A stretch of 64,000 nucleotides of DNA from Desulfobaculum xiamenense (GTDB lineage: Bacteria > Desulfobacterota > Desulfovibrionia > Desulfovibrionales > Desulfovibrionaceae). The stretch is from NCBI RefSeq assembly GCF_011927665.1, contig NZ_JAATJA010000002.1, forward strand, positions 682,001 to 746,000, written 5' to 3'. Below, piece by piece: positions 1-64,000 of this stretch; within the stretch, counting starts at the first letter, position 1; every line of letters begins with the position of its first letter. The notes beneath the pieces are model-generated. The model saw nothing but the letters and a program-made list of their open reading frames with translations. It was not told the origin of the DNA and did no database searches. The position numbers were made by a program, and so were the translations under genes.

Positions 1-153
1 AGCCGCCATCGCGGAGACGACGAGGTCGAGCGCATCCGCATCTGCGAGGCCTGCGAATACGTGTTTCGCACCCGCGAGCGCGCCGTGCGCTCCGCCGAGC
101 CTGGAACGGCATCCGGCAGGAGGCACGGGCGCGATGGCGACGAACAGTGGTAG
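1..153 (+). CDS. Phage zinc-ribbon protein, 3' fragment (NrdR/Ogr-like)
   Basis: The 5' end lies outside the window; frame 1 is open from base 1 to the TAG at 151-153, giving 50 residues. The fragment has one Cys-x2-Cys pair in the context ICEACEYVF followed by RTRERA. This resembles the second half of the zinc ribbon in NrdR-like regulators and phage Ogr-type proteins, where RRR-C-x2-C-x2-F-T is typical. The first Cys pair would be upstream. Inference: a small phage DNA-binding or late-gene regulator ahead of the structural module. Family assignment rests on half a motif. Confidence 0.5.
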   Translation, partial: SRHRGDDEVERIRICEACEYVFRTRERAVRSAEPGTASGRRHGRDGDEQW

Positions 154-210
154 ACAGTCTGCATCCCTGCCACAGCCTGAAATTCCGGGCTGATACAAGC
201 CCTGTATTGC

Positions 211-232
211 GACGCGGCGTGGGGGCCGCGTC
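211..232. other. Perfect 8-bp hairpin in prophage intergenic gap
   Basis: GACGCGGC (211-218) pairs perfectly with GCCGCGTC (225-232) around a 6-nt loop. It lies between the zinc-ribbon fragment and the holin-like gene. There is no T-run after it, so it may be a weak terminator or mRNA-processing structure rather than a classical intrinsic terminator. Confidence 0.35.
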
Positions 233-307
233 CAGGGCGGCTTGGCGCCGCGCTCTTGCGCACTGGACGAGCCGGAGCGCGGCGCCGCATCGCGCAAGGA
301 GGGTGTC

Positions 308-817
308 ATGGCGGACTGGAAGGATGTGGGACGATTTATCGCCGGGGCTGCACCAATTCTGGGCGGGGCGCTTGGCGGGCCCATGGGGGCTGTGGCCGGT
401 GCCGCTGGGCAGCTTGTGGCCTCGTTTCTCGGGGTGGAGCCGGAGCCTGATGCGGTACTGGCCGCAACGGCCGATCCGCAAACGCTTTTGCGGCTTCGTG
501 AGTTGGAGGACCGCCAGCGCGAGCGGCTGCTCGACTGGCGCACACGTCAGCTCGACGCCGAGGAGCGGCAGGAGGCCGAGCGCACCCGCCGCCATCAGGC
601 GGACATGGCGAGCGATTCCGTCCTCGCCAAGAATGTGCGGCCGCTGTGCCTGTTGGTGTTCACGGCGGCCATCGTCGGCGGGACCTTCATGAGCGAGGTG
701 CCCATGGAGAAGCTCGGGGCGCTGACGGATCTGGGCTACGGCATTTATGGCTATTACTTCATCGGCCGTTCGGCCTTCGACAAGGGGGCCGTGCGCATGA
801 ACTGGGGGAAGCGGTGA
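308..817 (+). CDS. Holin-like phage membrane protein (3TM type)
   Basis: 169 residues. The start is ATG 308 because AAGGAGG lies just upstream; a longer open frame from 242 has no such site. The N-terminus is glycine/alanine rich and hydrophobic (about residues 8-42). A charged coiled-coil-like stretch (about 55-100) follows, then two hydrophobic segments near residues 109-125 and 131-150, the second rich in Gly and Tyr. Size and layout resemble the GTA/3TM holin families that permeabilise the inner membrane to let endolysin out. No endolysin gene is visible in the window. Holin function is inferred from topology. Confidence 0.6.
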   Translation: MADWKDVGRFIAGAAPILGGALGGPMGAVAGAAGQLVASFLGVEPEPDAVLAATADPQTLLRLRELEDRQRERLLDWRTRQLDAEERQEAERTRRHQADMASDSVLAKNVRPLCLLVFTAAIVGGTFMSEVPMEKLGALTDLGYGIYGYYFIGRSAFDKGAVRMNWGKR

Positions 818-1023
818 CGACGACGGACGCCGAGGCCAGAACCATGCTGGCCCGCATTGACGAGCGCGTGCGCGCCATCGCCGAGGATGTGGCGGAGATT
901 AAATGCACGAGGCGCTGCCATACGCATGCGGAAAAGCTCCGCAACCTCGAAAGGGTGGTCTTTGGCCTCATGGCCGCGCTGGCTGGATTGGTGGGGAGGG
1001 CTGTGTTCGAGATGCTGCACTGA
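814..1023 (+). CDS. Small coiled-coil/one-TM phage protein (XhlA-like)
   Basis: 69 residues from a GTG start that overlaps the preceding stop as GTGA, so the two genes are probably translationally coupled. The first 45 residues are charged and helical with heptad spacing (ARIDERVRAIAEDVAEI). The C-terminus is one hydrophobic helix (about residues 49-66). This architecture matches XhlA-type accessory holins and small Rz-like proteins. Position directly behind the holin-like gene supports a lysis role. Cysteines at about 31 and 35 are not part of a recognised motif. Confidence 0.5.
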   Translation: MTTTDAEARTMLARIDERVRAIAEDVAEIKCTRRCHTHAEKLRNLERVVFGLMAALAGLVGRAVFEMLH

Positions 1024-1324
1024 ACGTAACGGCCATGCTGGCGTTGTAGTGCGGACATGGGAAAGCCCGGGAGCACCGCGGATGACGCGATCAAGAACGC
1101 ACTTTTGTTTAATGGGGTCGCCCCCTGCGTACTCCCCCCGTGTCGGCCATGCCGAACGGTGGGGACGTCGCGTACTGCATGTGTTCATTCTCAAGATCGT
1201 CGTGCAACGCCTGTGTCCCAGGCACTTAAAGAATTAATCATTTTTCTCCTTTTAGCAAGGGGCAATGCTCGAAAAGCGGCTGGAAACGGGAAAATCGAAG
1301 AAAATGAATGTGATGGGGGAACGC
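1024..1324. other. Non-coding gap between lysis-like genes and terminase
   Basis: About 300 bp without a convincing gene. The 3' part (about 1220-1260) is AT-rich relative to its surroundings and could hold the promoter of the packaging/structural operon, but no clean -35/-10 pair with good spacing is visible. No tRNA-like fold was found by eye. Apparent reading frames here continue from, or run into, neighbouring genes and lack ribosome-binding sites. Confidence 0.4.
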
Positions 1325-1741
1325 ATGCTCACGACGAGACAGGAACGCTTCGCGGCGGAATACGCCGTGAGCGGCGACGAGGAGCTGGCCGCCATCAGGG
1401 CCGGATACGGGGAGCGTACGGCCCGGAGCACGGGGCGGCGGCTGTTGCGCAACGAGGCGGTGGCCGAGGCCGTCAATGTCCTGCGCGAGGATGCGGCGTC
1501 GCACGACATGGTGACCCGGCAGTGGGTCACGGCGCGGCTCAAGGAGGTTGCCGAACGCTGCATGCAGGTGGTCCCCGCAACGCCCGGAAAGGGACGCGGC
1601 GAGGAGGGCGGCGAGTTCCGCTTCGACGCCTCGAACGCCAACCGGGCGCTTAGCCTGCTTGGCAAGTACCTGCAGATGTTCTCCGACAAGACCGACGCCA
1701 AGGGCGGAACCCACGAAGAAAGTCTGGATGATCTGGAATGA
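1325..1741 (+). CDS. Terminase small subunit
   Basis: 138 residues from ATG 1325, chosen because GGGGGA sits about 4-8 nt upstream and the family signature (LTTRQERFAAEY) begins at once. In-frame ATGs at 1265 and 1313 would add up to 20 residues. The N-terminal helix-turn-helix (about 1-60, with AAIRAGYGERTARSTGRRLL) recognises phage DNA for packaging. The middle and C-terminus are oligomerisation/ATPase-contact regions. The stop overlaps the next gene as ATGA, as usual for small/large terminase pairs. Length and sequence fit the Terminase_2 family. Confidence 0.85.
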   Translation: MLTTRQERFAAEYAVSGDEELAAIRAGYGERTARSTGRRLLRNEAVAEAVNVLREDAASHDMVTRQWVTARLKEVAERCMQVVPATPGKGRGEEGGEFRFDASNANRALSLLGKYLQMFSDKTDAKGGTHEESLDDLE

Positions 1742-3270
1742 CCGAGCGTGAACGAAACATACGGCGGCGGCTGAAGAGCGATCTCGCGCATTACGCGGGG
1801 CGTTGCCTGTGGATCAGGACCAAGGCCGACGGTCTTGCGCCCATGGTGCTCAATCGCGCCCAGACCTATCTGCATGGCTGCCTTGAGGACCAGCGCAGGA
1901 CCACGGGATGCGTGCGCGCGTTGGTCCTCAAGGGACGTCAGCAGGGGTGCTCTACCTATGTGGCCGCGCGCTTTTTTTGGAAGGTGACGCACAGGCGCGG
2001 GGCGCGGGCGCTGGTCATGGCTCACGAGATGGAGGCCTCGCGCGGGCTGTTGGATATGGCCCGCAGGTTCTATGAGCACTGCCCCGAGGCCGTGCGCCCT
2101 GTGTGCGGCAAGGACAACGCCCGGGAGATCGACTTTCCGGCGCTGGATTCCGGATACCGCGTGGCCACGGCTGGCGCGCGTGGAGCCGGACGCTCGCAGA
2201 CCGTGCAGTTCCTGCATGGTTCCGAGGTCGCCTTCTGGCGCGACGCCGCCGAGCACGCCGCCGGAATGCTCCAGACCGTGCCCGACGCGCCGGGAACCGA
2301 GGTCATCCTCGAATCCACGGCCAACGGCATGGGGGACTTCTTCCACTGCGAGTGGCAGCGGGCCGAGGCCGGGGAAAGCCCGTTTCGGCCGGTGTTCATC
2401 CCGTGGTTCTGGCAGGAGGAATACCGACGCGAGCCGGGGCCGGACTTCGCGCCCACGCCCGATGAGTGCGAGTACATGCGCCTGCACGGGCTGGACGTGG
2501 CGCAGGTGGCCTGGCGCAGGAACAAGATCGCCGAACTGCGCGATCCGGAGCTGTTTCGGCGCGAGTATCCGGCCACGGCGGCCGAGGCCTTCAGCTTCAC
2601 GGGCATTGATCCCTTCATCGCGCCCGAGGCGGTGATGCTGGCCCGCAAGGCCTGCGCGGAGCCGTGCGGTCCGGTGGTGTGCGGCGTCGATCCCGCGAGG
2701 TTCGGTGCGGACGCCACGGGCGTCATGTTCCGGCAGGGACGCAGGGCCTTCGGCGCGCGGCGACTCGTGCGGCGCGACACCATGCAGGTGGCCGGGGAGT
2801 GCGTGCGCATCCTCGAAGGCGGCGAGCCGTACGTGGTCAGAATGTTCGTCGATGCCGGGGGGCTTGGGGCGGGCGTTGTGGATCGCCTGCGCGAAATGGG
2901 CTTCGGCCAGCGGATCACGGCCGTGAATTTCGGGAGCGCGGCGAGCCGCCCGGACCGCTACGCCAACCGCAGGGCCGAGATGTGGGCGCTGATGCGCGAC
3001 TGGCTGCTGGAGCCGACACAGGCCGACATTCCAGACGACGACGCCCTGCACGCGGACCTCGTCGCCCCGTCGTATTCCTACGACAGTTCGGGGCGGCTCA
3101 TCCTCGAATCCAAAGACGATATGCGCGGGCGCGGGCTACGCAGCCCCGACCTCGCGGACGCGCTGGCGCTGACCTTCGCGTTGCCGGTGCGTGGGCTGCA
3201 TGCACGGCAGGAGTTCGCGGAGGGCGGGGGCATGCGCAGGGGCGACGGATTCGGCCCTCGCTCGCGCTGA
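1738..3270 (+). CDS. Terminase large subunit (packaging ATPase/nuclease)
   Basis: 510 residues. It powers DNA translocation into the prohead and cuts concatemers. The N-terminal ATPase half has a Walker A variant (KGRQQGCST, about residue 66) and a Walker B-like strand ending in GSEVAFW near residue 165, then a motif III-like ESTANG. The C-terminal RNase H-like nuclease begins around VCGVDPARFGADAT (first catalytic Asp), continues with FVDAGGLGAGVVDRL, and ends with the DLADALALTFA block typical of these nucleases. The start overlaps the small-subunit stop by 4 nt. Confidence 0.92.
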   Translation: MTERERNIRRRLKSDLAHYAGRCLWIRTKADGLAPMVLNRAQTYLHGCLEDQRRTTGCVRALVLKGRQQGCSTYVAARFFWKVTHRRGARALVMAHEMEASRGLLDMARRFYEHCPEAVRPVCGKDNAREIDFPALDSGYRVATAGARGAGRSQTVQFLHGSEVAFWRDAAEHAAGMLQTVPDAPGTEVILESTANGMGDFFHCEWQRAEAGESPFRPVFIPWFWQEEYRREPGPDFAPTPDECEYMRLHGLDVAQVAWRRNKIAELRDPELFRREYPATAAEAFSFTGIDPFIAPEAVMLARKACAEPCGPVVCGVDPARFGADATGVMFRQGRRAFGARRLVRRDTMQVAGECVRILEGGEPYVVRMFVDAGGLGAGVVDRLREMGFGQRITAVNFGSAASRPDRYANRRAEMWALMRDWLLEPTQADIPDDDALHADLVAPSYSYDSSGRLILESKDDMRGRGLRSPDLADALALTFALPVRGLHARQEFAEGGGMRRGDGFGPRSR

Positions 3271-3307
3271 AAGCCGCCCGCCCGCACATAACGACAAGGA
3301 GGAAATC

Positions 3308-3520
3308 ATGAGCGGAGTGTTGTTTTCCAAGCCGTCCTCGCCGGATCTGCCTGCACCGGCTCCCATGTCCGATGCCGCCGGAGAGGAGGCCAGACGGCGC
3401 ATGGAGGAGGCCCGCCGCAGGGAGGCCGAACGTCGGCGTCGCGCGCAGGGTGTGAATATCAGAACCAGTCCTCTCGGCGATTCAAGCAGGGTCGCCGTGC
3501 GCAGGACCACGCTGGGATAG
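3308..3520 (+). CDS. Small arginine/glutamate-rich phage protein
   Basis: 70 residues from ATG 3308, preceded by AAGGAGG at ideal spacing; the upstream in-frame extension overlaps the terminase gene and is not credible. Residues 25-47 form a highly charged helix of alternating Arg and Glu (EEARRRMEEARRREAERRRR). The tail ends in RTTLG. Small genes of this type lie between terminase and connector in many podovirus modules, but I do not recognise a defined function. It may be a packaging or connector accessory protein. Confidence 0.6.
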   Translation: MSGVLFSKPSSPDLPAPAPMSDAAGEEARRRMEEARRREAERRRRAQGVNIRTSPLGDSSRVAVRRTTLG

Positions 3521-3527
3521 GTGACAC

Positions 3528-5219
3528 ATGCAGCATCAGGCGGATTTTCCGGTTGGGGACGACACGGCCGTCGCCCGTGAGGTCGTCAGGCGCTTTGGGG
3601 ACGTGCGTCGCGTGCGCCAGCCTTTCGAGGCCATGTGGGACGACGTGGCGCTGTATATGGGGCAGGGGGACGTGGGCTTCGCCGAAGCCCGCTCGGGCGA
3701 CGTGCGGCGGCCCGACGTCCTCGACGCCACGGCGCGGCGCGCGGCGGACATCTTCGCCGCGGGCATGCTGTCCGGGGCGTGTTCACCCTCGCAGCGCTGG
3801 TTCGCCCTCGCCCTTGACGATGCGGACCTCGCGGACCGCCCGGCGGTGCGCGCGTGGCTTCAGGACGTGGAGGACATCTTCTACGCCGTGCTGGCCGAGG
3901 GCGGATTCTACCGCGAGCAGGCGCTGGCCTATCACCAGTCCGGACTGTTCGGCTGGCAGTGCCTGTACGTGGACGAATCGCCCACGGGCGGGGTGCGCTT
4001 TCGGGCGCTGCCGCTCTCGGAGGTGTTCATCGCCGAGAACGCGCAGGGCGAGGTGGATACGGTCTTCCGACGTTTTCGGATGCGGGCGACGGACGCCGCG
4101 CGGCGCTGGGGCGCGGACGCACTGTCCGAGGCCATGCGCCGGGCGCTGGCCGATACGAAACGGCAGAACGAGGAATTCACGCTGCTGCATGCCGTGTTTC
4201 CGAGGCCGCAGGGGAGCGCCCGCATGCCCGGAAACTGCCTGCCCTTTGCCTCGTACTATGTGGAGCTGGGCGACGCGCATCTCGTCTCCGAGGGTGGATA
4301 CGACGAACTCCCGTACGTGGTGGCGCGTTTTCGCAGACTCCCCGGCACGCCGTACTCGGCCAGCCCCGGCACGGAGGCGCTGGCCGACGTGAAGATGCTC
4401 AACGAGATGAAGCGGCTCATCCTTGAGGCCGGGCAACTGGCGGTGGCCCCGCCCTATCTCGTGCCGGACGACGGCTTCGTGGGGCGTTTTTCCTTCGAGC
4501 CTCGGGCCATGAACTACTACCGCCGCGCCGAGGGTAACAGCCTTGCGGACTTCGGCCCGCTGTCCGTGGGCGGCGACCCGCGCTTCTCGTGGGAACTCAT
4601 GCAGTCCACGCGGCAGGACATCAACGCCGCGTTCTTTGTGGACCTGTTCATGACCATCCGCAGCCGCGTTCGCGAGGGCGCTGCCCCCACCGCGCTGGAG
4701 GTGGCGGAATTGGCCAGTGAACGGATGTTCCTCTTGGGGCCGCTTCTGGTCAATCAGCAGCAGGAGAACTTCGCGCGGCTCTTCGACAGGCTGCATCGCC
4801 TGCTCCTGCGACGGGGCGAACTGCCGCCCGCACCGGCGGAACTCGACGGCATGCGGCTTCGGGCCGAGTACGTGAGTCCGCTCATGCTCGCCCAGAAGGA
4901 GGCGCGGTCCCAGTCTGTGCTCCAGACCTACCGCGATGCCGGAGCCATGGCGGCCCTCGCTCCGTCCGTGCTCGACAACTTCGATCACGACGAGAACCTG
5001 CGGCGGATCATGGAGAGCCGGGGATTTCCCCAACGTGGCATGCGCTCGCGCGCGGCGGTGCGCCGCCTGCGGGAGGAGCGCGCGCAGGCCGAGGCGCAGG
5101 CGACGCAGGATGAGCGCGGCAGGGAGCTACTGGACGCCGCTGCGGTCTATCCGGCCCTGTCGCGGGCCGCGGAACCGGGCAGCCCGGCGAGAATCATCAT
5201 GGAGACGCTAGGAGGCTAG
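3528..5219 (+). CDS. Head-tail connector (portal), T7/BPP-1 podovirus type
   Basis: 563 residues. It forms the dodecameric ring through which DNA enters and leaves the capsid. The sequence fits the podovirus head-to-tail connecting protein family: an N-terminal wing region containing SGACSPSQRWFALAL, the central stem region (about 240-320), and a C-terminal crown with charged helices (about 490-540). Size matches the roughly 540-560 residues usual for the family. It follows the terminase and precedes scaffold and capsid, the standard order. Confidence 0.9.
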   Translation: MQHQADFPVGDDTAVAREVVRRFGDVRRVRQPFEAMWDDVALYMGQGDVGFAEARSGDVRRPDVLDATARRAADIFAAGMLSGACSPSQRWFALALDDADLADRPAVRAWLQDVEDIFYAVLAEGGFYREQALAYHQSGLFGWQCLYVDESPTGGVRFRALPLSEVFIAENAQGEVDTVFRRFRMRATDAARRWGADALSEAMRRALADTKRQNEEFTLLHAVFPRPQGSARMPGNCLPFASYYVELGDAHLVSEGGYDELPYVVARFRRLPGTPYSASPGTEALADVKMLNEMKRLILEAGQLAVAPPYLVPDDGFVGRFSFEPRAMNYYRRAEGNSLADFGPLSVGGDPRFSWELMQSTRQDINAAFFVDLFMTIRSRVREGAAPTALEVAELASERMFLLGPLLVNQQQENFARLFDRLHRLLLRRGELPPAPAELDGMRLRAEYVSPLMLAQKEARSQSVLQTYRDAGAMAALAPSVLDNFDHDENLRRIMESRGFPQRGMRSRAAVRRLREERAQAEAQATQDERGRELLDAAAVYPALSRAAEPGSPARIIMETLGG

Positions 5220-5222
5220 CCC

Positions 5223-5471
5223 ATGGCGCGTTCGAACATGACCGAGAGGGAATTGCATGCCCACATCCGCACGGCGCTTTCCACGCCATCGGGCCGGGTG
5301 CTGCGCGATTTCCTGCGCACGCACTGCTTCATGACCCCGGCGCGCGGACCCGGCGAGTGGCGCAGCGCGGAGCAGGTGGCCTTCCGCTACGGGCGGATGA
5401 CCCTGTTCCAACTGGTGGAGTATTTCGACGATCCCGAGAATTTTCCAACGCAAGGAGTTGATGGACCATGA
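5223..5471 (+). CDS. Bbp19-like small phage protein
   Basis: 82 residues starting 3 nt after the connector stop. The pattern GRVLRDFLRTHCF followed by AFRYGRMTLFQLVEYF is reminiscent of the Bbp19 family of Bordetella phage BPP-1, which sits at the same place between connector and scaffold. Bbp19-like proteins have no firmly established function. The gene overlaps the start of the scaffold gene by 4 nt. Confidence 0.6.
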   Translation: MARSNMTERELHAHIRTALSTPSGRVLRDFLRTHCFMTPARGPGEWRSAEQVAFRYGRMTLFQLVEYFDDPENFPTQGVDGP

Positions 5472-6259
5472 ATATGGAAGCCTCCCCCGCCCCCGGCGAC
5501 GGACACGGCATCGAGACACCTTCCCATTGGATCGAGGACGCCATTCCCGAGGACGCCGTCTGCGAGATCGGCGGCGAGCGCATCGCCCTGCGCGATCATC
5601 CCGGCCTGCGCGAGTTCAGGTCCCCCGCCGACATGGCGCGGTCCCTGCTGCATGCGCGCGCTTTGGTGGGGCGCAAGACCATCGGCCTGATCCCGCTCTC
5701 CGAGGACGCCACCGACGAGGATCGTCTGGGCTTCGATGCGGAGTTGCGCCGGGTGGTCGGCGTGCCCGACACGCCAGACGGCTACGAGTTGACCATGCCC
5801 GAGGGCACGGAACCCGACCCCGAATTCGTGGGGTGGTTCCGTGGCGCGGCGCACGAGCTGGGGCTTTCCCCGGCACAGGCGCAGGGGCTGGCCGACCGCT
5901 ACAACGCGCTGGTCGGCGGGCATCTCGACGCCGAAGCACGGCGTGAGGACGAGCGCCGCGCCAAGGGGCGCGAGCGGTTGACCGCGCTGTGGGGCGCACG
6001 CGCCGAGGAGAACGCGGCCATCGCGCGGCGGGGCTTCGAGCGCAGCGCGCAGGCCGCCGGGCTCGACGCCGAGGCGACCTGCGCGTTCCTCGACCGTCAC
6101 GGCGACGAGGTGGAGGTGCTGCGCATCTTCCACAAGGTGGGAATGGCATTTCGTGAGGACAGCCTTGCGGGTGGGGACGGCGGTCCCCGTTCCGCTCGCG
6201 ACGGCATGTCCACCGAACGGTTCTTCGCCGAAGAGGTCTTCGGCGGCAAAGGAGCTTGA
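5468..6259 (+). CDS. Phage scaffolding / capsid assembly protein
   Basis: 263 residues, acidic and helix-rich. The stretch VPDTPDGYELTMPEG is typical of podovirus scaffold proteins, followed by a long charged helical section (about 140-215) full of Glu, Arg and Ala. The C-terminal 30 residues are Gly-rich then end in FFAEEVFGGKGA, a likely capsid-binding tail. Position immediately before the major capsid protein supports the call. Such proteins direct prohead assembly and leave before packaging. Confidence 0.75.
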   Translation: MNMEASPAPGDGHGIETPSHWIEDAIPEDAVCEIGGERIALRDHPGLREFRSPADMARSLLHARALVGRKTIGLIPLSEDATDEDRLGFDAELRRVVGVPDTPDGYELTMPEGTEPDPEFVGWFRGAAHELGLSPAQAQGLADRYNALVGGHLDAEARREDERRAKGRERLTALWGARAEENAAIARRGFERSAQAAGLDAEATCAFLDRHGDEVEVLRIFHKVGMAFREDSLAGGDGGPRSARDGMSTERFFAEEVFGGKGA

Positions 6260-6261
6260 GC

Positions 6262-7176
6262 ATGAGCATCACTGGCACACTGAGGGAGATTTCGGCGGCT
6301 TACGCGAAGAAGCAGCCGCAGCAGGTGGATTGGCTGACGGGCGAGACCCCGGTCCTCGACGTGATTCCCTTCGAGGAGGCGTCCCACGCGCTGTGGAACG
6401 TCTACGAGGAGATTTCCGAGGTCTCGGGCGGCGGTTTCGTGGACATGGACGCCCCGCTGGACGCCATCGACGTGGATTCCCGCTTGCGCAAGGTGGACCT
6501 CTCGATCATGGGCGCGCGGATGTTCTGCCCGGAGGACAAGGCACGCGCCTTTGGCGGGCGCGACAAGTACTTCGCGAAGAAGACCCCCAAGGCACTGCGC
6601 AAGCTGGGTGCCGACGCCGAGAAGGCCATCCTGTACCGCAACCTGCGCCAGTACGCCCTCGACGGCGACGCGGTCATCGACGCGGGCGGCCATGACGACG
6701 GCTGCTGGTCCATTCTCGCGGTGCGCTTCGTGCCCGGCGAGACCATCGGCCTGTACAGCCCCGGCGGCTTCACGCAGGGCGGGCTGCTCAACGTCAGCGC
6801 CATCAACGGCGGCGGTCTCTACGAGAACGAGCAGGGTGTGCTGGGCTACGGCATCCGCTTCAAGGGCTACTTCGGCATGCAGATCGCCAATCCCCACACC
6901 GTTGCAGCGCTGGTCAACGTGACGCCGGACGCGCATCCCACCCCGGTGATGGTGGATAACCTGCTCGACATGGTCCGCGCGCAGAAGGACACCTACCTCT
7001 TCTGCCACCGCAAGGTGCTGTCCATCCTCGCCGAGTCGGGCAAGGGCGCGGCCTTCCAGATGGCCCCCGGCGACCGTAACGTCGACCGCCGCATCGCCGA
7101 GTGGAACGGCGTGCCCATCGTCACTAGCTACAACTTCCTCGACGCCACGGAGAAGAGCGTGGCCGTCAAACGCTAG
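6262..7176 (+). CDS. Major capsid protein (Bbp17-like podovirus MCP)
   Basis: 304 residues from ATG 6262, placed 7 nt behind GGAG; a TTG at 6256 is in frame but overlaps this site. The protein has no signal peptide or membrane segment and shows the mixed alpha/beta composition of HK97-fold capsid proteins, including SPGGFTQGGLLN and a C-terminal WNGVPIVTSYN block. The neighbours (scaffold before, cement protein after) match the BPP-1 head module. The call rests on context plus family-like sequence. Confidence 0.82.
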   Translation: MSITGTLREISAAYAKKQPQQVDWLTGETPVLDVIPFEEASHALWNVYEEISEVSGGGFVDMDAPLDAIDVDSRLRKVDLSIMGARMFCPEDKARAFGGRDKYFAKKTPKALRKLGADAEKAILYRNLRQYALDGDAVIDAGGHDDGCWSILAVRFVPGETIGLYSPGGFTQGGLLNVSAINGGGLYENEQGVLGYGIRFKGYFGMQIANPHTVAALVNVTPDAHPTPVMVDNLLDMVRAQKDTYLFCHRKVLSILAESGKGAAFQMAPGDRNVDRRIAEWNGVPIVTSYNFLDATEKSVAVKR

Positions 7177-7185
7177 GAGGATTCC

Positions 7186-7575
7186 ATGTACGGACGCACT
7201 CTCAAGGTTCACGGGCAGTATCTCGCGCGGGGCATGGCCCTGCCGCGCAAGGCGCAGGCCGACGGCAACGGCGCTCCCCAGCAGCTTTCCGGCACCCTCG
7301 GCGGCGTGGAGGTGGTGGCCGAGGTCGCCGCCGAGTTGGGCCTCGCACAGGGGACCGAACTGGTGGTGACACTTATGCACGGCGAGGATGGCGACTATCG
7401 GCCCCTCGGCACCCTGTGCCGCGTGTCCGGCGGTCATCCCGTGGAGGCGGGCGAGGTGCTTGGGCGCTTCGTCATCCCCACCGACGCCGGGGAACTGGTC
7501 AAGGCTGTGGTCTCCACCACGGATGCTGCGGCCAGCGGCTGTCTCGACATCTATCCCCACTATCTCGCGCGATAG
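7186..7575 (+). CDS. Capsid cement/decoration protein (Bbp16-like)
   Basis: 129 residues, beta-rich and globular, with an AGGAGG-type ribosome site before ATG 7186. It follows the major capsid gene directly, as Bbp16 does in BPP-1-like phages, where the protein stabilises the capsid at inter-capsomer positions. The ending CLDIYPHYLAR and the central ELGLAQGTELVVTLM are compatible with a jellyroll. A strong terminator follows the gene, which suggests high-level expression of the capsid block. Confidence 0.7.
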   Translation: MYGRTLKVHGQYLARGMALPRKAQADGNGAPQQLSGTLGGVEVVAEVAAELGLAQGTELVVTLMHGEDGDYRPLGTLCRVSGGHPVEAGEVLGRFVIPTDAGELVKAVVSTTDAAASGCLDIYPHYLAR

Positions 7576-7580
7576 GACGC

Positions 7581-7614
7581 GGCCGGACCGTCTGAAGGCG
7601 GTCCGGCCCTTTTC
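7581..7614 (+). terminator. Rho-independent terminator after capsid block
   Basis: GGCCGGACCG (7581-7590) and CGGTCCGGCC (7600-7609) form a perfect 10-bp stem with a 9-nt loop, followed by CTTTTC. It lies 6 nt after the cement-protein stop and would separate or attenuate transcription into the tail genes. Confidence 0.85.
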
Positions 7615-7651
7615 GATACCCGCCGCATGGCGGCAAAGCATGGAGGCGAAC

Positions 7652-7984
7652 ATGGAGTTCACGAGACTTGGCGGTCACAAGGATGCCGGAGGCGAGGCGC
7701 GCGAGGAACAAGGCGCACAGGCCAGCCGCGAGCGGCGCGGCGCGAGCGTGCGCATCACCCTTGGGCGCGAGGAACTGGCGCCCCTCGGCGTCAAGGATGC
7801 CGTGGCCGAGGGGCAGCGCTTCGAGCTGCGGGCCGAGGCCGTGGCCGGTCGCCCCGATGACCACGGCGACGCGGCCGGGCGCGTGCCGTTCGCTCTGAAG
7901 CTGATGGCCCTTGCCCCGCAATCCGCGCGTTCGGGGGACAATGACGAGGACTTCTACCGGGCGGTGTTCGAGGGGGGTGTCTGA
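7652..7984 (+). CDS. Capsid-staple-like small phage protein
   Basis: 110 residues. ATG 7652 is preferred because GGAGG ends 5 nt upstream; ATG 7640 is 12 nt earlier in frame. The core RITLGREELAPLGVKDAVAEGQRF, then a strand ending FALKLMAL, matches the pattern of phage capsid staple proteins (strand, EDL-x-KLG-V, VGD, then a strand near the end). Those peptides clamp neighbouring capsomers. The C-terminal 20 residues are acidic. Assignment is by motif pattern and position. Confidence 0.55.
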   Translation: MEFTRLGGHKDAGGEAREEQGAQASRERRGASVRITLGREELAPLGVKDAVAEGQRFELRAEAVAGRPDDHGDAAGRVPFALKLMALAPQSARSGDNDEDFYRAVFEGGV

Positions 7985-7986
7985 CC

Positions 7987-8538
7987 ATGCCCGCCAGGAT
8001 TCTTTCCGCAGCGCTTCTGGAACTGGGCGAGGACCGCATCACCTCTGCCGATCAGGACTCGGAGCGCGCGCGGGTCGTCTCGGCCCTCTACGAGGGGGAG
8101 CGTGACGCCCTGCTGGAGGAGCATCCGTGGAACTTCGCCGTCGCCCGGGCCGAACTGGCCCGGGCGGCCGGAGGGCCGTGTTACGGCTATGCGAACCGAT
8201 TCATGCTGCCGCCGGACTGTCTGCACGTCATCGAGACGGACCCGGACGCACGCTACGCGGTGGAAGGTCAGTGCCTGCTGGCCGACGCACGGGGCGTGCG
8301 TGTGCGCTACGTGCGCAGGGTGACGGTGGTCTCCGAGATGCCGCCGACCTTCCGTTCGGCCCTCGCCGCGCGCATCGCCGCGCGTGCCGCACGCAAGATC
8401 ACCGGCTCCTCGGCGGAGAAGGAGCGCATGGAGGCGCTCTATCGCGAACGTCTGCGTACGGCCAAGGGGCGCGACGCGCAGGGCGGCGGTAGGCCCGAAA
8501 GCATCCGCCCGGACGCCTTCATCCGGGCGAGGGGGTAG
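7987..8538 (+). CDS. Tail tubular protein A (gp11-like adaptor/gatekeeper)
   Basis: 183 residues. The N-terminal ARILSAALLELGEDRITSADQDSERARVVSALYEGERDALLEEHPWNFA is the classic opening of podovirus TtpA proteins, with the conserved H-P-W-x-F-A. The protein sits under the connector and starts the short tail tube. The basic C-terminal tail from about 140 is probably extended. It starts 3 nt after the preceding gene and is followed by the nozzle gene, as in T7. Confidence 0.85.
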   Translation: MPARILSAALLELGEDRITSADQDSERARVVSALYEGERDALLEEHPWNFAVARAELARAAGGPCYGYANRFMLPPDCLHVIETDPDARYAVEGQCLLADARGVRVRYVRRVTVVSEMPPTFRSALAARIAARAARKITGSSAEKERMEALYRERLRTAKGRDAQGGGRPESIRPDAFIRARG

Positions 8539-8541
8539 GCC

Positions 8542-10641
8542 ATGGTCACGGCGACGCCCATCATCAACGCCTTCACGGCGGGCGAGCTGTCCCGCCACCT
8601 CGACGGCCGCACCGATCACGAGAAGTACTATTCCGGCTGCCGCAGGCTGGAGAACTTCATCACCCGCCCCCACGGCAGCGTGTTCCGCAGGCCGGGCACG
8701 CGCTTCATCGCGCCCGCGCGGCATGCGGACCGCCGGTGCAGGCTTCTGTCCTTCGACTTCAACGCCACGGCCTCGCAAAGCTACGTCATCGAGATGGGCG
8801 ATGGCTATCTGCGCTTTTTCGCGGATGGCGGAATGGTCCTTCGCGAGGACGGAACGCCCTGTGAGATTCCCGCCCCGTGGAGCGCTGCGCAGGTGGACGC
8901 GGTGAACACCGTGCAGAGCGCGGACGTCCTGTATCTCGTCCATCCCGAGGTGTGTCCGCACACCCTGACCCGGCGCGGGCATGACGACTGGGCGCTCGAA
9001 CCCATGGTCTTCCATGCGCCGGGCTGGAACATTGATGTGCTCGGTCCGGACGGCGTGGCGAGCGACGGACGGCAGGGGAACAGCATGTCCCTGCCCGAGG
9101 GAACGCTCTTCGAGGGCTGTTGGCTGGTCCGCTGCGCGGGTGGCGAGGACGGCGGCGAATGGTTCCGCTACCTCGGCACCCGACAGTTGGACGCGCTGGA
9201 CGCGGCCCTCGCGGTGACCTTCCGCGATACGCCGGACAAGGACGCGTCGGACCAGATCGAAAGCATCCGCAAGGCCGACGGCACGGTGCGCGGGGACTTC
9301 TGGCGGCGTGAGAGCGTCTCGCACACCATGCCCAAGGCGTGGAAGGACGGTTCGTGGCCGTCGTGCATCGGATTCTACGAGGACCGCCTCGTCCTGGCGG
9401 CGACGCCGGAGAAGCCGCTGACGCTGTGGCTTTCGCGAACGGGAGCGTACGAGGATTTCCGGCTCAACACGAGCATGTACGATTCCGGCGTGCAGGGCGA
9501 GCCGCTGGACGACGACGCCATCGAAATCACCCTGTCCGGGTCGCGGGTCAATCCCATCCGCTGGGTCATGGATCAGGAGCATCTGCTGGTGGGGACCAAC
9601 GCCTCGGAAATCAAGGTCTGGTCCGGGACCGACGGCGAGGGCATGACGCCCTCGCGCTGCCAGCGCAAACGCCAGTCCGCCCATGGGAGCGCGTCGCTTC
9701 CCGCGCAGCTGGTTTCGGGCACGGTGCTCTACGTCACGCGGACGCGGCGCAAGGTGCGCGAGCTGCTCTTCGATTTCTCCTCCAACAGCTACCGCGCGCC
9801 GGAATTGACGCTTTTGGCCGAGCACGTCACCGGTCCCGGCATCGCGGACATGGACTATGCCCGCGAGCCGGACGGCGTGCTGTGGTGCGTGCGCGACGAC
9901 GGCATGCTCATCGGCTGCACCTATCTGCGCGAGGAGAATGTCCGCTCGTGGCACCGGCATCCGCTGGGCGGAGGCGGCAGGGCGGAATCCGTGGCCGTCA
10001 TTCCCGGTCCGCAAGGCGACGAGGTGTGGCTCGTGGTGCGTCGGACCGTCGCCGGGGCCGAGCGGCGCTACGTGGAGCGGCTGGATCCCGCCTTCGTGGA
10101 GACGGCGGGCGATGCGCGCGACGCGTTTTTCGTGGACAGCGGGCTGACCTATCGCGGCGAAGCCCGGCGGGTCATCTGCGGCATGGAGCATCTGGAGGGC
10201 GAGACCGTGCAGGTGCTGGCCGATGGTTGTGTGCTGGGCGAAAGGATGGTGCGCGAGGGCCGGGTGGACCTCGGGCGCGAGGCGCGGGTGGTGCACATGG
10301 GCCTTGGCTACGCGAGCGTCCTGCAACCCATGCGGCTGGAGATGGGAAGCGCGGGCGGCACGTCGCAGACGCGGCGTAAGCGCATCATGGGCGTGACCCT
10401 TCGCGTGCTCGATTCCGTGGGCGGAAGCGTCTGCGTCGGTGATGACAGGCCCGGTGCGTACGAGGCCATTCTGCCCCATCATTCCGGAGAGCGGGCCGGG
10501 CATGCCCCACGCCTCGATTCCGGCGACAGGCTGGTGCGGCTGTCCGGCGGTTTCGACAGGGACGGCATTTTCACCGTGCGGCAGGATGAGCCGTTGCCCA
10601 TGACGGTGATCTGCTGCGTTCCGGAAGTGGTGGGGGAGTGA
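8542..10641 (+). CDS. Tail tubular protein B (gp12-like nozzle)
   Basis: 699 residues, close to the 700-800 typical of T7-type nozzle proteins. The start INAFTAGELSRHLDGRTDHEKYYSGCRRLENF then FRRPGTRF is the hallmark of the family. The rest is beta-rich with WD-like propeller repeats, as expected of the tail nozzle. No signal peptide or membrane segment is present. It follows tail tube A and precedes the internal-protein genes. Confidence 0.85.
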   Translation: MVTATPIINAFTAGELSRHLDGRTDHEKYYSGCRRLENFITRPHGSVFRRPGTRFIAPARHADRRCRLLSFDFNATASQSYVIEMGDGYLRFFADGGMVLREDGTPCEIPAPWSAAQVDAVNTVQSADVLYLVHPEVCPHTLTRRGHDDWALEPMVFHAPGWNIDVLGPDGVASDGRQGNSMSLPEGTLFEGCWLVRCAGGEDGGEWFRYLGTRQLDALDAALAVTFRDTPDKDASDQIESIRKADGTVRGDFWRRESVSHTMPKAWKDGSWPSCIGFYEDRLVLAATPEKPLTLWLSRTGAYEDFRLNTSMYDSGVQGEPLDDDAIEITLSGSRVNPIRWVMDQEHLLVGTNASEIKVWSGTDGEGMTPSRCQRKRQSAHGSASLPAQLVSGTVLYVTRTRRKVRELLFDFSSNSYRAPELTLLAEHVTGPGIADMDYAREPDGVLWCVRDDGMLIGCTYLREENVRSWHRHPLGGGGRAESVAVIPGPQGDEVWLVVRRTVAGAERRYVERLDPAFVETAGDARDAFFVDSGLTYRGEARRVICGMEHLEGETVQVLADGCVLGERMVREGRVDLGREARVVHMGLGYASVLQPMRLEMGSAGGTSQTRRKRIMGVTLRVLDSVGGSVCVGDDRPGAYEAILPHHSGERAGHAPRLDSGDRLVRLSGGFDRDGIFTVRQDEPLPMTVICCVPEVVGE

Positions 10642-10642
10642 C

Positions 10643-11155
10643 ATGCGGCTCGACATCGTTCCCTTTAGGCCGGAGCACGCGGCGGAACTGGATTTACGGC
10701 CGCTGGACAGCCTCGGGCTGACCGGAGCCGTATGCGGCGGCGACCCGCTGCGGCTTGGGCGCGTGTACGCCGCTGGCGGGCCGGCCTTCACGGGTTTGGT
10801 CGATGGGCGGCCAGTGGCCTGTGCCGGGATTGTGCTCGGCGCGCCGGGCGTGGGCGACGGATGGGCGCTGACCGGCGTGGAGGTGCCGCATTTCGCGCTG
10901 TCGTTTTGCAGGGCGTTCTCGCGCATGCTTCCGGCGCTCATGGCCGAGTGGCATCTCGTTCGCGTGCAGGCGCTGGTGCTGGAGGAGCACGCGACGAGCC
11001 GCCGCTGGCTCGAACGGCTGGGCTTTGAGTGCGAAGGTCTGCTGCGGCGGTTCAGCGGTGGGCGGAACTACTACATTTATGCGAGGTTGAGCGATGGCCT
11101 TTCAAACGTTGACGGCGGGGGCGCTTCTGGCCGTATCCACCGCGATGCGGGTTGA
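10643..11155 (+). CDS. GNAT-fold phage protein (T7 gp13-like)
   Basis: 170 residues. The acetyltransferase-like fold is suggested by ACAGIVLGAPGVGDGWALTGVEV and by the later block ATSRRWLERLGFECEGLLRRFSGGRNYYIYARL. T7 gp13 and relatives have this degenerate fold and occupy the same slot after the nozzle gene. Enzymatic activity is not implied. Homologous-looking sequence ends around YYIYARL, near base 11,090; the remaining 20 residues overlap the next gene by 62 nt, suggesting that the original stop was lost. Confidence 0.7.
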   Translation: MRLDIVPFRPEHAAELDLRPLDSLGLTGAVCGGDPLRLGRVYAAGGPAFTGLVDGRPVACAGIVLGAPGVGDGWALTGVEVPHFALSFCRAFSRMLPALMAEWHLVRVQALVLEEHATSRRWLERLGFECEGLLRRFSGGRNYYIYARLSDGLSNVDGGGASGRIHRDAG

Positions 11156-11558
11156 CGACTACGGAAATCAGGCCCGGATGGCGGGATGGCAGGCCGACGC
11201 CGCGCGTGCGGCCGGGGAGCGCGAGGCCAAGGTGGTGGAGGAGCGGGCGCGGCGCGAGCGCGTGGCCCTCGACGACGCCCGGCGGCGTGCGCTGGCCAGC
11301 GGGCGCGTGGCCCTTGCCGGAAGCGGCATCGACGCCGGGAGCGGTTCCGCCGTGGAGGTGCTGTCCGGCCATGCGGCGGCCTACGAGCGCGAGCTTCTGG
11401 ACATGGAGTTCGATTCGCGGTTGCGGGCGGAAGAAGCCCGCTACGGTGGTGCGTTGCGGTCCGACGCCTTCGGCGATCGCTCGCGCGGGTACGCCCTGCG
11501 CCGCAATCGGACGCTTCTTGAGGCGGGCATTGGCGTGGGGGCGGGTAGGCTGTGGTAG
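11094..11558 (+). CDS. Internal virion protein B-like (gp14-like)
   Basis: 154 residues. It opens with a short hydrophobic stretch (about 6-18), then a long charged helix (about 30-75) with the block RVALAGSGIDAGSGSAVEVL. That block, small residues after an Ala-rich helix, is common in gp14-like internal core proteins, which are ejected into the host envelope with the DNA. It overlaps the previous gene by 62 nt in another frame. Confidence 0.6.
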   Translation: MAFQTLTAGALLAVSTAMRVDDYGNQARMAGWQADAARAAGEREAKVVEERARRERVALDDARRRALASGRVALAGSGIDAGSGSAVEVLSGHAAAYERELLDMEFDSRLRAEEARYGGALRSDAFGDRSRGYALRRNRTLLEAGIGVGAGRLW

Positions 11559-11582
11559 GCGCGACGCGCGGGGAGGTGAGGC

Positions 11583-12950
11583 ATGGCTGAGATTCGCGTG
11601 ACGAACGACGCGGTGCGGGGGAAGAGCCCCGCGCTTGTGGCGGCGCTGTCCTCGCAGGAGCGACGGCTCGACGCCTGCCGCATGGCGGATGACGAGGCTG
11701 CGTGCATGGTGGAGATTCTGCGGGGCGTGGCCGGAATCGTGGATGGTGCGACCGACGGCGAGGCCCTGCGCGAGGAACTCGACGGGCACCGGGAACGGGT
11801 GCTCGATGGCGTGGACGATCCGCAGATGCGGGAGCGGCTCCAGCGCTTCCACGAATGTGAGGTGCGTCGGCGTATGACCGAGCGCCGTGTGGACGGCGTG
11901 TTGCGCGAGCGCGGGGAGCGTGTGGAGCGCCTTGCTGCGGACCTCGATCACCTTGCGGACCGTGCGGCGGCTGTGGATGGAGCGGCTGCGGACAGGGAAC
12001 TGTCGCTCATCGCCAAGCGTCTCGATGCCGCTGCGGCGTGGCTGCGCCCCGGCGAAGGCGAGGCGCTGGCCGAATCGGTACGCTCCGAGATCGTGGTGCG
12101 ACGCGCCCGGCGGCTCATTGAGAGTGGCGTGGATGCGTGCTCCGAGGGCGTCTGTCTGGACGGCGTTGCCCCCGCGCGTGTGGAGGAGGTGCGCCGTGTG
12201 GCGCTTCGCGGCCGCGTGCGGCGCGTCATGGAGCGCCTGTCGCGGGAGTGCGTGGGTCCTGATGGCCGAACGGACTGGGACGTAGCCGGTTCGCGGCTGG
12301 TCACGGACGAGGGGCGGGCGGAACTGGACGTTGACGTCGAGGTCGCGACGCTGGCGACCGCGGAATGCCGCATTCGAGCTGCCATGGAACAGAGCGATCA
12401 GGCGGCGCGGCGCGAGGGGGAGCGCTGTGCGGCGCTGGATGGCATTTTCTCCGCCCATGGCAAAGGCGACGCGGCGGCGCTCATGGCGGCGCTTGGCGAG
12501 GCGGAAGGGCTGTTTTTGGCTGACGAGCGCGAGTGCGTCGCCCGCGCGTTGGCTACGGCGGTGTGGACAACGCGTCCCGGTGCGCTGTGCGAGGGCGCTA
12601 TGGCTGCGCTGACTGGTGCGGTCGGCGTGTCGGACGTTCGGGTTCGCATTGGGGTGGACTATGCGCCTGACGACGCAGAGCGCGTGGCGAAGCTCGTTTC
12701 GCGGCGTGGCGAGGCGTGGGTGCCGCTTCTGCGGCGGGCCGTGGAGCGCGTAGGCGCAGCGTTCGCCGGGGACGATGTCGGGCGCTTTTGCGCGGATTGC
12801 GCCCTGCGTGATCTGCTGTGTCGTTTGGAGGCCCTTGGCGGCGACGTGGCGCTTCTCGATGCGCTGACGCCGGGCAGCGGTACCTGTGTGGTGGAACGCA
12901 TTGTCGCCGCGTATGGCGGCGCTTTGGACGCGGCGATGCCCATTGTGTGA
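11583..12950 (+). CDS. Putative internal virion protein (large, helical)
   Basis: 455 residues, almost entirely alpha-helical by composition and very rich in Arg, Glu, Ala and Val. No enzymatic motif is visible. Position after the gp14-like gene suggests the internal core protein that follows in podoviruses (gp15-like). Those proteins are usually larger (about 700 residues), so this one may be shortened. It is the last prophage gene; host sequence follows within 100 bp. Function is inferred from position only. Confidence 0.5.
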   Translation: MAEIRVTNDAVRGKSPALVAALSSQERRLDACRMADDEAACMVEILRGVAGIVDGATDGEALREELDGHRERVLDGVDDPQMRERLQRFHECEVRRRMTERRVDGVLRERGERVERLAADLDHLADRAAAVDGAAADRELSLIAKRLDAAAAWLRPGEGEALAESVRSEIVVRRARRLIESGVDACSEGVCLDGVAPARVEEVRRVALRGRVRRVMERLSRECVGPDGRTDWDVAGSRLVTDEGRAELDVDVEVATLATAECRIRAAMEQSDQAARREGERCAALDGIFSAHGKGDAAALMAALGEAEGLFLADERECVARALATAVWTTRPGALCEGAMAALTGAVGVSDVRVRIGVDYAPDDAERVAKLVSRRGEAWVPLLRRAVERVGAAFAGDDVGRFCADCALRDLLCRLEALGGDVALLDALTPGSGTCVVERIVAAYGGALDAAMPIV

Positions 12951-12999
12951 CGGCGTGGCGGGTCCATCTCATGCGCGGTTGGTGAGCGCGGAAAACGGG

Positions 13000-13026
13000 A
13001 AAGCCCCGGCCATTGGCCGGGGCTTT
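13000..13026. terminator. Bidirectional terminator at prophage/host boundary
   Basis: AAAGCCCCGGCC (13000-13011) and GGCCGGGGCTTT (13015-13026) form a perfect 12-bp stem with a 3-nt loop. The A and T runs within the stem let it act on both strands, ending the prophage operon from the left and marC from the right. On the - strand it is followed by CCCGTTTTCC. Confidence 0.85.
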
Positions 13027-13057
13027 CGTCGTCTGGTCATGCGGACGGGGTGCCCGT

Positions 13058-13648
13058 CTACATGAGGAAATTCTTGATGCCGGTGAAGATGATCTGCGCG
13101 GCCAGCGCGGCCAGCACGAGGCCGGAGAGCTTGGTTAGGATTTCGATGCCCATCTTGCCGAGGGCCTTCTCGATGCGCGAGGCCGAGTAGAGGATCGCGC
13201 CAAGGCAGATAACGGCGGCGAACAGTGCGCCGAAGCCGATGGCCTGCTGCACGGCGTCGGGCAGACCGGCGCTCATGACCATCATGACGCCCACGGTGGC
13301 GGGACCGATGGTGATGGGAATGGACAGCGGCACCACGCTGATGTCGCCGTCTCCGGTCTGGATTTTGCCGCCCTTTTGCCCCTGCACGAGGGACACGGCG
13401 GAGAGGAACAGCAGTGCGCCCGCGCCGATGCGGAAGCTGTCGAGCGTGATGCCGAGAATCTCGAACAGCGGGTTGCCGAAGAAGAAGATCACGCCGCACA
13501 GCACGATGTTGGAAATCGTGACGCGGATGGCGATGCCACGCTGCTCCGCGCGTGTCATGCCCTTGGTCATGGCCAGGAACATGGACAGCACGAAGAATGG
13601 CGCGAGCACGAAGAAGAATTTGGTGAAAACGCTGATGAACAGGTTCAT
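13058..13648 (-). CDS. marC: MarC family integral membrane protein
   Basis: 196 residues from the ATG at 13648, which has GGGGGCAAG upstream. About six membrane helices are visible, including a central IPITIGPATVGVMMVMSAG segment typical of MarC/NAAT proteins. Early annotation linked MarC to multiple antibiotic resistance, but its real substrate is unsettled. The gene is monocistronic: it ends at the shared terminator with the prophage and diverges from nothing obvious upstream. The N-terminal 20 codons available upstream lack a good ribosome site. Confidence 0.88.
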   Translation of the reverse strand: MNLFISVFTKFFFVLAPFFVLSMFLAMTKGMTRAEQRGIAIRVTISNIVLCGVIFFFGNPLFEILGITLDSFRIGAGALLFLSAVSLVQGQKGGKIQTGDGDISVVPLSIPITIGPATVGVMMVMSAGLPDAVQQAIGFGALFAAVICLGAILYSASRIEKALGKMGIEILTKLSGLVLAALAAQIIFTGIKNFLM

Positions 13649-13912
13649 CGTCTTGCCCCCATGCGAAAGACGGTGTGTTGCGATGCACTCGGGAGAGTGC
13701 CGAATCAAGCGGGTGGTCTACAGGGTGGCGTGGCGCGGCGTCAACCGGATTCAGGGACTTGTTTGCGTGGTCAATGAATAACATGCCGGAATATCGGGCG
13801 AAGATGTTTCGTCCGTTGTCGCGGCGGCGTGTCACTGTGCATTTATGGGAGCGGGACGGTGCGTGTGGAGCGCGTCGATGGCGTACGCTCCTGCGTGGCG
13901 ATGCGCAGGGGA

Positions 13913-15217
13913 TCAGTCTCGGTCGTTTGGAATGCCTTCGGTGGCGATGCGTTTGGCGTCGTCGCGCTCGCGCAGGAGGTCTTCAATGTAGGCGAGGAGC
14001 TGGTGCACGGTGGTGTCCTTGCGGGGGGCGGGCTGCGCGTCCGCCGCGCGAAGCGAGCGCTCGGCGGCGGTCCAGTCGCCAAGGTTCCATGCGGCGTAGG
14101 CGTCGAGCACGAGGGCGCGGCGGTTGGCGGCGTTGGTCGCGAGGCATGCGGCGAGCGTGGCGCGGCAGTCGGCGAAGCGTCCGGCGTCGAAGAGGATGCG
14201 GGCCTTGTCCATGTACAGGTCCTGCGCCGGGGTGGCGGCGAGGGCTGTGTCGAGCAGGGCGATGGCGCGCTCCGTGCGGCCGGTGCTGGCCAGTGCTCGC
14301 GCGGCCTTGCGCGTGGGTGCCATGCGGCGGGTATCGTCCGTGGCGTTGGTCGTGTTTGCCTCATGGACGGCATTCGCGTTCGGGGCCTCGTTCGCGCGGT
14401 CGGCGTCGTCGTGGCGCAGCAGGCAACGCACGGCTTCGAGCGGCGCGTCGAGGGAGAAGTAGATGTCGGCCAGCGTGGACCAGTCCGAAGGGCTGGCTGG
14501 GCCGATGCGGCAGGCGATTTCGAGGGCCGCCGCAGCACCTGCGGTGTTGTCGCGCATGAGGCGCACATGGCCGAGGAGTCGCCACAGGCGCGTCTGGTCC
14601 GGGTGCCGGGAGAGCGTGGCATCCAGCACGCTCTCCGCCTCCGCGAGGGCCGGGATGCGCAGGCAGGCGTGGGCCATGAGTTCCGCCCATGCCGGTTCCA
14701 CAGCCGGGACCACGGCGAACAGGGCGCGCAAGAGGTCGCGGCAGCGCGTGGCGTTGTCGGCGCGGAAGGCCTCGGCCGCCGCGTGGTACAGCAGAACGTG
14801 CTCGGTGCCGTCGAGGCTGTAGGCCTTTTCGAACAGGCGCGATGCCTCGGCGTGGCGTTCGCTTTCCGAGAGGGTCAGCGCGTAGTTGCGGCAGAGGAGC
14901 GCATTGTCCGGCGCGGTTTCGTATCCCTTCTCAAAGGCGATGCGGGCCTTGTCCACCTCGCCGAGGGTCCAGTGGGCGTTGCCGAGTGCCAGTAGCACCT
15001 CCGCAACGGGGTGTTCCTCGTGCCGGGCGATGCATTTTTCGAGGATGGCCACGGCGCGCGCGGCGTCGTCATGCTCCATGGCTTCTTGCGCGGCGCATAG
15101 GGCCTGCACGGCGAAATCCGGCATGCGCGAGGCAAGGGCCGCTGCGGGGGCGCAGGACGCCAGCACAAGGCACAGGACGGCAAGTGTCCGAAATATGCGT
15201 GAAGCTGTGTGTCGCAT
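13913..15217 (-). CDS. Periplasmic TPR protein of the TonB operon
   Basis: 434 residues. The start at 15217 gives a clean signal peptide (about 1-28, hydrophobic core LAVLCLVLASCAPAAALA). The cysteine in LASCAPA could be a lipobox, but the site is imperfect. The mature part is a series of TPR-like helical pairs, for example GNAHWTLGEVDKARIAFEKGYETAPDN and the block around RDNTAGAAAALEIACRIGP. TPR proteins are common final genes of TtpC-ExbB-ExbD-TonB clusters, where they aid TonB2-type energisation. Last gene of the long operon. Confidence 0.8.
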   Translation of the reverse strand: MRHTASRIFRTLAVLCLVLASCAPAAALASRMPDFAVQALCAAQEAMEHDDAARAVAILEKCIARHEEHPVAEVLLALGNAHWTLGEVDKARIAFEKGYETAPDNALLCRNYALTLSESERHAEASRLFEKAYSLDGTEHVLLYHAAAEAFRADNATRCRDLLRALFAVVPAVEPAWAELMAHACLRIPALAEAESVLDATLSRHPDQTRLWRLLGHVRLMRDNTAGAAAALEIACRIGPASPSDWSTLADIYFSLDAPLEAVRCLLRHDDADRANEAPNANAVHEANTTNATDDTRRMAPTRKAARALASTGRTERAIALLDTALAATPAQDLYMDKARILFDAGRFADCRATLAACLATNAANRRALVLDAYAAWNLGDWTAAERSLRAADAQPAPRKDTTVHQLLAYIEDLLRERDDAKRIATEGIPNDRD

Positions 15218-15221
15218 GGCG

Positions 15222-15899
15222 TCAGGAATCCAGATCGAAACGCAGGGGAACCTCCACCCACGTGGGCACGGCGCTGCCCTGATATACGCCGGGATGGAAG
15301 CGCCAGCGGGCCACGGCGTCGAGCACGGCGGCCTCGAACACGCCCTGCGGTTCGGCGCGGACGATGACGGGGCGCGAGACGTTGCCTGCGGCGTCCACGA
15401 GGAAGCGCACGGTGACCACGCCGGTGATGCCCTTGCGCCGGGCGGTGTAGGGGTAGACGGGGCGCACCGGCCGCGTGAGCCGGGGCGGCGTGTCCACCTC
15501 GCCGAGTTCGAATCCCGCGCTTGGCGTGGATATGGACGGCGCGGCGCTGGCGAGCATGGACGGGTCCACGCGCATGGCGGCGGCCAGCGGCGGAGCCGGG
15601 TCGAAGGCGATGTCCGGCGGGGTGACGTCCGGCCGGGGGCGCGGGGTGCGCTCGGGCCGGGGCAGGTGCGTGCGCGGCGTCTCACGCGGGGTTTCGCGCG
15701 GCGGGCGGCGCAGGACCTGCGGTTCCTCGTTCTTGGGCAGAGGCGGCGGAAGCTGGGCGAGCAGGAAGGCATCGCCGTAGTCGGGCGGCTCCGGTGTGCG
15801 GCGCGCGTCCGTGAGCAGCGGCAGGCTGCAAAAGAGCACGGTGTTGATGACCAGCGCGACCACGGTGGCCGCGATGGGGCGCAGCGTGCGGGCGCTCAC
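15222..15899 (-). CDS. tonB: TonB family energy transducer
   Basis: 225 residues from a GTG at 15899 that overlaps the exbD stop as GTGA. One N-terminal membrane helix (about 10-28) is followed by a Pro/Arg-rich periplasmic linker (about 48-100, many RPPRETPRETP-type motifs). The C-terminal TonB domain (about 145-225) carries YPYTARRKGITGVVTVRFLVDAAGNV and AVARWRFHPG. It transmits the proton-motive force from ExbB/ExbD to the outer-membrane receptor encoded at the operon start. Confidence 0.92.
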   Translation of the reverse strand: MSARTLRPIAATVVALVINTVLFCSLPLLTDARRTPEPPDYGDAFLLAQLPPPLPKNEEPQVLRRPPRETPRETPRTHLPRPERTPRPRPDVTPPDIAFDPAPPLAAAMRVDPSMLASAAPSISTPSAGFELGEVDTPPRLTRPVRPVYPYTARRKGITGVVTVRFLVDAAGNVSRPVIVRAEPQGVFEAAVLDAVARWRFHPGVYQGSAVPTWVEVPLRFDLDS

Positions 15900-16309
15900 T
15901 GGGGCCTCCGGGCGGCCACGCTGACGTTGGCCGCTCCGGCGAGGCGGCAGGCGTCGAGCACGGTGATGACCGTGCCGGTGCGGCTGTCGCGGTCCGCCGC
16001 GATGACCACGGACCCGCCGGGCGTTTCGGCGAGGAAGCGCTCCACGTGGGCGCGCACGAGGCGCAGGTCCACGGGCCTGCCCGCGATGTGCACGCTGCCC
16101 GCCTCGGTGACGCCGATGACCATGCCCGCCTTGTCCTTGACCGAGGCCGTGGCGGCGGTGGGACGCTGCACGTCCACGCCGGACTCGCGCACGAAGTTCG
16201 TGGTCACGAGGAAGAAGATGAGCAGGATGAAGATCATGTCGATGAGCGGGGCCATGTTTAGCTCCACGCCCCGACCGCGACGTCTGCGGCTGTAGCGGAT
16301 GCTGTTCAT
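15896..16309 (-). CDS. exbD: ExbD/TolR biopolymer transport protein
   Basis: 137 residues. A basic N-terminus (RRRRGRG) precedes a single membrane helix with the functional Asp in APLIDMIFILLIFFLVTT. A periplasmic domain then ends in the block ADRDSRTGTVITVLDACRLAGAANVSVA, typical of ExbD. The gene overlaps exbB upstream and tonB downstream by 4 nt each, so the three are coupled. Confidence 0.93.
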   Translation of the reverse strand: MNSIRYSRRRRGRGVELNMAPLIDMIFILLIFFLVTTNFVRESGVDVQRPTAATASVKDKAGMVIGVTEAGSVHIAGRPVDLRLVRAHVERFLAETPGGSVVIAADRDSRTGTVITVLDACRLAGAANVSVAARRPQ

Positions 16310-16896
16310 GCCGCCTCCCGCCGCGCGGTGCCCCGCGGGAGCTGGAGACAGAACCGCTTGATGCGTCCGCGCAGGCGTTCGGCCCTGCGGCGCAGCATGT
16401 TCCCGGCAAGCAGGCCCGGAACGGCGACCACGAGGCCCGCCTGCGTGGAAATGAGCGCGGCGGAGATGCCCGACGCCATGGCGCGGGCGTTGCCGGTGCC
16501 GAAGCGGGTGATGGCGTCGAAGGTGTCGATCATGCCAGAGACGGTGCCAAGCAGCCCCAGAAGCGGGGCCAGCGAGGCCAGCACGAAGACCGAGGCGATG
16601 CGGCTGCCCGCGCGGCGCGACTGCTCGTGGCGCAGGCGTTCGAGGAGCCTGCGGTCCAGCTTGGCGTTGCCGGTGCGTCCGGCGAGCCAGCCGCCGACGA
16701 TGGCGCGTTGCCAGCCGTTGCCCGCGTCACTCTTCAGACAATCGGCGAGGGGGGCCTCCTCGCGCTTGAGGGCCGTAAGTTCCATGAACTTGCGCACGGC
16801 GAGCCACCACATGAGACCCGATGCCGCGGCAAGGGGAAGCATGACCGGACCGCCTCCGGCGAAATGGTCGCTCATGGCCGCAAGCAGATCATGCAT
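16306..16896 (-). CDS. exbB: ExbB proton-channel protein (short form)
   Basis: 196 residues from ATG 16896. It has three membrane segments: one near residues 18-35 and two in the C-terminal half around SLAPLLGLLGTVSGMIDTF and STQAGLVVAVPGLLAGNML. These last two are the conserved MotA/TolQ/ExbB channel motifs. It is the ordinary ExbB of the TonB2-type complex and pairs with the longer TtpC-like protein just upstream, whose 3' end it overlaps by 8 nt. Confidence 0.92.
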   Translation of the reverse strand: MHDLLAAMSDHFAGGGPVMLPLAAASGLMWWLAVRKFMELTALKREEAPLADCLKSDAGNGWQRAIVGGWLAGRTGNAKLDRRLLERLRHEQSRRAGSRIASVFVLASLAPLLGLLGTVSGMIDTFDAITRFGTGNARAMASGISAALISTQAGLVVAVPGLLAGNMLRRRAERLRGRIKRFCLQLPRGTARREAA

Positions 16897-18319
16897 GGCC
16901 GTTCTCCGTGCCCACCGCGCCGTTTCTGGCCAGTTCGATGGCAAGGGACGCGCCCTTTTCCTCCATGTCGCCGATGATGGCGTCCACGCGGCGTTCGAGG
17001 GCGTGGTGGGCCACCATGATCGGGATGGCCACGGCAAGGCCCACCTGCGTGGTGATGAGCGCTTCGGAGATGCCGCCGGACATCATGCGCGGGTTGCCCG
17101 CGCCGAACAGGGTGATGGCCTGGAAGGTGTTGATCATGCCGGTCACGGTGCCAAGCAGGCCGAGCAGCGGCGCGATGGCCGCCAGCACCGACAGCGTGGG
17201 CAGGAAGCGTTCGAGGCGCGGCAGTTCGCGCAGGATGGCTTCCTGCATGGTGTCTTCGAGGATTTCGCGCGTGGTGCCAATGGATTCGAGCATGCTCCCG
17301 ATGACCCGGCAGGCCGGGGACCGGGTGTTCGCTGCGCAGCGTTCGCGGCAGGCGTTCCAGTCCTTCGCGGTGGCGAGGCTCTGGATGTCGCGGAGTTCGT
17401 CGCCCGTTGCCGAGTGCACGCGCCACAGGGCGGCGATGCGCTCCACGATGAGCGCCAGCGCCGCGACGCCGACAAGCAGGATCGGCCAGATGAGCAGGCC
17501 GCCGGACGCGAGCCAGCCGAGGAGGTCCTTTTCGTCTGCGATGCGGGCGAACACCGCGCCGCCCGAGAGGTCCACGGGCAAAAGCGTCGCCTTTGCGGCC
17601 ATGAAGTCGGCGGCGTCGTCTGCGGCGTCGGCGTCAGCGCCGCCGGTGACGGCGGTGAGGCCGGTTCCGGCGGCGTCGGGCAGCAGGTATCCGGCACGTC
17701 CGTCAGGCAGGCTATAGCAGGTCGCGAAGCGGCCGATGCGCAGGATGCTGCCGTGGGCAGGGCTGCCGTCCGGACCGGTGAAATCGCCCTCGCGCCGGGC
17801 CAGCTCGCCCGTGGCAGTGATTTCGTCGAAGAAGATGCCCGTCAGCGCGCGCACGTCGTCCATGCCGGGGAAGCGTTTTGTATCCAAAAGCGCGCGCACC
17901 ACGTCGTCGCGGTCCGGATGTTCGGCGGTGATGGGGTTCTGGCGCGAAAGGGTGTCGGCCTCCTTGGCGGCGGTGCGGATGGTGCCTTCGAGGGCCTTCA
18001 TCTCTTCCTGCTGGTCCGCCAGTTCGGTGCGTAGCCCCTGTTCGCGTTCGAGCAGGGCGTTGAATTCGCGTTCAAGGTCGCGGACCTCGCGTTCGAGAGC
18101 CGCCGTGGAGTCCTTGGCCGCGCGGTGTTCGGCGATGAGGGCGTCTCGCTCCTGCTCCATGGCGCGCCGCGTTTCTGCGGCGTCGGCCCGAGCGGTGGCG
18201 AGATTGGCCTCCACGCCGCGCGCGGCCTCGGGCCAGCCGGTTTCCGCGCCGCGTCCCGTTGCCGCGAAGGCGGCCATGGCCGCCAGCACCACGAAGAGCA
18301 CGATCATGTTGCGGGTCAT
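16889..18319 (-). CDS. TtpC-like long ExbB protein
   Basis: 476 residues. A signal sequence (about 1-23) precedes a periplasmic region with a coiled coil (about 35-110) and a globular part to about 260. The MotA/TolQ/ExbB proton-channel domain follows (about 265-460) with LGTVTGMINTFQAITLFGAGNPR and the TTQVGLAVAIPI helix. This long ExbB is the diagnostic TtpC component of Vibrio-type TonB2 systems. It overlaps the DUF3450 gene by 4 nt. Confidence 0.88.
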   Translation of the reverse strand: MTRNMIVLFVVLAAMAAFAATGRGAETGWPEAARGVEANLATARADAAETRRAMEQERDALIAEHRAAKDSTAALEREVRDLEREFNALLEREQGLRTELADQQEEMKALEGTIRTAAKEADTLSRQNPITAEHPDRDDVVRALLDTKRFPGMDDVRALTGIFFDEITATGELARREGDFTGPDGSPAHGSILRIGRFATCYSLPDGRAGYLLPDAAGTGLTAVTGGADADAADDAADFMAAKATLLPVDLSGGAVFARIADEKDLLGWLASGGLLIWPILLVGVAALALIVERIAALWRVHSATGDELRDIQSLATAKDWNACRERCAANTRSPACRVIGSMLESIGTTREILEDTMQEAILRELPRLERFLPTLSVLAAIAPLLGLLGTVTGMINTFQAITLFGAGNPRMMSGGISEALITTQVGLAVAIPIMVAHHALERRVDAIIGDMEEKGASLAIELARNGAVGTENGHA

Positions 18320-19098
18320 CGCGCACCTCCCATGGGCAGGGCGAGAATGTCCGCCGCACGCCTGCGCTGGGCCATTTCGATGCCCTGACGCACGGAGCGT
18401 GCGCCGTCGTCGTCGATGACGGTCCATTCGCCGCTGGCGCGGTCCCACATGGCGCACAGGGAGCCGTCCGCCGCGCGGCAGTAAAGTCCGATGCGCCCGA
18501 GGCGCAGCAGGGTGACCTGAAGCCTGCGTCCGCCGATGTCGAGCACGGTGTCCGTGGCCTCTGCGCCGCGTCCGTAACCGGCCTCCACCTGCAGGGTCTC
18601 CAGTGTGCGCCGGAGCTTCTCGCTCAAGGGCAGGTGGTAGTCGTCGAGGGAGTCGCGCAGGAAGGCCATGCGCGCCGCGCGTTCCTCGGCGAGGAACGGC
18701 AGGTCCGCCGCGATGGCGGCATCCAGCCGCTTGGCGGTGTCGTCCAGAAAGGGTTCGAGCTGATCGCGGACCTTGGCGAACTCGTCCTTGCGGCGTTCGA
18801 GTTCGGCGATGGTCTCGCGCTGGTTGGCGATGTAGGCGCGGTACTTGTCGCGGCGGAAGCCGAGCCACGCCTCGCGTGCCTTGAGGTCGCGCAGGCGGGC
18901 TTGCAGGTCCGCGCGTTCGTCGGCCCATGCGTTGGCGATGCGCTGGGCCTCGGCGGACACGCTCACCGTGCTGCGCACGGCGCGCTGGGCCTGCGTGGCG
19001 TCGGGCGCGTCTGCGGCGCGGACCGCCTGCGGCGCGGTGGCCAGCAGGCAGCAGAGCGCTCCCGCGAGGAGGGCGGAATGGAGCGGTTGTCTTGTCAT
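18316..19098 (-). CDS. DUF3450 family periplasmic protein
   Basis: 260 residues from ATG 19098, chosen because GGGAG lies just upstream; ATG 19113 is in frame but lacks it. A signal peptide ends near the AVRAADA site (about residue 29). A long coiled coil (about 45-125) leads to a C-terminal domain with YCRAADGSLCAMWDRASGEW. DUF3450 genes directly precede ttpC in many proteobacterial TonB2 clusters; their molecular role is not established. Confidence 0.85.
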   Translation of the reverse strand: MTRQPLHSALLAGALCCLLATAPQAVRAADAPDATQAQRAVRSTVSVSAEAQRIANAWADERADLQARLRDLKAREAWLGFRRDKYRAYIANQRETIAELERRKDEFAKVRDQLEPFLDDTAKRLDAAIAADLPFLAEERAARMAFLRDSLDDYHLPLSEKLRRTLETLQVEAGYGRGAEATDTVLDIGGRRLQVTLLRLGRIGLYCRAADGSLCAMWDRASGEWTVIDDDGARSVRQGIEMAQRRRAADILALPMGGAR

Positions 19099-19163
19099 GC
19101 GTCTCCCGTACATGAAAATGAAGCTCGTGTCACCAAATGGCGGAAAGTGTTACTGGACCGGAA

Positions 19164-19982
19164 TCACGGAGCATTGTTCCCGCGTGTCCCGTTGCCGACG
19201 GCTGCCTCCCACGCCATCTCGGGCAGGAAGAGTTCCATGCCCTCGGCGGTGGTGATGCGCCGGGTCGGCGTCTCGTAGAGGCGGCTCACGCTGTCCTCGG
19301 TCATGACCTCGCTTGGCGGACCCTGTGCGATGATGTGGCCGTCGCGCAGCATGATGACGTGGTCCGCGAACAGGCGGGCGACGTTGGGATCGTGCAGGGT
19401 GGCCACCACGCGGGTGCCGCGTTGGCGGCACAGTTCGCGGATGCGCGCCAGCAGGGTGTGCTGGTTGTTGAAGTCGAGATGGTTGGTCGGCTCGTCCATG
19501 AGTAGTGCCTCGCGCGTCTGGAGGAGCGCCCGCGCCAGAAGCGCCGTCTGCCGCTCGCCGCCGGAGATGCGGTTGAAGTTGCGCGTGGCGAGGTGGGCGG
19601 CGTTGAGCGTGCGCAGAACGTCCATAGCTGCCTCGTAGTCCTCCGGCGTGGGGCGACCGGACAGCCCGAGGTGGGCCGTGCGGCCCATGACCACCACGTC
19701 GAGGACCGGAAAGGGAAAGATGTCGACGTGTTCCTGCGGGACGAGGCTCACCGTGCGCGCCACGCTGGCCCGGTCCGCGCGCGTGATGTCCAACCCGTTG
19801 ATGGTGACGCGGCCGGAGCGCGGGCGTTCCAGCCCGCACAGGCAGGCGAGCAGGGTGGACTTGCCGGAGCCGTTGCGCCCGAGCACGGCGCACAGTTCCC
19901 CGCGCTCCACGCGAAAGGAAATGTCCGCGAGGATGGGGCGGCCGTTGTAGGCGAAACCGAGGGATTCGCAGATGAGGCTCAT
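19164..19982 (-). CDS. FecE/BtuD-type ABC transporter ATPase
   Basis: 272 residues. All nucleotide-binding motifs are intact: Walker A GRNGSGKST (about 36-44), Q-loop region LVPQEH, signature RISGGERQ, Walker B ALLMDEPTNHLD and H-loop VATLHD. The family imports iron-siderophores, heme or corrinoids. It overlaps the permease stop/start as ATGA. The C-terminal 30 residues (EGMELFLPEMAWE...) are longer than in minimal family members. Confidence 0.92.
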   Translation of the reverse strand: MSLICESLGFAYNGRPILADISFRVERGELCAVLGRNGSGKSTLLACLCGLERPRSGRVTINGLDITRADRASVARTVSLVPQEHVDIFPFPVLDVVVMGRTAHLGLSGRPTPEDYEAAMDVLRTLNAAHLATRNFNRISGGERQTALLARALLQTREALLMDEPTNHLDFNNQHTLLARIRELCRQRGTRVVATLHDPNVARLFADHVIMLRDGHIIAQGPPSEVMTEDSVSRLYETPTRRITTAEGMELFLPEMAWEAAVGNGTRGNNAP

Positions 19983-21034
19983 GACCAGCCGCTCCCCCGG
20001 TTGCGGTACAGGAGATAGGCGAACAGCGGTGCGCCGGTGAAGGCGGTGACGACGCTGATGGGCATTTCGGCCGTGGTGATGCTGCGCGCGGCGGTGTCGG
20101 CCAGAAGCAGGAACACGGCCCCGGCCACGGCCGCCACGGGCAGCATGCGCCCATGGTTCGGGCCGACGAGCGTCCTGGCGATATGCGGGATGACCAGCCC
20201 CACCCAGCAGACCTGCCCGCAGGTGGCCACGCTGACCGCCACGATCATGGACCCCGTCGCGAGGAACAACAGCCGCCACGGTCCGGGCGTGACGCCGAGG
20301 GAGCGCGCCTGCATGTCGCCGAGGGAGAGGACGTTCAGCCGGTAGCGCAGGCCGAGGATGAGGGCGATTCCCACGCCGATGACGGGCAGGGCCACGGTCA
20401 GTTCGTGCCACGAGGCGCGACTCATGCTGCCCATGATCCAGAAGATGATGGCGGGCAGCTCGTTGTAGGGATCGGCGACGTATTTGAGCAGGGTGATGCC
20501 CGCGTTGAACACTGAGAGCACTACCAGCCCGGCCAGCACGAGCACGAGCACCGGCTTCACCGCCACGGCCCGTGCGATGGACACGGCCAGCCCCACGGCG
20601 AGCATCCCGAAGACGAAGGCCAGCGTCTGGATGGAGCCGAAGGCCGTTCCGGGCAGCACGAGGCCAAGGGCCGCGCCGAAGGTCGCGCCGGCGGAGACGC
20701 CGAGAATGTCCGGAGACACGAGGGGATTGCGGAAGAGTCCCTGATAGGCCGCGCCGGACACGGCCAGCCCCGCGCCCACCAGCGCGGCCATGATGCAGCG
20801 CGGCAGCCGCACGAGGAAGAAGGCCAGCGCCTTGACGCGAAGGGCCGGGTCCGCGCCCTCCACACCCCGGAAGGCGTCCCACGCCATGGGGAGTTCAGCG
20901 GGGGAGATGTCCACCCGCCCAACCCACAGCGATGCCGCGAAGACGCAGCAGAACAGGGCGCACAGCGCGGCGAGTGGCGTGACGTCGGTCCTGCGTGCGC
21001 GGGCGGCCGCGAGGGCGATGGCGTGTTCGGTCAC
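19979..21034 (-). CDS. FecCD-type ABC transporter permease
   Basis: 351 residues from a GTG at 21034 preceded by GGAG at 7 nt. About ten membrane helices. Family motifs include AGAGLAVSGAAYQGLFRNPLVSPDILG-like sequence (about 82-112) and GLVIPHIARTLVGPNHG (about 277), the ATPase-coupling region. It is the only permease, so it should act as a homodimer with the adjacent ATPase and binding protein. Confidence 0.92.
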   Translation of the reverse strand: MTEHAIALAAARARRTDVTPLAALCALFCCVFAASLWVGRVDISPAELPMAWDAFRGVEGADPALRVKALAFFLVRLPRCIMAALVGAGLAVSGAAYQGLFRNPLVSPDILGVSAGATFGAALGLVLPGTAFGSIQTLAFVFGMLAVGLAVSIARAVAVKPVLVLVLAGLVVLSVFNAGITLLKYVADPYNELPAIIFWIMGSMSRASWHELTVALPVIGVGIALILGLRYRLNVLSLGDMQARSLGVTPGPWRLLFLATGSMIVAVSVATCGQVCWVGLVIPHIARTLVGPNHGRMLPVAAVAGAVFLLLADTAARSITTAEMPISVVTAFTGAPLFAYLLYRNRGSGWS

Positions 21035-21082
21035 TCTGCGGCTCCGTGGTGGTGGAGTGTGATGGCGCGGTGGAGCATGGTT

Positions 21083-22138
21083 CTAGCCGTCCGTTCCGTC
21101 GTCAAGACGGCCTTCGAGGTCCGTGAAGCTGCGTCCGAAGAGCGTTGCGTGGAAGCGGTCGATCTCGGTCATGAGGTCCACGTCGGCCATGCGCTCCGGG
21201 TACAGGCGCTTGGCCAGCCACAGCACGCCAAGTGCCGAGAGCGGCGAGGGAAAGTCCCACGGAGCGAGTTCCGACGGGAATCCGTAGACCTGCCCGCTGA
21301 CCACGGCGGACACCTGCGCGAACTGCGCCCCGGCCAGCGCCTCGGCGGCCTTGCGCCGGGCATGGGCGGATACCGCCACCAGATCGGGGTTCCACAGCAT
21401 GAACTGTTCCGGCGAAATCTCGTGGAAGAAGCCGGACAGCTCGTGGCCCACGTTGCGGCCGCCGGCGCGGGTGATGATGTCGTCCTGCAGGAGATCGCCG
21501 GTGGCCGTGGCGAAGAAGTCGTGCGGTGCGGCGAAGTAGACCGAACGCCGGGCCGTAGCCGGGATTTCGTCCACGCGGTCCCGAACGAGGCCGAGAACCC
21601 GCTCGCATTCGGCGATGGCGCGTTCGGCGCGCTGCGGCTCGCCTGCGGCGGTGGCGATAAGGCGTAGCGCGGCGAAGAGTCCCTCGAAGGTCTCCGGTTC
21701 GATGATGACGGCGCAGATGCCGTACTCGCGCAGGCGTTCGGCGATCTGCCTGCCGTCCTTCTGCGAGTAGAGGATGACGAGGTCCGGTTGCACCGAGAGG
21801 ATGGTTTCGAGGTTGAGCCCGGTGGATTTGCGGCCAACGCCGGGCAGTTTGCGCAGTTGTGGGCGCAGGCCGCTTTGCAGGTCGTCGAACTTGGAGTCCG
21901 TGTCGATGCCCGCCAGCCGGTCCATGAGGCCGAGAGCGGCGAGGCATAGGCTCGCGGGCTTGTAGGTGGTCACGATGCGCGTGGCGCGCTCTGGGGCCTC
22001 GACAACGCGCCCGGCCATGTCCGTCACCGTGCGGGCGGAGCCTATGGTTGGCGCGAAGAGCGTGGCAAGGACCACCGCCGCGCACAGCGCGAGGGCGGAC
22101 CATGCGGGGATGTGGGGCGTCGGGACGGGGCGTTTCAT
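21083..22138 (-). CDS. Periplasmic binding protein (FecB/BtuF type)
   Basis: 351 residues from ATG 22138, which has an excellent AGGAGG. A signal peptide ends near GSARTV (about 35). The mature start, TVTDMAGRVVEAPERATRIVTT, is the usual opening of cluster A-II metal-chelate binding proteins (vitamin B12, ferric siderophore, heme). The two lobes are joined by a long helix around residue 165-195. No lipobox, so it is soluble in the periplasm. Substrate cannot be read from the sequence. Confidence 0.88.
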   Translation of the reverse strand: MKRPVPTPHIPAWSALALCAAVVLATLFAPTIGSARTVTDMAGRVVEAPERATRIVTTYKPASLCLAALGLMDRLAGIDTDSKFDDLQSGLRPQLRKLPGVGRKSTGLNLETILSVQPDLVILYSQKDGRQIAERLREYGICAVIIEPETFEGLFAALRLIATAAGEPQRAERAIAECERVLGLVRDRVDEIPATARRSVYFAAPHDFFATATGDLLQDDIITRAGGRNVGHELSGFFHEISPEQFMLWNPDLVAVSAHARRKAAEALAGAQFAQVSAVVSGQVYGFPSELAPWDFPSPLSALGVLWLAKRLYPERMADVDLMTEIDRFHATLFGRSFTDLEGRLDDGTDG

Positions 22139-22962
22139 TGCGGGCCTCCTGTGCGTGCGCCTCCGATGCGTGCTGTTTCGCGCCGGGCAAGGCGCAGGGC
22201 GAGGACCACGATGCATGCGATCATCACCGCATAGACGCAGAAGAACACTTCGTGCAGCGGATTCCATGACAGCGCGAACACCGCGCGCAGGGGTGCGTCC
22301 AGAGCGTCGTCGCGCTCGATGCGCGTCAGCGTGAGGCGCAGGCCCTCGCGCACGAGGGGGGCGAGCACGCGCACCGTGCCGTCCATGAGCGTTTCGCCAT
22401 TGCGTAGCACCTGCACGGTCACCGGGTTGGCCTCGGGGTGGAATTCGGCGCGCGTCATGCGCCCGCGCGGGTCGGAGCGGCTGTGGCGCAGCAGTTCCGG
22501 ATTGTCAGTGAAGTCGATGGTCGCGACGCGCACGGCGTATCCATCGTCGAGTTCGGCCTGTTCGCCGGGGGAAAGGCGGATGCCCGTGTGCTTGAAGCCC
22601 ACGGTGATGTCCGAGAGGTGGCCGATGAGCACCACCGCGAAGAGCAGATGCACGAGGAGCATGGCCGTGCGCTCGGCGTCGCGGTGGCGGCGGGCCTGCG
22701 GGACGAGGCGTGTCCACAGGCTGGCCAGCAGGTTGAGCATCAGCATGCCCGCGGCCGCGAGTCCGCAGGCGAACCACGCCGCGATGAGCGGGTGCGAGCG
22801 TGCGGCGTCGGCGAGCCAATCGATGACGAGGGTGGCGTTCATGGCCTTGAAGATCTCGGGAGCGCCGATGCGCGAGGCCATGACGCAGCCGACGACGAGC
22901 CATGCCGCCAGCGCGGCGAAGCACCACATGGTGCAGGTGAGCGAGGCGAGTCTGCGCATCAT
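22135..22962 (-). CDS. ResB/Ccs1-like membrane protein (short)
   Basis: 275 residues; start at tandem ATGATG, overlapping the upstream stop. It has membrane helices near residues 10-30, about 60-80 and 95-113, a periplasmic beta-rich domain (about 120-230, with VTVQVLRNGETLMDGTVRV), and a last helix about 240-260. This is the layout of ResB/Ccs1, the partner of CcsA in System II cytochrome c maturation, but much shorter than the usual 400 or more residues. No CxxCH heme-binding site. Its presence in an uptake operon is unusual. Confidence 0.65.
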   Translation of the reverse strand: MMRRLASLTCTMWCFAALAAWLVVGCVMASRIGAPEIFKAMNATLVIDWLADAARSHPLIAAWFACGLAAAGMLMLNLLASLWTRLVPQARRHRDAERTAMLLVHLLFAVVLIGHLSDITVGFKHTGIRLSPGEQAELDDGYAVRVATIDFTDNPELLRHSRSDPRGRMTRAEFHPEANPVTVQVLRNGETLMDGTVRVLAPLVREGLRLTLTRIERDDALDAPLRAVFALSWNPLHEVFFCVYAVMIACIVVLALRLARRETARIGGARTGGPQ

Positions 22963-23711
22963 GCCTCCAGAAACTGCTGGGCCACGTAGACCGCGAGAAT
23001 TGTCACCGATGCCGCCAGCGACACCGCCGCCCGCGTGCGTGGCGACGCGGCGAGTCTCGGCGGCAGGTGGCAAGGGATCATGATCAGCAGAAACATGCCG
23101 TAACCCATGAAGAAGTTGAAATTCCACTGCCACGTGTCGCCCCAGCCGAGCAGGCACCACACGCTGCCACACAGCTCCCCGCACAGGAAGGCCGCCGCGG
23201 CCAGCACGAGGTGCACCCGGCCGCGCGCGGCGAGCTGGGCGCGTTCGTCCTCGGTGCGGTCTGGCAGGAGCGCGCCGAGGCAGGGGGCGGCGGCGCAGGC
23301 CAGAAGGGCCATGGCCGTCATGCGCATGAAGAAGAAGCCCTGCGCCCACGGCGAGGCGTACATGAAGTAGTCCGCATTGAGCGTGTAGGTCGACAGCGGG
23401 GCCAGCGCCAGCAGGAATGCGCCAATGGCCCACGCGGCGGGTGAGGTCTGCACCGCGCCGGGGCGGCGGTCGCCTATCCATGCCGCGATGCCGCCGACGA
23501 GGGCGATGTAGGGGAAGGCCTCCATGGCGCCGAACAGCGGTGGGCGTTTGGCGATGAGGATCACCAGCCCCACAGCGGCGGCGTTGGCCGCCATGGCGAT
23601 GAGCGCCGCCGCACGCGCGGCGGCCGGGCGCTCCAGCCGGAACAGCCCGGCTGCGGCGAAACTCGCGGCGAGGGCCAGGCTGAAGGCCTGATGGACATGG
23701 ACTTCGTTCAC
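22959..23711 (-). CDS. CcsA/CcmC-like heme-handling membrane protein
   Basis: 250 residues from GTG 23711 (AGGAG 8 nt upstream), overlapping the NTPase stop as GTGA. About seven or eight membrane helices. The segment LGWGDTWQWNFNF matches the tryptophan-rich WGxxWxW(D/N) signature of CcsA/CcmC/CcmF heme-handling proteins. Histidines suited as axial ligands occur near residues 4-7 and in MIPCHLPP. It pairs with the ResB-like gene that follows. Heme handling is inferred from the motif. Confidence 0.72.
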   Translation of the reverse strand: MNEVHVHQAFSLALAASFAAAGLFRLERPAAARAAALIAMAANAAAVGLVILIAKRPPLFGAMEAFPYIALVGGIAAWIGDRRPGAVQTSPAAWAIGAFLLALAPLSTYTLNADYFMYASPWAQGFFFMRMTAMALLACAAAPCLGALLPDRTEDERAQLAARGRVHLVLAAAAFLCGELCGSVWCLLGWGDTWQWNFNFFMGYGMFLLIMIPCHLPPRLAASPRTRAAVSLAASVTILAVYVAQQFLEA

Positions 23712-24247
23712 GACAGGTCTCCTCGGGATGTGTCGAGCAGGCGGGAGAGCCTGTCGAGGGCGTCGGGCGCTGCGGCGTCGACGCAGATGGGCGAGAGGGA
23801 AAAAGCTTGGGCCACGTCGGCCGCGAAGGCCGTCCGCACAACCCACAGATGCGTCACGGGCAGGGCGAGAAGTGGGGCGAGCAGCGGCGCGAATCCCCCG
23901 CCGTTGAGTTCCATCCGGCCCACTTCGTCGACCACGGCCACCCCGGCCGCGAGGCAGCGTGCGGGCGCGAGGGCGCGGCGGATGGCTTCGTCCGCGCCGG
24001 GCTGGAACGCGAAGGGTGCGCCGTTGCCGGGGGGCGACACGCGGCGCGAGAGCGGCGTGCGCGTCCCGGTGGAGAGGTCCTCCAGCACGAAGCCGGAGCG
24101 GATGCCGTCCTCCCACAGGCCGTGGGCCAGCACTCCGGCGAGGGCGCGGCCCTGCGCGCGCTCGCGCTCGGCGAGCCGCGCGACAAGGGTGCTCTTGCCG
24201 ACGTGCCTGTCTCCGGTGACGAAGATGGCGGCTGGCCGCTTGTTCAT
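23708..24247 (-). CDS. THEP1-like nucleoside-triphosphatase (DUF2478-like)
   Basis: 179 residues. Walker A is GDRHVGKST (about 12-20) and Walker B is VAVVDEVGRMEL (about 104-115), the V-D-E-x-G-x-M-E pattern of THEP1-type NTPases. No membrane segment, so it is cytosolic. In vitro such proteins hydrolyse NTPs, but the cellular role is unclear; related genes sit beside metal-transport clusters. Here it follows the TonB receptor gene in the same operon, separated by a hairpin. Confidence 0.8.
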   Translation of the reverse strand: MNKRPAAIFVTGDRHVGKSTLVARLAERERAQGRALAGVLAHGLWEDGIRSGFVLEDLSTGTRTPLSRRVSPPGNGAPFAFQPGADEAIRRALAPARCLAAGVAVVDEVGRMELNGGGFAPLLAPLLALPVTHLWVVRTAFAADVAQAFSLSPICVDAAAPDALDRLSRLLDTSRGDLS

Positions 24248-24264
24248 CGTGTCTCCGCGCCGTG

Positions 24265-24290
24265 CGGCGGGAGGGCGGACCCTCCCGCCG
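24265..24290 (-). terminator. Intercistronic hairpin/attenuator after the TonB receptor gene
   Basis: GGCGGGAGGG (24266-24275) pairs perfectly with CCCTCCCGCC (24280-24289) around a 4-nt loop, with one more C-G pair outside. It falls in the 55-bp gap between receptor and NTPase genes. No U-run follows on the - strand, so it is more likely an attenuator or mRNA-stabilising structure that raises receptor expression relative to the rest of the operon. Confidence 0.6.
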
Positions 24291-24302
24291 GGGCGGTTTG
24301 CG

Positions 24303-26324
24303 CTAGAAGCTCGCCTTGAGGCCGAGCAGGAAGTTGCGGCCGGGCGAGGGGTATTCGTTCCCGTCGTCGTAGTAGTTGACGTCGAAGATGTTCTTCATCT
24401 CGAAGTACACTTCGTAGTGCTCCATGAACTCCTTGGAGATGCGGCCATCCACCACGAAGAAGTCCTTCATCTTCACTTCCTCGTCGGTGGGGTTGGTCAT
24501 GTCCGGAAGATCGGAGTACGCGCCGCGCATGTGACGCGCACGCAGGTGCAGGTTCACCAGCGCCTTGGGCACGAGGTAGTCGAGCCCGAGGCTCAGGATG
24601 TGCTCCGGTGCGCGCTCGATGTAGTCCGTTGCGCGTCCGTCCGTGCGGTTGCGAGCATTGTTGTAGGTGTAGCTGGCGCTGAGCGCAAGGTCGTCGATAG
24701 GTCTGAAGCGTGTTCCTGCCTCGAAGCCCATCATGCGTACTTCGCCGATGTTCTGCTGGAGCCTGTTTCCTGCGGAGTCTTCGGTGAGGGTGATGTAGTC
24801 GTCGACGTCATGCATGAAGAGGGAGAGTTCCACATCGAGGCGGTCGGTCAGGGCGCGCTCCGCACCGATGAGGTAGTTGATGGACTTTTCGGTCTTGAGG
24901 TCAGGATTGCCACCCTTGCTGCTGAAGTAGTTGCTCAGGGTGGGGAAGCGGGACTTGTGCGCCACGGAGCCGTAGAGCCGCGTGCCGTCCTCGAAGCGGT
25001 AGCTCAGGCCGATCATGGGATTGAACGCGGTTTTGTCGTCGGGAGTCTCCAGCTCCGTGCCGTCGGCCTCCTCGGCCTTGTCCACGGTGGACCAGTCGTA
25101 ACTTGCGCCGACGACCACGGTGGGCCAGTCGCCGTAGTTCATTTCGTTCTCCACGGCCACCGAGCCGGTGTAGGAGTAGTACTCCTCGAACTCGGCATCT
25201 TCGGTTTCGCGACTCTTGTGCGAATCGCCCCGGTAGTGGACGGCGAAGCGCACGGTGTCCCACTCGCAGGGGGCGACGTCCGCGAAGAGCGCGGCGCCAA
25301 GCACGTGATCTTCGAAACGGCTGGTGGCCAGGAAGGTGGAGTGGTCCGGCTCCGCATAGGAGGAATATTCGTCGTCATGGGAGTGGTAGAAGGCCTGCCC
25401 GCGCAGGGTCAGCCACTGGGTTGCCACGCGGCGGGCGCTCAGGTCGAAGCCCCAGTCGCGGTATTCGTCGATGTCCGCCATGTCGGAGAAGATGTTGCCC
25501 TTCTTGACGAAGCCGCCCTTGTCGCTGACCGGGATGCCGTATTCGGACCGCGTGTGGAAGGCGTTGAGGTAGACGTCGGTGTCCTCGTCGGGGCTTATGC
25601 CGATGCGGGCCCACAGGGTGTCTGCCTCGCGGTCGGAGTGGTCGCGCAGGCCGCCGTCCTCGTGGACATAGCTGGTGCCCTTGATGTCGGCCACGTGGGT
25701 CTCGTAGTCGTCCGAGAGCCAGTAGCCGTCGGTGGAGGTGCGGTCGTAGCTCAGCCAGTAGTTGACGTTGCCCACGGTGTTGGCGTGGGCGGCTGCCACG
25801 CGGTAGGTGTTCGCGTCACTGACTTCGCCGGTGAGGTCGATGGTCGGTTTGGCGGTGCCCTTCTTGGTGATCACGTTGATCACCGCGCCAAGGTAGTTGG
25901 GACCGTAGAGCACCGAGGGGGCGCCCTTGGAGATTTCGATCTTCGAGATGATGGACGCGGGAATCTGGCGCAGGTTCAGCTTGCCGTAGTAGGTCTCATA
26001 GTAGGGCACGCCGTCGATGAGCACCAGCGAGCGCGACTGGTCGAAGCCGTGCACGAAGAATTGCGGTTCGCTTTTTGCGCCCGTGCCCACGTGGATGCCG
26101 GGCGCGTACTGGAGCGCGTCGACAAGGGTTTTTGCACCCATGGCCTCGATTTCCTGCGCATCGATGACCGTGTTGATGGAAATGTCCCGAACGCCGGGTT
26201 TTTCGCCACTGACGATGATCTCGCCAAGGGTGAAGACCTGTTCCGAATCGTCCGCCCAGGCGGCGGTGGTCGTGAACGTCACGGCCAGCGCGAGCGCCAA
26301 CAGGCGGATGCCGAGCCTCCTCAT
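24303..26324 (-). CDS. TonB-dependent outer-membrane receptor
   Basis: 673 residues from ATG 26324, with GGAGG 7 nt upstream. A signal peptide ends near AAWADD (about 25). The TonB box region is QVFTLGEIIVSG. The plug domain (about 30-160) includes LVLIDGVPYYETYYGKLNL and SVLYGPNYLGAVINVIT. A 22-strand-type barrel follows and ends in FLLGLKASF with the terminal Phe required for barrel insertion. First gene of a 13-gene operon that supplies its own TonB complex and ABC importer. Ligand unknown; siderophore, heme or corrinoid are all possible. Confidence 0.93.
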   Translation of the reverse strand: MRRLGIRLLALALAVTFTTTAAWADDSEQVFTLGEIIVSGEKPGVRDISINTVIDAQEIEAMGAKTLVDALQYAPGIHVGTGAKSEPQFFVHGFDQSRSLVLIDGVPYYETYYGKLNLRQIPASIISKIEISKGAPSVLYGPNYLGAVINVITKKGTAKPTIDLTGEVSDANTYRVAAAHANTVGNVNYWLSYDRTSTDGYWLSDDYETHVADIKGTSYVHEDGGLRDHSDREADTLWARIGISPDEDTDVYLNAFHTRSEYGIPVSDKGGFVKKGNIFSDMADIDEYRDWGFDLSARRVATQWLTLRGQAFYHSHDDEYSSYAEPDHSTFLATSRFEDHVLGAALFADVAPCEWDTVRFAVHYRGDSHKSRETEDAEFEEYYSYTGSVAVENEMNYGDWPTVVVGASYDWSTVDKAEEADGTELETPDDKTAFNPMIGLSYRFEDGTRLYGSVAHKSRFPTLSNYFSSKGGNPDLKTEKSINYLIGAERALTDRLDVELSLFMHDVDDYITLTEDSAGNRLQQNIGEVRMMGFEAGTRFRPIDDLALSASYTYNNARNRTDGRATDYIERAPEHILSLGLDYLVPKALVNLHLRARHMRGAYSDLPDMTNPTDEEVKMKDFFVVDGRISKEFMEHYEVYFEMKNIFDVNYYDDGNEYPSPGRNFLLGLKASF

Positions 26325-26451
26325 GATTCCAACCTCCGTGTGAGTTCGAGAGTGGCACGCAGGCGACTGCGTGCGGAGTCCAAGGTCCGTGCGAGAATGG
26401 ATGCTTCGGCCACATGTTGCCACGCCGCCGAAAGGTGCTCCGGGTTCAGGG

Positions 26452-26478
26452 CTAATAAGTCGGGTTCGGTATTGTCAA
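26452..26478 (-). promoter_or_regulatory. Candidate sigma-70 promoter of the TonB receptor operon
   Basis: On the - strand TTGACA (26473-26478) and TATTAG (26452-26457) are separated by 15 nt, slightly short. The start site would be near 26,445, giving a leader of about 120 nt before the receptor ATG. Confidence 0.45.
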
Positions 26479-26784
26479 GGTAACTGTCATGAATCGTTGT
26501 AAATGGTGTGCAAAAGTGTGCTCAAGATGGTTGGAAGGCGGATAGTGTAATACTTACTAAAAAGAACTGAAGGCAACCATAAATGACAATGAATTGCTTG
26601 GACTCCGCGTGCGTTTCCAAAATTCTGACGACAATCTGTATTGAAACGCTATGGCATGTGGAATGAGGTGGGAGGATGGAGTTTTGGCGCAGTGTGTCGC
26701 AAGAAACGCGTGTGCCGGAAGTGAGTATGGAGCGGCTGCACGCCGGTGAGTGCGGATGTTGACCGCTCCTGTTTGTGTATCCCT

Positions 26785-26812
26785 TTGCAAATGTTCATGT
26801 TGCGTGTATATA
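26785..26812 (+). promoter_or_regulatory. Candidate sigma-70 promoter of the STAS gene
   Basis: TTGCAA (26785-26790) and TATATA (26807-26812) are separated by 16 nt. The predicted start is about 50 nt upstream of the STAS ATG. Confidence 0.55.
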
Positions 26813-26868
26813 GTAGTGTGGACTGCGTGCCCCGCGCCGTGCGGCGGGGAACAAAAAAGGAGTGGAAC

Positions 26869-27204
26869 ATGCGCATGACGTGTCTCAAGCTGGCCGGAGT
26901 CTGTGTGCTGTATCTGGAAGGCGCGTTCGATGTGGACGCCGCCGGGGTCGTGGCGGATGAGATTGCCCGGCGCGTCGATGGTGGGCGCTATCGATTTATT
27001 CTGGACTTGAGCGGACTTGATGAGGTGAACGAGGAGGCCATCGGCACACTGGCGCGTGCGCGCCGTGCGCTTCGCGAACGTGGTGCGGATATCTGGCTCG
27101 CGGCACCGTCGGACGAGTTTTGCGATGTGCTGGGGGATGCGCGGCTGGGGTGCAGCTTCGACATGTACGGCGATGTGCGTGCCGCGGCCGACGCCTACCG
27201 CTGA
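26869..27204 (+). CDS. STAS-domain protein (anti-sigma antagonist-like)
   Basis: 111 residues from ATG 26869, with AAGGAG 6 nt upstream. The single STAS domain runs from VCVLYLEGAFDVDAAGVVADEI through FILDLSGLDEVNEEAIGTLARARRAL. In SpoIIAA-type antagonists the phosphorylated Ser lies just after the D-x-S-G-L-x-x-V segment; here the corresponding place reads EVNEEAIG, with no Ser/Thr, so phospho-switching looks lost. No kinase or phosphatase partner is next to it. Confidence 0.8.
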   Translation: MRMTCLKLAGVCVLYLEGAFDVDAAGVVADEIARRVDGGRYRFILDLSGLDEVNEEAIGTLARARRALRERGADIWLAAPSDEFCDVLGDARLGCSFDMYGDVRAAADAYR

Positions 27205-27226
27205 TGGGCCATGGCGGGGCGGATGA

Positions 27227-27934
27227 TCAGGCGTCCGCCTCGGCGGGCGCGGCGGCGACGGGCCTGCGGTAGAGCAGGCGCAACACGAGCCTGTCCCCGC
27301 TCAGTTCGAGCTGGCCGCCCTCGATGAGCGATGTATCCGTGCGGAGGTGATCGAGGAATGCCGCGATGCGCGGTTCGGGCCTGCCGTCCCAGCCTGGGGC
27401 GAGAGTGGTGGCGCTGGGCTGCGGAGGGATGGAGAGCGCCCGGTCGCCGGTGGCTTCGCGCACGAGGGCGTCGTCGGCCCAGAGCGCGTCGAGGCCCGGA
27501 CATTGGAACGTCGGGGTGGGGTGCGCCGTCAGTCGGAGCATGTCCGCCGAGAGCGGCAGAAAGCGCGAGAAGTTGAAGGGTGGGGCCTTGGGGATGCCCG
27601 AAGTGCTGAGCATGGGGGCCTGAAGCAGGCGTTCGGCGAGGACGTCGGCCAGCCGGTCGCGCAGTTCGGGACCAAGGCGCGTCTCCACGCCGTTCATGAG
27701 TAGACGTGCCCATGCGTGCCAGCGCTGTGCGCTGGAAGCCATGGACAGGATTTCGTGGGGGATGCGCGGCTTGTAGTAGTGACGACAATGGGCGCGTATT
27801 GCGTTGTTGAACGCATTGCGCGCCTCTTTCATCGCAAGGTGGAGGACGACCTGTTTTACGTCGCACAGGTAATCATCCGGCTCGCAGATGCAGACGGGGA
27901 TGATTGTTTCCGCTGTGGGAACGCCCATGGCCAT
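27227..27934 (-). CDS. Protein of unknown function
   Basis: About 235 residues; start is ATG 27934 or ATG 27928. I do not recognise a family. The protein is soluble with no signal peptide. Cysteines near the N-terminus (VCICEPDDYLCD) and a His/Cys pair (RAHCRHYYKP) could bind metal but match no known motif. The C-terminus is Pro/Ala-rich. It converges on the STAS gene and lies behind the Fe-S protein gene on the same strand. The candidate -10 box lies only 2 nt before ATG 27934, hinting at a leaderless or near-leaderless message from ATG 27928. Confidence 0.6.
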   Translation of the reverse strand: MAMGVPTAETIIPVCICEPDDYLCDVKQVVLHLAMKEARNAFNNAIRAHCRHYYKPRIPHEILSMASSAQRWHAWARLLMNGVETRLGPELRDRLADVLAERLLQAPMLSTSGIPKAPPFNFSRFLPLSADMLRLTAHPTPTFQCPGLDALWADDALVREATGDRALSIPPQPSATTLAPGWDGRPEPRIAAFLDHLRTDTSLIEGGQLELSGDRLVLRLLYRRPVAAAPAEADA

Positions 27935-27936
27935 CA

Positions 27937-27963
27937 AGTATAATGGTGCGACATTCCTGTCAA
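27937..27963 (-). promoter_or_regulatory. Candidate promoter abutting the start of the unknown gene
   Basis: On the - strand TTGACA (27958-27963) and TATACT (27937-27942) are spaced by 15 nt. A start site 6-8 nt downstream of the -10 box would fall at or next to ATG 27928. Confidence 0.45.
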
Positions 27964-28012
27964 TGCGTGAATCGTTGCATGTTGATGCTGCCGGATGTCG
28001 GCGAAATCGTCA

Positions 28013-29299
28013 CTACACACAGTCGGACTGGAGTTCCGGGCCGAGGTAGGCGCGCTCCTGCGGGCCGAGGATGCCGAGGGACAGGCAGATGAGCGTCCAC
28101 AGGTGTACGGTGTGCCATGTGCCGCCGAACGCCGCCCGCAGGTCGTGTATCTGCGAATGGCAGTTGTGGCAGGGGGTGATGACGTAATCCGCCCCGGTGG
28201 CCATGATCTGGTGCGCCTTGAATGCGCCGTAGGCCCTGCGCTGTGCCGGGAAGCCCGCCTGCAACGCGCCGCCGCCCCCGCCACAGCAGTAGTTGGCGCT
28301 ACGGTTGGGGTGCATCTCCACGAAATTTTCTTCGCCCACCACGGCGCGCGTCACGAAGCGCAGGTCCTCGGCCACGGGATCGCCAAGGGTCTTGCGCACG
28401 AGCTGGCAGGGGTCCTGCACCGTGAATTTCAGCCCCTCGCGGTTCCAGTCCGCGTTGACGGGAAGCCTGCCCTCGCGAATCCAGCGTGCGTACCACGGGA
28501 TGATGCTTTGAAGCTCGAACGACGGGGTGATGTGGAATTTTTCCAGTCCGGCCCGGACTGCGTAGAATTCGTGGCCTCACTCCGTGTTGAGCCAGACCTT
28601 GCAGCCGAGGTCCTCCACGGCCTGCACCTTGCGCCGCACGATGCGTTCCCAGCCGTCGTCATCCGCCGCGAACATGCAGTAGTTCTCCGCCGCCCAGCCT
28701 ACGGAGCCGTAGGTCCAGTCCGCGCCGACGCGGTTCAGGATCTTCCACAGCGGGACCATCTCCTCGGGTTCTGTGACCGGTTCGCGGGAGTTCTGGTTCA
28801 GAAAGAACATGGCTCCCTTGCGGTCGATGGGCGCGTCGAGCGTCGTCTCGCCGTCCTGCGTTTCCCGGACTTCCTCAAGCACGTCGCCGACCACGAAAGC
28901 GAAATCCTCGGAGCTTGCGCCCATGGCGCTGGTCCCCTCGGTGCGTAGCGCCTGATCGCAGGAGCCGACGATGCCTCGGGGGCGGCTTTCGCGCGGCCAC
29001 ATGGCGCGGGCCTCGTAAACGAGGGCCGGGATGTCGATCTGCATGGGGCACACGTGCACGCAGCGGCGGCACATGGTGCACATCCATACCCACGGCGTGG
29101 CGGCCAACTCGTCGTCCATGCCCAGCGTGGCCATGCGCACGAAGCGGCGCGGGTCCATGCCCGCAAGCCCGGTGGCCGGGCAGGCCGAGGAGCACATGCC
29201 GCAGGTCAGGCAGGTGTCGAAGCTGCCGCCCGAGGGGAAGAGCCTGCGCGAGATGGCGCGGAAGGAGGACGCGCCGGAGTGTTCCGTGGATGCGTGCAT
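28013..29299 (-). CDS. Selenocysteine-containing GlpC/HdrD-like Fe-S oxidoreductase
   Basis: 428 residues if UGA at 28579-28577 (codon 241) is read as selenocysteine. ATG 29299 has GGAGG upstream. Two ferredoxin-type [4Fe-4S] motifs are at C30/33/36/40 and C74/77/80/84. The first CCG-type domain has the context N-T-E-U-G-H, where homologues usually have Cys. The second has DPCQ (C298), CCGGGG (C338/339) and CHNC (C377/380). The frame stays open on both sides of the UGA, and protein family similarity continues across it. A perfect hairpin starts 16 nt after the UGA. It is divergent from glpA/glpB, whose usual third subunit is GlpC, so it probably carries electrons from glycerol-3-phosphate oxidation to the quinone pool or another acceptor. 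A true nonsense mutation is the alternative, but the intact downstream half argues against it. Confidence 0.85.
28544..28560 (-). promoter_or_regulatory. Bacterial SECIS-like hairpin
   Basis: In the mRNA, CAGUCCG and CGGACUG form a perfect 7-bp stem with loop GGC (or a 6-bp stem with loop GGGCC). The stem begins 16 nt after the UGA and the loop is about 22-23 nt from it, with G first in the loop. These fit the known bSECIS rules (loop 16-37 nt from UGA, G in the first two loop bases) for SelB recruitment. Confidence 0.8.
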
Positions 29300-29570
29300 G
29301 ATGCCTCCATGTCGGATTTCGGGGCAGGACGGGGGTTGCGCTTTGCATCCGTGCATTCGATGTGTATGCCGAATGATGCAAAGCGCCACACAGTATCATT
29401 GATATAGCATTGATGCGCACGCACTGCCAGGGTGTGCCGTGTGATGCGCATGTATGGCGGTTGAGCGGGTGAACAGGATGCATTGTGTTGACAAATGCCA
29501 GTCATATGGTACGTTTGCCACGATTTTCCGGCTGCGCCGTTGTATCAGGAACCAAAACACCGGAGCGGAT
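29300..29570. promoter_or_regulatory. Divergent glp control region with two palindromes
   Basis: 271 bp between the Fe-S protein gene and glpA. TATCATTGATA and, nearby, GCATTGATGC (both between about 29,394 and 29,420) are short palindromes sharing CATTGAT. Another imperfect inverted repeat, GCATTCG then CGAATGATGC, lies around 29,353-29,380. They could be operators of a glycerol- or redox-responsive regulator acting on both directions. A TTGACA at 29488-29493 lacks a -10 at normal spacing. Confidence 0.4.
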
Positions 29571-31145
29571 ATGCAGACGCGGGTGCTCATCATCGGCGGA
29601 GGCGCGACGGGGACCGGTCTCGCGCGGGATTTGGCCCTTCGCGGTGTGCGTTGCGTGGTTGCCGAAATGGGCGACGTCAACGCGGGCGCATCCGGCGGCA
29701 ATCACGGTCTGCTCCACAGTGGCGCGCGCTATGTCCAGTCCGACCCTCACTCTGCGGCGGAATGTCGGGAAGAGGGCGAATTGCTGCGAAAGCTTGCCCC
29801 CCAGTGCATTGATGACACCGGGGGGCTTTTTGTTGCCGTCGCCGGGGACGACGAGTCCTACGTGGCGGGGTTTCCGGGCTGGTGCGCGGCGGCTGGGGTG
29901 CCGTGCCGTGGCGTCAGCGTCTCCGAGGCTCGCGAGATGGAGCCGGAGATTTCACCGCACGCCATCGCCGCCTTCGAGGTGCGCGACGCGTCCATCGACC
30001 CGTTCCGGCTGTCGCTGGAGAATCTGTGGCACGCCCGCGACCTCGGCTGTACCTACATCCGCCGCAACCGCGTGGACCGTTTCGACATTGAGGGCGGCCG
30101 CATTCGTCGCGTGGTGCTGCGCCATGTGCGCACCGGGGCTGAGACCATCGTGGAACCGGAACTGGTGGTCAGCGCTTCCGGGGCGTGGGCCGCGAACGTT
30201 GCCCAACTGGCGGGCATCCGCATCCCCATGCTCTATTCCAAGGGCACGCTTCTGGTCACGCACGAGCGCATGGCCACGCGGGTCATCAATCGTCTGCGGC
30301 CGCCGGGAAACGGGGACATCCTTGTGCCGGGGGGCACGGTGTCTGTGCTTGGCACCACGTCGATCCGCCTGGAGGCGCTGGACGAGATACGCCCGACCAT
30401 GGCCGAGGTGGACGAGAACGTGGACGAAGGCGCGGCCATGGTGCCGCGACTGGGCACCACGCGCTACATTCGCGCCTATGCGGGCGTGCGTCCGCTCATC
30501 GGAGAGGGGGGGGGCGAGGACGACCGTGGGGCGAGCCGAGGCTTCGGACTCTACGATCATGCCCGCGACGGCGTGGAGAATTTCGTGACCATCACCGGCG
30601 GCAAGCTCACCACGTTTCGCCTCATGGCCGAGAAGACCGCCGATCTCGTCTGCGAGCGCCTCGGCGTGGACGCGCCCTGCCTCACGCGCAGCATGCCCCT
30701 GCCCGTGGCGGACCGCTGCCGCTGGACCGAACCGGGGCTGTCGCCGCGCGAGTGGGCACATCGCTCCGGCGGCGAGGACGGCATCCTGTGCGAGTGCGAA
30801 ATGGTGCCGCGCAGCACCGTTGATGACATCCTCGGCGGCTGTCGCGAATTTGCCAGCCAGCCAGCCCTGCGCGCCATCGGGCTGCGTAGCCGCGTGGGCA
30901 AGGGCGCGTGTCAGGGGGCGTTTTGCGGCATGCGGGTGGGGGCGCATCTCTACGACGAGGGCGTCTTCGATTCGCCACGAGGGCTGCTGCGCATTCGCGA
31001 ATTCCTTTCCGAACGCTTCAAGGGCCAGCGTCCCGTGTTGTGGGGCGTGCAACTGGCGCAGGCCGAATTGGCCGAGGCCATGCATTGCGGGCTGCTGGGG
31101 CTTGATCTTCTGGATGAACCGCCGTCGGACGGAGGTGGGGCATGA
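29571..31145 (+). CDS. glpA: Anaerobic glycerol-3-phosphate dehydrogenase subunit A
   Basis: 524 residues from ATG 29571 (GGAG 6 nt upstream). FAD-dependent oxidation of glycerol 3-phosphate to dihydroxyacetone phosphate. The N-terminal FAD motif is IIGGGATGTGLARDLALRG; GASGGNHGLLHSGARY is the conserved substrate/FAD block; TITGGKLTTFRLMAEKTAD follows near residue 345. The C-terminal BFD-like [2Fe-2S] domain has CECE (about 414) and CQGAFC (about 455). It overlaps glpB by 4 nt. Confidence 0.93.
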   Translation: MQTRVLIIGGGATGTGLARDLALRGVRCVVAEMGDVNAGASGGNHGLLHSGARYVQSDPHSAAECREEGELLRKLAPQCIDDTGGLFVAVAGDDESYVAGFPGWCAAAGVPCRGVSVSEAREMEPEISPHAIAAFEVRDASIDPFRLSLENLWHARDLGCTYIRRNRVDRFDIEGGRIRRVVLRHVRTGAETIVEPELVVSASGAWAANVAQLAGIRIPMLYSKGTLLVTHERMATRVINRLRPPGNGDILVPGGTVSVLGTTSIRLEALDEIRPTMAEVDENVDEGAAMVPRLGTTRYIRAYAGVRPLIGEGGGEDDRGASRGFGLYDHARDGVENFVTITGGKLTTFRLMAEKTADLVCERLGVDAPCLTRSMPLPVADRCRWTEPGLSPREWAHRSGGEDGILCECEMVPRSTVDDILGGCREFASQPALRAIGLRSRVGKGACQGAFCGMRVGAHLYDEGVFDSPRGLLRIREFLSERFKGQRPVLWGVQLAQAELAEAMHCGLLGLDLLDEPPSDGGGA

Positions 31146-32422
31146 CGCCACCCATCGTGGATGCCGATTTGGCCGTGGTCGGCTGCGGATTGGCTGGATG
31201 CGCCGCCGCTGCCCGCGCCGCCGAGCGCGGACAGCGCGTGGCGTTGATCGGGAGCGTCGGAGCCATGGTCTTCACCAGCGGCTATCTGGACGCGCTTGGT
31301 ATCGCGCCGGGGCCGCAGCGCCGTCCTCTCGACGATCCGTGGGCGGGCATCGCCGCGCTTTCGGACGCCGAACCCATGCATCCGCTTGCGCGGTTGGGGG
31401 CGGGCGAGGTCCGCGCGGCACTCGAATGGTTCCTGAACGTGCTTGCGCAGGCCGGCGTGCCCTACGTCGCCGCCGGGGACGCCAATTTCGTGGCTATGAC
31501 GCCCGCCGGAACCGTCAAGCGCACATGGGCCGTGCCCGCCACCATGCGGCCGGGTGTTGAGGCTCTGTCTGATGGCGGGGTCTGCATGATCGTCGGCGTG
31601 GAGGGGCTGCGGGGATTTTCCGCGCGGCAGGTGGCGGCCAATCTGGCGGCTGCGCGCCCTGGCGTCTTGGTCGAACGAGTGGCCTTTCCGGGCATGGCGG
31701 GGCGCGAGGACGTCTATGCCGAGCATATGGCCCGCGCGCTGGAGGTGCCCGACATCCTCGACGGGTTCGCCGAAGTTTTGCGCCCGCGCGTGGGCGGTGT
31801 GCGCTACGTGGGGCTGCCCGCCATTCTCGGCGTGCACGCGCCGGAGCGTGTCCGCGCCCGGCTGGAGGAGCGGCTTGGCGTCACGGTGTTCGAGATTCCG
31901 TGCATGCCGCCCTCGGTGCCGGGAATCCGCCTACGCGAGGCCCTTGAGGAGGCCCTGCCGAAGATGGGCGTGACGCTTGTGCCTTCGCGCCGCGTGCTGG
32001 CGGTTCGGCAGAGCGGCGAGGGCTTCGAGTTGGAGGCCGGGGTGCGGGCGACGGATACCATCGTGCGGGCGCGGGGTGTGGTGCTCGCAACGGGGCGTTT
32101 CCTTGGCGGCGGGCTTCGCGCCACGCGCGCCGGGGTGGAGGAGACGGTGTTCGGGTTGCCCGTGTCGCAGCCGGAGAGCCGTTCGGGCTGGCATGCCCGT
32201 GAATGTTTCGATCCCCGAGGCCACGGGATCAACAGGGCCGGACTGGAGGTGGACGATGCCATGCGTCCGCTTGGGCGCGATGGCGCGCCCGTGTCCGGCA
32301 CGCTGTTCGCCGCCGGGTCCGTCCTTGCGCATCAGGACTGGATTCGTTCGCGGTGTGGCGCGGGGTTGGCGGTGTCCACGGCCTGCCGGGCCGTGGACGC
32401 GTTCGTGGAACCGGAGAGCTGA
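31142..32422 (+). CDS. glpB: Anaerobic glycerol-3-phosphate dehydrogenase subunit B
   Basis: 426 residues. FMN/FAD-binding subunit that receives electrons from GlpA. The dinucleotide motif is VVGCGLAGCAAAARAAERG (about 11-29); later GVVLATGRFLGGGLRATRAGVEE matches GlpB and fumarate-reductase-like flavoproteins. The C-terminus SRCGAGLAVSTACRAVDAF is conserved. The membrane-anchoring Fe-S subunit GlpC is not in this operon but is probably the divergent selenoprotein. Confidence 0.88.
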   Translation: MTPPIVDADLAVVGCGLAGCAAAARAAERGQRVALIGSVGAMVFTSGYLDALGIAPGPQRRPLDDPWAGIAALSDAEPMHPLARLGAGEVRAALEWFLNVLAQAGVPYVAAGDANFVAMTPAGTVKRTWAVPATMRPGVEALSDGGVCMIVGVEGLRGFSARQVAANLAAARPGVLVERVAFPGMAGREDVYAEHMARALEVPDILDGFAEVLRPRVGGVRYVGLPAILGVHAPERVRARLEERLGVTVFEIPCMPPSVPGIRLREALEEALPKMGVTLVPSRRVLAVRQSGEGFELEAGVRATDTIVRARGVVLATGRFLGGGLRATRAGVEETVFGLPVSQPESRSGWHARECFDPRGHGINRAGLEVDDAMRPLGRDGAPVSGTLFAAGSVLAHQDWIRSRCGAGLAVSTACRAVDAFVEPES

Positions 32423-32473
32423 CCGGGCGGCCCATGGCCGCGATGCGTATGGTCGCACAAGGAGAGTGTCACT

Positions 32474-33577
32474 TTGGGCATACGAGTCGAGAACGTCACC
32501 ATGACATTCGACGGCGTGGACGTCCTGAAGGACGTGTCACTCGATATCGAGGACGGGGCCTTCGTCACCATCCTCGGCGGGCTGGGGGCCGGCAAGACCA
32601 CGCTCTTGCGGGTCATGGCGGGCATCGACAAGCCGACGCGCGGACGCGTGCGCTACGACGGGCGCGACGTGACCGACGAGCCGGTGCAGAAGCTGCCGGT
32701 GGCCATGGTCTATCAGCAGTTCATCAACTATCCGTCTATGACGGTGTACGACAACATCGCCTCGCCGCTTCTGGCCGGGCGGGGGAAGAAGCCCCCGCGC
32801 GAGGAGGTGGACCGCCGGGTGCGCCAGTACGCCGAGCTTCTGGGCCTCACGCGGGTACTTGACCACTATCCCGAGGAGGTGAGCGGCGGGCAGCGCCAGC
32901 GTACGGCCATTGCTCGGGCGCTGGTCAAGGAGGCGAAGTTCACCTTCCTTGACGAGCCATTGGCCAACCTCGACTACAAGCTGCGCGAGGAACTGCGCGG
33001 CGAACTTAAGAACATCCTGTCCCGCAAGGGCGGTGTGGTGGTCTACGCCACGCCCGAACCCGTGGACGCCCTGTCCATGGCCACGCACGTGGCCTACATG
33101 CAGGACGGGCGCATCCTCCAGTTCGGCGATCTGGAAAGCGTGTACCGCTATCCATGCCTCGCCGACGTGGGCGCGTACTTCAGCTATCCCACCATGAACC
33201 TTCTCGATGGCCGCCGCGAGGTGCGCGACGGGCGGACCATGATCCGCCTGTCCGACGAGCTGTGCGTGGACGTGAGCCATTTTGCGGACAAGGTGAACGG
33301 CGACGACTATCTGGTGGGCATCCGCGCCTACAACCTGCACACCCACCGCGTGCGGGACGATCTGGTGCCGCTGACGGCGGAGGTGGCCCTGTCCGAGACG
33401 CTCGGCTCCGACACCGAGCTGCATTGCCTCTTCGAGGGACGTCCCCTCGTGGTGCTCCAGCAGGAGGTGCAGCGCCACTACATCGGCACGCAGGTGGAAC
33501 TGTTTCTCGATCCCAACCGGCTCTTCCTGTTCGACCCCCGGTCCCGAGAGCTGGTGGTCAAGACCTTCCTCGAATAG
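32474..33577 (+). CDS. glpS: Glycerol ABC transporter ATPase 1 (GlpS-like)
   Basis: 367 residues from a TTG at 32474, with AAGGAG 9 nt upstream. Walker A GGLGAGKTT (about 35-43), signature VSGGQRQRTAIARAL and Walker B FLDEPLANLD are intact. The H-loop position reads VYATPEPVDAL, so the catalytic switch His is replaced. A C-terminal regulatory (TOBE/MalK-like) domain occupies about 240-367. In GlpSTPQV-type importers of rhizobia, GlpS and GlpT are unequal halves of one ATPase. Confidence 0.85.
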   Translation: MGIRVENVTMTFDGVDVLKDVSLDIEDGAFVTILGGLGAGKTTLLRVMAGIDKPTRGRVRYDGRDVTDEPVQKLPVAMVYQQFINYPSMTVYDNIASPLLAGRGKKPPREEVDRRVRQYAELLGLTRVLDHYPEEVSGGQRQRTAIARALVKEAKFTFLDEPLANLDYKLREELRGELKNILSRKGGVVVYATPEPVDALSMATHVAYMQDGRILQFGDLESVYRYPCLADVGAYFSYPTMNLLDGRREVRDGRTMIRLSDELCVDVSHFADKVNGDDYLVGIRAYNLHTHRVRDDLVPLTAEVALSETLGSDTELHCLFEGRPLVVLQQEVQRHYIGTQVELFLDPNRLFLFDPRSRELVVKTFLE

Positions 33578-33591
33578 CACAGGGGGTATCC

Positions 33592-34689
33592 ATGGCTTCC
33601 GTCCAGTTTCTGAACGTTTCGCATTCCTACGACCCGCCCGGAACCCCGGATGACCAGCGCACATGGGCCGTGCGCGACCTGTCCGTCACGTGGGAGGATG
33701 GCAGCGCCAACGCGCTTCTCGGCCCGTCCGGCTGCGGCAAGACCACGCTGCTCAACCTCATTTCGGGCCTTCTGCCCGCGCCCACGCGCGGCAAGGTGCT
33801 CGTGGACGGGCGCGACGTCACCGGCCTTGGCGCGCGTGAGCGCGGCATCGCGCAGGTCTTCCAGTTCCCGGTGGTCTACGACTCCATGAACGTCTTCGAC
33901 AATCTCGCCTTTCCGCTGCGCAACGAAGGTATGGCCGAATCCGCCGTGCGCGGGCGCGTCATGGAGGTGGCGCGCATTCTCGATCTTTCCGACCGGCTGA
34001 AGGTTCCCGCAGCGCGGCTCAACCCGGCAGACAAGCAGAAGATCTCCCTCGGACGCGGCATCGTGCGCGAGTCCACGGCGGCGGTGCTCCTCGACGAGCC
34101 ACTCACCGTCATCGACCCCAAGCTCAAGTGGGGGCTTCGGCGCAAGCTGCGCGAGGTGCAGCGCGCCCTCGGCAAGACCATGATCTACGTTACCCACGAC
34201 CAGCACGAGGCGCTGACCTTCGCCGATGACGTCACCGTGGTCCGCGACGGCGTGCTGGTGCAGAAGGGCAGCCCCAAGGACCTGCACGACGATCCCGCCG
34301 CGCCGTTCATCGGCTACTTCATCGGTAGCCCCGGCATGAACGTGCTGGCCTGCACCCTCGACGACGCGGGGCTCGACTGCGGGGCGTTCACCGTTCCCCT
34401 GTCGCCGGGGCTTCGCGGAGCGGCCTCGCGGGCCACGGGGGCCCTCGAACTCGGCATCCGGCCGGAGTTTGTGGAGGCGTACCCGAGCGCGGAGGAGGAC
34501 AGCATCCCCTTCACGGTCACCGTGGTGGAGGATACGGGCGCGTACAGGATTCTCACGCTGGTCACGGGCGACGCGCGCATCAAGGCTCGCGTGGCCGAGA
34601 ACTTCGCCGCGGGCGAGGGCGAGACCGTGGGCGTGCGCTTCCCGCAGGCAGGCATCAAGCTCTTCGCTGGAGGCAGACGGCTCGTCTAG
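33592..34689 (+). CDS. glpT: Glycerol ABC transporter ATPase 2 (GlpT-like)
   Basis: 365 residues from ATG 33592 (AGGGGGT upstream). Walker A GPSGCGKTT, Walker B VLLDEPLTVIDPKLK and the H-loop VTHDQHEAL are intact. The signature region is degenerate: LNPADKQKISLGRG in place of LSGGQ. With GlpS lacking the H-loop His, the heterodimer should have one complete and one crippled ATP site. The name follows the glycerol-transporter operon convention and is distinct from the E. coli glpT antiporter. Confidence 0.83.
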   Translation: MASVQFLNVSHSYDPPGTPDDQRTWAVRDLSVTWEDGSANALLGPSGCGKTTLLNLISGLLPAPTRGKVLVDGRDVTGLGARERGIAQVFQFPVVYDSMNVFDNLAFPLRNEGMAESAVRGRVMEVARILDLSDRLKVPAARLNPADKQKISLGRGIVRESTAAVLLDEPLTVIDPKLKWGLRRKLREVQRALGKTMIYVTHDQHEALTFADDVTVVRDGVLVQKGSPKDLHDDPAAPFIGYFIGSPGMNVLACTLDDAGLDCGAFTVPLSPGLRGAASRATGALELGIRPEFVEAYPSAEEDSIPFTVTVVEDTGAYRILTLVTGDARIKARVAENFAAGEGETVGVRFPQAGIKLFAGGRRLV

Positions 34690-34722
34690 CCCCGGCGTTC
34701 AACGACATTCCGGAGACGCGCA

Positions 34723-35576
34723 ATGAAGAATCGGGCATGGTTTTTCCTGATCCCCGCGCTGGTGCTCATGTCCATCAGCGCATTTGTTCCACTGATGACG
34801 GTCATCAACTATTCGCTGCACTACATCTTTTCCGGCTCGGCCCCGACCTTCGTCGGCTTCGAGAACTACGTGGAGGTGCTGCGCGATCCGACCTTCTGGG
34901 GCGCGCTGACGCGGCAGCTCTGCTTTAGCCTCATGGTGTTGCTGGTGGAGATTCCGCTCGGCATCATGATCGCCATGGCCATGCCGAGGCAGGGTGCGGC
35001 GCTGGCCGTGTGCCTTGTGATGCTCGGCATTCCGCTGCTCATTCCCTACAACGTGGTGGGCATCATCTGGCGGCTGTTCACGCAGGCGTCCATCGGCGTG
35101 GTGCCGGGCTTCTTCCGGCTCTTCGATTATTCCTACAGCGTGGCGCTCAACCCCGTGGACGCCCCGGTGACCATCTTCGTGCTCGACGTGTGGCACTGGA
35201 CGCCGCTGGTGGCGTTGTTGTCCTTCGCGGGGCTACAGGCCATTCCGGACGCCTACTATCAGGCCGCGCAGATCGACGGGGCATCCACTTGGAAGACCTT
35301 CCGCTACGTCACGCTGCCCAAGCTCAAGCCCGTGCTCATCCTCGCGGTGCTCCTGCGCTTCATGGATTCCTTCAAGATCTACGCGGAGCCGCTTCTGCTC
35401 ACCGGCGGCGGACCGGGCAACTCCACCACCTTCTTCAGCCTGCACGTGGCGCGCAAGGCGGAGTCCTACGAGCTGGGCTACGCGGGCGCGGTGTCCATCA
35501 TCTACCTGTTCATCGTCATCATGTTCAGCTTCGTCTTCTTCCAGGCAATGACCAACATCGGCAAGGGAGAGCAGCA

Positions 35577-35580
<4 letters not shown>
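34723..35580 (+). CDS. glpP: Glycerol ABC transporter permease 1 (GlpP-like)
   Basis: 285 residues, six membrane helices. The cytoplasmic EAA loop reads YYQAAQIDGASTWKTFRYVTLPKL (about residues 176-199), the docking site for the ATPases. It belongs to the MalF/UgpA-type sugar permease family. It ends in ATGA overlap with the second permease. Confidence 0.87.
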
Positions 35581-36380
<800 letters not shown>

Positions 36381-36383
36381 AAC

Positions 36384-36683
36384 ATGTGGGACTGGATTCT
36401 GGAGCAGACCGCGTGGATGTACTGGACGGCCCCGAGTCTTCTTGCCATCGGCGGGCTTCTCGTGGCCATCGCCGGAATGGCCGCGTGGGACGTGGTATCG
36501 CCAAGCGTGCCGAGGCGGGGCTTCTACCCCATCGAGACGCGCCGGGGGGACAGGTTCTTCATCGCCATCATGTCCACCATCCTCATCTTCCTTCTGTGGC
36601 TCGGTTTCGTGGGCGACGAGAACCTGCTGGTTCCCGCCGCCGCGTCCGCCGCATGGGGGCTGGTGCAGGGACGGTGGGGATAG
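36384..36683 (+). CDS. DUF2160 small membrane protein of the glycerol transporter
   Basis: 99 residues with two membrane helices (about 14-34 and 60-80) joined by a loop containing VPRRGFYPIETRRGDRFF. DUF2160 proteins occur almost only between permease and binding-protein genes of glycerol ABC transporters. They may be an accessory membrane subunit; the mechanism is unknown. Confidence 0.8.
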   Translation: MWDWILEQTAWMYWTAPSLLAIGGLLVAIAGMAAWDVVSPSVPRRGFYPIETRRGDRFFIAIMSTILIFLLWLGFVGDENLLVPAAASAAWGLVQGRWG

Positions 36684-36688
36684 GAATT

Positions 36689-36717
36689 CCGACGCTCCGG
36701 GTGGGGCGTCGCGTCGG
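36689..36717. other. Inverted repeat between DUF2160 gene and glpV
   Basis: CCGACGC (36689-36695) can pair with GCGTCGG (36711-36717), and also in part with GCGTCG at 36706-36711. No T-run. It may be an mRNA-processing hairpin that helps make the binding protein more abundant than the membrane components. Confidence 0.3.
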
Positions 36718-36866
36718 ATGACGGCATGCGCTTAAGGCGGCAGGCCCCTTTGGCCGCCACAGGGGCGCACACCATTCACCTCATGCACGGAGGGCTGGCC
36801 GACACGAAGAATTGGGGCCAATGGTCAAGGCGTTCTCTTTCACGAATTTCAAAAGGAGACTGGGAC

Positions 36867-38579
36867 ATGCTGAAACGCTACGTCTGTCTGATCGCCGCGT
36901 TTGCGCTGAGCTTCTCTCTTGCCGTCCCGGCATCGGGAGCCACCGACAAGGATGCCGCGATCGAGAAGTGGGTGGAGTTCTTCCAGCCCTGCGCCATCGA
37001 CAAGGATGCGCAGCGCGCCGAACTGAAATGGTTCGCCGAGGCGTCCAAGCCCTTTAGCGGCATGGAGATCAAGTCCGTGGCCGAGGGCATCGCCACCCAC
37101 AAGTGGGAATCCGAGGTGCTGACCAAGGCGTTCTTCGAGCTGACGGGCATCAAGGTCACCCACGACATCATCGGCGAAGGTGAGGTCGTGGACCGCGTGC
37201 AGCGGCAGATTCAGACCAACCGCCCCATCTACCACATCTACGTGAATGACGCGGACCTCATCGGCACGCACCTGCGCGCCGACAGCGCCCTGAACTTCAC
37301 CGAGTACATGGCCGGTGAGGGCAAGGACGTCACCAACCCCGGTCTGGACCTCGCCGACCTGCTCAATCCCGAATTCGGGCAGGACTACGACGGCAACCAG
37401 CTTCAGATTCCCGACCAGCAGTTCGCGAACCTCTACTGGTTCCGCTACGACTGGTTCACCAATCCCCAGTTCATGAAGGAGTTCAAGGAGCGCTACGGCT
37501 ACGAGCTGGGCGTGCCGATCAACTGGCAGGCCTACGAGGACATCGCCGAGTTCTTCACCGGCAAGGAGATCAACGGCCAGAAGGTCTACGGACACATGGA
37601 CTACGGCAAGAAGTCCCCGTCCCTCGGCTGGCGCTTCACCGATGCGTGGCTCTCCATCGCCGGCGTTGGCGACAAGGGTCTGCCCAATGGCTACCCCGTT
37701 GACGAGTGGGGCATCCGTTGCGAAAACAAGATCCCCGTGGGCGCTTGCGTGGAGCGCGGTGGCGCGACCAACAGCCCCGCAGCCGTGTATGCCACGACCA
37801 AGTACGTGGAATGGATGAAGAAGTATGCGCCGCCCTACGCCGCGTCCATGACGTGGTCCGAGGCCGGTCCCACCCCCGCGCGTGGCAATATCGCCCAGCG
37901 CGTGTTCCAGTACATTACCTGGCTGGCCGACCCCGCATTCAACGATCCCTCCAGCCCCGTGACGGACGAGAACGGCAAGCCCCTGTGGCGTGTCGCCCCC
38001 ACTCCCCACGGCAAGTACTGGGACGAAGGCATGAAGGTCGGCTATCAGGATGCCGGGTCCTGGACCATCCTCAAGAACTCTGTGAAGGGCGACGAGCGCA
38101 AGGCCGCATGGCTGTGGGCGCAGTTCTGCATCTCCAAGACCGTGTGCCTCAAGAAGTTCGTTGTGGGCCGCACGCCCATCCGCAAGTCCACCGTGTTCTC
38201 CGACTACCTCGCCAAGGAGGAGGAGAAGGGCACCTACGGCGGCATCGTGACCTTCTACAAGTCGCCCGTGGAGCACATGTGGACCGATTCCGGCCCGAAC
38301 GTTCCCCACTATCCGGTTCTGGCCGAGCAGTGGTGGAAGCACGTGGCTCTGGCCGTCACCGGCGAGGCCACTCCGCAGGAGGCCATGGACCAGTTGGCCT
38401 ACAAGATGGACGAGCTGATGGGCAAGCTGCGCCTTGCCAAGTACTCGCCCAAGCTGAACCCCATGAAGGATCGTGAGTACTGGCTGAACCAGCCCGGTTC
38501 GCCCAAGCCCGAGCGTCCCGACGAGAAGGGCATGACCATGCCCTATGACGAGCTTATCAAGCAGTGGCGCGGACAGTAG
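36867..38579 (+). CDS. glpV: Glycerol ABC transporter substrate-binding protein (GlpV-like)
   Basis: 570 residues from ATG 36867 (AAAGGAG 8 nt upstream). Signal peptide about 1-25 (LIAAFALSFSLAVPASGA). The mature protein is a large cluster D-type binding protein with WESEVLTKAFFELTGIKVTHDIIGEGEVVDRVQ near the N-terminus, as in the GlpV glycerol-binding proteins of rhizobia (about 570 residues). It is longer than ordinary sugar-binding proteins (about 400). The separate 180-bp leader suggests extra transcription or processing. Confidence 0.88.
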   Translation: MLKRYVCLIAAFALSFSLAVPASGATDKDAAIEKWVEFFQPCAIDKDAQRAELKWFAEASKPFSGMEIKSVAEGIATHKWESEVLTKAFFELTGIKVTHDIIGEGEVVDRVQRQIQTNRPIYHIYVNDADLIGTHLRADSALNFTEYMAGEGKDVTNPGLDLADLLNPEFGQDYDGNQLQIPDQQFANLYWFRYDWFTNPQFMKEFKERYGYELGVPINWQAYEDIAEFFTGKEINGQKVYGHMDYGKKSPSLGWRFTDAWLSIAGVGDKGLPNGYPVDEWGIRCENKIPVGACVERGGATNSPAAVYATTKYVEWMKKYAPPYAASMTWSEAGPTPARGNIAQRVFQYITWLADPAFNDPSSPVTDENGKPLWRVAPTPHGKYWDEGMKVGYQDAGSWTILKNSVKGDERKAAWLWAQFCISKTVCLKKFVVGRTPIRKSTVFSDYLAKEEEKGTYGGIVTFYKSPVEHMWTDSGPNVPHYPVLAEQWWKHVALAVTGEATPQEAMDQLAYKMDELMGKLRLAKYSPKLNPMKDREYWLNQPGSPKPERPDEKGMTMPYDELIKQWRGQ

Positions 38580-38589
38580 CGCCATGACC

Positions 38590-38625
38590 GACGCGGCGGG
38601 CCGATTCGTCCCGGTCCGCCGCGTC
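38590..38625 (+). terminator. Strong hairpin after glpV
   Basis: GACGCGGCGG (38590-38599) and CCGCCGCGTC (38616-38625) form a perfect 10-bp stem that extends inward by about 4 more pairs. It starts 11 nt after the glpV stop. There is no U-run, so partial termination or 3'-end protection is more likely than complete termination before glpK. Confidence 0.6.
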
Positions 38626-38766
38626 CCCGGAAAACACATTTGAATGAACCGCATTCCGGGAGCCGCGTTCCGCAGCGGAGATTCCGCCTCGGACCCCGCC
38701 CCCCGGGAAGCACCGCATCCCCAAGGGATACAGCCTTCCAGGACAACGCAAGACAGGAGCACAGCG

Positions 38767-40278
<1,512 letters not shown>

Positions 40279-40314
40279 TTTCTGCTGGCGTTGGCGTGGG
40301 GCGAGGCGCGGGAG

Positions 40315-40805
40315 CCGCTGCGCGGGGCATAGCCTTCGGCGACCGGGGCGCTGCCCCGGCCCCGCTCAAGGGCCGTGGGCCCTTGAGAATCCCAACTAGG
40401 GCTTCGTTGTGCAAAGCCGTACGGCTCGCCAAGGGCAGACGGCTTGTCGCATGTCGGGGTTCCAAGGGGCCAGCGGCCCCTTGGCCGGCGGAGCCTACGT
40501 CTTGCACCTGTCAGTGAACGATACGCCCAGCCACTGCGACAGGGCGGAAGCCGCTGCGCGGGGCGAGGCCTCCGGCGACCGTGGCTCTGCCCCGGACCCG
40601 CTCAAGGGCCGTGGGCCCTTGAGAATCCCAACTAGGGCTTCGTTGTGCAAAGCTGTACGGCTCGCCAAGGGCAGACGGCCTATCGCATGTCGGGGTTCCA
40701 AGGGGCCAGCGGCCCCTTGGCCGGCGGAGCCTACGTCTTGCACCTGTCAGTGAACGACACGCCCAGCCACTGAGACGGCGCGGAAGCCGCTGCGCGGGGC
40801 GAGGC
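40315..40805. repeat. 236-bp direct repeat, two full copies plus a fragment
   Basis: Copy 1 is 40315-40550 and copy 2 is 40551-40786, head to tail, with few mismatches. A third partial copy (40787-40805, CCGCTGCGCGGGGCGAGGC) ends at the stop codon of the PilT-like gene. Each copy holds two perfect hairpins: CTCAAGGGCC/GGCCCTTGAG (copy 1 at 40365-40387) and CCAAGGGGCC/GGCCCCTTGG (copy 1 at 40462-40484). It fills the gap between converging genes. The palindromes resemble REP-like extragenic elements; open frames through it are an artefact of composition. Confidence 0.85.
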
Positions 40806-42016
40806 TAGCGTTCGGTGATGCGTTGGATGATTTCGTCGAGGGGGGCGGAGTCGTCGATGACGTATTGCGGGTCATCGGCGGTGGCGGGGCGCAGGGCAAA
40901 CTGCGGCATTGAGGGAGTGTTGGCGAATCCGGGGCGTCCGGCGTCGTAGTCGAGCAGCGCTGAGCGGTGTTCGGCTTCCTGCGCGGTATCGCGGGAGGGG
41001 CGCAGGCTGACGGACGGCGGGGTGAATGCCGCACGCGTGTTGAGAAATTCCTGCTCGTATCGGCGCAGGGAGAACATGCCGTCGCGCTTTCCGGTCTCCA
41101 TGATGTTTTCGATCTGGGAGAACTTGTTCTCGCGGATGGTGGTTCGCACGGCGTCGTTTCCGCGCAGAATGGCGAGGTGCGGCACGCGGTAGCCGACGCT
41201 GGGGAGCATGGTGAGGTGCTGGACGATGACTCCGGCGAGGCAGGAGGAGAGTTGCAGGCGCACGAACTCCTGTGCTTCGAGCGGGAAGGAGTTGCAGATG
41301 CGGTAGATGGCTTCCTCGGGCGTGCTGGAGTGCAGGGTGGAGATGACGAGGTGGCCGGATTCGGCGGCGTTGAGGGCGAGGCGCATGGTTTCGGCCTCGC
41401 GCAGCTCGCCGACGACGATGACGTCCGGCGCCTGCCGCAGCACGTCGATAAGTCCCTGCCCGTAGCTTTGGAAATGCAGACCGTGCTCACGCTGTTCGAT
41501 GAAGGACTGCCCCGAGCGGAAACGGTATTCCACTGGGTCCTCCATGGTGACGATGTGCGCGGAGCGGGTGCGGTTGATCTCGCCCAGCATGGCGGCGATG
41601 GTCGTGGTCTTGCCGCTTCCGGTCGCTCCGCAGAAGAGCAGCAGGCCGGAGCGCAGCGAGCAGAAGTCCTTGAGGCTCGGGTGCAGATTCAGGGATTCGA
41701 TGGTGGGCGTGGTTCCCGGCAGAAAGCGGATGGCCATGGACAGCCCGCGCGTGGTGGAGAAGACGTTGATGCGCAGGCGCGCGCCGGCCTCGGTGATGGC
41801 AAAGTCCACGGACCAGCGACTGCGCAGGGTTTCCTTCTGGCGCGGGTTGATAAGGCGCGCCACCAGCGTGTCCACCTCTTCCGGGGAAAAGGCGGTCTTG
41901 CGTTGCGGAAACACCTGCCCGTGCTTGCGGAACACCACGGGGTGTCCGCCGGTGATGTGCATGTCGGTGATGCCGTCCTTGAGACAGGCCACGACGAGGC
42001 TTCTGAATCGCTGCAT
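40805..42016 (-). CDS. PilT-like retraction ATPase
   Basis: 403 residues from ATG 42016, with GGAGG upstream. N-terminal PAS-like part (about 1-100), then the RecA-like core: Walker A CGATGSGKTTT (about 129-138), Asp-box around TMEDPVEYRF, Walker B DVIVVGELREAET and His-box GHLVISTLHSSTPEEAIYRI. Pattern fits PilT/PilU (retraction) rather than PilB, and lacks the zinc CxxC pairs of assembly ATPases. The C-terminal 60 residues are an extension not seen in minimal PilT. Last gene of the pseudopilin operon. Confidence 0.83.
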   Translation of the reverse strand: MQRFRSLVVACLKDGITDMHITGGHPVVFRKHGQVFPQRKTAFSPEEVDTLVARLINPRQKETLRSRWSVDFAITEAGARLRINVFSTTRGLSMAIRFLPGTTPTIESLNLHPSLKDFCSLRSGLLLFCGATGSGKTTTIAAMLGEINRTRSAHIVTMEDPVEYRFRSGQSFIEQREHGLHFQSYGQGLIDVLRQAPDVIVVGELREAETMRLALNAAESGHLVISTLHSSTPEEAIYRICNSFPLEAQEFVRLQLSSCLAGVIVQHLTMLPSVGYRVPHLAILRGNDAVRTTIRENKFSQIENIMETGKRDGMFSLRRYEQEFLNTRAAFTPPSVSLRPSRDTAQEAEHRSALLDYDAGRPGFANTPSMPQFALRPATADDPQYVIDDSAPLDEIIQRITER

Positions 42017-42041
42017 CTGCGTGTTCCTCCGGGGAACAACT

Positions 42042-42980
42042 TTAGCTTTCCGGGGGAGTGTAGTCCACAAGCGCACGCAATGTTTGCGGAAACGCCTTTT
42101 CCTCGGCCAGATCGAATGCCGTCCTGCCCGATGCGTCGGCCCGTGCGAGGTCGACGAAACCGGTGAGGAGTGGACGCACGGCGTCGATGGGGTCCGCCGT
42201 GGCGAGGCGGATGGTGGCGAGTACGATGCGCTCGCGCGAGTCGAAGATGTCCGCATCGGGCAGCAGGCAACCGAAGATGGCCTGTCCATCGCCGTGGTGG
42301 GCGGTCATCAGGCATTCGCTACCGTCGGGGCTAGGGAGAAATTCGAGGTTCATACCGCGCGGAAGCGGAGCCGCGCCGTGGCGTTCGAGGTCGCGCAGAT
42401 TGCCCGCAAAGCGAGCGTGGTTGATGAAGTGGTCCATCTGGGCGCGGATGTAGCCCTTGAGCGCGAGACGCGTGAAGCGGTCGTACTCCGGGGTGAGGCC
42501 GCCAGTGCCGGTCTGCGTGTCGATGAAGTCGTCGAGCACGCGCCGCCAGTCTGCGTCCGTGGGCGGCACGGGGCGGCCGGTGGGCGCGCCGAAGCGGATG
42601 AGGCGATAGCTCTCGCGGGTGTCATCCGTGGGGCGCAGTTCGAGGGCGAAGGGCGTCTGGCCCTTGTCGCCGTTGTCGATGACGCCTTCGACGAAGGGGC
42701 CGTCCGGATTGATGCCGTCGAGGTCCGTTGTGGCGTGGAAGTCTTCGTCGCAGTGGGCCACCAGCGCCTCGATGGTGAAGCTACCGCGCACGGCGTCGGG
42801 ATCGACGAACGCGGCGATGGCCGCCTCGCGCAGGATGCCGTCCGGCGCGTCGACGAGCTTGTGCGCCGTACCCGCGTCGTTGCAGCCGGGAAGGACGAGG
42901 GCCAAGAGCGCGCACACGGCAAGGAGCGCGCGGCGCGGCGCAGCGTAGGTCGAAAGCGAAAATCGGTCGAATCGGTGCAT
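42042..42980 (-). CDS. Predicted lipoprotein of the pseudopilin operon
   Basis: 312 residues. A basic N-terminus and hydrophobic core (ALLAVCALLALVLPGC) end in a lipobox-like VLPGC, so Cys33 is a likely lipidation site. The mature protein is acidic and soluble. Its C-terminus, DASGRTAFDLAEEKAFPQTLRALVDY, resembles one ankyrin repeat. I do not recognise a family for the central part. Co-transcription with pseudopilins suggests a pilus-related periplasmic or outer-membrane role. Confidence 0.6.
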   Translation of the reverse strand: MHRFDRFSLSTYAAPRRALLAVCALLALVLPGCNDAGTAHKLVDAPDGILREAAIAAFVDPDAVRGSFTIEALVAHCDEDFHATTDLDGINPDGPFVEGVIDNGDKGQTPFALELRPTDDTRESYRLIRFGAPTGRPVPPTDADWRRVLDDFIDTQTGTGGLTPEYDRFTRLALKGYIRAQMDHFINHARFAGNLRDLERHGAAPLPRGMNLEFLPSPDGSECLMTAHHGDGQAIFGCLLPDADIFDSRERIVLATIRLATADPIDAVRPLLTGFVDLARADASGRTAFDLAEEKAFPQTLRALVDYTPPES

Positions 42981-43002
42981 GCGGTTCGTAAAGTCCTTGG
43001 GT

Positions 43003-46000
43003 CTAGTTGGAGTACATGATGGGTGCGCGGAAGCCCTTGCCGCCGCGGCCCGTCCAGGCCTGGAATCCGAAGTCGTCGAAGTAGAGGTTGGTTGCCGTGT
43101 TGCCGACTGCGTGGATGCCGAGGTCCGTCGATTGCAAGGCCATCCCTGAATCCGGGGAAAGAAGCGTGCTGATGGTGACGATGGAATTCTGCTCCTCCGC
43201 TACGGATGTGGTGACATTGGTGGCACCCCCGCTGACGTTGTCCCATTGCACCAGCGTCATGCAGTCGTTGTTGGTGGTGAGGGACTGCCTGTCGTCCGGC
43301 GGCCAGTGGACCTCGTTGCGCGGGTTCGCGTGGCGGTTGTTGTCGTTCCATGCCGTTCCGGTGGTACCGTGTGCGGTCGTGTCGCCGTAGAACGCGCGGA
43401 TATAGTTTGTCTTTGCGCCGAGGGTGCCGGTGAGGGTGAGCGTCCCCTGCGAGCCGTCGGGATTCTCGAAGAGCACGCCGCCGGTGCTGCGGATGTTCCC
43501 CTTGATCTTTGCCAGAGGCAGAGTGCCCTGAACATTGCCACCGCCGCCCCATGTCCTGCGGGTGAGGATGGGCTGACCGGCCAGACGCGCGCTGCCCGGG
43601 GTGTCGCCGCCGATGTTGATGACGGCACCGGACATGATGGGTGTGGAGGCCGGTGCCGTGAAATTCATGGGTTGGGCTTCCACGAGCCGCAGCATGAGCG
43701 TGGACCATGGCTTCATGCGGAAGTTCGGATAGGAACCGGAGAGAACGGAGTCGCTGGCGTCGAGAATCTTGTAGGCCAGCCACTTGAAGCCAGCGTCCGG
43801 GCTTGTGGCATCACGCGCCCAGAGCACGATTGCGGGCTGGGAGTAGCGGTGCTCCGGCCACCAGAAGCCTTGGTCCCACCGTTCCATTGTCCCGGTGAAG
43901 AGTTGGCTTGGAACGATGGCGTTAGGAACTTCGTCCACGTCGCCATCGAGGAACGTTGAACTGTACCATTCTCCGACTCGCTTCACCTGACGCGCGCGAA
44001 GGTAGGAGAGGCCGTAGGTGAAGAGTTCGCTGCCGCTGCTATTGTTCTGCATGCGGAAGGTGATGCCGCCGACCCAGTAGCGGTTGTCGTCAAGACTTCC
44101 AGGGCCGACGTACAGCTTGAGCTGCGCATCGTAGCTGAGCGTGTTGCCGTTGGTGCGCCAGATGCTGCTCAGGTTCACCGGCGAGCCAGCGCCGGGGCTG
44201 AAGGAGATGTTGCTCCAGTACCCGGTGTTTCCGAACAGTGAGATGTTCTCCGATCCTGTTACATCCAGCGCGTTGCCGCCGTCGACGTTGGCGATGGTGT
44301 GCGAGCCGATCTGTCCTCTGTCGTGCCCGCCCGTGGCGAAGTTCGCGTTGATGTTGTCGAAGCGTTCATGCAGGCTCGCGCGTTCCATGTCGTCGCCCGC
44401 CTGCGTCCAACCGATGGGCGTCAGGTAGGTCAGCGTGTGCGATGCGTCGCCGAGCTGGCCCGTGGTGCGGATGGTGACGAACTTGTCGAGGGCCACCACG
44501 TCTCCGGACGTGACGGAGACGGCGGGGAAGTCCGTGGTTGGGCTGTCGGCGAGGCGGATGCCCGTGAGCGTGGAGCCGACACGGCGCTGGTAGGTGTAGG
44601 TGTTGCTATCAGATGAAATGGTGAATGCGCCGCTGAATTCCGGGAAGGCGTCCGCACCGCTTTGCAGAACGAGATCGTTGGTGCGGCTGAACGTGTCCGA
44701 GGCCGCCGTAGCTCGGGGCAGGGCCTCGAAGCCGGTGAAGTCGTAGCCCGCGGCGGACGTGGTCAGGGAGAAGACGAGCCTCGGGACGGTGTATCCTTCG
44801 TAGCTTGTCGTGGAGCGGGTGACGCCGTTGTAGTTGAAGGGCACGCCGTTGACGAGCAACTGGCCAGAGTCCGGCGGAAAGTTGTTGTCCAGTTCGCCGA
44901 GGACCACCGTTGTCAGTTGCGTGTTGTTGTTGCCGGTCACCTCGAACCAGCGGGGGCGCATGCGGATGGTAAAGCTGCCATCGCCGTCGGCGAGGGTATA
45001 GGTCTTGCCGTGGAGTTCGAGGAGCTTGGTGTCCTTGTTGGTGCCGTCTGCAGTCAGATACTCGTGGGCGGCCACGGCGTATCCTGCCTCCGCGAGGTAG
45101 AAGGCGCGGCTACCACGGTTCATGACGGTCTGGTCGGTGATCGAGGTCGTGAACATGGGGACCATGGCCGCGCCCACGATGCCCATGAAGACCATGGCAC
45201 CGATGACGGCGAGCATCACGCTGCCCCGCGCGTGATCGAACATGTTGCGGTCACGGTCTCGGGGGCGGCAGGCGCGGCGGACGGCGCGTACGGCCAGCGG
45301 CGTGCCAAGCACGACGCCTGCGGCCGCCCATGGCGACCACAACAGCAAGAGCGCCAGCCCGGTGAGCGGCAGCAGGGCCACATAGGCCGCATCGCGCGCC
45401 CATGGGCGCACGCGGATGTAGTCCGCCCACGCCGGGCCGTTGGTGTAATAGAAGTCCACGAAGGCGCGGCCGCCGTCCCATGTCAGCAGGAAGCGGTCGC
45501 GGAAGTTGCGCAGGGCGATGACCATGGGGTGCGTATCCCCACCGCACGCGGCCGTGGCCACGAAACAGTAGTCCGGCACCTCCGGCACTTCGTCGGGCGG
45601 CGGCGAGCCGCCGAGATTGTTGTTGTTGCGCGGCAGAACGGTGGTGGACACCGTGAGCGTTCCGGCGCTCTCGTGCTGGTAGGCCAGATTGATGCGGATG
45701 GCCGACAGCAGCTCGATGTCGTCGGAGGTGCGCCACGCGTTGGTTCCGCTGAAGGGCGTCAGGGTGAAGCCGCTGACGTCGTCGATGAGCACATGCCCGG
45801 TGGAGGCGGTGGGCAGCGTCCTTCCGTCGATGACCTTGATCTGGTTGCCGACGAGGGCGATGGCGCGTCCATTGGAGTTCCCGGGGCGTTCGAACACGAT
45901 GTGGTCCGAGGTGGGGCTGTCCATGTTGCTCACGGCCATGACCTCGCGCAGTTCGCGTTCGAGGCGCATGATGGCGAGGTCGAGCTTCTGGCTCGTCTCC

Positions 46001-46149
46001 GTGTTTTCGCGGGTGAGCAGATAGCCGCGTGCGCCCTCGGTGATGAACATGCCGCCCGCCACGGAGATGATGCCGAGCAGGACTGTCGTGGCGATGAGTT
46101 CGATGAGGGTGAAGCCGTTGCCTCGGGGATGGGTGGGCGTGTGCGTCAT
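43003..46149 (-). CDS. Pseudopilin - CFI-box - PilX-like fusion protein
   Basis: 1048 residues in one frame. Part 1 (1 to about 190): prepilin peptidase site GNGFTLIEL at 11-19 and a PilW-like minor pilin. Part 2 (about 190-300): YCFVATAACGG followed by ALRNFRDRFLLT, AFVDFYYTNGPAWADYI and two hydrophobic helices with a basic end. This matches the CFI-box C-terminal sorting-type domain. Part 3 (303-1048): a fresh MFDHARGSVMLAVIGAMVFMGIVGAAMV start like PilX/PilK N-termini, then a long beta-rich region with TWG, NNN and concanavalin/laminin-like stretches. Parts 1-2 and part 3 look like two genes joined by loss of a stop; ATG 45243 could still be an internal start but has no good ribosome site. 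Confidence 0.75.
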   Translation of the reverse strand: MTHTPTHPRGNGFTLIELIATTVLLGIISVAGGMFITEGARGYLLTRENTETSQKLDLAIMRLERELREVMAVSNMDSPTSDHIVFERPGNSNGRAIALVGNQIKVIDGRTLPTASTGHVLIDDVSGFTLTPFSGTNAWRTSDDIELLSAIRINLAYQHESAGTLTVSTTVLPRNNNNLGGSPPPDEVPEVPDYCFVATAACGGDTHPMVIALRNFRDRFLLTWDGGRAFVDFYYTNGPAWADYIRVRPWARDAAYVALLPLTGLALLLLWSPWAAAGVVLGTPLAVRAVRRACRPRDRDRNMFDHARGSVMLAVIGAMVFMGIVGAAMVPMFTTSITDQTVMNRGSRAFYLAEAGYAVAAHEYLTADGTNKDTKLLELHGKTYTLADGDGSFTIRMRPRWFEVTGNNNTQLTTVVLGELDNNFPPDSGQLLVNGVPFNYNGVTRSTTSYEGYTVPRLVFSLTTSAAGYDFTGFEALPRATAASDTFSRTNDLVLQSGADAFPEFSGAFTISSDSNTYTYQRRVGSTLTGIRLADSPTTDFPAVSVTSGDVVALDKFVTIRTTGQLGDASHTLTYLTPIGWTQAGDDMERASLHERFDNINANFATGGHDRGQIGSHTIANVDGGNALDVTGSENISLFGNTGYWSNISFSPGAGSPVNLSSIWRTNGNTLSYDAQLKLYVGPGSLDDNRYWVGGITFRMQNNSSGSELFTYGLSYLRARQVKRVGEWYSSTFLDGDVDEVPNAIVPSQLFTGTMERWDQGFWWPEHRYSQPAIVLWARDATSPDAGFKWLAYKILDASDSVLSGSYPNFRMKPWSTLMLRLVEAQPMNFTAPASTPIMSGAVINIGGDTPGSARLAGQPILTRRTWGGGGNVQGTLPLAKIKGNIRSTGGVLFENPDGSQGTLTLTGTLGAKTNYIRAFYGDTTAHGTTGTAWNDNNRHANPRNEVHWPPDDRQSLTTNNDCMTLVQWDNVSGGATNVTTSVAEEQNSIVTISTLLSPDSGMALQSTDLGIHAVGNTATNLYFDDFGFQAWTGRGGKGFRAPIMYSN

Positions 46150-46159
46150 GGTGGCCGTC

Positions 46160-46579
46160 CTATCGTGCGAAGAGCGTGACGACGGTCTGGTCGCCGACGG
46201 TGATGCGGACCTTGAGAATGTTGTCGCCCGAGGGGGCGGTCTGTTCCATGCCGCTGCCGTCGAAGGAGATGTATTTCGTCTCGACGGTGTAGGTGCCGTA
46301 GTGCCCGCCTTCGAGGCGGCTTTTGAGGGTCGAGAGGGCCGTCTGCGATGCCGAGGGGTTGTCGGCCAGCAACTGGCGGTAGTCTGCGCTGGCGGCCTCC
46401 ACGACGCCCTGCGCCGAGCCTCGGTCGAGCACGCGGACCACCGGCAGGGAACTGTGCGCCACTGCGCTCATCATGTAGTTGGCCACGATGGTGGCCACGA
46501 AGGCGAGCAACACGATGGTGACGATGATCTCGATGAGCGTGAAGCCGTGCTGGCGGCTGCGGGCGTGACGCGACGTCAT
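46160..46579 (-). CDS. Minor pseudopilin (PilV/GspI-like)
   Basis: 139 residues. The type III signal is GFTLIEIIVTIVLLAFVATIVANYM with the peptidase site after G12 and the Glu at mature position 5. The globular part is small. It overlaps the preceding pseudopilin stop as ATGA, and precedes the fusion protein by 10 nt. Confidence 0.85.
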   Translation of the reverse strand: MTSRHARSRQHGFTLIEIIVTIVLLAFVATIVANYMMSAVAHSSLPVVRVLDRGSAQGVVEAASADYRQLLADNPSASQTALSTLKSRLEGGHYGTYTVETKYISFDGSGMEQTAPSGDNILKVRITVGDQTVVTLFAR

Positions 46580-47061
46580 GGAATGAACCCCGTGTCTGCG
46601 GTGACGGTCAGCGTTTCGGGAGTGCGGTCGGGCATACTGAGGGTAATGGTCCAGCCTGCGGTGGATGCGGCGATGCCCTCGCCCGTGGCGGCGGGTTCGC
46701 CATTGGCGTCGAAGGTGACGGTCCATGCGCCTGCGGAGATGCCGTCCGGGATGGTGCGCACGATGTCGTTTTCCGCGGGCAGGTGTTCCTGCGTGGCCGT
46801 GGTGCCGTGGAAAAGGAAGTAGGACGTTCCCGCACTGCTCACGCCCCACGGATCGCTAGTGCTGAGCGCCATGTGCTGGGCGTAGCGCAGGTGCCGTTTG
46901 AGCACTTCGCTCTGGGCGCGCAGGTTCACATCGAACAGGTTGCCGAATCCGGCGATGGCCGTGGCGGCCATGATGCCGAGGATGGCGATCACCGCGATCA
47001 GTTCAATCAGGGTGAAGCCGGAAGCGTCCGTGGCGTGCGAATGGAGGCGTGGTCTGTGCAT
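46576..47061 (-). CDS. Minor pseudopilin (FimT/GspH-like)
   Basis: 161 residues. Prepilin site GFTLIELIAVIAILGIMAATAIAGFG beginning at residue 15. The following region VNLRAQSEVLKRHLRYAQHMALSTSDPWG is typical of GspH/FimT pseudopilins. First gene of the pseudopilin operon, with a -24/-12 promoter about 70-85 bp upstream. Confidence 0.87.
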   Translation of the reverse strand: MHRPRLHSHATDASGFTLIELIAVIAILGIMAATAIAGFGNLFDVNLRAQSEVLKRHLRYAQHMALSTSDPWGVSSAGTSYFLFHGTTATQEHLPAENDIVRTIPDGISAGAWTVTFDANGEPAATGEGIAASTAGWTITLSMPDRTPETLTVTADTGFIP

Positions 47062-47131
47062 GGTCGGGCCGCTCTGTCGCTAGTGGTTTCGTGGCAAGTG
47101 CAATGATGGGCATGCATCATGTTGTAATGGT

Positions 47132-47147
47132 AGCAAAATGGATACCA
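47132..47147 (-). promoter_or_regulatory. Candidate sigma-54 promoter of the pseudopilin operon
   Basis: On the - strand TGGTATC-CATT-TTGCT places GG (-24) and GC (-12) at the canonical 10-nt spacing. The start site would be about 60 nt before the pseudopilin ATG at 47061. A sigma-54 activator gene lies in the adjacent operon. Confidence 0.65.
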
Positions 47148-47251
47148 TTGCTTTCGATGCATCGCAAATACGATGCGTGTTCAATGCAGGGCGCGTGAAA
47201 CAAATCGTGATAGCGTATGTTTGAAATGGTCCGCCGTGAGGCTGTATTTCG

Positions 47252-48151
47252 TCATACGCCTTTTTTTTGTGGCGTCGCCGTGTGTGCGGCATTCGCATCG
47301 CTCGTTTCGCCATACCAGCCTACTGTGGTCATGAGCGGCAGATTCCGCGAGCCGAAGCGCCGAAACGTGACGCGGTTCAGGAAGAGATTCCAGCGCAGGC
47401 GCATGCGGTCCCCGAATCCGTAGTGCTCGGGAAGTTCCGTCGCCTCGGCGGAGGCGTCCACGGCCTCGGCAAGGCTCGCTCCCTCGGCAAGGCGCTTGGT
47501 CACGTGGGCCATGCGGATGAGGTCCGTTCCGGATTTCGGCACGGGCACATAGGCAACGCCCTCGTTGCCCGCCATATCGTGCAGGGCCTTGCGACAGGCC
47601 GGGCAGGAGGGCGAGAAGTACAGCCGCACGGGCGAGACCTGCGGTCCGGCGATGATCCATGGCTGCGCGGTTTCCTGCGCGACGGCGGCGAGGTTGGGCG
47701 TGAGCGCGCACAGCCACACGACGCCGAGCGTCAGCATGGCGGGCCGGGCGAGGAATTTGCCGGAGTAGAGGCAGAGGAAGACGAGCGCGAAGAGGCTTCC
47801 GGCCAGCAGGCAATTCACGCACGTGGCGGACAGCGCCATCCAGCCGAGCAGCAGGATGTCCACGCCGAGGGCCACGGCGGCAAGCCCGCGCGCGAGGTCG
47901 AGATGTTTGCGAAAGCACAGCCCGCCGAGTGTGACGAAGCACGCCGCGCCCCACCACCACAGGGAAAGGCCGAGGAACGATGTGCCCCGGTAAAGCTCGC
48001 AGCCGGACGTTATGCATGCGCTGTCGAGCGCGCCGATGGCGGCGGCGATGCAGAATGCGGCCCCCGCGAGGGAGCAGAGGATGCAGACGCGGCGTTTCCC
48101 GGCGGCGTTTCGTTCGCGAACGTGCAGGGAAGGGAATGTGGTGGTGCCCAT
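47252..48151 (-). CDS. VKOR-thioredoxin-like disulfide oxidase
   Basis: 299 residues with about five membrane helices. A pair of cysteines in DSACITSGCEL and a CVNC motif (near residue 110) match the loop and active-site cysteines of bacterial vitamin K epoxide reductases, which re-oxidise DsbA-like proteins. A periplasmic C-terminal half carries SPSCPACRKAL, a thioredoxin-like CPAC. The fusion would therefore introduce disulfides by itself. It stands alone between the pilus operons, where Cys-bearing pilins are encoded. Confidence 0.75.
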   Translation of the reverse strand: MGTTTFPSLHVRERNAAGKRRVCILCSLAGAAFCIAAAIGALDSACITSGCELYRGTSFLGLSLWWWGAACFVTLGGLCFRKHLDLARGLAAVALGVDILLLGWMALSATCVNCLLAGSLFALVFLCLYSGKFLARPAMLTLGVVWLCALTPNLAAVAQETAQPWIIAGPQVSPVRLYFSPSCPACRKALHDMAGNEGVAYVPVPKSGTDLIRMAHVTKRLAEGASLAEAVDASAEATELPEHYGFGDRMRLRWNLFLNRVTFRRFGSRNLPLMTTVGWYGETSDANAAHTATPQKKGV

Positions 48152-48645
48152 GAGTGCCTCGTACGATGCCCGCGAGGGCAGGATTTTTTGACGTTCACAG
48201 CGTGCGTGCGCCGTGCTCCGGCGTGCGGGCTGGCGCGGGAATGTTCCGCCATGAAATGAGCCGGTTGGCTATGGCGGTTGGCTCATTCCTAACGTGAAGG
48301 CCTGTGCCTGTCAGCAGTTTTCGTCAGGAATTTGAACCGGCCAGCCCGCGCCCCGTCTGGCTTGGTTGGGGAACATCATTTTTTGGAGGTGGCGCTCCAA
48401 ACTGTGGAGCATGGTCCTTGCTGGGCATCACACCATGGAGCGTGGATGTGGGGGGAGTGTATTGGGCTTGCGTTCCCGTCGTGCCTGCCTCTTGCAATTT
48501 CCCGGAATCGCGTGGATACTTTCGCCGACGCTGACCGTCATCCGTCGTACGCTCTGGCACGGAAGATGCTACCTGATTGGCGTGAAGCGGGTCTCGGATG
48601 GCCCGGGGCCATGAGTCTCATACTCGAACACAAGAGGAGATGGAG
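48152..48645. other. Intergenic region upstream of the major pilin gene
   Basis: 494 bp. It contains an 8-bp inverted repeat, AATGAGCC (48255-48262) with GGCTCATT (48280-48287), and a -24/-12 promoter listed separately. Open frames in it lack ribosome sites and recognisable families. The region probably holds upstream activator sites for the sigma-54 promoter, but no repeat motif was clear enough to name. Confidence 0.4.
48555..48570 (+). promoter_or_regulatory. Candidate sigma-54 promoter of the major pilin gene
   Basis: TGGCACG (48555-48561), 4 nt, then ATGCT (48566-48570): a perfect -24 element and a near-perfect -12 element at canonical spacing. Predicted start near 48,582, about 65 nt before the pilin ATG. 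This is typical of pilA-type promoters driven by PilR-like activators. Confidence 0.75.
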
Positions 48646-49047
48646 ATGAAGCAGAACAACAGAAAGAAGAACGGCTTCACCATGATCGAACTGATCGCGG
48701 TGATCGTCATCCTCGGCATCCTGGCCGCCGCCGCTGTGCCGAGATTCCTTGATGCGCGTGCTGACGCGCGTGAGGCTGCGGCTGATGGGATCATCGCCGC
48801 ATGGCAGAGCGAGTGCAGCCTCCGCGTGGCCAATGCAGCGTTGAATGACGCGACTACTATCGTGTGCCCCACCGGCGCTGCCGCGGACACCTCTTGGACT
48901 CATGAGGTGGCGAATTCTGGCCTGTCCATCGTTGGTGCAGTGGGTACAGGTACTGGCGGAACGGGCCAGTGCACCTTCCAGGTTACGGGTACTGGATTGA
49001 CCAGATCAGTCACCTACACTCTCCCCACTGGATTTACCGGTAGCTGA
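48646..49047 (+). CDS. Major pilin (type IVa/MshA-like)
   Basis: 133 residues from ATG 48646 (AGGAG 6 nt upstream; ATG 48640 is also in frame). The leader MKQNNRKKNG is cut before FTMIELIAVIVILGILAAAAVPRFLDARADA, a textbook type IV pilin N-terminus with Glu5. The globular head has three cysteines (SECSLR, IVCPTG, GQCTFQ). Monocistronic with its own sigma-54 promoter and terminator, as expected for an abundant subunit. Confidence 0.9.
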   Translation: MKQNNRKKNGFTMIELIAVIVILGILAAAAVPRFLDARADAREAAADGIIAAWQSECSLRVANAALNDATTIVCPTGAAADTSWTHEVANSGLSIVGAVGTGTGGTGQCTFQVTGTGLTRSVTYTLPTGFTGS

Positions 49048-49058
49048 TCAATTTTTGT

Positions 49059-49088
49059 CCAAGGTGAGGGGCCTGCCCCTCACCTTGG
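49059..49088. terminator. Terminator hairpin after the pilin gene
   Basis: CCAAGGTGAGGGGC and GCCCCTCACCTTGG form a perfect 14-bp stem (the central CT gives a minimal loop), 11 nt after the pilin stop. No strong U-run follows, but stem strength is exceptional and it separates the converging pilin and activator genes. Confidence 0.75.
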
Positions 49089-49126
49089 TGATAGGCGTTT
49101 CTACTGTCGCGCTACCTTCGTTTTTT

Positions 49127-50479
49127 TCATCCTTCCTTGTATTCCCCCACATTGATCTCCAGCTTCTTTACCCTGTGCCACAGACTCCGTGGCTTGATTC
49201 CCAGAAGTTCCGCCGCTCTGGCCTGAATGCCGCCGGACTGTTGCAGCGCCGCGCAGATCATCTGACGCTCCATGGCCGCGAGGTAGGTGTCGATGTCTGT
49301 CTGTCCGGTTGGGCTGTGCTCCGCTGTGGGGTGGCCCGGCGTGGCATCGGATGCGGCGTCATCAGCATGCGCCGTTTCCCCGCGTGACGTTTGCTCCGGC
49401 AGGGGGCGCATCACGCCGTCCTCCGCAAGCACGGCCGCGCGCTCCACGTGGTTGGCCAGTTCGCGGATGTTGCCCGGCCAGTCCCGCGAAATGAAGAGTT
49501 GCAGCATCTCCGGGGCGCAGTGCAGGTCGTGCCCCTGCCGCTCCAGAAAGTGCTGCACCAGCGCAGGGATGTCCTCCCGGCGTTCGCGCAGTGGCGGAAT
49601 GTGGATGGGGAAGACGTTCAGGCGGTGGTAGAGGTCCTCGCGAAAGGTCCGCTCGGCCACCATGGTTCGCAGGTCGCGGTTGGTGGCGGCCACCACGCGC
49701 ACGTTGAACTTCTTCGCCTTTGTCCCGCCCACCCGCGTGCATTCGCCGTTCTCCAGCATGCGCAGAATCTTGGCCTGCGTGGCCAGCGGCATGTCCCCCA
49801 CCTCGTCCAGAAACAGCGTGCCGCCGTCGGCAAGCTCGAACTTGCCCGGCTTGGCGGATACCGCGCCGGTGAAGGCGCCGCGCTCGTGTCCGAAGAGTTC
49901 GCTTTCCAGCAGTTGATCGGGAATGGCCGCGCAGTTCACGGCGATGTAGGGACCTTCCGCCCTGCGGCTGCGGCTGTGGATGCCCGAGGCCACCAGTTCC
50001 TTGCCCGTGCCGGATTCGCCGGTGATGAGTACCGTGGCGTCGCTCTGTGCCACCTTGGCCGCGCGGGTCAGCACCTCGCGCATGGGGCGGCTGTGGCAGA
50101 CGATGTCCGGAAACAGGGCCTTGGCGTCCAGCGCGCTCAGCACGTTGGACACCTGCATGAACAGGTCGTCGAGGATTGCGGGGTCCGTGGCGGGCTTGTC
50201 ACCAGTGTCGCGCTCGGCCACGTCCGAGAGGACGTTGATCTCCCGTGCGCGCTTGAGGAAGCGCTCCAGCGGGCCGGTGAGCCAGCGGAAGGTGATGAGC
50301 GATGCGGCGAAGCACACGCCGCCGGACACCGCGCAGAGCAGGGCGAGGCGTGCCTCCATGCTCTGCGCGAAGCCGGGATGAAGAAGGGCCAGTGCCCGGT
50401 CCGTGACCAGCACCGAGAGGACCGTCACCCCCGCGAGGACGAACGGCACCAGAAAGCCGAGACCGACGCGGAACCGCAT
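49127..50479 (-). CDS. Membrane-anchored sigma-54-dependent activator
   Basis: 450 residues. Two membrane helices (about 7-30 and 44-66) replace the usual receiver domain and flank a short periplasmic loop; a linker follows (about 70-125). The AAA+ domain has Walker A GESGTGKE (about 154), GAFTGA (201-206) that contacts sigma-54, and Walker B GGTLFLDE (219-226). A Fis-type helix-turn-helix ends the protein (IQARAAELLGIKPRSLWHRVKKLEI). It is the last gene of the pilus assembly operon and lies next to sigma-54 promoters, so it probably controls them, perhaps sensing the envelope or pilus state. Confidence 0.88.
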   Translation of the reverse strand: MRFRVGLGFLVPFVLAGVTVLSVLVTDRALALLHPGFAQSMEARLALLCAVSGGVCFAASLITFRWLTGPLERFLKRAREINVLSDVAERDTGDKPATDPAILDDLFMQVSNVLSALDAKALFPDIVCHSRPMREVLTRAAKVAQSDATVLITGESGTGKELVASGIHSRSRRAEGPYIAVNCAAIPDQLLESELFGHERGAFTGAVSAKPGKFELADGGTLFLDEVGDMPLATQAKILRMLENGECTRVGGTKAKKFNVRVVAATNRDLRTMVAERTFREDLYHRLNVFPIHIPPLRERREDIPALVQHFLERQGHDLHCAPEMLQLFISRDWPGNIRELANHVERAAVLAEDGVMRPLPEQTSRGETAHADDAASDATPGHPTAEHSPTGQTDIDTYLAAMERQMICAALQQSGGIQARAAELLGIKPRSLWHRVKKLEINVGEYKEG

Positions 50480-50483
50480 GGCG

Positions 50484-51701
50484 TCATCCCGCCATTTTGG
50501 TCAGGTCCCACATGGGCAGGAAGATGGCCAGCGCGAAGAAGCCCACCACGCCCGCGAGGACGAGGATGAGGATGGGGCCGATCATCTCGGCCATTTTCTT
50601 CACGGAGTATTCCACCTCGTAGTCGTAGTGGCTGGCCACCTCGCGCAGCATCTCGTCCAGATTGCCGGACTCCTCGCCAATGGCGATCATGGTGATGATG
50701 AGCGGGGTGAAGAAGGGCGAGGACTTGAGCGGCCGGGAGATGCCCTTGCCTTCCTGCAACTGGTCCTTGAGATTTTCGAAGACGCGCTCGATGGCGGCAT
50801 TGCCGATGGTCTGCGCCAGCACGCTCACCGAGTTGATGACCGACACGCCGCTGGACTGGAGCAGCGCGAAGATGGCGGCGAAGCGGGACATAGCGGCCTT
50901 GAGCATCACCTTGCCGATGAGCGGACAGCGCAACAGGAACTTGTCGCGCACCAGCCGCCCCTGCGGGGTGCGGCAGTACATGACCAGCGCCGTCACGCCG
51001 AGCACAACGCCGCCCACGATGAGCGGCCAGTAGTTGTTCAGCCCATCATACAGGAAGATGCACACGCGCGTGGGCATGGGCAATTCGATCTTGGCCGAGG
51101 CGAAGATGCCCATGAACTTCGGGATGACGAAGGTGAGCAGGAAGATGAACGCGCCGAATAGCGCCGTCACCACGATGGCCGGATAGGTCAGGGCCGACTT
51201 GATCTGCTGCTTGATCTCGAACTCATGCTGGATGATGTAGATGAGCCGCTCCAGCACCTCGGACAGATTGCCGCTGACCTCGCCCGCGCGCAGCATGCTG
51301 CAATAGAGATTGTCGAAGATGCGCGGGTGCTTGCTGAAGGCCTCGTAGATGGTCGTGCCCTGCCGGATGTCCTGTGAGATGGCGATGACGGCCTTCTTGA
51401 GCTTGGGGTTCTCGGTCTGTTGCTCCAGCACGTCGAGGACGTTCAGGATGGACAGGCCCGCGTTGACCATGGTCCGGAATTGCTTGGTGAACAGGATGAG
51501 GTCGCCGGGCTTCACCGTGGCGAGCATTTCGTCGATGGCCTTGAAGTTTAGCGAGAGGCTTGCACCCGCCGGGCGCACCTCCGAGGGCAATAGACCCTTG
51601 GAGACGAGCATGTCCAGCGCGAGTTCCGTGCTGTCGGCCTCTATGACGCCGCTGACGGGCGATCCCGAGTCCGTGATGGCTTGATATCTGAATTTCTGCA
51701 T
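50484..51701 (-). CDS. Pilus/T2S inner-membrane platform protein (PilC/GspF/MshG)
   Basis: 405 residues. Two GspF domains (about 70-195 and 275-395) with three membrane helices around 170-190, 220-245 and 375-400. Motifs such as FTKQFRTMVNAGLSILNVLDVLEQQT and GEESGNLDEMLREVA are conserved in the family. It anchors the assembly ATPase to the membrane. It lies 16 nt after the ATPase gene. Confidence 0.9.
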   Translation of the reverse strand: MQKFRYQAITDSGSPVSGVIEADSTELALDMLVSKGLLPSEVRPAGASLSLNFKAIDEMLATVKPGDLILFTKQFRTMVNAGLSILNVLDVLEQQTENPKLKKAVIAISQDIRQGTTIYEAFSKHPRIFDNLYCSMLRAGEVSGNLSEVLERLIYIIQHEFEIKQQIKSALTYPAIVVTALFGAFIFLLTFVIPKFMGIFASAKIELPMPTRVCIFLYDGLNNYWPLIVGGVVLGVTALVMYCRTPQGRLVRDKFLLRCPLIGKVMLKAAMSRFAAIFALLQSSGVSVINSVSVLAQTIGNAAIERVFENLKDQLQEGKGISRPLKSSPFFTPLIITMIAIGEESGNLDEMLREVASHYDYEVEYSVKKMAEMIGPILILVLAGVVGFFALAIFLPMWDLTKMAG

Positions 51702-51716
51702 GGCGTCGTTTCCCTA

Positions 51717-53426
51717 TCAGATGAGGACCGTCGAGGCGGCTTCTTCGAGGGTGGTGATGCCCTGAAGAACCTTTTCCGCGGCGTCCTGCTTCAGGGTGTG
51801 GAGCTTTCCGGCCTCCATGGCGGCGCGGGTGATGTCCGCCGACGAGGCGCGGGCCATGATCATGTCCTGAATCTGCTCGTCGATCTCCAGCACCTCGAAC
51901 ACGGCGATGCGGCCCGAGTAGCCGGTGTTCTTGCACATGCGGCAGCCCGTGCCCCGGAGGTAGGTCTGGCCGGTTTCGGGCAGGCCCATGGCGCGAAGCG
52001 CCGGTGCCGGCGGCTGGTATTCTTCGAGGCAGTGCGGGCAGTTGCGCCGCAGCAGGCGCTGGGCGATGGATACCAGCAGCGTGGAGGCCACGAGGAACGG
52101 CTCGATGCCCATGTCGATGAGGCGCGTCACCGCGCCCGACGCATCGTTGGTGTGCAGGGTGGACAGCAGGCGGTGGCCGGTCATGGCGGCCTGTACGGCG
52201 ATGCCCGCCGTCTCGCCGTCACGGATTTCGCCCACGAGGATGACGTCCGGGTCCTGCCGCAGGATGGAGCGCAGGCCGCTGGCAAAGGTCATGCCCGCGC
52301 GGCGGTTGAGCTGCACCTGCCGGATTTTCGCGACGCGGTATTCCACCGGGTCTTCGAGGGTGATGATGTTGATGTCCGGCTGGTTCAGGCGCTTGAGCGC
52401 GGCGTAGAGGCTGGTGCTCTTGCCGCTGCCCGTGGGGCCGGTGGTCAGAATCATGCCGTAGGGCTTGTGCAGCGCATTCAGGACCTTGGCGCGGTCTGCG
52501 TCGGCCATGCCGAGGTCTTCGAGATTGGCGATCTGACCGTCGCGGGCGAGCAGGCGCAGGATGATGTTCTCGCCGTGGATGGTGGGCAGGCTGGAGGCGC
52601 GCACGTGGATGTCCCGCTTCTCGAACTGGAAGGAGAAGCGGCCGTCCTGCGGGATGCGCGACACGGCGATGTCCATGTGCGCGAGAATCTTCACGCGCGA
52701 GACCAGCGGCAGGAAGTAGCTTTTGGGCGGAGCGGGAATCTCGCGCAGCTTGCCGTCCACGCGGAAGCGAAGCTGGATGTAGTTCTTCTCGGGGCTGATG
52801 TGCACGTCGCTCGCGCCTTCGCGCACGGCCTGCGAGAGGATCGAGTTCAGGAGCTTCACCACCGGAGCCTCGGAGGCCATGCCTTCGAGGGAATCCACGG
52901 CGAGGTCCTGCTCCGCCTCCGGCAAAGCGTTCTCGTCTGTCTGGATTTCCGCGTTCTCCATCGCGCCGAGCACGTCATCAAGGTCCGACTGGATGCCGTA
53001 GGTGGCGTAGGTCAGTTCCTGCAATTCGCGTTCGGTGCAGATGATGGGGTCCACTTCGAGGTTGGAGAATATCTCCACCGCGTCGATGGCGTTGATGTCC
53101 ATGGGGTCGGACATGGCGACCGTCAGCAGCCGCCCCTTGCGCTGCAGCGGCACGAGGTTGTGCTTCTGCGCGAGGTCTGCGGGCACGAGGTTTTCCGCGC
53201 CCACCTCCACGGGGTAGGTGTCCGCCTTGTAGGTGGGAATCTTGAGCTGTCTGCTGACAAGTTCCACGATCTGGGATTCCTTGAGGAACCCCTTCTGAAC
53301 GAGATACTGGCCCAGTCGCAGGCCGGAGGAGGACTGGTCCTTGAGGATGGCAGGGAGTTCCTTGTCGTCCAGAAGTCCGGCCTGAACGAGCATCTCGCCG
53401 AGTCTCATGCGTTTGCGAACAGTCAT
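51717..53426 (-). CDS. Pilus assembly ATPase (PilB/GspE/MshE)
   Basis: 569 residues. N-terminal GspE-N domain (about 1-150, with LGEMLVQAGLL and LGQYLVQKGFL repeats that bind c-di-GMP in MshE-type proteins). Walker A GPTGSGKST (about 330), Asp-box LEDPVEYR, Walker B DPDVILVGEIRD, His-box GHRLLSTLHTND. Zinc-binding CPHC and CRMC pairs near residues 458 and 490 mark assembly rather than retraction ATPases. The duplicated N-terminal LGxxLVxxGxL pattern suggests c-di-GMP control. Confidence 0.92.
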   Translation of the reverse strand: MTVRKRMRLGEMLVQAGLLDDKELPAILKDQSSSGLRLGQYLVQKGFLKESQIVELVSRQLKIPTYKADTYPVEVGAENLVPADLAQKHNLVPLQRKGRLLTVAMSDPMDINAIDAVEIFSNLEVDPIICTERELQELTYATYGIQSDLDDVLGAMENAEIQTDENALPEAEQDLAVDSLEGMASEAPVVKLLNSILSQAVREGASDVHISPEKNYIQLRFRVDGKLREIPAPPKSYFLPLVSRVKILAHMDIAVSRIPQDGRFSFQFEKRDIHVRASSLPTIHGENIILRLLARDGQIANLEDLGMADADRAKVLNALHKPYGMILTTGPTGSGKSTSLYAALKRLNQPDINIITLEDPVEYRVAKIRQVQLNRRAGMTFASGLRSILRQDPDVILVGEIRDGETAGIAVQAAMTGHRLLSTLHTNDASGAVTRLIDMGIEPFLVASTLLVSIAQRLLRRNCPHCLEEYQPPAPALRAMGLPETGQTYLRGTGCRMCKNTGYSGRIAVFEVLEIDEQIQDMIMARASSADITRAAMEAGKLHTLKQDAAEKVLQGITTLEEAASTVLI

Positions 53427-53474
53427 GCCCCTCTCCAGGTGCTGATGTTTTTCGATGCGGGTCCGGGGCGCGGA

Positions 53475-55184
53475 TCAGGCGCCGGGGCGCGAGCCGCCAA
53501 GGGAGCGGGAAAAGCCCGCGCCGCCCAGATAGACCATGTTCTCGGCCTTGCCGTCCAGAAGGCGTGCATTGTCCCGCAGGGACTGGGGCAGGCGCGCCAT
53601 GGCGGCGCGGGCCTCGACCGGCGAGGTGAATGCATCGCGCAGGACCACGCTGAAGGCGAGGCCTTCGCGCGGGGTCCAGTGGCTCAGGATGCGGCAGTCG
53701 TCGGGCGCGGACGGCAGCAGGGCATAGGCCTCGCGTAGCGTGCCCGCACGGTTCAGTTCAATCCATGTGTGACGGGAGAATTCCCCCGCCGGATAGGTCG
53801 CCACGCAGGGGAAGCGCAGGGCGCTACCGGGCGTGATGACGTTGGGATCGCGGAGTTGCCCGTTGGCTTCGAGCACGTGGGCGAGGTCCGCGGTGTCGTA
53901 TATTCCGTAGACGCGGGCCATGATGAGCGACAGCTTGTCGCGCGGGGCGACGACGATGCAGCCCAGTTGGCGGGGAGGTTCGAAGTCCTGCGCCGTGTCC
54001 TCGCGCATGTCCTGTGCGGGCAGTGGCGCAGGGTGCGTGGCGGCAGTATCCTGACTGATCCCGGTCGCTGCGAGGTCGCGTCCGTCCGGGGACGGCGTCG
54101 CCCGCAGGGCGGGAAGCGCGGACATGGTTGCCTCGGCCGGTGCGGGAAGTGTCCCTTCGAGCGCCGGAGTGCCGTGGGGACGCTCCAGACCGTTCGCCGT
54201 TGTGTCGGCTGTCAGTTGGGGAGCTGTCGTGATGGCGACTTCGGTCCATCCGTTCACGCGCTCGATCATTGGCCTGCGGACCTCGGGAAAGGCGAGCATC
54301 GCCGCCCCGATGGCGATGACCACGAGTGCCGCGGCAGCCCATCTGGGCAGTCCGCGCTTGTGGCGTCGTGGCATATTGCGTGCGCAGGACCGGACCATCG
54401 CCGCGTCAGCGGTGGTCTTGTTCTGGAGGATGAGCGCGAGGATGACCTTGTGGCAGAGGTTTATGATCTTGCGCGGATGCCCGCCCGTGGCCATGTGCAG
54501 AGCCGCAAAGGCCCCGCGCGAGAAGATGATCGGCTCCGCATAGCCCGCCTTGGCGAGGTCGATGCGGTGGCGGACCATTTCGGTGGTTTGGGCGAGGGTG
54601 AGCGGTTCGAGGAGAATGCGCTCGTTGATGCGATCCTCCACGTTGCGCATGGCGGCGAGCAGCTCGTCGAACTCCGGCTGGGCGAAGATGACGATTTGCA
54701 GCAGCTTGGCGTCGTTGGTCTCGTAGTTGAGCAGTTCTCGGAGCAGTTCGAGGCATTCGGGGCTGATCTTCTGCCCCTCGTCCACGATGAGCACCACGAT
54801 GCGCCCCTGATCCACCGCCTTGGTGAACAGGGTGTTCTTGATGCGCTCCTTGATCTCCCATTCCGATGCGTCCGGCGGGGCGGGCGCGTCGGTCAACATG
54901 GCGTGCAACTGCCCCAGAAGCTCCGCCGCGGAGCCGAATGCCGGGTCGAGGATGAGGTGGGTCTCGATGCCTTCCACGTCCAGACAGCGCAGAAGCTGTC
55001 TGCACAGGGTGGTCTTGCCGAGACCGACCTCGCCCAGCACCACGTTGAGTCCGCGGCGGAGCCTGAGGGCGATTTCCAGCCGATTCAGGCAGTTCGCATG
55101 CCCCTCGGACCGGAAGAAGAAATCCGGGTCCGGGGTGTTGGAGAACGGCTCCCTTCCGAAGCCAAGTATGCCGTAGTAGTCCAT
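53475..55184 (-). CDS. ExeA/GspA/MshM-like AAA ATPase with periplasmic LysM-type domain
   Basis: 569 residues. Cytosolic AAA domain (about 1-270): opening YYGILGFGREPFSNTPDP, Walker A GEVGLGKTT (about 51), Walker B VVLIVDEGQ. One membrane helix (about 282-300) leads to a low-complexity periplasmic linker and a LysM-like domain (about 415-460, APRDKLSLIMARVYGIYDTADL). ExeA-type proteins open peptidoglycan for secretin insertion; MshM is the counterpart in MSHA pilus loci. The C-terminal 60 residues may be SPOR-like. Confidence 0.85.
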   Translation of the reverse strand: MDYYGILGFGREPFSNTPDPDFFFRSEGHANCLNRLEIALRLRRGLNVVLGEVGLGKTTLCRQLLRCLDVEGIETHLILDPAFGSAAELLGQLHAMLTDAPAPPDASEWEIKERIKNTLFTKAVDQGRIVVLIVDEGQKISPECLELLRELLNYETNDAKLLQIVIFAQPEFDELLAAMRNVEDRINERILLEPLTLAQTTEMVRHRIDLAKAGYAEPIIFSRGAFAALHMATGGHPRKIINLCHKVILALILQNKTTADAAMVRSCARNMPRRHKRGLPRWAAAALVVIAIGAAMLAFPEVRRPMIERVNGWTEVAITTAPQLTADTTANGLERPHGTPALEGTLPAPAEATMSALPALRATPSPDGRDLAATGISQDTAATHPAPLPAQDMREDTAQDFEPPRQLGCIVVAPRDKLSLIMARVYGIYDTADLAHVLEANGQLRDPNVITPGSALRFPCVATYPAGEFSRHTWIELNRAGTLREAYALLPSAPDDCRILSHWTPREGLAFSVVLRDAFTSPVEARAAMARLPQSLRDNARLLDGKAENMVYLGGAGFSRSLGGSRPGA

Positions 55185-55210
55185 GTCGTCAGCTGTCGCC
55201 TCGGGTTTGG

Positions 55211-56827
55211 CTACTGGTCACCGTTTTCGTCGTCGGTCTTCTCGTCGTATTCCTTTTCGAGCTGCTCGATGTTCTTCGTCGGAGTGCCGTCGGACCATTC
55301 GCTCAGGATGGACGGCGTGATGAAGATGAGCACCTCTTCGAGGGAATTGGACTTGCTGTCGCTGGAGAAGAGCTTGCCGACGCCCGCCACGTCCTTGAGT
55401 CCGGGAATGCCCGTGTCGCCCGTGGAGGCGCGGTGCTTGGTCAGGCCGGAAATGACGACGGTCTCGCCGTCTCGCGTGACGAGGGTGGTCTCGGTCTGCT
55501 TCTTGATGATGTAGGGATTGCCCTGCACGTTGCGGGTGAGGTCCACCTCGTCCTTCTTGACCTTGATCTTGAGCTTCATGACGTCGCTGTCGATGACGTG
55601 CGGCGTGATTTCGAGGCGCAACACGGCGTCCTTCCATTCCACGTCGGCATTCCCGGCCTCGTCCAGCGAGATGTAGGGCACTTCCGCGCCGTTCTCGGTG
55701 AATGCGGTCTGGTTGTCGAGGGTGGTGATGGACGGACTCGACAGGATGCGCAGCTTGTCGTCGCTTTCCAGCGCGGCCAACTGGGCTTCGAGAATGTTAC
55801 CGCCGATCTTGCCGAACATGAGGCCAAGCGACAGGCCCGAGCCGTCCTTGGGGAAGGTCTTGGGGATGAAGCTGGACACCATGCCGTGACCGGACAGGCC
55901 GTTATTGTTGTTGTTGAGCGTGGGCGTGGTGCCGCCGCCCTGAACGGGATCGGTGCCGACGGTGCCGCCGGTGCCGCCCGGGACGACCCACATGTTGTTG
56001 TTGTAGCCGCCCATGCCGTCGCTTTTGAAGCCGCCGCCCCACTGGATGCCCAGTTCGCGCGCGGTGTCGCTGGTGGTCTCCACGATGTGGGCCTTGAGCT
56101 TGATCTGGCGGCTAGGCCGGTCCAGATGCTCCACCAGCTTCACGATGCGGCGGACGTCCTCCGGGATGGCCTGCACGACGAGGGCGTTGGCCTGCGTGTC
56201 GACCTCCACGGTACCACGGGCCTTGCCCTCGCCATCCTGCGTGAGCATCTTGCCCAGATACTCCTGAAGGCTGGCGGCCTCGGCGTAGCGGATATTGAGC
56301 ACGGTGGTCGCCAGCGGCTGGCGATTCCTGAGGGCGTTGAGCTTGATGGAGGTTTCGAGATCCTCCGGCGTCATCACGCGCAGGATGTCGCCTTCCCACT
56401 CGTAGGCGAGGCCGTTGGTCTTGACGATGCTCTTGAATATCTCGTTCCACGGCTGGTTGACGATGTTCACGTTGACGGAGCCGGAGACGTTGGGGCTGAC
56501 GATGATGCTCTGTCCGGCGATGCGGCCCAGCGCCTGCAGCACGGCCACGATGTTGGCGTCGTGCATGCGCAGGGAGACGACCTTGGTCGGCAGCTCCTTT
56601 TCGGCGATGACGGCCTTGTCGACCTCGGCCGGGACGAGCGGTTCGTAGGTATGCGGTTTGAAGGAGGGGGAGTGCCCTTCCGACTGGGCCGCGATGGTCT
56701 TCCACTTCTCAAGGAACTTCTCGGACTCCTTGGCCTTCTTGTCGTGGGCGCAGCCGGCGATCGCAAGGATCAGACAAAGGGCCAGGGCGCCGAGCAGAAT
56801 GGGCTTATTGCGGGATTCTCTGCGCAT
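55211..56827 (-). CDS. Secretin lipoprotein (MshL/PilQ type)
   Basis: 538 residues. Signal peptide with lipobox ILAIAGC (Cys about 26). STN-like N-terminal domain (about 80-150), secretin_N domain (about 165-245), then the channel domain to about 500 with LMFGKIGGNILEAQLAALESDDKLRILSSPSITTLDNQTA and EITPHVIDSDVMKLKI. A variable Gly/Asn-rich insertion (about 270-320) interrupts the start of the secretin core. It forms the outer-membrane pore. MshL is favoured by gene order beside MshM-like and MshE-like genes. Confidence 0.9.
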   Translation of the reverse strand: MRRESRNKPILLGALALCLILAIAGCAHDKKAKESEKFLEKWKTIAAQSEGHSPSFKPHTYEPLVPAEVDKAVIAEKELPTKVVSLRMHDANIVAVLQALGRIAGQSIIVSPNVSGSVNVNIVNQPWNEIFKSIVKTNGLAYEWEGDILRVMTPEDLETSIKLNALRNRQPLATTVLNIRYAEAASLQEYLGKMLTQDGEGKARGTVEVDTQANALVVQAIPEDVRRIVKLVEHLDRPSRQIKLKAHIVETTSDTARELGIQWGGGFKSDGMGGYNNNMWVVPGGTGGTVGTDPVQGGGTTPTLNNNNNGLSGHGMVSSFIPKTFPKDGSGLSLGLMFGKIGGNILEAQLAALESDDKLRILSSPSITTLDNQTAFTENGAEVPYISLDEAGNADVEWKDAVLRLEITPHVIDSDVMKLKIKVKKDEVDLTRNVQGNPYIIKKQTETTLVTRDGETVVISGLTKHRASTGDTGIPGLKDVAGVGKLFSSDSKSNSLEEVLIFITPSILSEWSDGTPTKNIEQLEKEYDEKTDDENGDQ

Positions 56828-57353
56828 TTCTGTCCTCGGTGAAGGTTATGATGTCCTCTCTGATGGGGACGATGATCTGTTCTCTCATGCCGCTTGCGGG
56901 ATCGGTGCGCTCCAGCCGGACCGTGTCCGGTCCAATGGTGATGATGGCGCAGCCGTTCTCGTCGACATGCTCGCCGATGCCGAATTCCTCGCCGTTTATG
57001 ATGGCGAGCTTGCGGCGGTTGAACTCGACGTAGCCGCTGTAGACGTAGTCGGTGCTGTTGGTGGTGACCACGACGTTTTCCTCCTGCCCGGCCAGGTCGG
57101 CCTTGGGCAGCTTGAGGAAGGGATCGGCCATTTCGGTGCCCTCGGCGAGCGAGAGCTTGTACATGTCCAGTTCGCTCGGGCGTTCTTTGGCAACCATGGA
57201 CCGCATATCCTTGATCATTGCCTTGAGGTCCGCGGCGGCGATGTCCTTGCCCTTGGCGCGCACGCTGGCGGTGTCCTGGAACAGCAGCGTGTAGCCGCCG
57301 TAGAGGATGGCCACCCCCATGATGCATATCAGGATGATTTCGCGTTTCTGCAT
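56805..57353 (-). CDS. Pilus alignment protein (PilP/GspC-like)
   Basis: 182 residues with one N-terminal membrane helix (about 7-25). The periplasmic part contains ADPFLKLPK and a small beta domain, YVYSGYVEFNRRKLAIINGEEFGIGE, that resembles the HR/PilP domain which docks on the secretin. It overlaps the secretin start by 23 nt. Confidence 0.75.
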   Translation of the reverse strand: MQKREIILICIMGVAILYGGYTLLFQDTASVRAKGKDIAAADLKAMIKDMRSMVAKERPSELDMYKLSLAEGTEMADPFLKLPKADLAGQEENVVVTTNSTDYVYSGYVEFNRRKLAIINGEEFGIGEHVDENGCAIITIGPDTVRLERTDPASGMREQIIVPIREDIITFTEDRNAQRIPQ

Positions 57354-57370
57354 GCTGGTTCCTCCGGCGG

Positions 57371-57904
57371 CTAGCCGTTATCCACGGCCACCCAGGCCTT
57401 GAGTTGGAAGCTCGTGACACCGGGGCCTTCCGTCACGCGCATGCGCTCGATGTCGCGCAGATAGGGCAGCGCGCCGAGTTCCACGTAGAAGTCGCGAAAA
57501 TCGCCGAGACCGCCGGTGACGGTGATGTCCACGGCCATGCGGCCCTCCTCCAGCGCCAGCGACAGCGGGTCGCAGTTCACGCACTGTGGGAGGAGGTTGC
57601 AGCTGCGGGCCAGAGCAGTGATGTCCGGCTTGACGCCTTCGATGTCCCCCGTGGCGAGTGTGGTTGACTCGGGAAGGGGCAGTGAGGATGCCCGGGTTTT
57701 GAGGCTGCTCACGAATTCCGCATACAGCGGGTGCAGTATCTGCTGGCGTTGGCGCACGGATTCTGCGCGCTGCGTCTCGCGGCGGATGTCCTTCGTGCGG
57801 GTCGCCGTGCGCAGGTTGAAAAGCGTGAAGAACACGGCCAGCACCGCGAGGCACACCAGCCCCCGTACCAGATTGCTTTTGTGGAGAGTCTGTGTCTTGC
57901 GCAT
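57371..57904 (-). CDS. Pilus assembly protein PilO-like
   Basis: 177 residues. One N-terminal membrane helix (about 14-31), a coiled-coil region (about 35-75), and a ferredoxin-like C-terminal domain ending DITVTGGLGDFRDFYVELGALPYLRDIERMRVT, a typical PilO block. Two cysteines (LLPQCVNCD) form a CxxC in the periplasm. It works with PilN and PilP in the inner-membrane alignment complex. Confidence 0.8.
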   Translation of the reverse strand: MRKTQTLHKSNLVRGLVCLAVLAVFFTLFNLRTATRTKDIRRETQRAESVRQRQQILHPLYAEFVSSLKTRASSLPLPESTTLATGDIEGVKPDITALARSCNLLPQCVNCDPLSLALEEGRMAVDITVTGGLGDFRDFYVELGALPYLRDIERMRVTEGPGVTSFQLKAWVAVDNG

Positions 57905-57909
57905 GGCCG

Positions 57910-59958
57910 CTACCTCTGGACGTTGACGTGCAGGATGAAGTGCAGTCCGCTTTCGGCGGCCGGGCCGATGGCCTCGCGGCTGTGGATCATGGGATCGGCG
58001 AACAGCGGCGAGTTCTGCAGTTTGACGATGTATGACGCGAGGATGGAATCCTTGGCGTCACCGCCTTGCGTGATGCGCCCCTCAAGGATGAGCAGCCTCG
58101 GTTCGTCGATGGCGGCGTTGTGTCCGCGAGCCTTGCCCTTGGCGGGCTTGGCCGTGTCGCTCGGCCTGCCGATTTCGAGATCCAACTTGGTCAGCCGGAT
58201 GTTGGACGGCGTGAGTTTTGACACTTCGCTTAGGACGGCGAGGCCCTCGTACTTTTCAGCCAGTGCCTTGAGGTTGCGCTGCTTGGTCTGGACCTGGGAG
58301 GCCAGCTTGAGCAGGAGTTGCTCGTCCACCGGCGGGGCGTAGGCCGCTATCTCCGCGTTGATGGCGTCGAGGTGCGCCTGCTCGGAGGAGGCGACGCCCG
58401 TCTGCCATGCGAAGAGTCCGACGAGCAGAGCCGCCGCGCCGAGGAAGGACGAGTAGACCATCCGTGTCTGACGCGCGGACTGCCACGCCTTCTGCTTGTC
58501 TTTGTAGGTGAAGAGCAGGTTCGGCGTGTGGGCGTTGTCCGACATGGCAAGCGCCGCGGTGATGTTGAAGGTCATGCGCTCGGCGAGATCGCTCGGCGGC
58601 GTGACGCCCTGCAGGGCGACCTCCCCGGCGGCGAGCGGATCGAAAAATCCGCACTCGATGTTGAGCTGCGTGGCGAGGAAGTTTTTCATGGGCGCGCTGG
58701 CCGCCACCTGTCCGGACAGGAAGATGTGCCCGACGGGATCGCCGCCTTCGGTGTTCACGTAGTGCTCGAAGGTCCGCTCTATCTGCCTGACGAGACGGTC
58801 GAGGGCGCTACTGATGGCGGTAAGGAGAGCGTCGGCATCCATTTCCGCACCCGGAACGTCTGCCCCGATGGGCGTGCCAAGCAGGCGGGCCATGATCAGA
58901 TCGCGGGCCTGATCCGGCGTGAGCGTCGGCGCGGCCTCGCGCACGGGTTCCGGCTGGGCCGGCGTGGCGGGCTGGGCGGTTTCCAGTTCGAGAATGGGCG
59001 CGATCTCGATCTCGGCCGGTTCGGTTTCCGGTTCGAGTTCGAGTTCGAGAAGCGGAACCTCCGCGTCCTCCATGCCGACCGGTTCGGGAGCCGGAGGCTG
59101 GACGGTGGGCGGCGTGTAGTTGGCCTGAAGTTCGTCGACCATGCTGCCGAGCCCGGCCTTGATGCCGCGGCTCATGACGAGGTTGCCGTGATCGAAGATG
59201 TCGATGCGCGACCAGTTGCGGCCGATGAAGACCGAGGCCGCGGTGGCCGCGCCGTGGGTGATGCCCGTTGTGCGGCATGCCGTCTGGAGCGCCAGCGGCG
59301 GGATGGTGGCACCGGTCAGCGTCAGCCCCGCACCTTCGACGAGGTCGCGGATGCGGCGCAGCGCTGCATGCGGGATGGTGTAGGCCAGTGCCTGAAGCTT
59401 CGGGACGCCCTTGTCGATGACCTCGCCCTGGATTTCGAAGTCCAGAAGCGTTTCGGCCTCGTTGAGCTGCTTGTCGCGCCGGGCGGCCCAGTAAATGGTT
59501 TCCGATTCGCGTTTCTTGGGCACGCGCGGCACGCGGACCCGCCAGAGGTCCGCTTCGGCGGTGGGCACAAGTGCCCAGACCTCGGGCTTGCCCGAGCCTG
59601 CGCTTGCCGCGTTGACCTGCGTTCGGAGAAATTCCGGAAATCCCGGTGTGCCGGGGCCGGATTGCGGAGGATATTGAGCTTCCCGGAACGAGCGCAGGAC
59701 ATGTCGTCCGCCGGAGCGTTCCATTGAGACGATGCGAAGGCAGTCATGGGCGATGTCGAGACCGACGATGATGCCTTTGCCCTTGGTGGGAAGCAGTCCC
59801 TTCCGCGTGTCCCTTGTCGGCACGGAAGCCTTGACGTCGCGAGACGTCTGCCGTGTGGGCTGCCGGGTGGCGTCGTCGCTTGCGGCATGCACGGTAGACC
59901 CCTCACGGATCGTCTGCAACAGGCGTTCCGTGGAGCTGTTTTCGGATCGAGTCGCCAA
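57910..59958 (-). CDS. PilM-PilN fusion protein
   Basis: 682 residues from a TTG at 59958, supported by GGAGGGGG upstream. An extended N-terminus (about 1-60) precedes an actin-like PilM domain (about 62-490): IIVGLDIAHDCLRIVSM, later IGRNWSRIDIFDHGNLVMSRGIKAG, interrupted by an acidic Pro/Glu-rich linker (about 275-330). A single membrane helix (about 520-540) and a PilN-like periplasmic domain complete the protein. PilM and PilN are usually separate proteins that bind each other; here they are joined, similar in plan to GspL. Confidence 0.82.
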   Translation of the reverse strand: MATRSENSSTERLLQTIREGSTVHAASDDATRQPTRQTSRDVKASVPTRDTRKGLLPTKGKGIIVGLDIAHDCLRIVSMERSGGRHVLRSFREAQYPPQSGPGTPGFPEFLRTQVNAASAGSGKPEVWALVPTAEADLWRVRVPRVPKKRESETIYWAARRDKQLNEAETLLDFEIQGEVIDKGVPKLQALAYTIPHAALRRIRDLVEGAGLTLTGATIPPLALQTACRTTGITHGAATAASVFIGRNWSRIDIFDHGNLVMSRGIKAGLGSMVDELQANYTPPTVQPPAPEPVGMEDAEVPLLELELEPETEPAEIEIAPILELETAQPATPAQPEPVREAAPTLTPDQARDLIMARLLGTPIGADVPGAEMDADALLTAISSALDRLVRQIERTFEHYVNTEGGDPVGHIFLSGQVAASAPMKNFLATQLNIECGFFDPLAAGEVALQGVTPPSDLAERMTFNITAALAMSDNAHTPNLLFTYKDKQKAWQSARQTRMVYSSFLGAAALLVGLFAWQTGVASSEQAHLDAINAEIAAYAPPVDEQLLLKLASQVQTKQRNLKALAEKYEGLAVLSEVSKLTPSNIRLTKLDLEIGRPSDTAKPAKGKARGHNAAIDEPRLLILEGRITQGGDAKDSILASYIVKLQNSPLFADPMIHSREAIGPAAESGLHFILHVNVQR

Positions 59959-60528
59959 AATCCCCCTCCGTTTCAGCGGACTTTTCTGGTGGAAGAACCT
60001 TCCTTGTTGACGTGTGGCGCCGTTGAGTCCGCCAGATCACGAAGCAACGGCTGGTCCACTATCATGAGTCATGCCCGCTCACAACCGATGCCCCTCAAAC
60101 ATCGGAAATGAACGATATGGTACGTCTATTACATATGTATTGGGAACAGTGTCAATGCCCAAAATGCGCAACAACCTGTTGTTTCAGTGAAAAATGGCCG
60201 GAGTTGGGCGTTTTTGGGGTTGAACTCGTTTGAAACCAACCTGTTATCTCGTGTATGTATGATGCTTTGACTGGTTTGTTGCATATTGGGTATTCCGGCG
60301 CATGGCAAAATCAACCATTGCTTATGGAGTTGCGTTGCATTCAGTCGCTTACTGTGCATGCCTCGTATCGGAGTGTTGTATGCGGAATTGGCGTTGCCGG
60401 TGGGGCGTCTTCGGGGTGACGATGGGATTTGCGCACAGCGCCCTGCCTCTGATACGCAGGGAATGATTCTTGTAAGGGGTTGGACCGAAGGCGGATGACC
60501 CGCCATGTTTCGATCCACAGAGGTGACG
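59959..60528. other. Divergent control region, pilus assembly operon versus kinase
   Basis: 570 bp, AT-richer than its surroundings. It holds a candidate sigma-54 promoter for the PilM-PilN operon and a 14-nt palindrome AACAACCTGTTGTT (60170-60183) that could be an operator. A run of similar ACCTGTT motifs (also near 60,236) may be a repeated binding site. No gene or RNA gene recognised. Confidence 0.45.
60043..60058 (-). promoter_or_regulatory. Candidate sigma-54 promoter of the pilus assembly operon
   Basis: On the - strand TGGACCA-GCCG-TTGCT has GG and GC at canonical spacing and a perfect TTGCT, though the -24 half departs from TGGCAC. The start would be about 75 nt before the PilM-PilN start. 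Confidence 0.45.
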
Positions 60529-63180
60529 ATGCTCAAGATACTTGCGCGTATGGGCCTAGCGCTCCTCTTCGCGGCGGCGTGCTCCGGCGCGTGGGCCTCC
60601 TCCGACGGGGCCGCGGGCGCGCGCGGAAACATTCTCTATCTCAATTCCTATCACGACGGATACTCGTGGTCGGACGATATTCTCGACGGTCTGCGCGGTG
60701 CGCTGGCCGGACACCGTGACGTCGATCTCCAGATCGAGTACATGGACTTCAAGCGGTACGAGGGTGAACTCGTGTCGTCCATTCTTGGCGATCTCTACCG
60801 CAAAAAATTCCGGAATCGTCGGTTCGACGTCATCGTCGTTTCGGACAACAACGCCTTCGACTTCATCCTCGACAATGGGGAGGCGCTCTTTCCCGGCGTG
60901 CCGGTGGTGTTCTGCGGGGTGAATGACTACCACCCCGACCGCATCAAGGGACGGCGCGTAACTGGGGTGGTGGAGAACTTCGACGCCGAGGCCACGCTAC
61001 GGCTGGCCCTGCGTCTGCACCCTAAAAAGAGCAGACTGGTCATCATCGGCGACGAGTCGGTCACTGGCGTGGCCATCCGCAATCAGATACTCGCCGCGAC
61101 GCCGCGCTTCGCGGATAGGATGGATGTGCGGTACTGGTCGCGCTTCGACATCGACGAACTGCGCTCACGAGTGCGCGAGACACCGTCGGACACCTTCTAT
61201 TTTTTCATTCCGTTCTATCAGAAGATAAAGGGACGCTTCTATTCGGCCTCGGAGGTGCTGGAGGTTGTGGCCGCCAATTCGGACGCCCCCATCTATTCGA
61301 GTTGGGAATTCCTGCTCGGGCACGGCATCGTGGGCGGCAAGCTCATTTCCGGACGCGAGCACGGGCGTATGGCCGCGCAGATGGCCCTGCGCGTGCTGGG
61401 TGGCGAGGCTGTGGAGAATATCCCGTTGCACGAGGCCACCGGCGGGCGCTACGAATTCGATTACAATGAATTGAAGCGTCTTGGCATCCGCGAGGGGAAC
61501 CTGCCCTCGGGCAGCTTCATCCTCAACGCGCCGCGCGCCTTCTACGAGGTGGATCGCGGCCTGTTCTGGACGATCATGGTCAGCTTCTTCCTGCTCATGC
61601 TCATCACGCTCTTCCTCGTGCGCAACATCGCGCGAAGGCGCACGGCGGAGATGGAGATGGAGAAGCAGTTGTCGTTTCAGGAAATCCTCATGGACACCAT
61701 CCCCATGCTGGTGACGTGGAAGGGCAGCGATCAGCGCTATCTTGGCGCGAACCGGTACTTCGCGGAATTCTTCGGGCTGTCCTCTCCGGGGAGCCTCATC
61801 GGGCACGCGGAGTCGGGCATTCCGGTGCTTGACGACTTCCTGCGTTGGGCCGAACCGCTGGACCGGCGCGTGATTCGTGATGAAAGCCCCATCCGTCGCC
61901 TGCGGCGCAGTGTGGTCAACGCGCGTGGCGAGGCGCGTATGCTCGAAGTGAACAAGGTGCCGCTGCTCGACGAGAAGGGGAACGTGATGGGCACGCTGTC
62001 CACCTGCGAGGACGTGACCAAGGAATCGAGCCTCGAAAAGCAGTTGCTCCAGTCGCAGAAGATGGAGGCCATCGGCACGCTGGCCGGTGGCATTGCCCAC
62101 GACTTCAACAACATCCTGACGTCCATCATCAATTCGACGGAACTCGCCTTGCTCGACGTCGCGCCGGATACGCCAGCCGGAATAGACCTCGAACGCGTGC
62201 TCAAGGCCGCACAACGCGGTAGCGGGCTGGTCAAGAAGATACTCACCTTCAGCCGTCCCTCGCAGGAGGGCTTCCAGTACGTGAAGATCGAGGACGTGGT
62301 GCGCGACGCCGTGGGCCTTCTTTCGGCCTCGCTGCCGCGCAATATCAAGGTCTCCACCCATATCGGCGTCGATCTCGGCACCTGTCTGGCTGACCCTACG
62401 CAGATTCATCAGGTGATCATGAATCTGTGCACCAACGCCTTCCACGCCCTGCGCGCTGAGGGCGGGCGCATCGAGATAAGTCTCGAAGTGGAGGAGCTGG
62501 ACGCCGAGGGCGCGGAACTGCACAACCTGCCGCGCGGCAGCTACGTTTCGCTCTCCGTGGCGGACAATGGACCGGGTATTCCCACGGACATTCTGGACAA
62601 GATATTCGACCCCTTCTTCACCACCAAGGGCAAGGCCGAGGGCACCGGACTCGGGCTTGCCGTGGTGCTCGGCATCGTCAAGGTCCACAAGGGCGGCATC
62701 GAGGTGTCCAGCGCGCCGGGCCTGCGCACGGCCTTCACCATCCGCCTGCCGCGGGCCGACGGCGCGGACGCGGAGCGCACCCTTGATGCGGAGCAGGCGC
62801 GGCCCGGACGCGGGCGCATCCTCTTCGTGGAGGACGACGAGGACCAGTTGGCCACCATTCCCCGCGTGCTGGAGATGCTCGGCTACGCAGTCGTCGCCGC
62901 CTGTGACGCCGACGCGGCGATGGAGTTGCTCGGTGCGGACACGCAGGGAATCGACCTCGTCATCACCGACTACGATATGCCGGGACACAACGGCGTGCAA
63001 TTGGCGCGGATGATCGGCGGCGTGGCCCCGCATCTGCCCATCATCATGGTCTCCGGCCGGGAGCTGGCCATGGCCGCAGCCGAGGACGAGGCCAACATCG
63101 TGCGGGTCGTGCTCAAACCATACGACAGGAACATCCTGTCCGAAGCCATAAGGGATGTGCTGCGTGACAATGCTCAATGA
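60529..63180 (+). CDS. Hybrid sensor histidine kinase with ABC-type periplasmic sensor
   Basis: 883 residues from ATG 60529 (GAGGTG upstream; ATG 60505 is also in frame). Signal peptide about 1-24; periplasmic ABC_sub_bind-like domain about 30-330 (ILYLNSYHDGYSWSDDILDGL, VPVVFCGVNDY); membrane helix about 348-368; PAS domain about 380-500; HisKA with LAGGIAHDFNNILTS (phospho-His about 527); HATPase with NLCTNAFHAL and DNGPGIPTDILDKIFDPFFTTK; receiver domain ILFVEDDEDQ with phospho-Asp in ITDYDMPG. Pairs with the regulator that overlaps its end. Confidence 0.93.
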   Translation: MLKILARMGLALLFAAACSGAWASSDGAAGARGNILYLNSYHDGYSWSDDILDGLRGALAGHRDVDLQIEYMDFKRYEGELVSSILGDLYRKKFRNRRFDVIVVSDNNAFDFILDNGEALFPGVPVVFCGVNDYHPDRIKGRRVTGVVENFDAEATLRLALRLHPKKSRLVIIGDESVTGVAIRNQILAATPRFADRMDVRYWSRFDIDELRSRVRETPSDTFYFFIPFYQKIKGRFYSASEVLEVVAANSDAPIYSSWEFLLGHGIVGGKLISGREHGRMAAQMALRVLGGEAVENIPLHEATGGRYEFDYNELKRLGIREGNLPSGSFILNAPRAFYEVDRGLFWTIMVSFFLLMLITLFLVRNIARRRTAEMEMEKQLSFQEILMDTIPMLVTWKGSDQRYLGANRYFAEFFGLSSPGSLIGHAESGIPVLDDFLRWAEPLDRRVIRDESPIRRLRRSVVNARGEARMLEVNKVPLLDEKGNVMGTLSTCEDVTKESSLEKQLLQSQKMEAIGTLAGGIAHDFNNILTSIINSTELALLDVAPDTPAGIDLERVLKAAQRGSGLVKKILTFSRPSQEGFQYVKIEDVVRDAVGLLSASLPRNIKVSTHIGVDLGTCLADPTQIHQVIMNLCTNAFHALRAEGGRIEISLEVEELDAEGAELHNLPRGSYVSLSVADNGPGIPTDILDKIFDPFFTTKGKAEGTGLGLAVVLGIVKVHKGGIEVSSAPGLRTAFTIRLPRADGADAERTLDAEQARPGRGRILFVEDDEDQLATIPRVLEMLGYAVVAACDADAAMELLGADTQGIDLVITDYDMPGHNGVQLARMIGGVAPHLPIIMVSGRELAMAAAEDEANIVRVVLKPYDRNILSEAIRDVLRDNAQ

Positions 63181-64000
63181 TCAGAACATATTCGGCAGGA
63201 TTCTCGTGGTGGACGACGATCCCGAGGTCCGTGGCACCATGGAGAGCCTGCTGCGGCGGATGCTGTTGCACTGCGAGTGTGCGGCCACGCTGGGTGAGGG
63301 ACTGCGCGCCATGCGCGAGGGCAGTTTCGACGTGGTCTTTCTCGATGTTCGCCTGCCGGACGGCAACGGACTGGAGGCGCTGGCCGAGATCAAGGCCATC
63401 CCCGACGCGCCCGAGGTCATCATCCTCACCGGGCAGGGCGATCCCGACGGCGCTGAATTGGCCATTCAGGGTGGCGTGTGGGACTACCTCGTCAAGCCCA
63501 CGCCCATCAAGCAGACCATGCTCAGCGTGCAGCGCGCGCTCAAGTATCATGAGGAGAAGAAGGCCGAGGCCCCGGTGGTGGCCCTGAATCTCGACAGGGT
63601 CATCGGCCATGCGCCGGGCATGCACGCCGTGTTCGACCTCATCGCGCAGGCGGCGCGGTCCGTGTCGTCCACGCTCATCACCGGCGAGACGGGCACCGGC
63701 AAGGAACTCACCGCGCGCACCATCCACGAGAACGGTCCGCGCAAGGACGGGCGCTTTGTGGTGGTGGACTGCGCCTCGCTCACTGAGACGCTTGTTGAGA
63801 GCACACTGTTCGGCCACCGCAAGGGCGCGTTCACCGGCGCGGACAAGGACCGTACCGGACTGGTCCGGATGGCCGACGGCGGCACGCTGTTCCTCGACGA
63901 GGTGGGCGAGATGCCCATGTCGCTCCAGAAGTCCTTCCTGCGCGTGTTGCAGGAAAAGCGCTTTCGGCCCGTGGGCGACACGCGCGAGGAGCAGAGTGAT
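63164..64000 (+). CDS. NtrC-family response regulator, 5' part
   Basis: Starts at GTG 63164 or ATG 63170, overlapping the kinase stop; the 3' end lies outside the window. Receiver domain (about 10-125): ILVVDDDPEV, phospho-Asp in VVFLDVRLPDGNG, and the Lys in YLVKPTP. AAA+ domain from about 145: GETGTGKE Walker A, GAFTGA intact in HRKGAFTGADK, Walker B GGTLFLDEVGEMP. It should activate sigma-54 promoters in response to the upstream kinase. The DNA-binding domain is not in view. Confidence 0.92.
   Translation, partial: MTMLNDQNIFGRILVVDDDPEVRGTMESLLRRMLLHCECAATLGEGLRAMREGSFDVVFLDVRLPDGNGLEALAEIKAIPDAPEVIILTGQGDPDGAELAIQGGVWDYLVKPTPIKQTMLSVQRALKYHEEKKAEAPVVALNLDRVIGHAPGMHAVFDLIAQAARSVSSTLITGETGTGKELTARTIHENGPRKDGRFVVVDCASLTETLVESTLFGHRKGAFTGADKDRTGLVRMADGGTLFLDEVGEMPMSLQKSFLRVLQEKRFRPVGDTREEQSD

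Follow-up and report, generated by a model that had tools for sequence, protein, structure and literature searches.

A single open reading frame of Desulfobaculum xiamenense raises the question if one gene can deliver two type IV pilin subunits. Within the 64,000-nucleotide stretch of DNA analysed here (the window), 1048 codons without a stop run on the minus strand from 46149 down to 43003, as confirmed by a reading-frame check of the window. A preliminary description of this 1048-residue frame, which had left the strand out, had considered either two genes fused by recent stop loss or a true polyprotein cut by a sorting enzyme after its CFI-box helices. Comparison of related sequences suggests that the frame encodes an unreported pilin polyprotein that would be cut into its parts. 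In the open-access papers searched, which represent part of the literature, no report on pilin polyproteins or on the CFI-box was found.

The frame (43003..46149, minus strand, as for all parts given in the following) can be described as a putative fused tip-prepilin J-CFI-K of 1048 residues, based on the open frame, family models and the conserved fusion, and an AlphaFold model of the fused chain was built from 35 fused sequences. The first prepilin signal encompasses residues 1-32 (46054..46149) with the motif NGFTLIE and Glu at +5; the N-terminal signal that had been claimed was recovered by TIGR02532 at residues 11-32 (20.3 bits, cut-off 16.3), and G12 and E17 are invariant in 35 aligned fused proteins. 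The first part shows the hydrophilic leader, the Gly at -1, the hydrophobic helix and the motif match of a type IV prepilin (class III signal). It continues with a GspJ/PilW-type pilin body, residues 33-180 (45610..46053), assigned by model matches to XcpW and EpsJ and by the T2SSJ profile, and is followed by a CFI-box domain with the invariant Cys195, residues 195-262 (45364..45567), present in single copy in the D. xiamenense genome. The preliminary description was right on the presence of this domain, which matches NF041770 (CFI_box_CTERM) over its full length (72.4 bits, cut-off 40). Its position is not C-terminal: it covers residues 195-262 of 1048, lies in the middle of the frame in every fused copy and, in contrast to the known CFI_box_CTERM domains, would need the proposed cut to end up at a C-terminus. 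Two predicted hydrophobic helices, 249-271 and 273-294, form the return membrane segment (45268..45405; hydropathy and AlphaFold helices) and are followed by a basic stretch, in agreement with what had been described. The basic variable linker (45223..45279), with residues 295-308 disordered in the AlphaFold model, ends at Gly309, and the alignment predicts Gly309/Ser310 as second prepilin-peptidase site. The second pilin-type N-terminus likewise stands where it had been placed: it begins with M303 at nt 45243, after the hydrophobic helices and the basic linker, and reads MFDHARG/SVMLAVIGAMVF. Residues 310-586 (44392..45222) constitute a second pilin of probable PilX/GspK type without Glu at +5, with a 59-residue helix and a beta domain (models; PilX_N in relatives), and residues 587-1034 (43048..44391) a concanavalin/lectin-like module (structure match of the model).

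Two pilin-like units with long first helices, 15-68 and 308-366, are found in the AlphaFold model. The J half was matched with its model residues 46-177 to XcpW (5bw0; Z 12.0, rmsd 2.6, 122 aligned) and furthermore to EpsJ (3cfi, 2ret; Z 10.7-10.8), and the T2SSJ profile matches 3/35 fused members; in the model, the first pilin is of GspJ-type fold. The second pilin has Gly/Ala at -1 and then a long pilin helix of 59-60 residues (models and alignment), and its core modelled by itself reached a pLDDT of 90. Weak PilX_N matches in 6/58 relatives, the absence of Glu at +5 from the second pilin in the alignment of the fused proteins and its position after J suggest that it is a K-type (PilX/GspK-type) subunit. 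Among the solved folds searched (Foldseek, VIA) the K core matched no GspK and gave generic beta-barrels at Z about 7 only, and sequence profiles compared with solved structures returned for the second part the pilin helix alone or nothing useful. Residues 587-1034 resemble in the model comparison ConA-type lectin domains (Z 13-15) and the PilC lectin module of S. sanguinis (7oa7; Z 10.0), so that the second part is, according to the model, a modular pilin with a predicted lectin-like (ConA-like) module. Such a second pilin with a grafted ConA-like module is in analogy to the modular pilins PilB/PilC of S. sanguinis, from which it differs in being the downstream part of a proposed polyprotein.

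The neighbourhood of the fused gene is a type IV pilus cluster. On the minus strand it encodes an I-type minor prepilin (46160..46849; TIGR02532, PF07963) with its motif at ORF residue 100 and the true start probably near 46585, an H-type (GspH-like) minor prepilin (46576..47061; TIGR01708 1.1e-10, below its cut-off), a PilT-type ATPase whose true start is probably inside the ORF (40805..42289; TIGR01420 323.6 bits, over cut-off), a PilC/GspF-type platform protein (50484..51701; PF00482 2e-61), a PilB-type ATPase with an MshE-related c-di-GMP-binding N-domain (51717..53426; family models) and a PilQ-type secretin (55211..56827; TIGR02515 303.6 bits, over cut-off), and on the plus strand a major-pilin-like prepilin (48598..49047; TIGR02532 33.1 bits). 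A PilM-like protein is also encoded in this neighbourhood, and a complete PilD (PF06750 and PF01478) in the D. xiamenense genome. The J half with GspJ fold, the adjacent genes for H, I, major pilin, ATPases, platform and secretin, and a second pilin that lacks Glu5, as the capping subunit does, all resemble the HIJK tip complexes of type IV pili and type II secretion systems (PilHIJK; XcpVWX, EpsIJ). However, the known sets are encoded by separate genes, while J and K are here joined to one polypeptide via CFI domain, return helix and linker. The cluster contains further genes: the fused pilin gene is separated from pilT by a predicted lipoprotein with the lipobox LVLPGC and no family match (42042-42980, minus strand), and 47252-48151 (minus strand), inside the pilin cluster, encodes a membrane protein rich in Cys, in which CxxC and thioredoxin-like CPAC motifs occur; it looks VKOR-like by eye and had no match in Pfam or NCBIfam. 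The pilin genes of the sister genome adjoin a similar thioredoxin-like gene (L002 3326-3751).

The same fused layout was found in at least 36 distinct copies from sulfate-reducing and related bacteria, including other genera and three or more classes (among them Desulfovibrionia, Syntrophia, Desulfobacteria), which is more than chance would give. A scan of species genomes yielded 80 loci, of which 31 are fused, with fused copies in Smithella, Syntrophaceae, Desulfosarcina, Desulfobacterium, Desulfococcus, Nitratidesulfovibrio, Halodesulfovibrio and unclassified relatives; the fused/split frequencies are biased, as the scan pattern gave preference to K proteins with the motif [QKR]A[YF][YF]LAE[SA]G. 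Among 395 genomes drawn evenly from the phylum, eight, the window included, had stop-free full-length matches of the junction, and a family-wide CFI search returned the single-frame fusion also in other genera of the family. One fused copy (L084 7995-9488) has a second part that ends early (498 aa), possibly by a frameshift or an assembly break. The same-genus relative G001 encodes two genes with an 11-base overlap, gene 2 starting in the +1 frame within the end of gene 1 (...ARHVA, then stop). Taken alone, this split would point to a fusion by one base in the window, which is countered by the fusion in other genera; the comparison of the junction in relatives, as proposed in the preliminary description, therefore speaks against a recent fusion despite the separate genes of G001. 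As the same stop-free frame is present in independent genomes of many genera, the fusion is real and old. Split loci with CFI segment and helix intact are limited to G001 and L071, for which reason the two-gene overlap was rejected as a general rule. Some split loci (L073, L107) retain a CF[IV] stub without helix, suggesting that the fusion was lost there. A quick tree, in which the direction of change is not fixed, requires about nine changes between the fused and split state, at least five of them on well-supported branches.

The fusion goes along with a return helix after the first part. By a simple hydrophobicity criterion this helix is present in 36/36 fused but only 2/38 split loci (raw Fisher p 4e-19, kinship ignored), and on the starred branches of the tree about four of five independent contrasts support the association and none is against it. 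In six fused copies (L065, L088, L092, L093, L103, L115) the CFI domain is deleted, down to Cys-Phe, one helix and the linker; these copies keep exactly one helix and a positive net charge of the linker. Cys195 is present in 35/35 fused proteins, CFI-deleted stubs included. CFI proteins that are helix-free and apparently soluble exist as well, one with a cold-shock domain (L039, G254) and one a repeat protein (L061, G107), from which it follows that the CFI domain is not solely a sorting signal; these two proteins weaken the idea that CFI boxes serve generally as sorting signals.

Of the 35 aligned fused copies, 34 carry Gly and one carries Ala at residue 309, the -1 position of the second pilin helix, while the surrounding linker varies freely in length and sequence and is otherwise unalignable. 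According to a review, prepilin peptidase works on the cytoplasmic side of the membrane, cleaving behind a Gly or Ala (PMC10191384). Judged from the alignment, the conserved site would represent a second prepilin-peptidase site, about 15-50 residues downstream of the CFI helices and on the predicted cytoplasmic side. An ATG within 30 codons upstream of this site is missing in 17/35 fused versus 6/45 split copies (p=0.001), and an ATG with a Shine-Dalgarno match is present in 4/35 fused versus 17/45 split copies (p=0.01). Return helix and linker show a dN/dS of about 0.55 within Nitratidesulfovibrio, estimated from pooled, non-independent pairs. The rarity of internal starts in fused compared to split copies, together with this dN/dS, argues that the joint is translated.

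A fairly probable reading of the locus is a tip-pilin polyprotein J-CFI-K with three membrane crossings, which would be cut at Gly309 by the ordinary prepilin peptidase PilD. J would insert N-in/C-out with its own prepilin helix, and behind the CFI domain the chain would pass from outside back to the cytoplasm through a single return helix; the basic linker would remain cytoplasmic, enabling the K helix to insert N-in, i.e., from inside to outside. On the cytoplasmic side PilD would then make two cuts, behind Gly12 and behind Gly309, so that the pilus tip would be supplied with J-CFI-helix and mature K at 1:1. These would be the same proteins for which G001 has two separate genes. Topology, internal cut, stoichiometric benefit and the identity of K are what we infer within this proposed mechanism. 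The true polyprotein considered in the preliminary description is supported by the comparison of relatives. Several points stand against the proposal. A multi-pass leader of about 300 residues is, to our knowledge, not among the known substrates of prepilin peptidase. After the cut J keeps a C-terminal helix, which could act as membrane anchor; the helices 249-271 and 273-294 of the window could form a hairpin, leaving the linker outside; and in the four fused copies with ATG and Shine-Dalgarno match in the linker K might also be started internally.

Alternatively, the fusion stays uncut and takes part in the tip complex as a single subunit of tethered J and K, with the return helix packed in the membrane or in the filament core. 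J and K are adjacent in tip complexes (PMC10191384) and the extra helix is present in every fused copy, both in favour of such a subunit. However, 35/35 copies have Gly/Ala at -1 despite a linker that is free to vary, and two separate proteins are produced by relatives within and outside the genus, which makes the uncut subunit unlikely.

In a two-enzyme relay, the cut by PilD would expose a C-terminal tag on J, composed of Cys195, the helix and the basic end, and a second membrane enzyme would process or lipidate J at Cys195. The second step is conceivable because not even the shortest stubs lack the invariant Cys195. This relay, which would couple pilin maturation and surface sorting through a single precursor, has to be regarded as quite unlikely.

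An internal in-frame translation start could be the main source of the two products, the readthrough chain being incidental. The ATG of M303 in the window, five codons before the second site, and the four fused copies with ATG and Shine-Dalgarno match are consistent with it. Against it, in about half of the fused copies the 30 codons next to the site contain no ATG, and linker and return helix stay open under some constraint at the protein level. A stop is easily gained, yet just two split copies with intact CFI and helix occur. As main source an internal start is improbable.

An equally improbable explanation is a dedicated sorting enzyme that cuts near Cys195 and the return helix in analogy to the MYXO-CTERM system. 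The invariant Cys, helix and basic stretch are shared with the MYXO-CTERM/JDVT-CTERM tags processed by myxosortase-family proteases (PMC11980579), Cys195 persists even in CFI-deleted stubs, and the D. xiamenense genome encodes two MrtJ-type proteases of the JDVT-CTERM system over cut-off (L205 1486-2211 and L207 1471-2028; C2:76783-77040 and C2:834031-834303). In contrast to these tags, Cys, helix and basic stretch are here followed by a pilin instead of the chain end, and no co-distributed protease was found: MrtJ over cut-off is absent from most of the fusion carriers, among them Nitratidesulfovibrio and Halodesulfovibrio G188/G189, and from the sister G001, and the search for a cognate peptidase suggested earlier revealed no protease conserved beside the fused gene in 32 loci. 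CFI domains in helix-free, apparently soluble proteins also speak against it. A search for JDVT-CTERM substrates returned no match anywhere, with controls also blank. An A24 peptidase lies at a distance of about 7 kb from the second MrtJ-type protease (L207), and a further prepilin motif at about 3 kb. The sorting enzyme of the preliminary description finds no counterpart in this distribution, and the conserved site is of predicted prepilin-peptidase type.

A recent accidental stop loss, as first considered, or a one-base sequencing error near 45250 is extremely improbable: the +1 frame of gene 2 in G001 and a TGA just before ATG 45243 in the window's other frame would fit it, but it is contradicted by independent genomes from many genera that have the same fusion (Nitratidesulfovibrio, Halodesulfovibrio, Smithella, Syntrophaceae, Desulfosarcina and others).

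If the internal cut of the J-CFI-K polyprotein is true, prepilin peptidase would also be a polyprotein-processing enzyme, and one gene would fix a 1:1 ratio of two tip subunits. The locus would furthermore provide a natural tethered J-K pair to study how the pilus tip starts, and the role of the CFI box would be that of a re-entry adaptor. The proposal predicts that a whole pilin together with a membrane hairpin may be used as prepilin leader, which bears on substrate recognition by PilD.
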